This document shows, in pieces, positions 1 through 39,111 of a stretch of 39,111 nt of DNA. Location: assembly GCF_015354405.1 (NCBI RefSeq), contig NZ_JADKYP010000059.1:1-39111 (forward strand), given 5' to 3'. The translations under genes and the position numbers were made by a program. Source of the stretch: Nocardia sp. BSTN01 (GTDB lineage: Bacteria > Actinomycetota > Actinomycetes > Mycobacteriales > Mycobacteriaceae). Numbering within the stretch: the first letter of the stretch is position 1; each line of letters starts with the position of its first letter. The notes under the pieces were generated by a model, which did no database searches, was not told where the DNA came from, and saw only the letters and a list, made by a program, of their open reading frames with translations.

Positions 1-178
<178 letters not shown>

Positions 179-250
179 TTACGCTGGCCAGGTACGGTGC
201 CCGCGACGGACGACCGAGGGTGTCTGGGAACCCGGTCTCACCTGCCCGAC

Positions 251-277
251 CTAGCACTCACTGGTCGAGAGTGCCAG
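251..277. promoter_or_regulatory. CIRCE element (proximal), HrcA operator
   Basis: CTAGCACTC, 9-base spacer, GAGTGCCAG: a second CIRCE copy with one or two arm mismatches. Its centre is 35 bases from that of the distal copy, on the transcribed side of the -10. Two operators in tandem would give tight repression. The rest of 113-250 holds the untranslated leader with no other feature seen. Confidence 0.9.
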
Positions 278-282
278 GACCC

Positions 283-311
283 TTTTTAGCACTCAAAGGT
301 ATCGAGTGCAA
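283..311 (-). promoter_or_regulatory. groEL2 promoter, TTGCAC-N17-TAAAAA
   Basis: On the minus strand a TTGCAC -35 hexamer (306-311) is followed after exactly 17 bases by a TAAAAA -10 hexamer (283-288). It faces groEL2 and leaves a leader of about 160 bases. The distal CIRCE element covers the whole core promoter, which is the usual arrangement for HrcA repression. Motif reading only; no start site is proven. Confidence 0.6.
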
Positions 312-312
312 G
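286..312. promoter_or_regulatory. CIRCE element (distal), HrcA operator
   Basis: TTAGCACTC, 9-base spacer, GAGTGCAAG. The left arm is a perfect match to the CIRCE consensus TTAGCACTC-N9-GAGTGCTAA and the right arm differs at the last positions only. It spans the groEL2 core promoter, so bound HrcA should block RNA polymerase. Confidence 0.93.
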
Positions 313-386
313 GTTACGGATCCGACGGCCGCATCGTTCGCAATCGGCGATACCGGCTGGACGGCGCGGTATCCGGGTCGGCGCGC

Positions 387-680
387 TCACGTATCGTCGG
401 TGACTCTCAACGCCAGGGCGACGAAGGCGTCGGTGCGTCGCTCCTCCGGACTGCGCGGCTCGCCGCGTTCCACGGTCACCTGCTCGGCGTCGTGAAGCAG
501 CAGTTCCGCCTCGATTCGCATGATCGCCCGGATGAACGGGGGCGCCACCTCGGGCGGCAGATCGCCGTTGACGATGTAGCTGCCGTCCGGGCCGTCCTCG
601 GTTTCGACATAGGACAGCGCGCGCAGCAGGTCTGCGCGTAGTTCCCCCGCGATCAGGTCGGAATCCGATCCATCCGCCAT
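387..680 (-). CDS. Small acidic protein of unknown function
   Basis: 97 residues, soluble and acidic, with no signal peptide or membrane segment. I do not recognise a characterised family. The sequence looks like a real folded domain: an amphipathic N-terminal half (LIAGELRADLLRALSYVET), a central G-D-L-P-P-E-V turn, then a long helix FIRAIMRIEAELLLHDAEQV. The ATG at 680 is chosen because a TACGAT hexamer (687-692) ends 6 bases before it and no Shine-Dalgarno is present, the pattern of a leaderless transcript. It sits alone between groEL2 and clpC2, transcribed in the same direction. The 214 bases between it and clpC2 (681-894) hold only this promoter. Confidence 0.6.
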   Translation of the reverse strand: MADGSDSDLIAGELRADLLRALSYVETEDGPDGSYIVNGDLPPEVAPPFIRAIMRIEAELLLHDAEQVTVERGEPRSPEERRTDAFVALALRVTDDT

Positions 681-686
681 AGCAAT

Positions 687-692
687 ATCGTA
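687..692 (-). promoter_or_regulatory. -10 hexamer TACGAT, likely leaderless start
   Basis: TACGAT on the minus strand ends 6 bases before the ATG of the small acidic protein gene. In Mycobacteriales a TANNNT at this distance marks a transcript that begins at the start codon. Confidence 0.5.
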
Positions 693-894
693 TCCGGACC
701 ACCGATCACCTCATCAGCCCCACAACTACACAGCTGTATCGGCGAGCGATCATGTCCACCGCGACCGCCCCGGAACCGGGGCCCGGCCTGGGCGGATCGG
801 CGAAACCGGCGAACCGGTCCGACGCGACGCGTCGTGTCGAACCCGTTTCCGGCACCGCGCCGGCGTCTCGAATCCGGATGCCGACGAGCACCGA

Positions 895-1797
895 TCAGGC
901 AATCGGCGCGGCCGGCGGCTGCGGCGGAGCGGGCGGGCTGGGCGGAGCGGGCGGGCTGGGCGGAGCGGGCGGGCTGGGCGGATTAGGCGGGCTGGGCGGA
1001 GCGAGCGGGCTGGGCGGAGCGGGCGGGCTGGGCGGAGTGGGCGGAGTGGGCGGCGTCGGTGCGGCCGGCGGCTGCGGCGGGTCCACCGGATTCGGTGGCA
1101 TGAACTGGGCGAGCTGGGCGACGAGATCGCGTTCGATATCCGCTTTGGTCAAGCCCAGCCCCGACAGCACACCGCTTCCGTCCTCCTGCTCGAGCAGCGC
1201 GAGCAGCAGATGTTCGGTGCCGATGTAGTTGTGGCCGAGCCGAAGCGCTTCCCGGAAGGTCAACTCCAGCGTCTTGCGGGCACTCGCGGTGTACGGGATG
1301 AGGGCGGGGACCTCGTCCACCGCCGCCGGGAGCGCCGCCGTCGCGACCCGGCGCACCGCGTCCAGCGACACCCCCTTCGCGACGATGGCATGTGCCGCCA
1401 GGGCGCCCGGCTCGCTGAGCAGTCCGAGCACCAGATGTTCGGGCTGGATCTCCGGATTGCCCGCGCGCCGGGCCTCCTCCATGGACGCCATCACGACATT
1501 GCGCGCGCGGGGAGTGAAGCGTGCGAATCCGGCATTCGGATCCATCGCGGGATCACCCGGTTTCGGCACGAAACGCTTCTGCGCGGCCTGTTTCGAGACG
1601 CCCATGCTCTGGCCGATATCGGTCCAGGAGGCGCCCGACCGGCGGGCCTGGTCGACGAAGTGGCCGATCAGGTGATCGGCCACCTCGCTCATATGCCCGG
1701 CGACCACCACGGCGTCGGAGAGCTGTTCCAGGACGTCGTCGGGCCGGGCGAGTTTGATGCCCTCGATCAGATCGTCGAGGCGGATGCGTTCGGTCAT
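895..1797 (-). CDS. clpC2: ClpC2-type Clp N-domain protein with HTH segment and proline-rich tail
   Basis: 300 residues. Residues 1-80 match the N-terminal region of mycobacterial ClpC2 (Rv2667-like), with a helix-turn-helix-like stretch at about 58-76 (WTDIGQSMGVSKQAAQKRF). Two Clp N-domain repeats follow (about 93-155 and 168-228; the second holds LGHNYIGTEHLLLALL). There is no AAA+ module, so it cannot unfold proteins itself. From about 233 the protein is almost pure Pro/Ala/Ser with a six-residue PPAPPS period, absent from the M. tuberculosis protein as I remember it (about 250 residues). As I recall published work, mycobacterial ClpC2 represses its own promoter and buffers ClpC1 against cyclomarin-type antibiotics; a like role here is inferred. 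The ATG start has no Shine-Dalgarno but a TAGAGT hexamer 6 bases upstream. Confidence 0.85.
   Translation of the reverse strand: MTERIRLDDLIEGIKLARPDDVLEQLSDAVVVAGHMSEVADHLIGHFVDQARRSGASWTDIGQSMGVSKQAAQKRFVPKPGDPAMDPNAGFARFTPRARNVVMASMEEARRAGNPEIQPEHLVLGLLSEPGALAAHAIVAKGVSLDAVRRVATAALPAAVDEVPALIPYTASARKTLELTFREALRLGHNYIGTEHLLLALLEQEDGSGVLSGLGLTKADIERDLVAQLAQFMPPNPVDPPQPPAAPTPPTPPTPPSPPAPPSPLAPPSPPNPPSPPAPPSPPAPPSPPAPPQPPAAPIA
926..1051. repeat. 18-bp tandem repeat encoding the PPAPPS tail of ClpC2
   Basis: Six 18-base units of the type GGAGCGGGCGGGCTGGGC (926-943, 944-961, 962-979, 980-997, 998-1015, 1016-1033). Units 4 and 5 carry substitutions. Two 9-base half units GGAGTGGGC follow (1034-1042, 1043-1051). 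Each full unit codes for six residues, so gain or loss of units keeps the frame and only changes tail length. A good candidate for a length-variable locus between strains. Confidence 0.9.
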
Positions 1798-1799
1798 TC

Positions 1800-1845
1800 G
1801 TCAACTCTAGGTTGACTGACGCATCTTAGTCAATCATAAGTTGAC
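1800..1845. promoter_or_regulatory. clpC2 promoter with twin GTCAAY-N5-GTTGAC palindromes
   Basis: Two copies of a 17-base inverted repeat: GTCAAC-N5-GTTGAC at 1800-1816 (perfect arms) and GTCAAT-N5-GTTGAC at 1829-1845. On the minus strand a TTGACT -35 (1828-1833) and a TAGAGT -10 (1804-1809) are 18 bases apart, and the -10 ends 6 bases before the clpC2 ATG. One palindrome thus covers the -35, the other the -10 and the likely transcription start. Self-repression by the HTH segment of ClpC2 is the simplest reading. Confidence 0.7.
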
Positions 1846-1851
1846 GGCAGG

Positions 1852-2946
1852 TCACGGCCGCGCCTGCATCGCCGCGCCGCGCACGATCATCTCCTTCACC
1901 ACCGCGGCCGGGCGGCCGGTCAGGGCGCGCGGGGTCGGGGCGTCGTCGGCGCGGACGAACTGCACCACCCCGTCGCGACGCCCGAGGCTGATGCATTGCA
2001 GGACGTAGCGGAAACGCAGGTCGTCCGGTTCCGCACCGCGCATCCGGGCCAGCGCCGACCGCGCGGCATGGGATCCGGTCGGCAGCGCCGTCGCACAGGC
2101 CATCCGCAGTTCGCGGCCGCCCGGTCCGGCGATCGCGGCGCAATCGCCGGCGGCGTACACCCGCGGATCGGACGTGCGCAGCGTGGTATCCACCAGGACC
2201 CGGCCGCGAGCATCGACGGCCAGGCCGGCGCGGGCGGCGAGATCGCTCGTGGTGAAACCCGTTGTCCACAAGATAGTTTCGGCATCGATGCGCCCGCCAC
2301 CGGCGAGCCGCACGCCGTCCGCCGCCACCTCGACCACCTTGGCGCCCGCGTGCACCTCGACGCCGAGCCGCTCCAGAGTGGCGGCGATATGCCGCTGCGC
2401 GCGATCGGAGAGCCAGAAGCCCGGCTGTTCCGAACTCACCAGCGCCACCGGCAATTCCGGATGCGATTCGGCGAGTTCGGCCGCGGTCTCGATACCGGTC
2501 GCCCCGCCGCCGACCACCGCGACGCGGCCACGCAGCGGCGGCAGCGCGGCGATGTCCTCCAGGGTCGCCACCGGATGGGCGTAATCCCGTACGCCGGCGA
2601 CGCTGTCGACATCCGCGGCGCTGCCGAGCGTGTACACCAGCGTGTCGTAACCCAGCACCGAACCGTCGGACAGCGAAACCTCCTGTGCCGCAGTATCTAT
2701 CGCCGTGACCCAGCCGCGGACGAACTGGGCGCCCCTGCGTTCCAGCAGGGTTCGCAGATCCCGGCGCCCGATCGTCTGCCCGGCGGCGAGCTGATGCAGC
2801 CGCACCCGCTCGACCATTTCCGCACGGCTGTCGACGACTGTGATCTGCGCGCCGCGGGACTTGCAGAGTCTGCCCGCCGCGGCCAGGCCGGCATAGCCGG
2901 CACCCAGCACGAGGATTCGATGGGATGCGGTGTGATGTGCGCTCAT
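1852..2946 (-). CDS. FAD/NAD(P)-dependent oxidoreductase (NDH-2-like)
   Basis: 364 residues. The FAD-binding Rossmann motif lies at the N-terminus (ILVLGAGYAGLAAAGRL, about 11-27). A second dinucleotide site VAVVGGGATGIETAAELAE is central, and the C-terminal FAD contact is VYAAGDCAAI. This is the fold of type II NADH dehydrogenases and ferredoxin reductases. No C-terminal amphipathic membrane anchor is obvious, so a soluble dehydrogenase is as likely. The ATG at 2946 is preferred over one 60 bases upstream because AAGGAG (2953-2958) sits 6 bases before it. It lies 93 bases downstream of an ECF41-type sigma factor on the same strand; ECF41 genes are characteristically next to oxidoreductase, epimerase or carboxymuconolactone-decarboxylase genes, so it is the probable sigma target. 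The substrate is unknown. Confidence 0.85.
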   Translation of the reverse strand: MSAHHTASHRILVLGAGYAGLAAAGRLCKSRGAQITVVDSRAEMVERVRLHQLAAGQTIGRRDLRTLLERRGAQFVRGWVTAIDTAAQEVSLSDGSVLGYDTLVYTLGSAADVDSVAGVRDYAHPVATLEDIAALPPLRGRVAVVGGGATGIETAAELAESHPELPVALVSSEQPGFWLSDRAQRHIAATLERLGVEVHAGAKVVEVAADGVRLAGGGRIDAETILWTTGFTTSDLAARAGLAVDARGRVLVDTTLRTSDPRVYAAGDCAAIAGPGGRELRMACATALPTGSHAARSALARMRGAEPDDLRFRYVLQCISLGRRDGVVQFVRADDAPTPRALTGRPAAVVKEMIVRGAAMQARP

Positions 2947-2978
2947 GGGTGACTCCTTCTCGAGGCCGACACACTTCA

Positions 2979-3005
2979 GACCGGACAGCCCGCCGATCCC
3001 TGACA
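2979..3005 (-). promoter_or_regulatory. Candidate ECF41-type promoter of the oxidoreductase gene
   Basis: On the minus strand TGTCAGG (2999-3005), 16 bases, then GGTC (2979-2982). The remembered ECF41 consensus is TGTCACA with CGTC at -10, so the match is 5 of 7 and 3 of 4. A start near 2972 would give a 26-base leader containing the AAGGAG site. Plausible but weak. Confidence 0.4.
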
Positions 3006-3024
3006 ACGATCGGCTGTGTTCCGC

Positions 3025-3052
3025 GTCACCCCAGACGTGTCACCCCAGACGT
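3025..3052. repeat. 14-bp perfect tandem duplication at the sigma factor stop codon
   Basis: GTCACCCCAGACGT occurs twice head to tail (3025-3038, 3039-3052). On the minus strand the first copy read contains the last codons (Leu-Gly) and the stop of the sigma gene, and the second repeats them after the stop. It looks like a recent slippage duplication. Confidence 0.75.
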
Positions 3053-3945
3053 TCTGCCTCCGCCGGCGCGGGGAAGCGACCGAAGTACGCGAGTTTGTCG
3101 GGATTGACCAGGATCCGGATCGCCGAGATACGCTCGTCGGCCACGTCGGCCGCGCCGATCAACAGCAGTTCGCCGTGGACCCGGGCCACGGCCGCCGGTG
3201 CGCCGTTGACCTCCTCGATGCTCAGTTCCAGATCCTCGACCTCGCGGTGGAACAGTCCGGCCAGATAGCGCGCCACCCGGCCCGCCCCGACGACGGGCCG
3301 GCGAGCCGCGCTCATCTTGCCGCCACCATCGGCGACCGACACGATATCGGCGGTGAACATCTGTTCCAGGGCGGTGATATCGCCTGCCCGGGCGGCCACG
3401 AGGAAGCGCTGGAACAGTTCCCGGGCACGGGCGGGTTCGGCGTCGAACCGGGTGTTTTCGCTGCGGACGTGCAGGCGGGCGCGGCGATAGAGCTGCTGCG
3501 AATTCGCCTCGGACAGCTCGAGCATGTCGGCGATCTCCCGGTGGGAGTAACCGAACGCCTCGCGCAGGACGAAAACGGCGCGTTCGGCGGGCGACAACCG
3601 TTCCAGCAGCGTCAACACCGCCAGCGAGACCAGTTCGCGCTGCTCCGCGGATTCCATCGGACCGAGTTCGCCCCCGCCGGTCGGCACCGGCTCCGGCAAC
3701 CACGGGCCCACATAGGTTTCGCGACGTGTGCGCGCCGACTCCAGCCCGCTCCGGCACAGATTCACCACGACCGTGGTCAGCCAGGCCTCGGCGGACCGGA
3801 TCTCGGCGCGCTCGGTGGCCTCCCAGCGCAGATAGGTCTCCTGGACGGCGTCCTCGGCCTCGCTCGCCGAGCCGAGCATGCGATAGGCGAGCGCGAACAG
3901 GCGGGAACGATGGCGTTGGAATTCGGCCAGACCCGTATCGTCCAT
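3040..3945 (-). CDS. sigJ: ECF41-family RNA polymerase sigma factor with SnoaL-like C-terminal domain
   Basis: 301 residues. Sigma region 2 is at about 8-75 (LFALAYRMLGSASEAEDAVQETYLRW) and region 4 at about 105-160 (LSPAERAVFVLREAFGYSHREIADML, then QQLYRRAR). The rest is a SnoaL-like domain. The three ECF41 signatures are all present: WLPEP at 82-86 in the linker, DGGGK at 206-210 and NPDKL at 281-285. In this family no separate anti-sigma factor is used; the fused C-terminal domain tunes activity. Consistent with that, no anti-sigma gene is adjacent. The start at 3945 has GGAGG about 9 bases upstream. The oxidoreductase gene lies immediately downstream. The symbol sigJ follows usage for the mycobacterial ECF41-like factor and is less certain than the family. 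Confidence 0.9.
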   Translation of the reverse strand: MDDTGLAEFQRHRSRLFALAYRMLGSASEAEDAVQETYLRWEATERAEIRSAEAWLTTVVVNLCRSGLESARTRRETYVGPWLPEPVPTGGGELGPMESAEQRELVSLAVLTLLERLSPAERAVFVLREAFGYSHREIADMLELSEANSQQLYRRARLHVRSENTRFDAEPARARELFQRFLVAARAGDITALEQMFTADIVSVADGGGKMSAARRPVVGAGRVARYLAGLFHREVEDLELSIEEVNGAPAAVARVHGELLLIGAADVADERISAIRILVNPDKLAYFGRFPAPAEAERLG

Positions 3946-3987
3946 CCGCTGCGCCCTCCAGTGCAGGCCCGGTAGTCGAGGGCGAGG

Positions 3988-4254
3988 TTACTCGCCGCCG
4001 GCACCCGGGTCGCGTTTCGGCCAGGTGATGTGCGGCAGGGTGATGTGCGGCCGCGGCGACTCGCCGGCCGGCGGCGGGGCCGGACTCGGCGACGTATTGC
4101 GGCGCAGGCCCGAGCCGTCGTCGGAGGGCGCCGGAGTCGCGGTGACCGAACTCGCGGGCGCGGCACAGCAGGTCTTCTCCTGGTCGTGGGCGCAGGCCGT
4201 CAGGGTGACGGCGAGGGCGGCCGACGACAACGCGGCGACGACGAATTTCTTCAC
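3988..4254 (-). CDS. Small secreted lipoprotein, proline-rich, GLRRN motif
   Basis: 88 residues. A lipoprotein signal (VKKFVVAALSSAALAVTLTAC) ends in an LTAC lipobox, so the mature chain should be lipidated at Cys and exported. The mature part is short and disordered: HDQEKTCCAAP, then Pro/Ser-rich sequence with GLRRNTS, ending in two PHIT repeats (PHITLPHITWP). There is no recognisable domain. The GTG at 4254 is chosen because GGGAGA lies just upstream and the signal peptide starts there. It lies 42 bases upstream of the sigma factor gene on the same strand, so the two may be co-transcribed. It shares the GLRRN motif with the next lipoprotein, which suggests duplication or a shared surface role. 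Function unknown. Confidence 0.7.
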   Translation of the reverse strand: MKKFVVAALSSAALAVTLTACAHDQEKTCCAAPASSVTATPAPSDDGSGLRRNTSPSPAPPPAGESPRPHITLPHITWPKRDPGAGGE

Positions 4255-4370
4255 GAGATCTCCCCGGCTCGAGCGCCGCATCTGCCGCGGCGCATGCGAA
4301 CACGCTGCGGCACAGCACTTGCCGATCTCGTATGGATACCTAAAAGCCCAGCACACGCCGGGCGCGGTTG

Positions 4371-4799
4371 TTATTCCGTGACCATTCCGATGGCGACCGC
4401 GACCGGCTTGTCGGCCTCACTCTTGGACAGGCACACCAGCTTCGCGGTCCCCAGCGCCACATTCGGGCTGCCGTCGAACTTCGAGCCGGGGTTCTCCGCG
4501 ATAATGCGGTCCATCAGGGACTTCTCACCCTCGATATCGAGTTTGCGGAACTCGTCGCAGGTGGTCGCCGAGGCCGGGCCCAGGCCGGAATGCTCCGGAT
4601 GCGCGGTGGTGCCGGGCGTCTCGGCCGGCGGCGCCGGTGCGGGGGTCGTCGACGACGCGGGAGCGGGGGCCGAGGTCGCGACGGCCGAACCGTTTCTGCG
4701 CAGGCCGTTGGCATCGGCGGACGAATGGTCGTCGCCGCAGCCGGTGAGGGCGACGGTCAGCGCGCCCAGGGCGACGGCCGTCACGGTCAGTCGTTTCAT
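4371..4799 (-). CDS. Secreted lipoprotein with two-cysteine C-terminal domain, GLRRN motif
   Basis: 142 residues. The signal MKRLTVTAVALGALTVALTGC ends in an LTGC lipobox, which fixes the ATG at 4799 rather than an upstream in-frame start. A Pro/Ala/Thr-rich spacer containing GLRRNGS follows. A compact domain of about 60 residues then carries TTCDEFRKLD near its start and AKLVCLS near its end; two cysteines bracketing a helical core are reminiscent of HdeA-like periplasmic proteins, but I would not assign that family. It is monocistronic by spacing (116 bases to the next lipoprotein gene, 145 from the kinase gene upstream). Function unknown. Confidence 0.7.
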   Translation of the reverse strand: MKRLTVTAVALGALTVALTGCGDDHSSADANGLRRNGSAVATSAPAPASSTTPAPAPPAETPGTTAHPEHSGLGPASATTCDEFRKLDIEGEKSLMDRIIAENPGSKFDGSPNVALGTAKLVCLSKSEADKPVAVAIGMVTE

Positions 4800-4841
4800 C
4801 TCGTGCGTAACCCCCGAGTGGTCCGGCAACGCCGAATCTCC

Positions 4842-4857
4842 TCCGGCGCGCGCCGGA
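4842..4857. repeat. 16-bp perfect GC palindrome
   Basis: TCCGGCGCGCGCCGGA reads the same on both strands, and part of it (CCTCCGGCGCG) is repeated just after at 4860-4870. It lies between the kinase terminator and the lipoprotein start. It may be a transcription-attenuating hairpin or an operator. Confidence 0.5.
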
Positions 4858-4901
4858 TGCCTCCGGCGCGGCTCGCAGCGTACCGGCCACATCGGCGATT
4901 G

Positions 4902-4926
4902 AAAACCCCGGCCTTACCGCGGGGTT
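4902..4926 (-). terminator. Rho-independent terminator of the kinase operon
   Basis: On the minus strand AACCCCG, a 9-base loop, CGGGGTT and then a T-run (GGGGTTTTC). It begins 19 bases after the kinase stop codon. It is one of the few hairpins here with a U-tract. Confidence 0.75.
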
Positions 4927-4944
4927 CGGATCGAATTGCGGCCC

Positions 4945-6432
4945 TTACGATTCGGTGGCAGCGGGGTCCGAACCACGTCCGGAGGCCGCCTCCAGCGGCA
5001 ACCGGACGACGAATCGGGTGTCGCCCGGCGTGGACTCGACCCGGATGTCGCCGCCGTGCTTGTTCACCACGATGCGGAACGAGATGTCGAGGCCGAGTCC
5101 GGTGCCCTCACCGACGGGTTTCGTGGTGAAGAAGGGCTCGAAGATCCGATCCCGCAACTCTTCCGGCACGCCCGGTCCGGTATCGGCGATCTCCACTGCG
5201 GCACAGTCGTTTTCGCGATAGGTCCGTACCGTGAGCGTGCCGGATCCGTTCATCGCCGCCACCGCGTTGTCGATGAGGTTGGTCCACACCTGGTTCAATT
5301 CCGCTGCGTAGCAAGGAACTTCGGGCAGTGCCCGGTCGTACTCCTTGACCACGGCGATGTCGTCGCCGATCTTGCGGGCCAGCATCACCAGCGTGCTGTC
5401 GAGCAGTTCGTGGATGTCGACCACCTGGAACGGCGCCCGATCCATCTGTGAATACTGCTTGGCCGCATGGACGAGCGAGGAGATGCGCCCGGTCGAATCG
5501 GTGATCTCGTTCATCAGCAGTTCGGTTTCGACGGTGTAGTTCAACCACCGGATCGCACCTTCGAACACTCCGTCGTCGCAGTGTTCGAGAGTGCCCGCGA
5601 CCTTCTCCAGCCAATCGATGTCGAAGCCGGCCTGGACGAAATTCGGTGCCAGATCCCATCCGTTGGCGATGTTGTGATCGGCGAGCCAGTCGCCGAGTTC
5701 GTCCTCGCGGTCGGCCGCCTCCATCGCGGTCAGGGTCGGCGCCTTGGCCACCTGGGTGGCCGCCTCCTCCTGGAGCTGCACCAGCGCCTCGAGCGCGGCG
5801 GAGTCGAACTTGCCGTGCGCCATCATCTTCAGCTTGTGCCGCATACCGGCGACCCGATCCCGCAGCGAGGAGGTGGCCCGCACCGCGGCCGCCGCGGGAT
5901 TGTTCAACTCGTGGGTGAGCCCGGCCGACAGCGAACCCAAGGCCAGCAATCGTTCCCGCCGGCCGATGATCTCGTTGGTGTTGCGGTTGCCGAAGAACGC
6001 GCCCTCCAGCAGATGCAGGGCCATCGGGAACCATTCCTGCATCATCCGGGCGAAGGTCTCCGCGTCCAGGACGAAGAACTTCGACGGTTTCGTCACCGTG
6101 AGCGAACCCGTGTAGTTCTGGTCGGCCCGCTCGCCCATATACGCCGTCCACGCGCCGGCATACGAGCCGCGATGATCGGTGCGAACGAGTTCGAGATTCT
6201 CGCCCGCGGACAGCTTCGAGAGCACCACCTCACCGTCCATCAGGACGTAGAAGCAGGTCGCGAGCTCACCCTCGCGGTAGACCGGACCCGGTTCGAAGTG
6301 TTCGACCCGGCCCTCCCGGCAGAGCCAGGCCAGCTGTTCGTCGTCGAGCTTCTCGAAGAGGAACAGGGTGCGCAGTTCCGCCGGATCACACAGGGTCCGG
6401 GAGCCGGTGACCGTGCGGTTGTCGTCGCTCAC
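4945..6432 (-). CDS. Soluble sensor histidine kinase with cNMP-fold N-terminal domain
   Basis: 495 residues, no membrane segment. Residues 20-145 resemble a cyclic-nucleotide-binding beta-roll (FYVLMDGEVVL at 61-71), but the phosphate-binding cassette is not canonical: no FGE...RxA is seen, so it may bind another ligand. The H-box is LSAGLTHELNNPAAAA with His174. The catalytic domain has N-box NLIDN (385-389), G1 DTGPG (417-421), F-box FEPFFTT and G2 GEGTGLGL (441-448). About 100 extra residues separate the His helix from the second dimerisation helix (near 318-330), an unusual insertion. The GTG start has AGGAGG 5 bases upstream. It follows the receiver-flavoprotein gene by 9 bases, so the two are one operon and very probably cognate partners. 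Confidence 0.92.
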   Translation of the reverse strand: MSDDNRTVTGSRTLCDPAELRTLFLFEKLDDEQLAWLCREGRVEHFEPGPVYREGELATCFYVLMDGEVVLSKLSAGENLELVRTDHRGSYAGAWTAYMGERADQNYTGSLTVTKPSKFFVLDAETFARMMQEWFPMALHLLEGAFFGNRNTNEIIGRRERLLALGSLSAGLTHELNNPAAAAVRATSSLRDRVAGMRHKLKMMAHGKFDSAALEALVQLQEEAATQVAKAPTLTAMEAADREDELGDWLADHNIANGWDLAPNFVQAGFDIDWLEKVAGTLEHCDDGVFEGAIRWLNYTVETELLMNEITDSTGRISSLVHAAKQYSQMDRAPFQVVDIHELLDSTLVMLARKIGDDIAVVKEYDRALPEVPCYAAELNQVWTNLIDNAVAAMNGSGTLTVRTYRENDCAAVEIADTGPGVPEELRDRIFEPFFTTKPVGEGTGLGLDISFRIVVNKHGGDIRVESTPGDTRFVVRLPLEAASGRGSDPAATES

Positions 6433-6441
6433 GTGCGCCTC

Positions 6442-8115
6442 CTACTGCTTCGCGAGGTATCGGTGGACCAGCATGACCGCCATCGCGCCCTCGCCGACCG
6501 CGGACGCGACCCGCTTCGCCGACTCCGAACGCACATCACCGGCGACGAAAACGCCCGGGATGCTGGTTTCGAGATGATGGGGTGGGCGGGGCAGTTCCCA
6601 GCCCGGCGGCCGCGTACCGTCGACCATCAGATCGGGTCCGGCCAGCACGTAGCCGGATTCGTCGCGGATGAGATGCCCGTCCAGCCAGTCCGTTTCGGGC
6701 GCCGCGCCGATGAACAGGAACAGCCGTTCGGCGTCGACCTTGTCTTCCGCGCCGGTCGCGTTGTTGCGCAACACGATTCGTTCCAGATGATCGCTGCCGT
6801 CGGCGGCCACGACCTCGGTGTTGGTGCGCACCTTGATATTCGGCACGGCCTCGATCTGCCGGATCAGATAGTGCGACATCGATTGGTCGAGCGAACTGCC
6901 GCGTACCAGGATGTGCACCGTGCAGGCGTGCCGGGACAGGAAGACCGCCGCCTGCCCGGCCGAATTCGCCCCGCCGACGATGTAGACCTCGCGATCGGCG
7001 CAATCGGCCGCCTCGGTCATCGCCGAGCCGTAGTAGACGCCGCGGCCGGTGAAATCGTCCACCCCGGGCGCGGGATGGTGCCGGTAGTTGACGCCGGTGG
7101 CGATCAGCACGGCGTGGGCGCTGACGCAGGAGCCGTCGGAGAACAGCACCCGCCGGGCGGAACCGCACGCCTCCAGTCCGACCACCTCGCGCGCAGTGAT
7201 CAGTTCGGCGCCGAATTTCACCGCCTGGCGCCGCGCCCGATCGGCCAGCTGGGCACCCGAAAGCCCGTCGGGGAAGCCGAGATAATTCTCGATCCGGGAA
7301 CTCTGCCCGGCCTGCCCGCCGGTGGCGGTGCGCTCCACCAGCACCGTGCGCAGCCCCTCGGACGCGCCGTATACGGCCGCGCCGAGTCCGGCCGGACCGC
7401 CACCCACCACGATGAGGTCGTAGAACTCACCACTCGGATCGGTATTCAGCCCCACGCAATCGGCCAGTTCGCTGTCGGAGGGCGACAGCAGCACGTTGCC
7501 GCTCGGATCGATCACCACGGGGCACTGTTCGGCGTCGGCGCCGGCGGCCTCGAGCAGACGTAGGCCCTCCGGATCGTCGGCGAGATACCAGCGATACGGC
7601 AGCTGATTGCGGGCCAGGAATTCGCGCACCTCGGAACTGCGAGCCGACCAGCGGTGACCGATCACCTTCGTCTCGTGCACCGGACGGCGGTCGTCGCCAC
7701 GCCACGATTCCAGCAGCGCGTCGACCACCGGATACAACTTCTCCTCCGGCGGATCCCACGGTTTGAGCAGATAGTGGTCGAGGTCGACCACATTGATGGC
7801 GTCGATGGCGGCATTGGTGTCGGCATAGGCGGTCAGCAGCACCCGCCGCGCATAGGGGTGCAGGTCGATCGCGTGCTCCAGGAATTGAATGCCGTCCATA
7901 CCCGGCATTCGATAATCGGCGATCAGCACCGCGACCGGCTGGCCGCGCAATTTCAGTTCGCGCAGCACGTCCAGTGCCGCGGCACCGGATTCCGCGCGCA
8001 TGATGCGATAGTCGGCTCCGTAGCGCCGCCGCAGGTCGCGCACCACGGCCCGGGAGACGCCGGGGTCGTCGTCGACACTGAGAATTACCGGTTTGACGGC
8101 AGCTGGTGAAGTCAC
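6442..8115 (-). CDS. Response-regulator receiver fused to thioredoxin-reductase-like flavoprotein
   Basis: 557 residues in three parts. Residues 8-130 are a complete receiver: acidic pocket DDD15-17, phospho-acceptor Asp67 (IADYRMPGMDG), Thr95 and Lys118 (LLKPW). Residues about 147-222 resemble a glutaredoxin/thioredoxin fold without a CxxC. Residues 230-557 are a thioredoxin-reductase-like flavoprotein, with FAD site GGGPAG (238-243), GGQAG, NAD(P)H site GGANSAG (381-387) and C-terminal VFVAGD. Where true thioredoxin reductases have the redox pair CATC, this protein has GSAM (363-366), so it cannot reduce thioredoxin by the usual route. No DNA-binding domain is present, so the phosphorylation output appears to be enzymatic. 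The GTG start fits a leaderless transcript (TACTTT 5 bases upstream). The likely partner is the downstream kinase. Confidence 0.93.
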   Translation of the reverse strand: MTSPAAVKPVILSVDDDPGVSRAVVRDLRRRYGADYRIMRAESGAAALDVLRELKLRGQPVAVLIADYRMPGMDGIQFLEHAIDLHPYARRVLLTAYADTNAAIDAINVVDLDHYLLKPWDPPEEKLYPVVDALLESWRGDDRRPVHETKVIGHRWSARSSEVREFLARNQLPYRWYLADDPEGLRLLEAAGADAEQCPVVIDPSGNVLLSPSDSELADCVGLNTDPSGEFYDLIVVGGGPAGLGAAVYGASEGLRTVLVERTATGGQAGQSSRIENYLGFPDGLSGAQLADRARRQAVKFGAELITAREVVGLEACGSARRVLFSDGSCVSAHAVLIATGVNYRHHPAPGVDDFTGRGVYYGSAMTEAADCADREVYIVGGANSAGQAAVFLSRHACTVHILVRGSSLDQSMSHYLIRQIEAVPNIKVRTNTEVVAADGSDHLERIVLRNNATGAEDKVDAERLFLFIGAAPETDWLDGHLIRDESGYVLAGPDLMVDGTRPPGWELPRPPHHLETSIPGVFVAGDVRSESAKRVASAVGEGAMAVMLVHRYLAKQ

Positions 8116-8120
8116 ATCGA

Positions 8121-8126
8121 AAAGTA
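8121..8126 (-). promoter_or_regulatory. -10 hexamer TACTTT of the kinase/flavoprotein operon
   Basis: TACTTT ends 5 bases before the GTG start and no Shine-Dalgarno is present, which suggests a leaderless transcript. Immediately upstream, in the -10/-35 spacer, lies the hairpin at 8130-8144. Confidence 0.45.
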
Positions 8127-8129
8127 TGA

Positions 8130-8144
8130 GCGCCCGGCGGGCGC
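8130..8144. repeat. GCGCCC-GGC-GGGCGC inverted repeat
   Basis: A perfect 6-base stem with a 3-base loop. It is 35 bases past the stop of the small upstream gene, so it could terminate that gene. Equally it could be an operator, since it lies just upstream of the -10 of the flavoprotein operon. Confidence 0.5.
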
Positions 8145-8179
8145 GTTGCCCAGAATGTTCGCTACGGGCACCACAGCGA

Positions 8180-8377
8180 TCACACCAAGCGGTGTTCGAC
8201 GAGGTCGAGTTCGCTCGGCGTCAGTAAACGTTCGAGCCTTTCCTCCCGCTCGGCCAGGTTGCGGCGCGATCGCCGGCCGTGGTTGCGGAAGGCCGCCGCC
8301 AGCGGCCCGGAATCCGAATCGGGAAGTAACGGAACCGATTCCGCCTGCCGACGATGGAGGATGGTTCGAATATTCAC
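8180..8377 (-). CDS. Small basic protein of unknown function
   Basis: 65 residues, rich in Arg and Leu, no signal peptide. Central NHGRRSRRNLAEREERLERLL looks like a charged helix, possibly coiled coil. No family recognised. Support comes from a GAGGTGAT ribosome site a suitable distance before the GTG at 8377 and from its same-strand position ahead of the receiver-flavoprotein operon. It could be a spurious reading frame. Confidence 0.4.
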   Translation of the reverse strand: MNIRTILHRRQAESVPLLPDSDSGPLAAAFRNHGRRSRRNLAEREERLERLLTPSELDLVEHRLV

Positions 8378-8568
8378 GGCCGATCACCTCACAGGGACGT
8401 AGAAGCGTGCGCTCCGGTCTGTTGCTTCGTTGCCTGCCGTAGTCGTCTATCCGCCATTGTGCGTCGCCCATTACGGCCGGCGAAACGGATCACATCAGAA
8501 TGTGACCTAGTTGATCTTCAACGGAAAAGTGGCCTCCCTCACAGGGTCGCGGGTCCGGCTGCCACGTC

Positions 8569-8574
8569 TAGGAT
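8569..8574 (+). promoter_or_regulatory. -10 hexamer TAGGAT for the SRPBCC gene
   Basis: TAGGAT, a good actinobacterial -10, lies about 50 bases before the TTG start. No clear -35. The leader contains the GGAGG ribosome site. Confidence 0.4.
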
Positions 8575-8624
8575 TGCCGTTACCGACCGTCATAACCACG
8601 CCCGTCACGATCCCGGAGGCAGCG

Positions 8625-9074
8625 TTGCCGAACACCCTGGAAGCCACCATCGACATCTCCGCCGCCCCGGACAAGGTCTGGGCGGTCGTCTCCGATCTCG
8701 GACGGATGCCGGAATTCAGCCCCACCACGCTGAAGATGATTCCGCTGGGCACGCCCCGCGCCGGCACGTGGACGGTGAACCTCAACAAGGTCGGCCGCAA
8801 GTACTACCCGACCACCTCGCGCATCGTGCGCTACGAGCCCAATCAGGCCTTCGCCTTCCGGATGAACGAGAACGCCACCGTGTGGAGCTACACCCTCGAA
8901 CCCACCGCGGCGGGCACCCGGGTGACCGAGCGCCGCGACGTTCCGAACGGGGTGCGCAAACCGGTTCGGGTGATGATCGACGCACTTCTCGGCGGCGAGC
9001 AGCAGTTCGAGGCCGATCTGGTCGCGGGGATGAACGAAACCCTCGGCAAGATCAAGGTCGCGGCCGAGCGCTGA
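8625..9074 (+). CDS. SRPBCC (START/polyketide-cyclase-like) family protein
   Basis: 149 residues. The opening LEATIDISAAPDKVWAVVSD is the typical first strand of the SRPBCC helix-grip fold. The C-terminal long helix (FEADLVAGMNETLGKIKVAAE) closes the hydrophobic pocket. Such proteins bind lipids or other small hydrophobic molecules, or act as cyclases or dehydratases; the ligand here is unknown. A TTG start at 8625 is chosen over upstream in-frame codons because GGAGG (8615-8619) lies 5 bases before it and the fold begins right there. It has no partner within an operon; the lipoprotein gene downstream has its own promoter. Confidence 0.8.
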   Translation: MPNTLEATIDISAAPDKVWAVVSDLGRMPEFSPTTLKMIPLGTPRAGTWTVNLNKVGRKYYPTTSRIVRYEPNQAFAFRMNENATVWSYTLEPTAAGTRVTERRDVPNGVRKPVRVMIDALLGGEQQFEADLVAGMNETLGKIKVAAER

Positions 9075-9111
9075 TTCGGCGCGCCCGCGAGCGGGGCCGG
9101 GTTCGGCCGCG

Positions 9112-9117
9112 TAGTTT
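9112..9117 (+). promoter_or_regulatory. -10 hexamer TAGTTT, likely leaderless start of the SIMPL lipoprotein gene
   Basis: TAGTTT ends 7 bases before the ATG at 9125, and no Shine-Dalgarno precedes that ATG. Confidence 0.5.
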
Positions 9118-9124
9118 GCCCGGT

Positions 9125-9814
9125 ATGCGACGGGTTGCGAGCGTAATGGCGGTGCTCGCGGGGACCACCGTGCTGCTGAGTGGTTGTGGCAGTTCGGATT
9201 CGGGGACCTCGCGCGAGGTGACGGTGGTCGGCACCGGGCAGGTGCGCGGAGCGCCGGACACCCTGAACGCCGACGTGGGTGTCGAAGTCACCGCGCCCGA
9301 TGTGTCCACCGCCATCGCGAACGCGAACGGCAAGGCGAAGGCGATCACCGACGCGATGGTGAACGCGGGCGCGAAACGCGAGGACATCCGCACGACCGAT
9401 GTGTCGGTGCAGCCGCAGTACGGTCCCGACCACAACGTCACCGGCTACACCGCGACCAACACCGTGCACGTCGTGGTCCGCGATCTGCCCAAGGCCTCGG
9501 CCGTTTTGTCGTCGGCGGTGCAGGCCGGCGGTAACGACACCCGCATCCGCGGCGTCTCGTTCGCGCTCGACGACAATTCGAAACTGCTCGCCGACGCGCG
9601 AGCCGGCGCCTTCGCCGACGCCAAGGCGCGCGCGAATCAGTACGCCGTGCTGTCCGGACTGCAGTTGAAGGACGTCAAGACCATCAACGAGACCAGCAGC
9701 GGCGAATCGACGCCACCGCAGGCCAAGGCCCAATTCGCCGCGCCCGACGTCCCTTTGGAGCCCGGTCAGCAGACGGTCACCTTCACGGTGACGGTCACGT
9801 GGACCATGGGCTGA
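9125..9814 (+). CDS. SIMPL-domain (DUF541) lipoprotein
   Basis: 229 residues. A lipoprotein signal ends in VLLSGC, so the protein is anchored on the outer face of the membrane. The mature part is one SIMPL/DUF541 domain: REVTVVGTGQVRGAPDTL at the start, the helix TAIANANGKAKAITDAMVNAG, DIRTTDVSVQPQY, and the closing strand TVTFTVTVTWTMG. SIMPL proteins (the BP26/OMP28 type) form ring or channel-like oligomers in Gram-negative species; their role in actinobacteria is unsettled. The short signal peptide and the -10 hexamer 7 bases upstream both fix the ATG. Confidence 0.88.
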   Translation: MRRVASVMAVLAGTTVLLSGCGSSDSGTSREVTVVGTGQVRGAPDTLNADVGVEVTAPDVSTAIANANGKAKAITDAMVNAGAKREDIRTTDVSVQPQYGPDHNVTGYTATNTVHVVVRDLPKASAVLSSAVQAGGNDTRIRGVSFALDDNSKLLADARAGAFADAKARANQYAVLSGLQLKDVKTINETSSGESTPPQAKAQFAAPDVPLEPGQQTVTFTVTVTWTMG

Positions 9815-9826
9815 CACATCCGCGGA

Positions 9827-9859
9827 GCGCCGGGCCGGTGCGGGATCCGGCCCGAGCGC
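9827..9859. terminator. Bidirectional hairpin between convergent genes
   Basis: CGGGCCGG (9831-9838), 8-base loop, CCGGCCCG (9847-9854), extended by GCGC on both sides with one bulge. It lies between the ends of the SIMPL gene and fabH, so it can serve both. There is no U-tract, as is common in actinobacteria. Confidence 0.65.
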
Positions 9860-9868
9860 ATCGACCGG

Positions 9869-10897
9869 CTACTTCCAGTTGGGCAGTTTCGCCACCTGCG
9901 CGGCGTAGGACAGGCCCGCGCCGAAGGCGACCAGCAGCGCCGCCGCACCGGGTTTGCTCTCACCCGAACGCAGCATCGCCTCCATGGCCAGCGGGACCGA
10001 GGCGGCCGAGGTGTTGCCGGTCTCCTCGATGTCGTTGGCCAGCGCGCAATTGGCCGACAGCTTCAGCTCACGCGCCATGATCTCGATGATGCGGCCGTTG
10101 GCCTGGTGCGGCACCATCGCATCGATATCGCCGGGGGTCAGGCCCGCGCGCTCGATCGCGTCCAGGCAGACCTTCTTCAGCGAATGGGCGGCCCAGCGGA
10201 AGACCGCGGTGCCCTCCATCGCCAGATACGGGCGGACCGCGTCGGTGCCCTTCTCGTCGATCTCCCGGAAGAACTCCATCCAGTCCTTGTCCTGGCGGAT
10301 GGCGTGATGCTGTTCGCCGTCGGAACCCCACACGGTCGGGCCGATGCCGGGCTCGTCGGACGGTCCCACGATCACCGCGCCGGCGCCGTCGGCGAACAGG
10401 AAGGCGGTGCCGCGGTCGGCCGGGTTGAACGTGTCCGTGAGCCGCTCGACGCCGATCACCAGCACATGGCCCGCGGTGCCGCCCTTCACCAGATCCGAGG
10501 CCACGCCCAGCGCATGACAGAAGCCCGCGCACCCGGCGGAGATGTCGAATGCGGCCGGATTGTTCATTCCGAGCTCGGTGGCGATCTGCGGAGCGGCCGC
10601 CGGGGTGAGCAGCAGCCACGTCGAGGTCGCGACGATGACGCAGTCGACCTGCTCGGCGGTGATCCCCGCCGCCGCGATGGCATCGCGCGCCGCAGCGGCG
10701 CTCATGGCGATGATGGTTTCGGATTCGGAGGCGAACCGCCGGGTCCGGATGCCCGAGCGGGTGCGAATCCATTCGTCGGTGGAATCGATCGGTCCGGCGA
10801 CCTCGTCATTGGTCACGACCCGGGCGGGGCGGTACACACCGAGCCCGAGCATCGCCGTGTGCTCCACCCCGGTGACTTGGGCGAGTCGAGCAGCCAT
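9869..10897 (-). CDS. fabH: Beta-ketoacyl-ACP synthase III family (FabH-like)
   Basis: 342 residues. The full KAS III active site is visible: Cys123 in ISAGCAGFCHALG, His264 in VPHQANGRI and Asn295 in EETGNTSAASVP. The N-terminal LGLGVYRPARVVTNDEV and DEWIRTRSGIRTRR are standard. FabH condenses an acyl-CoA primer with malonyl-ACP to start fatty acid synthesis, linking FAS-I products to FAS-II in mycolate makers. The gene stands alone with no other fas gene nearby, so a role in priming a special lipid or secondary product is also possible. The ATG at 10897 has AGGAGA upstream; longer in-frame starts lack one. Confidence 0.9.
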   Translation of the reverse strand: MAARLAQVTGVEHTAMLGLGVYRPARVVTNDEVAGPIDSTDEWIRTRSGIRTRRFASESETIIAMSAAAARDAIAAAGITAEQVDCVIVATSTWLLLTPAAAPQIATELGMNNPAAFDISAGCAGFCHALGVASDLVKGGTAGHVLVIGVERLTDTFNPADRGTAFLFADGAGAVIVGPSDEPGIGPTVWGSDGEQHHAIRQDKDWMEFFREIDEKGTDAVRPYLAMEGTAVFRWAAHSLKKVCLDAIERAGLTPGDIDAMVPHQANGRIIEIMARELKLSANCALANDIEETGNTSAASVPLAMEAMLRSGESKPGAAALLVAFGAGLSYAAQVAKLPNWK

Positions 10898-11081
10898 CGC
10901 GCATCTCCTATGTACCTGCCGGCGGGCCGGAGAACCGGAAGACGGTTCCGGTCCGGGCGCCACCCGCGTATCGAACATTCCTTCATCGGGCCCCGGGGGC
11001 CGACGCGCTCGTGGTTCGTGAACCGACGGTGTCACCGACGAGTCCATGCTTTACGAACGCGTAGACATGAGGCCCCCTCAT

Positions 11082-11117
11082 ATTAGTAGGAATGCTAATC
11101 CCCAGGGTGGGTATTGT
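11082..11117 (+). promoter_or_regulatory. AT-rich palindrome and -10 hexamer upstream of the GlsB-like gene
   Basis: ATTAG-N8-CTAAT (11082-11099) stands out in GC-rich surroundings. TATTGT (11112-11117) is a good -10, and its expected -35 position falls inside the palindrome, so a repressor site is likely. The 320-base divergent gap between fabH and this gene (10898-11217) shows nothing else I can identify. Confidence 0.4.
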
Positions 11118-11217
11118 CACAATCGATTCGTGGAGAACCGGCTCGCAGACTGGTTCCGATACCGAACCGTGGCGAGGCGGAGACAGCAATTTCCGACGAG
11201 TTTCCCTGGAGGACATG

Positions 11218-11490
11218 ATGCTCGGTCTCGGAATCATCGGCTGGATCATCATCGGTGGCCTGGCGGGCTGGATCGCCAGCAAGATCATGGGCACCGACGC
11301 CCAGCAGGGCATCCTGCTCAATATCGTGGTGGGCGTGGTCGGCGGCCTGATCGGCGGATTCATCCTGCGGCTGTTCGGCGTCGACGTGCACAGCGGCGGA
11401 TTCTTCTTCAGCTTCCTCACCTGCCTGGGCGGAGCGGTGATCCTGCTGTGGCTGGTGCGACTGGCCACGGGGCGTAAAGCCGCCCACTGA
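11218..11490 (+). CDS. GlsB/YeaQ/YmgE family small membrane protein
   Basis: 90 residues with three hydrophobic segments. The opening LGIIGWIIIGGLAGWIASKIMG and the glycine-rich VVGVVGGLIGGFILRLFG are the hallmark of the transglycosylase-associated (GlsB/YeaQ/YmgE) family. The family is often stress-induced and its biochemical role is unclear. Two ATGs lie in tandem (11215 and 11218); the second is preferred because GGAGG (11208-11212) is 5 bases before it but only 2 before the first. It is transcribed alone. Confidence 0.85.
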   Translation: MLGLGIIGWIIIGGLAGWIASKIMGTDAQQGILLNIVVGVVGGLIGGFILRLFGVDVHSGGFFFSFLTCLGGAVILLWLVRLATGRKAAH

Positions 11491-11549
11491 GCCGCCCGCG
11501 GCGGGGGGTGCGTCCAATCGGGGCCACGCCACGGTGATGCGGTGTCCCG

Positions 11550-11555
11550 TAAGGT
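11550..11555 (+). promoter_or_regulatory. -10 hexamer TAAGGT for the psd-pssA operon
   Basis: TAAGGT about 60 bases before the psd GTG; no clear -35. It is the only TANNNT in the 126-base gap that is well placed. Confidence 0.35.
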
Positions 11556-11616
11556 GTGAGCGCGGTCGGCGGAAGCTCTGCGGACCGAATGTCATCCGCG
11601 CACGAAAGAGGAGTCC

Positions 11617-12336
11617 GTGGCCCGCCGCCCCACCCCGCCCGGTACGCCCGAACGTACCGGACTCGGTCATGTCGCCGACCTGGTCAAAGCAGCGATTCCG
11701 CCGCTGCATCCCGCCGGCCTGCCCTTCGTGGCCGCGCCGCTGGCGGTGGCGGTCCTCGGCGGGCGGCGCCGGCGCTGGCTGCGCCGCACCGGACTCACCG
11801 CGGCCGCGGCCTCGGCGGCCTTCTTCCGGCATCCGCACCGGGTGCCGCCGAATCGGGCGAATATCGTCGTCGCCCCGGCCGACGGTGAGATCGCGCTCGT
11901 CGACACCGCGGTGCCGCCCGCCGAACTGAACCTCGGCGACGCTGCGCTGCCCCGGGTGAGCATCTTCCTGTCGGTACTCGACGTGCACGTGCAGCGCACC
12001 CCGGTTTCGGGCACCGTGCGCACCATCGCCTACCAGCGCGGCCAGTTCCGCTCGGCGGATCTGCCGGAGGCCAGTTCGGTGAACGAGCGCAACAGCATGG
12101 TGCTCGAGACCGCCTCCGGTCAGCTGGTGACGGTGGTGCAGATCGCCGGACTGCTGGCCCGCCGCATCGTCTGCGACGCGAAGGTCGGCGACGCGTTGAG
12201 CATCGGCGAAACCTACGGTCTGATCCGGTTCGGCTCGCGGGTCGACACCTATTTCCCGGCCGGCACCCGGCTGCTGGTCGAGCCCGGGCAGCGCACGATC
12301 GGCGCGGAAACGGTGCTGGCCGAACTGCTGCCATGA
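11617..12336 (+). CDS. psd: Phosphatidylserine decarboxylase
   Basis: 239 residues, close to the short mycobacterial enzyme. It converts phosphatidylserine to phosphatidylethanolamine at the membrane with a pyruvoyl cofactor made by self-cleavage. Seen: the N-terminal hydrophobic stretch (residues about 35-65), the RHPHRVPP and PADGEI motifs, the [11 protein letters not shown] block with its conserved histidine, and near the C-terminus FGSRVD, where cleavage before Ser creates the pyruvoyl group. The GTG start has AGGAG 4 bases upstream. It overlaps pssA by 4 bases, and PssA makes its substrate, so the two steps are translationally coupled. Confidence 0.95.
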
Positions 12337-13241
12337 TCGAGAACACCGTGACCGAACCGGGTCGCCGCCGCCGCACGATCCGCCTGCTGCCGAGCATCGT
12401 GACGATCCTGGCGCTGTGTGCCGGACTGTCGGCGGTGAAATTCGCACTCGACGGCTCGCTCGACATCGCCCTGGCGATGATCGGCGCGGCCGCCGTCCTC
12501 GACACCCTCGACGGCCGGCTGGCCCGGATGCTGTCGGCCACCACCAAGATCGGCGCCGAACTGGATTCGCTGGCCGACGCCATCTCCTTCGGCGTCGCCC
12601 CGGCCCTGGTGCTGTATGTGACCTTCCTGCGTCAGGACAGTGCGGGCTGGATCATCGCGCTGATCTACGCGGTGAGCATCGTGCTGCGCCTGGCCAGGTT
12701 CAACACGATCATGGACGACGACACCCGGCCCGACTGGGAGCGCGAATACTTCACCGGCGTCCCCGCGCCGGCGGCGGCGTTGATCGCGCTGCTGCCGATC
12801 GCGCTGCACAGCCAATTCGGTGAGGGATGGTGGAACAACTTCCCGGTGGTGGCGGCGTGGACCGTGTTCGCGGCGCTGCTCGCCGTCAGCACGATCCCCA
12901 CGCTGGCGATGAAGTCGGTGTCGGTGGCGCCGCAGGCGGCGGCACTGCTGCTGGTGCTCGTCGCGCTGGCCGCGGCCGCCCTGGTCACCTATCCGCTGAT
13001 CCTGCTGATGGTGCTGATCGGGCTGTACCTCGTGCACATCCCGTTCGCGTGGCGCTCGCAGCGTTGGGTGGCGGCCCGGCCGGAAACGTGGCACCACAAA
13101 CCGGCCGAACGCCGCGCGCAGCGGCGTGCGGCCCGGCGGATACCGCCGATCGGTGAAGGCGCCCGGTTGCGGCTGCGCCGGCCACCGGGCATTCGCGAAT
13201 CGTCGGCGCGGTTGCGGCTGCGCCGGCCGGGCGGGCGCTGA
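12333..13241 (+). CDS. pssA: CDP-diacylglycerol-serine O-phosphatidyltransferase
   Basis: 302 residues. The CDP-alcohol phosphotransferase signature is complete: LDGRLARML...GAELDSLAD (DGx2ARx8Gx3Dx3D) near residues 58-82. It is followed by several membrane helices up to about residue 230. The enzyme joins CDP-diacylglycerol and serine to give phosphatidylserine. The ATG overlaps the psd stop (ATGA). The C-terminal 60 or so residues are basic and disordered, with RLRLRRP repeated twice; this tail could bind the acidic membrane surface. The Cdc48-like gene begins 45 bases downstream, the order also recalled in mycobacteria. Confidence 0.95.
13165..13228. repeat. 19-bp direct repeat in the 3' end of pssA
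   Basis: GGTTGCGGCTGCGCCGGCC at 13165-13183 and again at 13210-13228, 45 bases apart and therefore in frame. It encodes the duplicated RLRLRRP segment. Confidence 0.85.
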
Positions 13242-13286
13242 TCCGTCGAGCTCGATCCCTACGGCGGTCGCCGGGCCGCGGGCAGA

Positions 13287-15503
13287 ATGGCAGACGTGCC
13301 TGAATTGTCGCTGACCGCCCGACTCAACCGCTCGGCCGCCGATGCCCGCCGGGGCGTGGTCCGCCTGCATTCCGAAGCGCTCGCGGCGCTCGGATTGCGG
13401 GAGTGGGACGGGATCAGCGTGATCGGTTCCCGGCGCACGGCCGCGGTGGTCGGCCGGGCTCCCGACGATACGCCCGCCGGAGTCGCGCTGCTCGACGATG
13501 TGACGCTGTCCAACGCCGGAGTGCGCGAGGACAGCGCGGTCGTCGTGGCCCCCGTGACGGTGTACGGGGCCCGCCACATCTCGGTGACCGGCTCGGCCGC
13601 GGCGATGGGCGCGATCGCGGAATCGACGCTGCGGCAGGCGCTGCTCGGCAAGGTCGTCACCGTGGGTGACGCGGTATCGCTGCTGCCCCGCGATCTGGGG
13701 CCGGGAACCAGTTCCGCCGCTGCGACACAAGCGCTTTCGCGCACCTTCGCGATCGCGTGGACCTCCGAACTGCTGACCGTGACCACCACCGATCCCACCG
13801 GTGGCCCGGTCAGTGTGCAGCCCAACAGCGCGGTGGTGTGGGGCGCGGCGGCGCCGGCGGCGGATGCCTCGCACGATCCCCGGGGAGCGCTGGCGCCGAA
13901 TCGTCCCGGCAGCCGGATGCTGGTGCGGGAGCGTCCGTCGGCCGTCCCGGTGGCGGATCTGGCGGGGGTGCGCGCACCGGCGGCGAAACTGTCGGAATGG
14001 CTGAGCCTGGCGCTCGACGAACCGGAACTCCTGCGTACCCTCGGCGCCCCGCCGCATCTCGGCGTGCTCATCACCGGGCCCGCGGGCGCCGGTAAGGCGA
14101 CACTGGCCCGCGCGGTGTCGACACCGCGGCGCATCGTGGAACTGGACGGGCCCACGGTCGGCGCGTCCGAGAGCGGCACCCGGTTGCGCGAGGTCGGGAT
14201 CGCGGTGTCGGAAATATGTTCCGGCGCAGGCGGAGTCCTGCTGATCACCGATATCGACGCACTGCTTCCGGAGCAGCCGGAGCCGGTGGCGACGCTCATT
14301 CTCGATCAACTGCGCGCCGCGGTGGCCACCGCCGGCGTGGCCTTCCTGGCCACCACCTCTCGGCCCGCCGCGGTCGACAGCCGGCTGCGCGCACCGGATC
14401 TCTGCGACCGTGAGGTGGCGCTGACACTGCCGACCGCGGCGGTCCGCGCCGAACTGCTCCAGCAACTGCTGCGCAAGGTACCCACCGAAGATCTCGATCT
14501 CGACGTGATCGCCTCTCGCACACCGGGTTTCGTCGTCTCCGACCTCGCGGCGCTGTGCCGGGAGGCGGCGCTGCGGGCGGCCTCGCGCGCCAGCCACGAT
14601 CACACCGACCCCAAGCTGACCCAGGCGGATCTGGTCGGCGCACTGGAGGTGATCCGGCCGCTCTCACGGTCGGGTACGGAGGAACTCGCGATCGGCAGCC
14701 TGAGCCTCGACGACGTCGGCGACATGACCGAAACCAAACAGGCGCTCACCGAGGCGGTGCTGTGGCCGCTGCGGCATCCGGATTCGTTCGCGCGCCTGGG
14801 TATCGACCCACCGCGCGGAGTGCTGCTGTACGGACCACCCGGCTGCGGTAAGACCTTCCTGGTGCGCGCGCTGGCCGGAAGCGGGCAGCTCAGCGTGCAT
14901 GCAGTGAAGGGCGCCGAATTGATGGACAAATGGGTCGGCTCCTCCGAACGCGCGGTGCGCGAACTGTTCCAGCGGGCCCGCGACTCCGCCCCGTCGCTGA
15001 TCTTCCTCGACGAGATCGACGCCCTCGCCCCGCGGCGCGGGCAGAGCACCGACTCCGGCGTCGGCGACCGCGTGGTCGCGGCCCTGCTCACCGAACTGGA
15101 CGGCGTGGAACCGCTGCGCGATGTGGTGGTCGTCGGCGCCACCAACCGGCCCGAGTTGATCGACCCCGCGCTGCTGCGGCCGGGTCGGCTGGAGCGGTTG
15201 GTCTTCGTCCCGCCGCCGGACGCCGCCGCGCGCACCGACATCCTGCGCACCGCGAGCCGTTCGGTACCGCTGGGCGACGACGTGGATCTGGCCGCATTGG
15301 CCGCCGACCTGGACGGCTATTCCGCGGCCGATTGCGCGGCGCTGCTGCGCGAGGCCGCGATGGCCGCCATGCGCCGCGATGTGGATGCCGCCGCCATCGG
15401 TGCGGAGGATCTGGCGACGGCCCGCGGCAGTGTGCGACCCTCGCTCGACGCCGATCAGGTCGAATCACTGCGACAGTACGCCGGCAGGCGCGCGACCACC
15501 TGA
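13287..15503 (+). CDS. Cdc48/p97-like double-ring AAA+ ATPase (Rv0435c-type)
   Basis: 738 residues. The N-terminal part (about 10-180) resembles the Cdc48 N-domain, with ARRGVVRLHSEALAALGL typical of its double-psi barrel. Two AAA+ modules follow. D1 is degenerate: Walker A is GPAGAGKAT (about 264), with Ala where Thr/Ser should follow Lys, and Walker B reads LITDIDAL (about 321) instead of hhhhDEID. D2 is canonical: GPPGCGKT (about 516), LIFLDEIDALAPRRG (about 575) and the arginine-finger region LIDPALLRPGRLE. So D2 probably drives the motor and D1 is structural. The role in actinobacteria is unknown; the conserved link to psd-pssA suggests a membrane-lipid or membrane-protein quality-control job, which is inference. 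Confidence 0.92.
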   Translation: MADVPELSLTARLNRSAADARRGVVRLHSEALAALGLREWDGISVIGSRRTAAVVGRAPDDTPAGVALLDDVTLSNAGVREDSAVVVAPVTVYGARHISVTGSAAAMGAIAESTLRQALLGKVVTVGDAVSLLPRDLGPGTSSAAATQALSRTFAIAWTSELLTVTTTDPTGGPVSVQPNSAVVWGAAAPAADASHDPRGALAPNRPGSRMLVRERPSAVPVADLAGVRAPAAKLSEWLSLALDEPELLRTLGAPPHLGVLITGPAGAGKATLARAVSTPRRIVELDGPTVGASESGTRLREVGIAVSEICSGAGGVLLITDIDALLPEQPEPVATLILDQLRAAVATAGVAFLATTSRPAAVDSRLRAPDLCDREVALTLPTAAVRAELLQQLLRKVPTEDLDLDVIASRTPGFVVSDLAALCREAALRAASRASHDHTDPKLTQADLVGALEVIRPLSRSGTEELAIGSLSLDDVGDMTETKQALTEAVLWPLRHPDSFARLGIDPPRGVLLYGPPGCGKTFLVRALAGSGQLSVHAVKGAELMDKWVGSSERAVRELFQRARDSAPSLIFLDEIDALAPRRGQSTDSGVGDRVVAALLTELDGVEPLRDVVVVGATNRPELIDPALLRPGRLERLVFVPPPDAAARTDILRTASRSVPLGDDVDLAALAADLDGYSAADCAALLREAAMAAMRRDVDAAAIGAEDLATARGSVRPSLDADQVESLRQYAGRRATT

Positions 15504-15589
15504 TCCGTCCCGCGCCTGGCCCGCTCACCGGCGCGCCCGATCCGGCAGGTCTGCCCCGGTTCGACCCGGTTCGCAGGTATTTTCGGCTG

Positions 15590-16900
15590 GTGCGCACGCA
15601 CCACGCGGTTCTGGAGATGATCACGGCGGCCCTGGCCACCTTGGTCGCCGGGCTGTCGTTGATGCTGCCCACCGGGTTTCGCTGGGCCTCGCAGACCTCG
15701 GTGCTGCAACTGGATATGCTCGCCGCCAGCCAGCCGCGAGCGATCGCCGTCGGCGCCATCGTGGCGCTGATCGTCGCGGTCTTCGCCACCACCGTCAACC
15801 ACGCCCTGGTCGCCTGGGGTACGGCGCTGTGCGGCGCGGTGACCATGTTCCTCGCCCACCTGCTGGCCGAAACCGACGATCAGAGCATCGCGCCGGCCAC
15901 ATTGAATTATCTGGAAGCGCTCGCGGGCGGAATTCTGCTCGGCGGTATCGCGGTGGCGGTGCTGCGCGGCTGGTTCCAGGTGTTCGGCTGGACCCTGGGC
16001 GCGCTCGCGGCGGTGGTCTTCGGCCAGCTCGGCTCGACCTCGACGGGCACCGTGCGGGGCGGGGTGGTGAGCGCGCCGGGCTGGTCGACGACGACGCTGC
16101 CGCCGCTGTGGCTGATTGCGGTCACACTCGTCCTCGTGATCGTCGGCATGGTCGTCAATCGCAAGCAGGACACGGTGGAGCGCCGCTCGGTCGAATTGCC
16201 CATGGCGCCGATCATCGCGGGACTGATCTTCGTGATCGGCCGGCTGTTCAGCGCGGAATGGCTTGCCCGGCATGCCGACAGCGCCGGAGGTATCGCCTTC
16301 GCCGCGACACTGACCGTGGCGGCGGCCGTGGTGGCGGCGGTACTGCTGCCGCGGCGCGACGGTGTCTTGATCTTGCTGGCGGTCGCATTGTCTGCGGTCG
16401 GCGGAGCGCTGATACCGGGCCGGCTGCCGATGTGGTCGGTGGCGCCCCTGGTGGTGTTGATCGCACTGGGGCTGGTAGCGGGTTTCCGGCGCCCGATGCC
16501 GATGCTCGCCATGTCGACGTTGGCGGCGATGGCGCTGTACTGCGCGCTGGTCTCCGGGCATCGGATCCACGGTGGCGTGCAGGCCGCGGTGCTGAGCGGG
16601 CTGCTGGCGGCGGTGGCAGGCTACAGCTTCGGCAGTGCCGCACCGCGATACAACCCGACCCGCGTGCTCGGTGTGGCGATCATCTTCGTGCCGTCGGTGG
16701 TCACCGCTCTGCGCGATCACCTCGACCGGCCGCAGTGCGTCCCCGATCCCGGCCAGTGGTATCTGTGCCCGGCCCCGGCGATGAGTTCGGCGGCGCCCTA
16801 TTGGACCGCGCTGGGAATCACCGTCGTCTGCGCGGCCGGCCTGACGGCGTTGCGCTCGTGGCGCAAACCGACCACCACGGATTCGGTAGCCGATATATAG
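15590..16900 (+). CDS. Polytopic membrane protein of unknown function
   Basis: About 436 residues with roughly ten to twelve hydrophobic segments spread through the protein, starting with MITAALATLVAGLSLMLPTGF. A polar loop after NRKQDTVERRSVELP divides it into two halves, and a Cys-containing loop CVPDPGQWYLCPAP lies before the last helix. No transporter or enzyme family recognised. The start is uncertain: GTG at 15590 is given, an ATG at 15617 is also possible, and neither has a good ribosome site. It lies 86 bases after the Cdc48-like gene and 119 before mrpA, so it may belong with either. Confidence 0.75.
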   Translation: MRTHHAVLEMITAALATLVAGLSLMLPTGFRWASQTSVLQLDMLAASQPRAIAVGAIVALIVAVFATTVNHALVAWGTALCGAVTMFLAHLLAETDDQSIAPATLNYLEALAGGILLGGIAVAVLRGWFQVFGWTLGALAAVVFGQLGSTSTGTVRGGVVSAPGWSTTTLPPLWLIAVTLVLVIVGMVVNRKQDTVERRSVELPMAPIIAGLIFVIGRLFSAEWLARHADSAGGIAFAATLTVAAAVVAAVLLPRRDGVLILLAVALSAVGGALIPGRLPMWSVAPLVVLIALGLVAGFRRPMPMLAMSTLAAMALYCALVSGHRIHGGVQAAVLSGLLAAVAGYSFGSAAPRYNPTRVLGVAIIFVPSVVTALRDHLDRPQCVPDPGQWYLCPAPAMSSAAPYWTALGITVVCAAGLTALRSWRKPTTTDSVADI

Positions 16901-16973
16901 CCATCGTCTCTGGAAGGTCGCGTTCCGGGCCGCGCCGGATTCGGCCGTGGCCACCGAAGTTCGGAGTCAGCAG

Positions 16974-16979
16974 TAGGAT
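16974..16979 (+). promoter_or_regulatory. -10 hexamer TAGGAT for the mrp operon
   Basis: TAGGAT 40 bases before the mrpA TTG start, no clear -35. It gives a leader of about 35 bases that includes the GGAG ribosome site. Suggests mrp has its own promoter. Confidence 0.45.
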
Positions 16980-17019
16980 CGGGACGCCACCACCCCGCCG
17001 CCGACCGACGGAGTGACGT

Positions 17020-19860
17020 TTGCTCGCCATCCTGCTAGCCCATGCTTGCGCCGCCCTGCTCGCACCGCCCGCTGTGCGCGTATGGGGAAGGCGCGGGTTC
17101 TACCCGATCGCGCTGGCGCCGCTGGCCGGGCTGGTGTGGGTGATCGCGAACTGGAACAGCGGGGCCGAGGTCCGCATCACCTGGGCCCCGGAGATCCACA
17201 TGAATCTCGATCTGCGCCTGGACAGCCTCGCCTCGATCATGTCGGTGCTGGTCCTGGGCGTGGGCGCGCTGGTATTGGCCTATTGCGCCGAGTATTTCGA
17301 CGATGATGATCGCGCCCGCCTGGGCATTTTCGCCGGCTATCTGGTGGCTTTCGCCGGGGCCATGTTCGGGTTGGTCGTCAGCGACAACATGCTGGTGCTG
17401 TTCACCTTCTGGGAGCTCACCACGGTGCTGTCGTTCCTGCTGGTGGGCCATCACGCCGAGCAGAGCACCGGCCGTCGCGCGGCATTGCAGGCGCTGCTGG
17501 TCACCGCCGCGGGCGGATTGGCGATGCTGGTGGGCCTGGTCCTGCTCGGGCAGCGCTGTGACAGCTATCTGCTGTCCGATGTGGTGGCGCGGGCCGATCC
17601 GCACGACTGGTCGACCAATGTCGCGGTGGTGCTGATCCTGATCGGCGCGCTGAGCAAATCGGCGATCGTGCCGCTGCACTTCTGGTTGCCCGGCGCGATG
17701 ATCGCGCCCACCCCGGTGAGCGCCTATCTGCACGCCGCCGCGATGGTGAAGGCCGGTATCTACCTGGTCGCGCGACTGGCCCCGGGGCTGTCGGAGGCAC
17801 CGGTGTGGCATCCCATCGTGCTCACGCTCGGGATCCTGTCGATGCTGCTGGCCGGTTTGCGTTCGCTGCAGGTCTACGACCTGAAACTGGTGCTCGCGTT
17901 CGGCACCGTGAGCCAGCTCGGATTCATGCTGGTGCTGGTCGGCACCGGAACCCCGCAGGCGGCACTGGCCGGTGCGGCGTTGCTGGTCGCGCACGCGCTG
18001 TTCAAAGGGTGTCTGTTCATGGTGGTCGGCATCATCGACCACAGTGCCGGCACCCGCGATCTGCGCCGGCTCTCCGGCATCGGCCGGCGCGCGCCGGTCC
18101 TGTGCGCGGTCGCGACGGTCGCCGCGCTGAGTATGGCCGCGATTCCGCCGCTGTTCGGCTTCGTCGGCAAGGAAAGCGCCTTCGCCGCCGAACTGGACGC
18201 GGGCACTCTGAGCGCGCCGGTTCGGATCGCCGTCGCCATCGGCATCGTGCTCGGGTCGATGTTCACCGTCGGCTACAGCGCGCGCATGGTGTGGGGCGCG
18301 TTCGGTACCGCACGCGCCACCGAGGGCGTGCCCGAACCGGAGCCGCCCTGGCATCGGCCGAGCGCGCTGTTCGTCGCGCCGCCGGCCGTACTGGCCGCGG
18401 CCTCGCTGGCCGCGGGTCTCGCGTCGCCCTGGATGGACCGGCTGCTCTCGCCTTATGCCCGCACCCTCGGGCCGCTGGAGGCGCATCTGGCGCTGTGGCA
18501 CGGCTGGGGCACCCCGCTGACTCTGACCCTGATCGCCATCGCCTGCGGTCTGGTGCTGTTCGAGATCCGCGACCGGATCGGCGAATCGGTGAATCCACGC
18601 CTCGGTAACGCCGACCGGGTCTACGACGCCGTGCTGCGCGCGATGGATCAGCTGTCGCTGCGCATGACCGGTGCCACCCAGCGCGGTTCGCTGCCGCTGA
18701 ATCAGGGCCTGATCCTGACCACGGTCGTGGTGCTGCCGGTGGCCGTGCTGTTCATCGGCGCGCGTTCGCGCATCTCGGTGCGGGCGTGGGATTCGTCACT
18801 GCAGCTGGTGATCGCGTTGGTGATGGCGGCGATGGCCCTGGGCGCCACCGTCATGCGCAACCGGCTCGCCGGCGTGCTGCTCGTCGGTGTCACCGGTTAC
18901 GGCTGCGGTGTGATCTTCGCCCTGCACGGCGCGCCGGATCTCGCCCTCACCCAATTCCTGGTCGAGACACTGACCTTGGTGATCTTCGTGCTGGTACTGC
19001 GAAAGTTCTCCGCCGAGATCGAACCCATCCGCACCGCCGACCTGAAGGTGCGCCGCGCCATCCTGTCCGCGGCGGTCGGAGCGGCGGTGGTGATCGTGGC
19101 GGCCTTCGCCACCGCGGCCCGCAGCACCGAACCGATCTGGCATCGAATCCCCTCCGCGGCATACAGTTTCGGCGGCGGGAAGAACGCGGTGAACGTGCTG
19201 CTCGTCGACATCCGGGCGTGGGACACCCTCGGCGAGATCTCGGTGCTGGTGGTCGCGGCCACCGGTGTCGCCTCGCTGATGTTCCGCAGCCGCCGGTTCG
19301 GCACCCTCCCGCGCGTCTCCGAGGCCCCCGGCTACACCCCCGATCCAGAGCGGTCCTACTGGTTGCGAGCCAGTCCGCTGGTCGCGCCGCGGGACCGGTC
19401 GATGGTGATGGCGATGACCACCCGGATGCTGTTCCCGACCATCATGGTGCTCTCGGCGTATTTCTTCTTCGCCGGGCACAACGCCCCGGGCGGCGGATTC
19501 GCGGGCGGTCTCACCGCCGGATTGGCGCTGGTGCTGCGCTATCTGGCCGGCGGCCGCTACGAACTGGCCGAGGCGCTGCCGGTCGACGCCGGACATGTGC
19601 TGGGCGCCGGACTGGTGCTGTCGGCGGGCACCGCGACCGGATCGCTGCTGCTGGGCGCGCCGCCGCTGTCCTCGGCCATCATCGAGGTCACGCTGCCGGT
19701 GCTCGGGCACATCAAATTCGTCACCGCGATGCTGTTCGACCTGGGCGTGTATCTGATCGTGGTGGGTCTGGTGCTGGATGTGCTGCGCAGTCTGGGCGCG
19801 CGCCTCGATATCGAATTCCTGGACGGCACGACGTCTTCGACGAAGGGAGGGATGCGATGA
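17020..19860 (+). CDS. mrpA: Na+/H+ antiporter subunit A with fused MrpB domain
   Basis: 946 residues. The first two thirds form the NuoL-like antiporter core: DSLASIMSVLVLGVGALVLAY, the helix region with FWELTTVLSFLLVGH, then LSKSAIVPLHFWLPGAM and TPVSAYLHAAAMVKAG. A linker with MrpA-specific helices follows. From about residue 795 the sequence is MrpB: RMLFPTIMVLSAYFFFAGHNAPGGGFAGGL. Fusion of A and B explains why no separate mrpB is present. The complex expels Na+ in exchange for protons and supports pH and salt homeostasis at the cell membrane. A TTG start is used, with GGAG 6 bases upstream. First gene of a six-gene operon; its stop overlaps the mrpC start. Confidence 0.95.
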   Translation: MLAILLAHACAALLAPPAVRVWGRRGFYPIALAPLAGLVWVIANWNSGAEVRITWAPEIHMNLDLRLDSLASIMSVLVLGVGALVLAYCAEYFDDDDRARLGIFAGYLVAFAGAMFGLVVSDNMLVLFTFWELTTVLSFLLVGHHAEQSTGRRAALQALLVTAAGGLAMLVGLVLLGQRCDSYLLSDVVARADPHDWSTNVAVVLILIGALSKSAIVPLHFWLPGAMIAPTPVSAYLHAAAMVKAGIYLVARLAPGLSEAPVWHPIVLTLGILSMLLAGLRSLQVYDLKLVLAFGTVSQLGFMLVLVGTGTPQAALAGAALLVAHALFKGCLFMVVGIIDHSAGTRDLRRLSGIGRRAPVLCAVATVAALSMAAIPPLFGFVGKESAFAAELDAGTLSAPVRIAVAIGIVLGSMFTVGYSARMVWGAFGTARATEGVPEPEPPWHRPSALFVAPPAVLAAASLAAGLASPWMDRLLSPYARTLGPLEAHLALWHGWGTPLTLTLIAIACGLVLFEIRDRIGESVNPRLGNADRVYDAVLRAMDQLSLRMTGATQRGSLPLNQGLILTTVVVLPVAVLFIGARSRISVRAWDSSLQLVIALVMAAMALGATVMRNRLAGVLLVGVTGYGCGVIFALHGAPDLALTQFLVETLTLVIFVLVLRKFSAEIEPIRTADLKVRRAILSAAVGAAVVIVAAFATAARSTEPIWHRIPSAAYSFGGGKNAVNVLLVDIRAWDTLGEISVLVVAATGVASLMFRSRRFGTLPRVSEAPGYTPDPERSYWLRASPLVAPRDRSMVMAMTTRMLFPTIMVLSAYFFFAGHNAPGGGFAGGLTAGLALVLRYLAGGRYELAEALPVDAGHVLGAGLVLSAGTATGSLLLGAPPLSSAIIEVTLPVLGHIKFVTAMLFDLGVYLIVVGLVLDVLRSLGARLDIEFLDGTTSSTKGGMR

Positions 19861-20240
19861 GCGCGAACATCACCATGCTGGCCTTGGTCGGGATCATGGT
19901 CGCCTGCGGGGTGTATCTGGTGCTCGAACGCGCGGTGTCGAAGATGCTGCTGGGATTGATCCTGTTCGGCAATGCGGTGAACCTGCTGATCCTCACCATG
20001 AGCGGCCCGGACGGGCGGCCGCCGATCCTCGGCGAATCGGATCGGCGACATCACGATCCGGCCGATCCGCTCGCGCAGGCGATGATCCTCACCTCGATCG
20101 TCATCACCATGGGTTTGGCCGCATTCGTTCTCGCGCTGGCCTATCGGGCCTTCGCGCTGACCACCACGGAACAGGTCGAGGACGACCCCGAGGACGTGAA
20201 GGTCGCGGCGAAGCGCGAGGGCGAGGATCCCGAGCGATGA
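19857..20240 (+). CDS. mrpC: Na+/H+ antiporter subunit C
   Basis: 127 residues, NuoK-like, with three membrane helices. Recognised by GVYLVLERAVSKMLLGLILFGNAVNLLIL and DPLAQAMILTSIVITMGLAAFVLAL, the latter a near-universal MrpC block. The C-terminal 30 residues are charged and cytoplasmic. The ATG overlaps the mrpA stop by 4 bases, with GGGAGGG upstream as ribosome site inside mrpA. Confidence 0.95.
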   Translation: MSANITMLALVGIMVACGVYLVLERAVSKMLLGLILFGNAVNLLILTMSGPDGRPPILGESDRRHHDPADPLAQAMILTSIVITMGLAAFVLALAYRAFALTTTEQVEDDPEDVKVAAKREGEDPER

Positions 20241-21853
20241 GCCCGTCTCCCGGTCTGCTCCCCGCGCTCTGCCCCCTCCCGGTGCTGATTCCGCTGCTCA
20301 CCGCGGCCGCGACCCTGATCGTGGGTCGTAAAGCACGCGTGCAGCAGGCGATTTCGGTTGCGGCGCTGACGACGGTGGTCGCGATCTCCGGGGCGCTGCT
20401 GTACCTGGCCGACCGCGACGGCATGGGCGCGGTGCAGGTCGGCGGCTGGGAGACCCCGATCGGCATCACGCTGGTGGTCGACCGGCTGTCGGCGGGCATG
20501 CTGCTGGTGTCGTCGATCGTGCTGCTCGCGGTGTTGATCTTCGCGGTCGGGCAGGGCATCAGCGACGGCACCGAACGCCAGCCGACCTCGATCTTCCAGC
20601 CGACGTATCTGATTCTGAGCGCGGGCGTTTCGCTCGCCTTCCTGGCCGGTGACCTGTTCAATCTGTTCGTCGGATTCGAGGTGCTGCTGGCCGCCTCGTT
20701 CGTCCTGCTCACGCTGGGCGCCAGCGCCGACCGGGTCCGGGCCGGGGTCTCGTATGTGATGGTGTCGATGGTGTCGTCGCTGATCTTCCTCACCGGCATC
20801 GCGCTGGCGTACGCGGCGACGGGCACTCTCAATCTGGCCGATATGTCGGTGCGGATGGGCACGGTGCCGCTGGGCGTGCGCGGCGCGATCTGCGCGGTGC
20901 TGCTGGTGGCTTTCGGCATCAAGGCCGCGGTGTTCCCGCTGTCGAACTGGCTGCCGGATTCGTATCCCACCGCGCCCGCGCCCGTGACGGCCGTCTTCGC
21001 GGGTTTGCTGACGAAAGTCGGTGTGTACGCGATCATCCGGGTGCACGCGCTGCTGCTGCCGACCGGCACCTTCGACGATGTGCTGCTGGTGTGCGGCCTG
21101 CTCACCATGGTGATCGGAATCCTGGGTGCGATCGCACAGAGCGATATCAAACGTCTGCTGTCGTTCACACTGGTCAGCCATATCGGCTATCTGATGTTCG
21201 GCGTGGGGCTGAATTCCGTCGGCGGCACCACCGGCACGGTGTTCTACGTGGTGCATCACATTCTGGTCCAGACCACGCTGTTCCTGGTGGTGGGCCTGAT
21301 CGAGCGGCAGGCCGGATCGGCGTCGCTGAGCCGGTTGGGCGGTCTGCTGGCCGCGAGTCCGGCGCTGGCCCTGCTGTTCGGCATTCCGGCGCTGAATCTC
21401 GGTGGTATTCCGCCGTTTTCCGGATATATCGGCAAGGTGCGGCTGTTGCAGGCGGGTGCCGCCGACGGAAGTGTGCTGGCCTGGATGCTGATCGCCGGCG
21501 CGGTGGTGACCAGCCTGCTCACGCTGTACGTCATGGCGCGGGTGTGGAGCAAAGCGTTCTGGCGGCCGCGCGTCCAGGCCCCGGAGGGTGAGCTGGCCGA
21601 TGCCGCTCCCTCGGCGCTCATCGACGAATCCACCGATGTGCTGTTCGACGACCGCGTCGACCCCGGCCGCATGCCCCGTCTGATGGTGGCTCCGACGGCG
21701 GCGTTGATCGTGGTCGGGGTCGCGTTGACGGTGTTCGCCGGCCCGATCCTGGGCATCTGCCAGCGCGCGGCCGAGGATCTCAACGATCCGCACCGGTATC
21801 TGGACACCGTGCTCGGGCCGCCGGAGACATGGCAGTCGGGAGGCCACCGATGA
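20237..21853 (+). CDS. mrpD: Na+/H+ antiporter subunit D
   Basis: 538 residues, NuoM/N-like, about 14 membrane helices. Key blocks: LAGDLFNLFVGFEVLLAASF, then GIKAAVFPLSNWLPDSYP with the transport lysine and the conserved TAPAPVTAVFAGLLTKVGVYA, and SDIKRLLSFTLVSHIGYL. The Glu in FVGFEV and the Lys in GIKAA are the expected proton-path residues. A hydrophilic C-terminal loop precedes the last helix. ATGA overlaps with both mrpC and mrpE. Confidence 0.95.
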   Translation: MSPSPGLLPALCPLPVLIPLLTAAATLIVGRKARVQQAISVAALTTVVAISGALLYLADRDGMGAVQVGGWETPIGITLVVDRLSAGMLLVSSIVLLAVLIFAVGQGISDGTERQPTSIFQPTYLILSAGVSLAFLAGDLFNLFVGFEVLLAASFVLLTLGASADRVRAGVSYVMVSMVSSLIFLTGIALAYAATGTLNLADMSVRMGTVPLGVRGAICAVLLVAFGIKAAVFPLSNWLPDSYPTAPAPVTAVFAGLLTKVGVYAIIRVHALLLPTGTFDDVLLVCGLLTMVIGILGAIAQSDIKRLLSFTLVSHIGYLMFGVGLNSVGGTTGTVFYVVHHILVQTTLFLVVGLIERQAGSASLSRLGGLLAASPALALLFGIPALNLGGIPPFSGYIGKVRLLQAGAADGSVLAWMLIAGAVVTSLLTLYVMARVWSKAFWRPRVQAPEGELADAAPSALIDESTDVLFDDRVDPGRMPRLMVAPTAALIVVGVALTVFAGPILGICQRAAEDLNDPHRYLDTVLGPPETWQSGGHR

Positions 21854-22368
21854 CACGGGAACGACTGGTCCGCATCGGCGTGCTGATCTGGCTCGCCGTC
21901 GTCTACACCGCCCTGTGGGGTAACGCCAGCGTCGCGAATCTGCTCGCCGGGCTGGTGGTCGGCATTCTGATCATGGTGCTGCTGCCGCTGCCGCGGGTTC
22001 CGGTGAACGGCGGGCTACGGGTGCTGCCACTGCTCGAATTGATCACGCTCACCGCCTATTACGCGATCGAATCCAGTGTGCAGATCGCGTGGTTCGCGGT
22101 ACGCCCGGCCGGTGCGCCGGTCTCGGGTGTGCTGCGGGTGCGGCTCGCGATCGACTCGGATCTGGTGATGGTGCTGTGCGCCGACGTGCTCAATCTGATC
22201 CCCGGCACGATGGTGCTGGAGCTGGACCGGGTGGCCGGGGTGGCGTGGGTGCATGTGCTCGATGTCGGCAGCGACGACGCGGTCGAGAAGTTCTACTACA
22301 TCACCCGCCGCTTGGAGGGCCTGCTGATCAGGGCCTTCGAAGGCAACAAACAGGAGGTAGATTCATGA
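21850..22368 (+). CDS. mrpE: Na+/H+ antiporter subunit E
   Basis: 172 residues. Two or three N-terminal helices (VLIWLAVVYTALWGNASVANLLAGLVVG) are followed by the MrpE domain with ADVLNLIPGTMVLELDR and VHVLDV. The ATG at 21850 overlaps the mrpD stop. A longer start 21 bases upstream is possible but would break the overlap pattern seen across the operon. Confidence 0.95.
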   Translation: MTRERLVRIGVLIWLAVVYTALWGNASVANLLAGLVVGILIMVLLPLPRVPVNGGLRVLPLLELITLTAYYAIESSVQIAWFAVRPAGAPVSGVLRVRLAIDSDLVMVLCADVLNLIPGTMVLELDRVAGVAWVHVLDVGSDDAVEKFYYITRRLEGLLIRAFEGNKQEVDS

Positions 22369-22625
22369 CCTTTGTCGCGATCGTGGCGGGCATACTCCTG
22401 GCGACCGCCGCGGCTTTCACTTCCTTCCGGGTGGTGGCCGGTCCCGGCACCCTGGACCGGGTGGTCGGCATCGATTCGCTGGTCGGCATCGCCGCGGCGG
22501 GTTTGGCGGTGTGGGCCGCCTACAGCGACGACACCACGGTGGTGCCGGGCATCGTCGCGCTGTCGCTGGTCGGCTTCCTGGGGTCGGCCGCGGTCACGCG
22601 TTTCCGGGTGCGGGACGACAAATGA
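22365..22625 (+). CDS. mrpF: Na+/H+ antiporter subunit F
   Basis: 86 residues, three helices. The motif FRVVAGPGTLDRVVGIDSLVG is characteristic of MrpF. AGGAGG lies 7 bases before the ATG, which overlaps the mrpE stop. The C-terminus RFRVRDDK is cytoplasmic. Confidence 0.95.
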   Translation: MTFVAIVAGILLATAAAFTSFRVVAGPGTLDRVVGIDSLVGIAAAGLAVWAAYSDDTTVVPGIVALSLVGFLGSAAVTRFRVRDDK

Positions 22626-22978
22626 GCGGCCTCTTCCATACCGCGCTGATCTGGTTGTCGTACGGGACCATCCTGTTCGGGGCATTCCTCGCCGCCACCG
22701 CGGCGGTCGCGATCGTGCGCTTTCCCGACACCCTCTCGCGCATGCATGCGGCGACGAAACCTCAGGTCGTCGGACTGATCCTGATGCTGATCGGTTCGGC
22801 GATCCAGCTGCGCGGCCATCCCAATGTCTGGATGTTGGTGCTCGTCGGCCTGTTCACCCTCGTCACCGCACCGGCCATCGCCCACCTGGTCGGCCGGACG
22901 GCCTACCGCGAGCAACGCCACCGCGACGGACTGCTGCTGATCAACGAAATGGGCGACGAGGACCTCCCCGACGACTGA
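22622..22978 (+). CDS. mrpG: Na+/H+ antiporter subunit G
   Basis: 118 residues, three helices. The block IVRFPDTLSRMHAATKPQVVG is the MrpG signature. The start overlaps the mrpF stop (ATGA). Last gene of the operon; only 5 bases separate it from the end of the convergent PAP2 gene, so no terminator fits between them and the two transcripts must run into each other. Confidence 0.95.
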   Translation: MSGLFHTALIWLSYGTILFGAFLAATAAVAIVRFPDTLSRMHAATKPQVVGLILMLIGSAIQLRGHPNVWMLVLVGLFTLVTAPAIAHLVGRTAYREQRHRDGLLLINEMGDEDLPDD

Positions 22979-22983
22979 AATCC

Positions 22984-24330
22984 TTACGCCGCGACCGGTT
23001 CGGCCACGTCCGTGGTCGTGCGCGCGAACCAGGTGCGATAGAACGCCGACACGAATCCGGCGAACACACCGAGCGCGATGATCCCGGCGGGCAGCGGATA
23101 TTCGGCCATCCACACCGCCAGATACCGGTAGGCGAGCAGCAACCCGATCAGCAGCGTGAATCCGGCGCCCACCAGCAGTGCGCGCGCCCGGTCCCAGCCG
23201 CGCTCGGGTGCGCGCAACACCGATTCGACGGTCAGGGCCAGCACGGCCCCGGCCAGCAGGTCGGCGCCGTAGTGATAGCCGAAACCCAGGGTGGCCGACA
23301 GTGTCGCGAGCAGCCAGAACGTGCCGGGCCAGCGCACCCAGCGGGGTGCGGGCGCACCGTCGTTGTCGCGGCGGGTGTGCAGGAAAACGGCGGTCGCCCA
23401 GGCGGTGTGCATCGAGGGCATGCAGTTGCGCGGCGTGTAGCGGTCGAACGGCATCGGCTTCGGGTGGTAGTCGGTGGGCGGCACCAGATGCGGCCAATAG
23501 TTGCCGACCTGCAGGCCGTGTCCGTCCGGTCCGAAGGCGAACATCGGCCCGACGACCGGGAAGATCAGGTAGATCACCGGGCCGACCAGTCCCAGCACCA
23601 GGAAGGTGCGCACCAGATAGTGCCGGGGCCATACCCCCGTGCGCACCACCTTGCGCAACTGCCAGACCGCCACCACCATCGCGGCCACCGGCAATTCGAT
23701 GTAGACCCAATGCAGTACGCCGTAGACCACGGGTCCGAGGGCGTCGATCACCCGGCCCATCACCCAGGCGGGTTCACCGAAGGCGTGATCGGCCAGCACC
23801 AGATAGCGGTCGCGGACGTCCGGGCCGGCCACCACCGTGAAATGCAGCCACACGTCACCGATCTTGGTGGCGATGATCAGTAGCGATCCGAGTGCCGCCG
23901 CCCGCAGGGCATTGCGTTTGCGGTTACCCTCCCAGCCGAGCCAGGCGATCAGCACCACCGCGGTGAGGGCGATGACCGCGCCGTTGCCGACGGTCAGCGG
24001 ACCGCCGAGCAGCACGCGGATCGTCGCGCAGACGGCATCGACGATCACCGCCACACCCACGGCGAGAAACCGCCACCGCCAGGACAATCCGACCAGCGCC
24101 AGGGCCAGGCCCGCCCACGGCACGGAGACCGATTTGGGCGTCCCGGCGAAATCCTCCCAGAGGCTGTGCAGCGGGCCCTCGAAGTTGTTGCGCGTGGCCA
24201 GGATCTGCAACCCGATCAGCAGCGCCGGTACCGCGATGACCAGCACTCGGACCCCGATGTGCGGCGACCACTTCCGGAACCGTCCACGGCGAGCGTCACC
24301 GAAGTCGGAACGCGGATCATCGAGCAGCAC
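22984..24330 (-). CDS. PAP2-superfamily membrane protein (inositolphosphotransferase/phosphatase type)
   Basis: 448 residues with about ten membrane helices. The PAP2 catalytic motifs are present: CMPSMHTAWA (His near 308) and GYHYGADLLAG (His near 350), with a preceding basic PKPMPFDRYTPRN loop. This spacing and the long N-terminal membrane part resemble the PAP2_3 branch (Aur1/Ipt1-like), whose members transfer or remove phosphate headgroups of lipids. In actinomycetes such proteins could act on polyprenyl-phosphate or phosphatidylinositol-type lipids; the substrate is not readable here. The GTG start fits a leaderless transcript (TACGAT 6 bases upstream). Convergent with mrp. Confidence 0.8.
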   Translation of the reverse strand: MLLDDPRSDFGDARRGRFRKWSPHIGVRVLVIAVPALLIGLQILATRNNFEGPLHSLWEDFAGTPKSVSVPWAGLALALVGLSWRWRFLAVGVAVIVDAVCATIRVLLGGPLTVGNGAVIALTAVVLIAWLGWEGNRKRNALRAAALGSLLIIATKIGDVWLHFTVVAGPDVRDRYLVLADHAFGEPAWVMGRVIDALGPVVYGVLHWVYIELPVAAMVVAVWQLRKVVRTGVWPRHYLVRTFLVLGLVGPVIYLIFPVVGPMFAFGPDGHGLQVGNYWPHLVPPTDYHPKPMPFDRYTPRNCMPSMHTAWATAVFLHTRRDNDGAPAPRWVRWPGTFWLLATLSATLGFGYHYGADLLAGAVLALTVESVLRAPERGWDRARALLVGAGFTLLIGLLLAYRYLAVWMAEYPLPAGIIALGVFAGFVSAFYRTWFARTTTDVAEPVAA

Positions 24331-24336
24331 CCGATC

Positions 24337-24342
24337 ATCGTA
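24337..24342 (-). promoter_or_regulatory. -10 hexamer TACGAT, likely leaderless start of the PAP2 gene
   Basis: The same hexamer and the same 6-base distance to the start codon as at 687-692. No Shine-Dalgarno. Confidence 0.5.
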
Positions 24343-24477
24343 AACAGGTGATGAACGCCGCCCCTCGCACAGCGGAAACGTCGGCGACGGATGTGATCTG
24401 CGCCATTGTCATGGGGCGCTCGCCACGACAACTTTTCCGTAAGCGATTGCCAGGGCCGCGCTGCCACAGTTCGAACC

Positions 24478-24783
24478 ATGTTCACTTGGTATGTCGCCCT
24501 GCTCGCGATCAGCGGGATCGTCATGATCGCCATGGCGTCGGTGCAGCAGGGTCAGAGCAGCGCGTCACGATCCTTCAACGGCATCTTCGGCGGCCTCTTC
24601 CTGGGCTACGCCTTCTATCTCGCCTTCCTCTTCGACGGCGGCTCGTACCTGATCTTCTTTCACGCGTTCATCGTTCCGGTGACGATGGTGGTGAACTTCT
24701 TCCGCAACCGGACGCCCCGCCCGAAACTCACCGAAACCCAGAAGGCCTGGCGGGAATTCCAGCGCGCCGGCCACCAGCGATAA
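24478..24783 (+). CDS. Small membrane protein of unknown function
   Basis: 101 residues. Three hydrophobic segments: WYVALLAISGIVMIAMASV, then FGGLFLGYAFYLAFLFDGG, and LIFFHAFIVPVTMVVNFF. A basic cytoplasmic C-terminus KLTETQKAWREFQRAGHQR follows. Such small three-helix proteins are common in Nocardia and Rhodococcus; I know no function. The ATG at 24478 is chosen because the first helix begins at once and longer versions add unlike sequence. A weak -10 (CACAGT) 7 bases upstream would again suggest a leaderless message. Confidence 0.75.
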   Translation: MFTWYVALLAISGIVMIAMASVQQGQSSASRSFNGIFGGLFLGYAFYLAFLFDGGSYLIFFHAFIVPVTMVVNFFRNRTPRPKLTETQKAWREFQRAGHQR

Positions 24784-24877
24784 CCGAAAGCCGTTGACGC
24801 GCGGAGAATCCGGTGAGCTCCGTCCCATCCCGAGCAGGCGTGCGACGCGAACCGTGCGTTCGGACCAGACTGCACGA

Positions 24878-25219
24878 ATGGGTGAATATATCGACGCGGG
24901 CGGGTTGCGGACCTACTACGAGGTGCACGGCGACGGTGCGCCGGTGGTGTTGTTGCACGGCGGGCTGGGGACGGCCGAGTCGTGGGGACAGCAGGTGGGC
25001 GAGCTGGCCCGGCACTATCGGGTGTACGTCCCGGAGCGACGCGGACACGGCAGGACCGCCGATGTGCCCGGGCCGATCACCTATGCGGCGATGGCCGAGG
25101 ATACGGCCGCCTGGCTGGACGCCATGGCGTCGCGTGCGATTCAGCGCCGCGCCGACACCAGGTCCGGAGCGAACGAATTCAGGCCCATCCCTCGGTATTT
25201 CGTGACCAGCTTGCGGTAA
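24878..25219 (+). pseudogene. Alpha/beta hydrolase, truncated after about 83 residues
   Basis: The first 83 codons are a good alpha/beta hydrolase start: YYEVHGDGAPVVLLHGGLG with the oxyanion-hole HGG, then VYVPERRGHGRTAD and MAEDTAAWLDAM. In intact relatives (about 270 residues) the nucleophile elbow GxSxG follows within about 20 residues. Here the similarity stops near 25127, and the frame runs on as ASRAIQRRADT..., which is merely the opposite strand of the oxygenase gene whose stop codon is at 25141-25143. Nucleophile, acid and catalytic His are all missing, so no enzyme can be made. A deletion or insertion junction lies at about 25125-25140. Confidence 0.8.
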
Positions 25220-26094
25220 CGACGGCGATTGCGAGCCAAGGCGGTATCGGTCACCGCAGCGGGCAACGCGCGGTAGGCCACACGCAATGTTGTGGCAAGA
25301 GCCCGGAATTCGAGCTCCTTCCGTCGCGTCCACGGATACGGCATGAGCTCGCGCACCTGCGGATGCATGATGCCGCATCCGAGCACGATGATCACGTGCC
25401 GGATGAACGGGGCAGCCACCCGCCACAGCGGTTCGGCGATCGGCGGCAGGAAATCCGGCCGCGGCGCCGCGTCGATCGCGCCCGTGGCCGCGGCCAGCGT
25501 GGGGGTGCGGCGCAGCTGCTCGGCGACCACGCGGTCGTAGTGCTCGACCATCTCTCGGTAGTCGGCGATCGGCGTGGACCGGCCGGGCAAATGCAGCGGC
25601 TCGGTGCTCGCCCGGAAGGCGTCCCAGATCGCCTGATCGTCGGCGGCCGTGGGCTCGTCGCCGGTGACCGTCCGGTAGGCGTGGTACTGAACGAAGAAGG
25701 CGGAGTACAGGATCCAGTTCCACGACTCCGGCGCCAGCGCCGAATACCGCACGCCGTCGGAGCCGACTCCCTTCACATCGCGGTGCAGGCGCAGCAACCG
25801 CTCGGCCTCGGCGAGTCGGTCGGCCTCCTCCGCCTGGTACAGGATCTGATCGGCCGCCGCGGTGCGCCGCGCCCGCCCCCACGGTTCGTCGCGGACCCGG
25901 CCGGTGACCTCCAGCGCGGCCGAGACGGCGGGCAGCATGGTCTGGTCGTACAGCGCGACACCGAACAGCCCGAGGAAGACCGACCCGGCCACCCGCTCGA
26001 ACCGTTCCACGGCGGCGCTGTGCGTGGCAGCGCAGGTGCGCCCGGACGCCGCGGCCTCCCGCGTCGGCGTCTCGTGAGACACGGGGCAGGTCAT
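25141..26094 (-). CDS. DUF2236 / MpaB-family oxygenase-like protein
   Basis: 317 residues. It has the DUF2236 layout shared with latex-clearing protein Lcp and fungal MpaB: an early helix FERVAGSVFLGLFGVALYDQT, the motif LLRLHRDVKGVGSDGVRYSALAPESWNWILYSAFF, YREMVEHYD, and a late helix LWRVAAPFIRHVIIVLG. The family uses haem-type or related oxygen chemistry on hydrophobic substrates; the haem-ligand histidines are plausibly in the RLHRDVKG helix but I cannot prove it. The ATG at 26094 has GGGAG 7 bases upstream; a GTG just before is alternative. It is divergent from a TetR gene with twin operators, so substrate-induced expression is likely. Its 3' end abuts the broken hydrolase. Confidence 0.8.
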   Translation of the reverse strand: MTCPVSHETPTREAAASGRTCAATHSAAVERFERVAGSVFLGLFGVALYDQTMLPAVSAALEVTGRVRDEPWGRARRTAAADQILYQAEEADRLAEAERLLRLHRDVKGVGSDGVRYSALAPESWNWILYSAFFVQYHAYRTVTGDEPTAADDQAIWDAFRASTEPLHLPGRSTPIADYREMVEHYDRVVAEQLRRTPTLAAATGAIDAAPRPDFLPPIAEPLWRVAAPFIRHVIIVLGCGIMHPQVRELMPYPWTRRKELEFRALATTLRVAYRALPAAVTDTALARNRRRYRKLVTKYRGMGLNSFAPDLVSARR

Positions 26095-26121
26095 CACAGA
26101 ACTCCCTTGTTCCGACTAGTG

Positions 26122-26139
26122 TGGTGCCACGCGGCACCA
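26122..26139. promoter_or_regulatory. TetR-type operator 1, TGGTG-N8-CACCA
   Basis: The core lies within a larger perfect palindrome at 26120-26141 with 9-base arms (TGTGGTGCC-N4-GGCACCACA). It is in the 95-base divergent gap between the DUF2236 and TetR genes, near the oxygenase side. Confidence 0.7.
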
Positions 26140-26149
26140 CAAATCATTC

Positions 26150-26167
26150 TGGTGTCAGAGTGCACCA
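26150..26167. promoter_or_regulatory. TetR-type operator 2, TGGTG-N8-CACCA
   Basis: Second copy with the same arms and the same 8-base spacer, centre 28 bases from the first, on the TetR side. Same-face spacing close to three helical turns suggests two TetR dimers bind together and control both genes. Confidence 0.65.
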
Positions 26168-26189
26168 AAAGAGAGCGGTGGTCAAGATC

Positions 26190-26849
26190 ATGAACGCGGA
26201 TGCGGAGTCCCGAGGTCGCGCGGTGCGCGCATACGGCGGGATCAGCGCCGCCGAACGCCGGGAACGGCGCCGCACCGCCCTGCTCGACGCGGCATTGGAC
26301 CTGCTCGCCGAGGGCGGCGCGAGTGCGGTGACCAAGCGCGCGGTCTGCGCCCGGGCCCGCCTGAACGACCGCTATTTCTACGAACACTTCGCCGATCGCG
26401 ACGTCCTGGTACAGGCCCTGGCCGGGCAGCTCACCGCGGACGGTATCGCGACCGTGATCTCGGCCACTCTCGCCGCGGGGCCGGATCTGCACGAACAGGT
26501 CCGCGCCGCCGCCGATGCCGCGCTCGGATTCCTCGTCGCGGACCCGCGGCGGCAGGCACTCGTCCTGGCATCCCACTCCGATGCCGCATTGCAGAGCGGC
26601 CGGCTCAGCACGCAGCGCGAGATCGCCGCCGCCATGGCCGCCGTGGTGCGGGAACTACGCCCACCCGATCCGGCCACCGCCCCGCTCGACCTGGATATGA
26701 CCGCCTACGCCGTCGTCAGCGGCACGCTGGAACTGGTGGCCGCCTGGATACGGGGCGAATTCCGCTGCACCCGAACTCATCTCACGGAGTTGATCGCGGC
26801 CCTACTGCTGGCCGGCACCGCCATCACCCCCGCCGCGCCGCCCCGCTGA
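26190..26849 (+). CDS. TetR-family transcriptional regulator
   Basis: 219 residues. The N-terminal DNA-binding domain is typical: RRTALLDAALDLLAEGGASAVTKRAVCARARLNDRYFYEHFADRD, with the recognition helix ending YFYEHF. The ligand domain follows and has no recognisable ligand. The ATG at 26190 is preferred; in-frame upstream codons would start inside the operators. Likely represses itself and the divergent DUF2236 oxygenase. It converges on the carboxylate-amine ligase gene with 21 bases between the stops and no hairpin. Confidence 0.88.
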   Translation: MNADAESRGRAVRAYGGISAAERRERRRTALLDAALDLLAEGGASAVTKRAVCARARLNDRYFYEHFADRDVLVQALAGQLTADGIATVISATLAAGPDLHEQVRAAADAALGFLVADPRRQALVLASHSDAALQSGRLSTQREIAAAMAAVVRELRPPDPATAPLDLDMTAYAVVSGTLELVAAWIRGEFRCTRTHLTELIAALLLAGTAITPAAPPR

Positions 26850-26870
26850 GCCGGCTACAGCCCGCCCGAC

Positions 26871-28016
26871 TCAGCTGTTCAGTTCCTTGACCAGGGCGTC
26901 CACCACGGCGACCAGATCGCCCTGCGCGGCCGCGGCCACTCGCCGCTGCCGTTGATACGACGCCCCGCGTTCGACGATATCGGGCACCCGCGCGAGTTCG
27001 TTCTCACACTGCAGCAATTTCGCGGTGGGCTGCAAACGGTCCAGCAGATCCATCAGGTCGTCGGTGACCAGCCGCTCGTTGCTGTCGGAGTCGGTGATGA
27101 TGATCGCGTCCAGGCCGTAACGCGCTGCGCGCCACTTGTTCTCCTGCACATGCCACGGCGGCAGCGTGGGCATGGTCTCCCCCGCCTCCACCCGGCGATC
27201 CAGATCCACGATCAGGCAGTGGATCAGCGCGACGAGTGCGGACAGTTCGAAGCGACTGGGGATTCCGTCGCACACACGGACCTCGATGGTTCCCCACTTC
27301 GGCGCGGGGCGGATATCCCAGTGCATACCGCCGAGCTGTTCGAACACACCGGTTTTCATCTGGTCGTGCACGAACGACTCGAACTGCGACCAGTTCTCGA
27401 ACTGGAACGGCAATCCGGCGGTCGGCAGCTGCTGGAACATCAGGGCGCGATTGCTCGCGTACCCGGTGTCGATGCCGGCCCACATCGGTGAGGACGCCGA
27501 CAGCGCCAGCAGATGCGGATAGGACAGCAGCAGCGTGTTGAGAATCGGAAAGACCTTCTCCGGGTGCGAGACTCCCACGTGCACGTGCACACCCCAGATC
27601 AGCATCTGACGCCCCCACCACTGGGTGCGGCTGATCAGTTCGTCGTAGTGCTCGGAGCGGGTCAGCTGTTGGGTCGACCACTGGGCGAACGGATGCGTGC
27701 CCGCGCAGAACAGATCCACACCGACCCGGTCGGCGGCCGCGCGCACGGTGTCCATCGTGGTGTGCATCTCGTCGACCACCTCGCCGACGGTGTCGTGGAC
27801 ACCGCTGACGAGTTCGACCGTGTTCTTCAGCAGCTCCTTGGTGACGTGCGGCGGACCGTTGGGCGCCCGCAGATCACCGACCTGGTCGAAGACCGCGGCG
27901 GCCGTATTGGAGAGATTGCGCGTCTGTTTGTCGACGAGCGCGATCTCCCATTCGACGCCCAGCGTCGGGCGGGGCGAGCTGTTCCAGGGAACCGTTCGAG
28001 AGCCAGCCCCACCCAT
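26871..28016 (-). CDS. Carboxylate-amine ligase (YbdK/GCS2 family)
   Basis: 381 residues, the length of Rv0433-type proteins. Seen: RPTLGVEWEIALVD (the Mg-ATP glutamate motif of the glutamate-cysteine ligase 2 family), HVHVGV, and the WDIRPAPKWGTIEVRVCDGIPS block. These proteins show weak glutamate-cysteine ligase activity in vitro; the physiological substrate is unknown, and mycothiol rather than glutathione is the expected thiol in this host. The ATG at 28016 lies 13 bases past the sodC stop, so it is the second gene of a sodC operon, as recalled in M. tuberculosis. A longer start overlapping sodC is possible. Confidence 0.88.
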   Translation of the reverse strand: MGGAGSRTVPWNSSPRPTLGVEWEIALVDKQTRNLSNTAAAVFDQVGDLRAPNGPPHVTKELLKNTVELVSGVHDTVGEVVDEMHTTMDTVRAAADRVGVDLFCAGTHPFAQWSTQQLTRSEHYDELISRTQWWGRQMLIWGVHVHVGVSHPEKVFPILNTLLLSYPHLLALSASSPMWAGIDTGYASNRALMFQQLPTAGLPFQFENWSQFESFVHDQMKTGVFEQLGGMHWDIRPAPKWGTIEVRVCDGIPSRFELSALVALIHCLIVDLDRRVEAGETMPTLPPWHVQENKWRAARYGLDAIIITDSDSNERLVTDDLMDLLDRLQPTAKLLQCENELARVPDIVERGASYQRQRRVAAAAQGDLVAVVDALVKELNS

Positions 28017-28029
28017 GACGAATCCGCTC

Positions 28030-28719
28030 TTACCCGATGACGCCGCAGGCGACCCGGCCGCCCGCGTCGCCGGTTGCCAGAGTTTCGGCATCGGGCCCGG
28101 GCGCGCCACCGTTGGCCTGCAGGTAGCGGTTCGGGATGTTGCCGAAGTTGTCGGCGCCGGCGTGGATCATCAGCGCCTTGCCCTTGATCTGGTCCAGCGT
28201 CACGGAGTCGGTGGTGGTCACCAGCTTCGCGGTGCCGTCCTTGCCGACCTCGAGCGAGGTCAGATCGCCGCTGGACGGATGGGCGTTCGACTCGCCCACC
28301 TGCAGATGACCACCGGCCGAGAGGAAGTTGCCCGGCGCGCCGCCGGACGGGGCGGTGGAGTTCGGCTCGCACTTGCCGTTCTGGTGGATGTGCAGGCCGT
28401 GGAAGCCCGGCTGCAGGCCGTGCGCGTCGACGGTGATCTGCAACTTGTCGCCCGATTTGGCGATGGTGGCGGTGCCGACCTGCGCGCCCGAGGGATCCTT
28501 CAACTGCACCGACACCGAATCGCCGGAGGGCGGGTTCTGCTCGGCGCCGGTGCCGGAGTTCTCCGCCGGACCGGCGGTACCGGTCCACACCGCGGGGGTG
28601 GTCCCCTTGACGTCGCTCGACTCCTGGCTGTTGCTGCATGCGACCAGGCCGAAAGCCGCGATCGCCAGCATCGGGGTCACAGTCCGCCAGGACGGGCGAC
28701 GGGTTGCGGAGGGGGCCAT
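28030..28719 (-). CDS. sodC: Cu superoxide dismutase lipoprotein SodC
   Basis: 229 residues. An N-terminal signal ends in FGLVAC (lipobox), so it is anchored outside the membrane, where it removes superoxide. Copper-site motifs are intact: GFHGLHIHQNGKC, GGHLQVG, MIHAGADN and GDAGGRVACGVI. The zinc subloop is short: where periplasmic enzymes of Gram-negatives have GHLGDLP, this one has HPSSGDL, with the His absent. The M. tuberculosis SodC has the same feature and is known to work with copper only. The start has AAAGGAG 8 bases upstream. It leads the carboxylate-amine ligase gene. Confidence 0.95.
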   Translation of the reverse strand: MAPSATRRPSWRTVTPMLAIAAFGLVACSNSQESSDVKGTTPAVWTGTAGPAENSGTGAEQNPPSGDSVSVQLKDPSGAQVGTATIAKSGDKLQITVDAHGLQPGFHGLHIHQNGKCEPNSTAPSGGAPGNFLSAGGHLQVGESNAHPSSGDLTSLEVGKDGTAKLVTTTDSVTLDQIKGKALMIHAGADNFGNIPNRYLQANGGAPGPDAETLATGDAGGRVACGVIG

Positions 28720-28730
28720 CGGAGAACTCC

Positions 28731-28755
28731 TTTACGAGTACCGAGTTTACGAGTA
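28731..28755 (-). repeat. Two TACTCGTAAA direct repeats in the sodC leader
   Basis: TACTCGTAAA at 28746-28755 and 28731-28740 (minus strand), 15 bases apart. The second runs straight into the AAAGGAG ribosome site of sodC. It could be a binding site for a regulator or a translation-control element. The 116-base gap to the next gene holds nothing else clear. Confidence 0.5.
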
Positions 28756-28835
28756 GTGCTGGTTGAACAGATTCCTTACCGGACAAGATGATGCCAGAGC
28801 CGTTGTGCACCGCACTGGTGGGGCTCGGTTGGGTT

Positions 28836-29405
28836 CTAGTTACCGGTGACGATGACGATGACGCCCGGCGGCGAGTCCGCGATTCCGGCGAAACGCGGCT
28901 CGGCCGATACGCCCAGCTCATTCGCGATCGCCTGGGCCGTCTCCCGTTCGTGCGGGGAATTTCCGTAATAGACAGTTGTTTTCGCGATCACACCGCCGGG
29001 GTAGTTGCCGGTCTCGGTGACGTCGAAGCCGGCCGCGGTGAGCTGGCTCCCGGTCTTGGAGGCCAGGCCGGCGACGGTGCTGTTGTTCAGCACTCGGACC
29101 GGGACGGTCTTGTCCACACCGGCCGCGGTGCTGGTCGGCGCCGCGGTGGTCGTCGTGAGCGTGGTCGCCGGTGCCGCGGTGGTCGTGGCCGCCGTCGTCG
29201 AGGGCGTCGTGGCGGCGGCGCGGGTGGTGGTGACCGGGGCGGCCGTCGTCTCGGTATCCGACGAGGTCTCCGCGGCAGCGGAATCGGAGGTCGAATTCGA
29301 CAGCGCCATCGCGCCGAGGCCCGCGAAGACGATGGCCAGCGCGATCAGCACCATCGCGAATGCTCGCAGCGGCGGTCCACCGGAGGGCGGATTCGGGTTG
29401 CTCAC
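28836..29405 (-). CDS. LytR C-terminal domain protein, membrane-anchored (Rv0431-like)
   Basis: 189 residues. One N-terminal membrane helix (FAMVLIALAIVFAGLGAMAL) follows a short Pro-rich cytoplasmic segment. An extended Thr/Ala-rich linker of about 60 residues crosses the periplasm-like space. The C-terminal LytR_C domain begins VPVRVLNNSTVAGLASKTGSQL and ends GVIVIVTG. LytR_C domains accompany LytR-CpsA-Psr cell-wall ligases; on its own the role is unclear, though the M. tuberculosis homologue Rv0431 has been linked to vesicle release. The GTG start fits a leaderless message (TAGGGT 7 bases upstream). Confidence 0.85.
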   Translation of the reverse strand: MSNPNPPSGGPPLRAFAMVLIALAIVFAGLGAMALSNSTSDSAAAETSSDTETTAAPVTTTRAAATTPSTTAATTTAAPATTLTTTTAAPTSTAAGVDKTVPVRVLNNSTVAGLASKTGSQLTAAGFDVTETGNYPGGVIAKTTVYYGNSPHERETAQAIANELGVSAEPRFAGIADSPPGVIVIVTGN

Positions 29406-29412
29406 GGTGTCG

Positions 29413-29418
29413 ACCCTA
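29413..29418 (-). promoter_or_regulatory. -10 hexamer TAGGGT, likely leaderless start of the LytR_C gene
   Basis: TAGGGT ends 7 bases before the GTG start; no Shine-Dalgarno. It is just beyond the 3' end side of the DUF3263 gene. Confidence 0.5.
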
Positions 29419-29459
29419 GTCGCAGGGATGAGCGAGCGCGCGCATCGGACATCCGCCGG

Positions 29460-29837
29460 TCAGACCTGGAAGCCCAGCCGCCGCGCCGCCCGCGATTTCT
29501 GCCGGCTGGCCCGCAACCGGCGCAGCCGTTTCACCAGCATCGGATCGGCGGCCAGCGCCTCGGGCTTGTCGACGACGGCGTTCAGGACCTGGTAGTAGCG
29601 GGTGGCCGACATCGCGAACAGGTCCCGGATGGCTTCTTCCTTGGCGCCCGCGTACTTCCACCACTTGCGCTCGAAATCGAGGATCTCCAGTTCGCGGCGG
29701 GTGAGACCGTCGACCACGCCACCCTCGGGGGCCGCCTCGACCACCGCGCCGGAGGCGCCTCCGACCGCTGCCACGATCTCTTCGCTCGCGGAGCTGTCCT
29801 CGCTTGCGGATAGATTCCGGGCCGCTGCGCTGTCCAT
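29460..29837 (-). CDS. DUF3263 protein (Rv0430-like)
   Basis: 125 residues. The first 45 are Ala/Ser/Glu-rich and look disordered. The conserved DUF3263 core follows: [46 protein letters not shown], a helix-turn-helix-like segment, ending in a basic tail [19 protein letters not shown] small DNA- or RNA-binding protein is a fair guess, not shown. The ATG at 29837 has GGGAG 6 bases upstream. Divergent from def. Confidence 0.85.
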
Positions 29838-29949
29838 ATCGCTCCCTCGCCGAATCAACAACGGACGACAGTCGTCGTCATTCAACCACGCGGCACACCC
29901 GTTCACCGAGGCGTCGTACGGCGTGTCGGGCCGTACACGCGGCGCCGCG

Positions 29950-29955
29950 TAAAGT
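29950..29955 (+). promoter_or_regulatory. -10 hexamer TAAAGT, likely leaderless start of def
   Basis: TAAAGT ends 8 bases before the def ATG and no ribosome site is present. It lies in the 126-base divergent gap between the DUF3263 gene and def. Confidence 0.5.
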
Positions 29956-29963
29956 GTGCCACC

Positions 29964-30554
29964 ATGGCGATTCTCCCGATCCGCATCGTCGGCGATCCGG
30001 TGCTGCACAACCCGACACAGCAGGTGTCGCAGTCGCCGGCCGAACTCGCCGGCCTGATCGCGGACATGTACGAAACCCTCGACGCCGCCAACGGAGTCGG
30101 GCTCGCCGCCAATCAGGTCGGTGAATCGCTGCGGTTGTTCGTCTACGACTGCCCCGATGTGCAGCCCGACGGTTCGGTGCGGCGGCGGCGCGGCGCGGTG
30201 ATCAATCCGGTGCTGGAGACCTCCGAGATCCCCGAAACCATGCCCGATCCCGACGACGACGAGGAGGGCTGCCTCTCCGTTCCGGGTGAGCAGTTCCCCA
30301 CCGGCCGCGCGGAGTGGGCGCGGGTCACCGGCACCGACGAACACGGCGAGCCGGTCACCATCGAGGGCAAGGGCTTTTTCGCCCGCATGCTCCAGCACGA
30401 GGTCGGCCACCTCGACGGGTTCCTCTATGTGGACGTGCTGATCGGCCGCAACGCCCGCGCCGCGAAGAAGGCGATCAAGCGCAACGGCTGGGGCACACCG
30501 GGTTCGAGCTGGGTGCCGGGCGAGGTGCCGGATCCGTTCGGACATGACGACTGA
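29964..30554 (+). CDS. def: Peptide deformylase
   Basis: 196 residues, usual length for actinobacteria. The three metal-site motifs are intact: [10 protein letters not shown] (from residue 44), EEGCLSVP with the Cys ligand at 103, and QHEVGHLDG with His145, Glu146 and His149. It removes the formyl group from new proteins in the cytosol, using Fe2+. An insert with [13 protein letters not shown] before motif 2 is acidic, as in mycobacteria. The stop lies 11 bases inside the next gene, so the GNAT gene is coupled. Confidence 0.97.
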
Positions 30555-31533
30555 CCGTCCCGATATCCCGACCGGGCGCCGGGTGGTGGTGCGGTACCGC
30601 CTGCCCGAGGGTTATCCACAGCAGTTCACGGATGTGATCGGCGAACTCGTGGCACCCGATCCGGTGCAGGTCCGCACCGCCGACGGCACCGTGGTGACCA
30701 TCGCCACCGATCGGGTGGTGGCGGTGAAAGCGCTGGGCCCGCGGCCGATTCGGATCGGTGAGATCCGCGCGCTGGAAGCGGCGGCCGTCGACGGCTGGCC
30801 CGGACTCGAACGGGCCTGGTTCGACGGCTGGCTGTGCAGCATCGGCAACGGGTACACCCATCGCGCGAATTCCGCTGTGCCGCTGGGCGAATCGGGTCGC
30901 AACGCCGCGCTCGACATGCGCACGCTGCACCGTATCGGCGAGTGGTACACCGAACACGGCCTGCCGCTGCAACTTCGGCTCCCCGATCGCCTGGCGCCGG
31001 TGCCGCCGGGCTGGCTCACCTGGGGCGAGACGATGGTGCTCGGCGTCGATATCTCCACGTTCGTCCTGCCGCGGGGTCCGTCGATGGTCCGCATCGACGA
31101 GGGTCCGCATCCGGCGTGGCTGGACTTGCACCGGCACCGCGGCGAGGACACCGTCGACGTGGCCGCGCCGCTGCCGGACACCGACGTGCTCACCGCGGTC
31201 CGCGACGGTGATCTCGGTTTCGCCGCGTTGGGTCTGCCGACCCCGCTGGCGATCGGCCGCGGCGCCCTCACCACCGCCCCCGACGGCCGGCGCTGGATCG
31301 GGCTGAGCTGTCTCGCGGTCGCCGCACCACACCGCCGCCACGGCCTGGGCACCCTCGTCTGCGCCGAGCTGATCAACTGGGGCTACAAACGCGGCGCCAC
31401 CCACGCCTACGTCCAGGTGGAGGCGAACAACGCCGCGGCCCTCGCGATGTACCGGGACATGGGCTTCGTGGACCACCACACCTACCGCTACGCCGCCCCG
31501 GATCCCGACGCGGGCCGCCACCGGCGGGAGTGA
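30544..31533 (+). CDS. GNAT acetyltransferase with SH3-like N-terminal domain (Rv0428c-like)
   Basis: 329 residues. The N-terminal 65 residues ([26 protein letters not shown]) form a small beta domain like that of Rv0428c. The C-terminal third is a GNAT fold: [29 protein letters not shown] is motif A with the acetyl-CoA pyrophosphate loop (RRHGLG), followed by [20 protein letters not shown]. It may acetylate proteins or peptides; in M. tuberculosis a related protein has been called a histone-type acetyltransferase. The gene overlaps def by 11 bases; whether it has anything to do with N-terminal processing is open. Confidence 0.88.
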
Positions 31534-31543
31534 ACCGGCCGAC

Positions 31544-31549
31544 TAATCT
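31544..31549 (+). promoter_or_regulatory. -10 hexamer TAATCT, likely leaderless start of xthA
   Basis: TAATCT ends 6 bases before the xthA ATG; no ribosome site in the 22-base gap after the GNAT stop. Confidence 0.5.
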
Positions 31550-31555
31550 CGCTGC

Positions 31556-32407
31556 ATGCGGTTGGCCACCTGGAATGTGAATTCGATTCGATCTCGCGTG
31601 GATCGGGTGGTGTCGTGGCTGGACCGCGCCGATATCGATGTGCTGGCCCTGCAGGAAACCAAATGCCGCGACGACCAGTTCCCGGCCGAGCGGTTCGAGG
31701 AAGCCGGCTACGAGATCGTCCACACCGGATTCAGTCAGTGGAACGGGGTGGCGATCGCCTCGCGCGTCGGTATCGACGACGTCGAGGTCACCTTCCCGGG
31801 CCAGCCCGGATTCGACAAGGACGCCGAGGCCTCGCTGCTGAGCGCGCCGGTGGTGGAGGCCCGGGCGATCGGCGCGACCTGCGGCGGCGTCCGGGTGTGG
31901 AGCCTGTACGTACCCAACGGGCGCACGCTGACCGATCCGCACTACACCTACAAGTTGGAATGGCTTGCGGCCCTGCGTGATTCCGGGAAGGCGTGGCTGC
32001 GGGCCGATCCGTCGGCGCAGATCGCGCTGTGCGGCGACTGGAATATCGCCCCCACCGACGACGACGTGTGGTCGCCGGAATTCTTCGCGCACAAGACGCA
32101 CACCTCGGCGCCGGAACGTGCCGCGTTCGAGGCCGTCGTGGCGGCGGGCTTCACCGATGTGATGCGCCCGTTCGCCCCCGGTCCGGGTGTCTACACCTAC
32201 TGGGACTACACCCAGCTTCGTTTTCCGCGCAAGGAAGGTATGCGCATCGATTTCGTCCTCGCCTCACCCGCGCTGAGCGCCCGCGCCGCCGACGCCGGGG
32301 TCGATCGCGAGGAGCGAAAAGGCAAGGGCGCCAGCGATCACGCGCCCGTGGTGGTCGAATTCTCGGAGCAGCAGACCGGGCCGGAGGTCAGCTCTGCCGG
32401 GTCTTGA
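31556..32407 (+). CDS. xthA: Exodeoxyribonuclease III
   Basis: 283 residues. An exonuclease-endonuclease-phosphatase fold with all catalytic blocks: MRLATWNVNSIRSRV, LQETKCRDDQFP (metal-binding Glu), GDWNIAPTDDDVW (Asp/Asn), RIDFVLASPAL and KGASDHAPVVVEF (catalytic His). It repairs abasic sites and 3'-blocked ends in DNA. It follows def and the GNAT gene on the same strand. The last 20 bases overlap the end of the convergent membrane-protein gene. Confidence 0.95.
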   Translation: MRLATWNVNSIRSRVDRVVSWLDRADIDVLALQETKCRDDQFPAERFEEAGYEIVHTGFSQWNGVAIASRVGIDDVEVTFPGQPGFDKDAEASLLSAPVVEARAIGATCGGVRVWSLYVPNGRTLTDPHYTYKLEWLAALRDSGKAWLRADPSAQIALCGDWNIAPTDDDVWSPEFFAHKTHTSAPERAAFEAVVAAGFTDVMRPFAPGPGVYTYWDYTQLRFPRKEGMRIDFVLASPALSARAADAGVDREERKGKGASDHAPVVVEFSEQQTGPEVSSAGS

Positions 32408-33026
32408 TGGCGTCGTGGGAGATGTAGACGTCGTAGCTGCCGGGCATCGCGATCACCGCGTTGCCGTATGCCGAGCGGATGAACGGTTCGGTGTACCAGC
32501 TGTGATCGCGCATATCGGTGAAGAAGTCACCGTCGCCACCGTTCAGCATCGTCTGGTGCTGACTCACCGCGGCACCGTCGAGCCGCTGCCCGTAGAGCCG
32601 GGTCACCTTGTAGCCGGAATGGAAGCCGAGCGCGTTGACCCACGGCTCCAATTCCACGATATCGGCCTGTAGTACCCACAGATCGCCCTCGATCCGATAG
32701 GTCTGGTGGGTCTCGTCGTGATGGCCGTCGCCGTAGAGGGTGAGCTCCACATCGAGAGTATGGTCGTGGCCCGCAACGCTTTTCACGACGACGTGTGCGG
32801 CCTTCACCTCACCGGTCAGCCCGAGGTAGGTCTGCAGCAGCGTCACCGCCCACAGCAGGACGACTGCCACCAGCAGCACCACCAGCCCGCTCGCGCCGCG
32901 CCCGATATGCCTGCGCCAGCCCGCTTTCCGGGCGCGGATGACGGCCGTGACCAGCATCGCGATCGCGACGACGAAGAGCACCGCCAGCAATGCCTGGATC
33001 CAGCCGAAGGCCATCGGGAACACCAT
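32388..33026 (-). CDS. Membrane protein with extracytoplasmic domain (Rv0426c-like position)
   Basis: 212 residues. Two N-terminal helices (WIQALLAVLFVVAIAMLVTAVI and GLVVLLVAVVLLWAVTLLQTYL) are followed by a 145-residue domain. Its strands include THQTYRIEGDLWVLQADIVELEPWVNALGFHSGYKVTRL, and it ends YISHDAIKTRQS. I do not know a characterised family. The ATG at 33026 is likely; TACAAC, a poor -10, ends 7 bases upstream. It overlaps xthA tail to tail by 20 bases, so the two transcripts are antisense to each other at their 3' ends. Confidence 0.8.
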   Translation of the reverse strand: MVFPMAFGWIQALLAVLFVVAIAMLVTAVIRARKAGWRRHIGRGASGLVVLLVAVVLLWAVTLLQTYLGLTGEVKAAHVVVKSVAGHDHTLDVELTLYGDGHHDETHQTYRIEGDLWVLQADIVELEPWVNALGFHSGYKVTRLYGQRLDGAAVSQHQTMLNGGDGDFFTDMRDHSWYTEPFIRSAYGNAVIAMPGSYDVYISHDAIKTRQS

Positions 33027-33083
33027 GCCGACAGTTGTACCCGCATTCGGGTACCGCACGCGGGCGAGTCGGACACGAAGACG

Positions 33084-33117
33084 CCACGGCCGGCCGGGTT
33101 TTCCCGGCCGGCCGTGG
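33084..33117. terminator. Strong hairpin terminator downstream of the fadE gene
   Basis: A perfect 15-base stem (33084-33098 with 33103-33117) around a TTTT loop, 21 bases past the acyl-CoA dehydrogenase stop. No U-tract follows. It should stop fadE transcripts before they enter the membrane-protein gene on the same strand. Confidence 0.75.
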
Positions 33118-33138
33118 GCGCGGTGCGAGCTCTTCGGC

Positions 33139-34965
33139 CTAGAAGGCGCCCTCCTCCAACTGCATGATGTCGGTGTCGAGGTTCTCCACCACGGCCCGCA
33201 CACCACTGAGCAGCGGCAGCTGGTTCTTGGCGAACCACGATGCGACACCGACCTTTCCGGTGTAGAACAGCCGATCCTTCTCCGACGGCTGTCCGGCCAG
33301 CGCGGCCTGCGCGACCTGAGCCTGCGCGAGCAGCCGCCAGCCGATGACGAGATCGCCCACGGCATGCAGGAAACGCACCGAACCCAGGCCGACCTTGTAA
33401 ATCTCCTCCGGCGTCTGCGCGGCGGCCACCAGATAACCGGTGAGCGTGGTCGCCATCGCCTGCACATCCGCGAGCGCGGCGCCCAGCAGCGTCTTCTCCG
33501 CCTTCAGGGTGTCGGACTCGCTCTCGGCGAACTGCTGGATCAGCCCGGCGACATGCCCCAGCGCCACGCCCTTGTCGCGAACGATCTTGCGGAAGAAGAA
33601 GTCCTGCGCCTGGATCGCGGTCGTACCCTCGTACAGCGAGTCGATCTTCACGTCGCGGATGTACTGCTCGATCGGGTAGTCCTGCAGATATCCCGATCCG
33701 CCGAGGGTCTGCAGCGACTCGGTGAGGGTTTCGTACGCCCGTTCCGAGGCGACGCCCTTGACGATCGGCAGCAGCAGGTCGTTGACCCGCGCGGCGGTAT
33801 CGGGGTCGGCGCCGAAATTCGCCTGTGCCACATCGTCGTTCTGGTACGCCGCGGTGTACAGGTAGAGCGCACGCAGGCCCTCCGCATAGGACTTCTGCAG
33901 CGCCAGGCTGCGCCGCACGTCCGGGTGGTGGGTGATGGTGACGCGTGGGGCGGCCTTGTCGGCCATCTGGGTCAGGTCGGCGCCCTGGACGCGAGACTTC
34001 GCGTACTCCAGTGCGTTCAGGTATCCGGTGGACAGCGTGCCCGCCGACAGCACGCCGACCATCATGCGCGCGTTCTCGATGACCTTGAACATCTGGGCGA
34101 TGCCGTTGTGCACATCGCCGACCAGGTAACCGATCGCGGGCTTGTCGCCGCCGTAGGTCAACTCGCAGGTGGGCGAGGACTTGATGCCCATCTTGTGTTC
34201 GAGATTGGTCACCAGCACGCCGTTGCGCTCGCCCAATTCCATTGTCTGCGAGTCGAACAGGTACTTCGGCACCACGAACAGCGACAGGCCCTTGGTACCC
34301 GGGCCGGCGCCCTCGGGCCGCGCCAGGGTGAGGTGGAAGATGTTGTCGGCGGTATCGCCGACGTCACCGCCGGAGATGAAACGCTTCACACCTTCGATGT
34401 GCCAGGTGCCGTCGGGCTGCTGGACGGCCTTGGTGCGGCCCATGCCGACATCGGATCCGGCATCGGGTTCGGTGAGCACCATCGTTCCGCCCCAGCGGTT
34501 TTCCCAGGCGTGCTCGGCCCACCGGCGCTGTTCCTCGGTGCCCTCGCGATAGAGCACCTGGTGCATGAGCGGGCCCATGTTGAAGAAGCTGGCCGAATTG
34601 TTCGCCGCGACAAGCATTTCCTGAGTCGCCCAGATCAGCGGCGACGGGGCGTCGACGCCGCCCATCTCCTCGGGCATGCCCAGCCCGGACCAGCCGGCCT
34701 CGTTGACCGCCGCGACCGTCTTGCGCAGCGGGTCGGGCACGACGACCTCGTGCGCGGCGGCATCGAACGAGATCGGATTGCGATCGGCGTCGACGAACGA
34801 TTCGGCTACCGGCCCCTCGGCCAACCGCTGCACCTCGGTGAGCATTCCGCGTGCGGTTTCGGTATCCAGATCGCCGTACGCGCCGGCCTCCAGCAGCGCG
34901 CCGATCCCCAACACCTCGAACAAGTTGAACTCGATATCCCGAATGTTCGCCTTGTAGTGCGACAC
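33139..34965 (-). CDS. fadE5: Acyl-CoA dehydrogenase, FadE5 type
   Basis: 608 residues, matching mycobacterial FadE5 in length and almost motif by motif. The start is [19 protein letters not shown], then [14 protein letters not shown] (FAD/substrate site), [18 protein letters not shown], and [20 protein letters not shown] with the catalytic-base Glu near 446. The end is [13 protein letters not shown]. FadE5 oxidises short- to long-chain acyl-CoAs at the first step of beta-oxidation. The extra C-terminal domain of about 150 residues is the feature of this subfamily. The GTG start has AGGAGG 8 bases upstream. No other beta-oxidation gene adjoins it. Confidence 0.92.
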
Positions 34966-35027
34966 GCTCAGGGCCTCCTAGCCGTCGTGGGATGTTCTCC
35001 GTCGGAGGTTGCCGTACCCGGGTTCAC

Positions 35028-35041
35028 TTACGCAACCGTAA
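35028..35041. promoter_or_regulatory. TTACG-N4-CGTAA palindrome between fadE5 and tetR
   Basis: A perfect 5-base inverted repeat with a 4-base spacer, 62 bases upstream of fadE5 in the 289-base divergent gap (34966-35254). A flanking GGTTGC (35008-35013) pairs with GCAACC (35032-35037). Candidate operator for the divergent TetR. The rest of the gap shows only the tetR -10. Confidence 0.4.
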
Positions 35042-35241
35042 CCGGCCGAGACTAGAGAATTCGGGGTAACTTATGCGGGCGGACCAGTCCATCCGCGATT
35101 CACTTTCCTCAATCGTGCGCCGCGTCGCGGAGATTTGCTCGGAATATGCTCGCATCCGATATCCGCGATCGGCCGGACCCGGCCCGCCCACCTGCCCGGT
35201 AGCGGCACGATGCGACCGGCATAATCGGCCTCTACCACTGC

Positions 35242-35247
35242 TATCTT
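35242..35247 (+). promoter_or_regulatory. -10 hexamer TATCTT, likely leaderless start of tetR
   Basis: TATCTT ends 7 bases before the ATG at 35255; no ribosome site. This favours the ATG over the TTG start 9 bases upstream, which would overlap the hexamer. Confidence 0.5.
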
Positions 35248-35254
35248 GTTCGCC

Positions 35255-35881
35255 ATGGCTTCGGAATCCGCGGTGCGACCGCGTCAACGGGCCCAGCATC
35301 TCGGCCCCGAACGCCGACGCCCGCAGGTTCTGGACGCGGCGCTGCGCATCGCGGCGGACGAGGGCATCGCGGCCGTCACCATCGCCGCCGTGGCCGAACG
35401 CCTGGCCGTGACCCGGCCGGTGGTCTACGCCTGCTTCGCCGACCGCGTCGAACTCATCAACGCCCTGATCCAGCGCGAGGAGGGGCTGCTGCTGGCCGGG
35501 ATCATGGATGCCCTGCCACCGCGCCGGGTCGAGGCCGACGAAGAGGTCTTCATCGAGGGCTTCCGCGCCCTGCTGGAGACCGTCTCCAAACGTCCCGACA
35601 CCTGGAAACTGCTGCACGGCAATCCCGATCCGGCGGTGGCGAGTTCGTTCGGGCGCGGGCGCAGCTTCGCGGTCGAGCGGTGCACCCGCCGGCTGCGGCC
35701 CACCCTGGAGGCGTGGGGAACCGTCGACGCGGAGCGCAAACTGCCCGCGCTGGTGGAGCTGTGGGTATCCGCCGGTGAGGGCGCGGTGCGCACACTGGTG
35801 ACCGAGGGCGACACGTGGACGCCGCAGGATCTGGGCGCCTTCGTCGGCGCGGCGGTCTACCGGGCGCTGCGCTCGGCCTGA
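35255..35881 (+). CDS. TetR-family transcriptional regulator
   Basis: 208 residues. The DNA-binding domain at about 20-70 reads RPQVLDAALRIAADEGIAAVTIAAVAERLAVTRPVVYACFADRVELI. The all-helical ligand domain follows (VFIEGFRALLETVSKRPDTWKLL). It is divergent from fadE5 and 125 bases upstream of the homogentisate genes on the same strand, so it could control either. The divergent fadE5 with a palindrome between is the better bet. Confidence 0.88.
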   Translation: MASESAVRPRQRAQHLGPERRRPQVLDAALRIAADEGIAAVTIAAVAERLAVTRPVVYACFADRVELINALIQREEGLLLAGIMDALPPRRVEADEEVFIEGFRALLETVSKRPDTWKLLHGNPDPAVASSFGRGRSFAVERCTRRLRPTLEAWGTVDAERKLPALVELWVSAGEGAVRTLVTEGDTWTPQDLGAFVGAAVYRALRSA

Positions 35882-35956
35882 GCGACTGCCGCGAAACCGC
35901 CGCTCGACTGGTTGATCTGCCGATGAAAGTCCGCACTCTCCGGCAATCGGTCTAGC

Positions 35957-35962
35957 TAAAAT
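35957..35962 (+). promoter_or_regulatory. -10 hexamer TAAAAT for hmgA-fahA
   Basis: TAAAAT in the 125-base gap after tetR, about 45 bases before hmgA, without a clear -35. It suggests the homogentisate genes are transcribed on their own. Confidence 0.45.
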
Positions 35963-36006
35963 GGGAATCGGCGTCCATTCGACCAGCGACCCGGCGGGAG
36001 AGCGGT

Positions 36007-37215
36007 ATGGCGTTCTATCGGCAACTGGGTTTCCTACCGCCGAAGCGGCACACCCAGCATCGTGACGAACGGGGGCAGCTGCTCTACGAGGAGCTGATGG
36101 GCGAGGAAGGCTTCACCGGGGACTCGTCGCTGCTGTATCACCGCAACCTGCCGCCGGCGATCGTCGACTCCTCCGCGTGGCGGCCGCCGAATTCGCGGAC
36201 CGTGCCGAACCATCCGCTGCGGCACCGGCACCTGCGGCTGCACGAACTGTTCCCCGAGTCCGTGCTCGCGCAGACCGATGTCGTGACGGGCCGCCGTCTG
36301 ATCCTCGGCAACGACGACGTGCGGATCTCCTATGTGGCGGCGCTGCGGGAATCCCCCTTGTACCGCAACGCGATCGGTGACGAACTGGTCTACGTCGAAT
36401 CCGGATCGGGCGTGGTGGATACCGTCTTCGGGCGGCTGCCGGTGCACGCGGGCGATCACGTGCTGCTGCCGCGGGCGACCACGCATCGCTGGCGGCCGCA
36501 GGGACCGGAACCGCTGCGCGGTTACGTCATCGAGGCGACCGGACACATCACCGCCCCGAAGCGGTATCTGTCCGCATTCGGCCAATTCCTGGAGAATTCG
36601 CCGTACTGCGAGCGGGATCTGCACGGTCCGGCCGAACCGCTGCAGGAGTCCGGCACCGAGGTCGAGGTGCTGGTGAAACATCGGCCCGGCGCCGAAATAC
36701 TCGGCACCCGAATGGTGTACGCCGATCACCCGTTCGACGTGGTGGGCTGGGACGGCTGCCTGTACCCGTACCGGTTCGATATCGCCGATTTCGAGCCGAT
36801 CACCGGCCGTGTTCATCAGCCACCCCCGGTGCATCAGGCCTTCGCGGGCACCAACTTCGTGATCTGCGATTTCGTTCCCCGCAAGGTCGACTACCACCCG
36901 CTGTCGATTCCGGTGCCCTACTACCACTCCAATGTCGACTCCGACGAGATCCTGTTCTACTGCGGTGGAAACTACGAAGCCCGCCGCGGTTCCGGTATCG
37001 GACCGGGTTCGATCTCGGTGCATCCGGGCGGATATGCGCACGGTCCGCAGCCGGGCGCCTACGAACGCAGTATCGGCGTGGAATTCTTCGACGAACTGGC
37101 GGTGATGGTCGATACCTTCCGTCCGCTGGGGCTCGGCGAGGGCGCCCTGGCCTGCGAGGATCCGGACTACGCGTGGACCTGGTCGGGGCGCGGGCCGAGC
37201 TCGGAGCGGGCGTGA
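36007..37215 (+). CDS. hmgA: Homogentisate 1,2-dioxygenase
   Basis: 402 residues, slightly shorter than the roughly 430 of proteobacterial enzymes. Cupin fold with the Fe2+ ligands in YYHSNVDSDEILFYCGGNYE (His near 306, Glu after it) and SVHPGGYAHGPQPGAYE (His near 345). It opens the homogentisate ring to maleylacetoacetate in tyrosine and phenylalanine breakdown. The N-terminus (FYRQLGFLPPKRHTQHR) matches actinobacterial forms. GGGAG lies 8 bases before the ATG. The stop overlaps the fahA start by 4 bases (GTGA), so both enzymes are coupled. Confidence 0.93.
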   Translation: MAFYRQLGFLPPKRHTQHRDERGQLLYEELMGEEGFTGDSSLLYHRNLPPAIVDSSAWRPPNSRTVPNHPLRHRHLRLHELFPESVLAQTDVVTGRRLILGNDDVRISYVAALRESPLYRNAIGDELVYVESGSGVVDTVFGRLPVHAGDHVLLPRATTHRWRPQGPEPLRGYVIEATGHITAPKRYLSAFGQFLENSPYCERDLHGPAEPLQESGTEVEVLVKHRPGAEILGTRMVYADHPFDVVGWDGCLYPYRFDIADFEPITGRVHQPPPVHQAFAGTNFVICDFVPRKVDYHPLSIPVPYYHSNVDSDEILFYCGGNYEARRGSGIGPGSISVHPGGYAHGPQPGAYERSIGVEFFDELAVMVDTFRPLGLGEGALACEDPDYAWTWSGRGPSSERA

Positions 37216-38402
37216 ACGCGAGGGTGCGGTTGCACGTGGCCGACGACGACCCCTTCGGACCGGACAACCTGCCGTACGGAGTCTTCGCACCATCCGGCGG
37301 GCCGTTCCGCGTCGGCGTCCGGCTCGGCGTGCAGGTGCTGGATATCGCTGCGCTGCTGGATGATTCGATCTTCACACAACCGACTCTGAACGGCTTCCTC
37401 GCGCAGGGTCCGGTCCGCTGGCACAGCGTACGCGAACGGTTACGGGAAGCCGTGCGCGGTCCGCTGCCCACCGAAGCGATACATTCGCTGGATTCGGTGC
37501 GGCTGACGTTGCCGATATCCATCGGCGACTACGTGGACTTCTACGCCAGTATCGACCACGCCACCCGGCTGGGCGGCTTCCTGCGGCCGAACGGTGCAGC
37601 GCTGCTGCCGAATTGGCGTCATCTGCCGGTCGGCTATCACGGACGTGCGGGCAGCGTGGTGGTCTCCGGCACGCCGGTGCGGCGGCCGTGCGGACAGATT
37701 CGAACCGGCACGGCGACACCGACTTTCGCACCCTCGCGACGGCTGGATATCGAGGCCGAACTCGGCTTCGTGGTCGGCGTGGGATCCGAACTCGGCATAC
37801 CGGTCCCGGTCGACGACTTCGCCGACCACGTCTTCGGCGTCGCGCTGGTGAACGACTGGTCCGCCCGCGATATCCAGGCCTGGGAGGGACAGCCGCTCGG
37901 TCCCTTCCTCGGCAAATCGTTCGCCACCTCCGCCGCCGCGTGGATCACGCCGCTCGCCGCCCTGGAGGCGGCACGGGTGCCGCTACCCGGACAGGAGCCG
38001 GAACCGCTGGATTATCTTCGGGGACAGCAGAATTGGGGCCTCGATATCGATATCCGGGTGTGCTGGAACGGGGTGGAGGTCAGTGCCCCGCCCTACCGGA
38101 CCATGTACTGGTCCCCGGCGCAGATGCTGGCTCACCTGACCGTCAACGGCGCCGGTACCCGCCCGGGCGATCTGTTCGCCTCGGGCACCGTCTCCGGCCC
38201 GCTGCGGCGGCAGAGCGGATCCTTCATCGAACTATCGGCCGACGGGACCGAACCCGTCGATGTCGGCGGTTCGCCGCGCACCTTCCTCGCCGACGGGGAC
38301 ACCGTCGTCATCACCGCCACCGCGCCGGGCCCGGCCGGCGGACGGATCGAACTGGGTGAGGTTCGCGGGCAGATCCTGCCCGCCTGGTTCGAGGGGCAGT
38401 GA
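37212..38402 (+). CDS. fahA: Fumarylacetoacetase
   Basis: 396 residues. The FAH fold is clear: the N-terminal FAH domain has DNLPYGVFAPSG, then DYVDFYASIDHATRLG with catalytic His, LPVGYHGRAGSVVVSGTPV, the metal-binding DIEAELGFVVG (about 179) and VNDWSARDIQAWEGQPLGPFLGKSF (about 213), and SASFIEL-like SGSFIELSADG near the end. It cleaves fumarylacetoacetate to fumarate and acetoacetate, the last step of tyrosine breakdown. The GTG at 37212 is chosen for its GGAG 5 bases upstream and its coupling with hmgA. No maleylacetoacetate isomerase gene lies in between. Confidence 0.93.
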   Translation: MNARVRLHVADDDPFGPDNLPYGVFAPSGGPFRVGVRLGVQVLDIAALLDDSIFTQPTLNGFLAQGPVRWHSVRERLREAVRGPLPTEAIHSLDSVRLTLPISIGDYVDFYASIDHATRLGGFLRPNGAALLPNWRHLPVGYHGRAGSVVVSGTPVRRPCGQIRTGTATPTFAPSRRLDIEAELGFVVGVGSELGIPVPVDDFADHVFGVALVNDWSARDIQAWEGQPLGPFLGKSFATSAAAWITPLAALEAARVPLPGQEPEPLDYLRGQQNWGLDIDIRVCWNGVEVSAPPYRTMYWSPAQMLAHLTVNGAGTRPGDLFASGTVSGPLRRQSGSFIELSADGTEPVDVGGSPRTFLADGDTVVITATAPGPAGGRIELGEVRGQILPAWFEGQ

Positions 38403-38422
38403 CGCGCCCGACAGTCGCGCGG

Positions 38423-38428
38423 TACTCT
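38423..38428 (+). promoter_or_regulatory. -10 hexamer TACTCT for thiC
   Basis: TACTCT lies 20 bases after the fahA stop and about 25 before the riboswitch aptamer. No convincing -35. Confidence 0.4.
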
Positions 38429-38452
38429 CGGCCGGGTACCACATCGTGCCAA

Positions 38453-38553
38453 CGGGGGCTCGCACCAGCGGGCTGAGAGGACGGCTAGCCCATTCGGGCG
38501 GTTCAGGGCCGTCGACCGTACGAACCTGACCGGGTAATGCCGGCGTAGGGAGG
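38453..38553 (+). promoter_or_regulatory. TPP riboswitch (THI element) of thiC
   Basis: All conserved aptamer parts are present: GGGGGCTC near 38454, GGCTGAGAGG (38470-38479), a P3 extension closed by ACGGC/GCCGT with an inner GCCC-ATTC-GGGC hairpin, and GAACCTGACCGGGTAATGCC followed by GGCGTAGGGA (38522-38551). The ribosome site GGGAGG (38548-38553) overlaps the conserved 3' end, and no terminator hairpin follows. Control is therefore most likely at translation: TPP binding closes the 3' end and hides the site. Confidence 0.95.
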
Positions 38554-38558
38554 ATTGA

Positions 38559-39111
<553 letters not shown>

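Follow-up and report, generated by a model that had tools for sequence, protein, structure and literature searches.

A sensor histidine kinase of Nocardia sp. BSTN01 probably controls a thioredoxin reductase (TrxR)-like flavin reductase that has lost both of its CxxC cysteine pairs, as judged from comparisons of related genes. The reductase is the output of a response regulator, whose gene lies next to the kinase gene in a 39,111-nt stretch of DNA (contig NZ_JADKYP010000059.1 of assembly GCF_015354405.1), which we call the window. An earlier note on this DNA had the correct open reading frame and did not state its strand, which is minus (Table 1). Response regulators that join a receiver (REC) to a thioredoxin reductase (TrxB) were already catalogued; among the papers that our searches listed, we found no report of the double loss of cysteines or of a link to a UBP-type zinc-finger gene. 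Many response regulators switch genes. If this one switches electron flow, phosphorylation would here have a rapid redox output, and the UBP-type zinc finger provides a named, testable candidate partner.

Table 1. Features of the regulator and the kinase (coordinates are positions in the window)
Feature	Position	Strand	Basis or remark
Response regulator with glutaredoxin-like and TrxR-like output, 557 aa	6442..8115	-	GTG start; stop included
Receiver domain, residues 10-140	7696..8088	-	PF00072 at 11-123, over cutoff
Asp67 codon (receiver phospho-Asp position)	7915-7917	-	
Glutaredoxin-like domain, residues 149-221, without CxxC	7453..7671	-	Predicted model; CxxC-bearing relatives match PF00462
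Absent glutaredoxin redox site, WSARS, residues 156-160	7636..7650	-	WCPDC, WCGDC or WCPEC in intact relatives
TrxR-like FAD/NAD(P)H domain, residues 231-556	6448..7425	-	Profile, sequence and fold matches
Absent reductase redox site, GSAM, residues 363-366	7018..7029	-	CATC in TrxR
Cys372	7000..7002	-	Invariant only in the close set
Arg535	6511..6513	-	Marks the CxxC-less family; CxxC enzymes have Gln
Histidine kinase, 495 aa	4945..6432	-	9 bases downstream of the regulator gene
Kinase N-terminal cyclic-nucleotide-binding-type fold, about residues 20-135	6028..6375	-	PF00027 at 50-133, below cutoff
Kinase His174, putative phospho-acceptor	5911..5913	-	Inferred from the H-box
Helical insertion in the kinase dimerisation hairpin, about residues 206-286	5575..5817	-	Alignment and model
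Kinase HATPase_c domain, residues 378-481	4990..5301	-	Pfam

A flavoprotein without its cysteine pairs

The regulator consists of a receiver, a glutaredoxin-like domain, and a TrxR-like domain for FAD and NAD(P)H, in that order. Pfam identified Response_reg (residues 11-123) and Pyr_redox_2 (232-543) and found no DNA-binding domain, which agrees with the earlier note. The best NCBIfam profile was thioredoxin reductase (TIGR01292), at 219.9 bits, which is under the cutoff of 343.45. Among solved structures, the best sequence matches were TrxRs (151 bits), then AhpF (108 bits), and then TrxR-like FNRs (62 bits). A structure model from 46 input sequences (the window's and those of 45 of the 80 close loci described below) is of moderate confidence (pLDDT 79.1, pTM 0.55), with pLDDT below 50 in the flavin loops. 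The 50 best Foldseek matches to this model were TrxRs and AhpF, and the modelled chain ends one residue past its last helix, where the TrxR-like helix ends. Residues 149-221 are modelled as beta-alpha-beta-alpha-beta-beta-alpha, as in glutaredoxins. The earlier note had described this middle domain as thioredoxin-like and lacking CxxC; the lack of CxxC holds, but glutaredoxin-like seems to be the better name because the aligned domain matches PF00462 in all three of the relatives with intact motifs that were tested (L179, L131, and L134). The regulator itself gives no match to PF00462 in Pfam.

The CxxC of the reductase site is missing from all 81 sequences of the close set (the window and the best 80 of 516 matching stretches) and from all 59 members of a diverse CxxC-less set, whereas it is present in all 26 enzymes of a comparison group (six rows of the tree described below and 20 TrxRs taken as controls). 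The glutaredoxin site also lacks CxxC in every one of the 81 and the 59 sequences. The earlier note saw CATC replaced by GSAM in the regulator, and the absence of CxxC at this site is consistent across homologues; aligning GSAM with CATC requires a one-residue gap, which makes SAMT an equally fair counterpart. We also considered whether a CxxC elsewhere in the protein might have taken over, and rejected this, as neither set has a conserved one. Such motifs occur in three of the 81 close sequences (L007 at 372-375, L045 at 210, and L049 at 420) and, from residue 145 onward, in one of the 59 diverse members (L089). The earlier note had been concerned with a CxxC in close homologues that could reach the flavin: none is conserved, and the one exception is L007, whose motif includes Cys372.

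To describe the history of the family, we use a tree of 65 rows: the 59 CxxC-less members and six with CxxC. These six are the genome's own TrxR (L002, with CATC) and five glutaredoxin-TrxR fusions (L179, L131, L132, and L133 with CATC, and L134 with CASC). All five fusions also have CxxC in the glutaredoxin domain, and a truncated relative, L183, has both motifs too. In the tree, which is midpoint-rooted for drawing, a single 100/100 branch separates all 59 CxxC-less rows from the six with CxxC. The simplest history would be a single lineage that lost both pairs; the tree is unrooted, and the opposite gain is formally possible. Since L002 lies elsewhere in the genome, we rejected the idea that the window's protein is the cell's sole thioredoxin reductase.

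The CxxC-less family conserves the FAD motifs (GGGPAG and GD) and the NAD(P)H motif (GGANSA), in line with the full flavoprotein of the earlier note. It also has residues of its own. Arg535 is present in all 59 members, and the 26 CxxC enzymes all have Gln there. Gln388 and Ser252 are found in 60 and 58 of 60 rows, respectively (the window counted twice); the CxxC enzymes have Glu (25 of 26) and Arg (26 of 26) at these positions. Glu368 is found in 52 of 59 members, and 25 of the 26 CxxC enzymes have Asp. In E. coli TrxR, the Asp beside the second cysteine serves in acid-base catalysis; on that view, the CxxC-less family retains a carboxylate. Overall, the family has been coherently retooled and has not decayed.

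A full-length member of the family is present in 54 of the 59 genomes of the genus that we searched. The family is widespread, being found also in Streptomyces, Rhodococcus, and Pseudonocardia and on plasmids of Deinococcus, cyanobacteria, and Burkholderiales. Some family members are annotated as thioredoxin-disulfide reductase, a reaction that the CxxC-less form can hardly run by the usual mechanism.

The kinase and the zinc-finger gene

The Asp pair, phospho-Asp, Thr, and Lys of the receiver (Asp16, Asp67, Thr95, and Lys118) are invariant across the 81 close sequences; the earlier note had pointed to the last three. On the kinase side, the putative phospho-acceptor His is conserved in all 113 aligned kinases. 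The N-terminal domain of the window's kinase scores 27.1 bits against PF00027, where the cutoff is 27.5 bits. Cyclic nucleotide (cNMP)-binding domains have a phosphate cassette, GE...R.A. By eye, the cassette looks intact in the distant L166, L167, and L168 and degenerate in the window's clade, and the ligand of this domain in the window's clade is probably not a cyclic nucleotide.

An insertion of ~80 residues lies in the kinase's dimerisation hairpin; Deinococcus, cyanobacterial, and Paraburkholderia kinases have it too. In 40 kinase rows, the distance from the H-box to the second dimerisation helix is 108-124 residues. We aligned the window's kinase with those of 44 of the 80 close loci; the kinase model is weak (pLDDT 74.8, pTM 0.37) and shows the insertion as helical. 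The best 50 matches of a fold search with the kinase were ordinary histidine kinases.

All 80 close loci contain a match to the kinase. In 79 of them, at most 135 bases separate the regulator match from the start of the kinase match; in L063, the two are about 4 kb apart. Another locus (L162, 656-5003) has three kinases of the window's type in tandem behind a single regulator.

The kinase also follows the state of the receiver. In an alignment of 157 proteins or pieces (short duplicate loci and twice-fetched loci excluded), a window-type kinase is encoded in the neighbouring DNA examined for every one of the 108 proteins whose receiver is intact, versus none of 46 proteins or pieces without intact receiver residues; kinases were detected solely through their similarity to that of the window (score >150), divergent kinases could escape, and the flanking DNA is short at some loci. 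The 108 comprise the window, the 80 close loci, and a further 27, among which are five near-copies of the window. The 46 include cNMP fusions, front-less proteins, seven CxxC enzymes, pieces of broken genes, and 15 paralogues with weak receivers; three cut or broken fragments that adjoin a kinase were excluded from the comparison. This co-occurrence is what a phosphorylation-dependent function would predict, in a sample of mixed kin that represents few independent events.

The 15 weak-receiver paralogues (L121-L126, L169-L176, and L129) lack a window-type kinase and are present in several copies per genome in three genomes (G042, G028, and G013). Pfam matched a receiver in two of the 10 that were tested, both below the cutoff. 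Three of the 15 (L121, L169, and L173) retain both Asp and the Lys and differ only at Thr95.

Other relatives seem to be one-component systems. Pfam found a cNMP domain ahead of the same core in L089, L144, L149, L142, and L145, and these fusions have no window-type kinase in the neighbouring DNA examined. They share the glutaredoxin-like and CxxC-less TrxR-like core, at about 39-50% identity. A sensing fold of one kind is thus found either within the kinase or attached straight to the reductase, which suggests a common output for the two arrangements. A thioredoxin gene adjoins six of the cNMP-type relatives (L115, L128, L130, L138, L144, and L148). On two plasmids (L144, 1-7233, and L148, 1-7299), the cNMP-fused CxxC-less gene ends a run of genes for dnaK, grpE, a J-domain protein, cbpM, clpB, and trxA, with a UBP gene after trxA in L144. 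This run is possibly a stress island.

A gene for a UBP-type zinc-finger protein follows the kinase in 71 of the 80 close loci (in the opposite direction in L021). The domain, which is rich in cysteine, was confirmed by Pfam in each protein tested (L006, L144, L088, and L180). Among the nine close loci without it, the L049 sequence stops about 270 bases past the kinase. There is no UBP gene in the window's operon (at 4371-4945) or in those of the five nearest relatives fetched (L187-L191); L192-L194 do have one in the operon. On other contigs of the window's genome, we found one lone UBP protein (G000:C154:32857-33039), whose tail motif looks the same by eye. Contig C110 of this genome (L181, 4505-6925) encodes a membrane-transporter-like protein that carries a UBP domain at its C terminus and by eye resembles Na+/H+ antiporters.

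Farther away, in an even sample of the phylum, a UBP domain was found near five of 18 loci with a receiver and a kinase (L153, L154, L165, L166, and L168, from L153-L168, L120, and L137, some of which are cut by contig ends); the match in L153 is split across two frames, and L166 has the UBP domain and the kinase in a single fusion protein (UBP domain at 40.4 bits in Pfam, cutoff 22.7). A UBP domain is also found near cNMP-type or front-less relatives (L144, L115, L130, L138, L184-L186, L145, L147, L177, and L088), where the cNMP labels are by kinship and five were tested with Pfam. Among the cNMP-type relatives fetched, 10 of 17 have it in the neighbouring DNA examined, and several of these are near-identical Nocardia. 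By genome, 21 of the 29 in the phylum sample with a CxxC-less member contain a UBP domain, versus 10 of the 120 without (P = 5e-12, Fisher's exact test, counted by hand, with genome size and kinship uncontrolled; the 120 include the five genomes whose glutaredoxin fusions all carry CxxC). Overall, the link is strong among the close loci but becomes patchy further out.

The UBP zinc-finger protein is our leading candidate for a partner of the regulator. Our literature searches found no paper on the role of this zinc finger in bacteria. Other recurrent neighbours, from genes called with a rough script, were patchy and led nowhere; they include DUF4032 (25 of 96 loci), a protein with a beta-lactamase fold, and a regulator of the LuxR type.

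What the regulator might do

The best explanation, in which we have about even confidence, is a kinase-gated NAD(P)H flavoreductase that passes electrons directly from FAD, without dithiols. The earlier note had proposed that phosphorylation may gate electron transfer, and our comparisons support its interpretation in part. The kinase would read a signal via its cyclic-nucleotide-binding-type domain and phosphorylate Asp67, and NAD(P)H would reduce the FAD. Neither station of the relay that runs from FAD through the reductase CxxC to the glutaredoxin CxxC is left, so electrons would go straight from the reduced flavin to an acceptor, as in the TrxR-like ferredoxin/flavodoxin reductases. The receiver would most likely control how the two reductase domains swing or how accessible the flavin is. 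We infer the phosphorylation, turnover, direct transfer, and gating from several features: the retained FAD and NAD(P)H motifs, the new family-wide signature, the single CxxC-less branch, the kinase at every close locus with its conserved phospho-acceptor, the match between receivers and kinases, and, by analogy, the CxxC-less TrxR-like enzymes described in a passage of PMC10294844. However, the receiver-kinase match goes back to a small number of evolutionary events, and many of the 46 proteins or pieces, cNMP fusions among them, simply have no receiver. In sequence, the regulator is nearer to TrxR than to the known FNRs. The chain ends with the TrxR-like helix, so the C-terminal residue that in FNRs stacks on the flavin of the other subunit may be absent. 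The model has poorly defined flavin loops.

It is also possible, if somewhat unlikely, that the protein is a redox-sensing response regulator: without turnover, its flavin would read the level of NAD(P)H or of an oxidant, combine this with phosphorylation, and bind the kinase or the zinc-finger partner. This would fit with the absence of both exits for electrons while the cofactor sites are retained, with a partner gene that encodes a small zinc-finger protein and not an obvious electron carrier, and with the UBP-kinase fusion in L166, which would suit a signalling complex. However, Glu368 preserves a carboxylate where the CxxC enzymes have Asp, the nearest outgroup is enzymes, and the fusion of receivers to metabolic enzymes so as to regulate them is an established theme, according to a passage of PMC5847659. 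Altered thiol chemistry, in which Cys372 or the cysteines of a partner (the zinc-finger protein or thioredoxin) accept electrons from the flavin, seems quite unlikely to us. The earlier note overlooked two cysteines that bear on this. Cys372 is present in all 81 close sequences and, in the diverse set, in 22 of 28 receiver proteins, 11 of 13 cNMP proteins, and 2 of 18 other members; a cysteine at position 358, just ahead of the reductase site, is present in 31 of the 81 close sequences, though not in the window. Thioredoxin genes beside several cNMP-type relatives and the cysteine-rich UBP domain would also fit. But given its absence from the other six receiver proteins, two cNMP proteins, and 16 other members, we rejected Cys372 as a universal catalytic residue. 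It aligns five residues past the second cysteine of CATC and probably lies away from the flavin, and there is no second conserved cysteine among the 81 close sequences. We consider Cys372 to be specific to the clade, where it may have a redox role.

Finally, the loss of both redox motifs and a gene in pieces in L118 and L143 might suggest a decaying or inactive relic, which we consider extremely unlikely: the 46 aligned regulators, at 69-88% identity to the window's, share dozens of invariant residues, the gene pair is conserved at all 80 close loci, and full-length members are found in most genomes of the genus.

Building on the flavoreductase explanation, we can imagine a three-part redox system comprising the cNMP-fold kinase, the REC-glutaredoxin-flavoreductase, and the UBP protein. 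Phosphorylation would directly switch the dithiol-free flavoreductase, the UBP protein would be its acceptor or a redox-controlled target, and a one-component form would also occur beside chaperone and thioredoxin genes. As a whole, this scheme is speculative and seems unlikely.

Comparison with known systems

As the earlier note stated, this kind of fusion is already known. A passage of PMC5847659 mentions a receiver with thioredoxin reductase as a Mycobacterium-like combination, and a table row in PMC9953108 lists TrxB among response regulators. These REC-TrxB proteins have the same architecture as the window's regulator, going by the descriptions in these passages. The passages name thioredoxin reductase or TrxB and say nothing of absent cysteines, of a domain like glutaredoxin, or of a zinc-finger gene. 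Among the open-literature papers listed by our searches, no title or opening lines indicated a study of how REC-TrxB proteins work biochemically, of their loss of cysteines, or of a link to UBP genes, and passages of PMC3164672 and PMC4618731 held nothing of use.

Low-Mr TrxR (TrxB) shares its fold and its FAD and NAD(P)H motifs with the regulator, and TrxRs are its top matches in the PDB. In contrast to TrxR, the regulator lacks CATC, has Arg instead of Gln at position 535, and has added receiver and glutaredoxin-like domains. TrxR-like FNRs share the TrxR fold without CxxC; according to a passage of PMC10294844, they reduce ferredoxin, flavodoxin, or IsdG, with FAD giving electrons to a protein. 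However, their sequence similarity to the regulator is lower than that of the TrxRs, and the regulator has added regulatory domains. AhpF, like the regulator, has a thioredoxin-fold domain ahead of a TrxR unit. Foldseek aligned the model with AhpF structures (4o5q, 4xvg, and 1hyu) over 563-596 columns with an rmsd of 22-27, so the domains are placed differently. AhpF functions through CxxC pairs, whereas the regulator lacks both pairs and has a receiver in front; its WSARS replaces the WCxxC of the intact glutaredoxin-TrxR relatives. The cNMP/TrxR fusions are annotated as "cyclic nucleotide-binding domain-containing thioredoxin-disulfide reductase": they share the regulator's core, but their sensing domain is fused straight onto the reductase, and no window-type kinase accompanies them in the neighbouring DNA examined.
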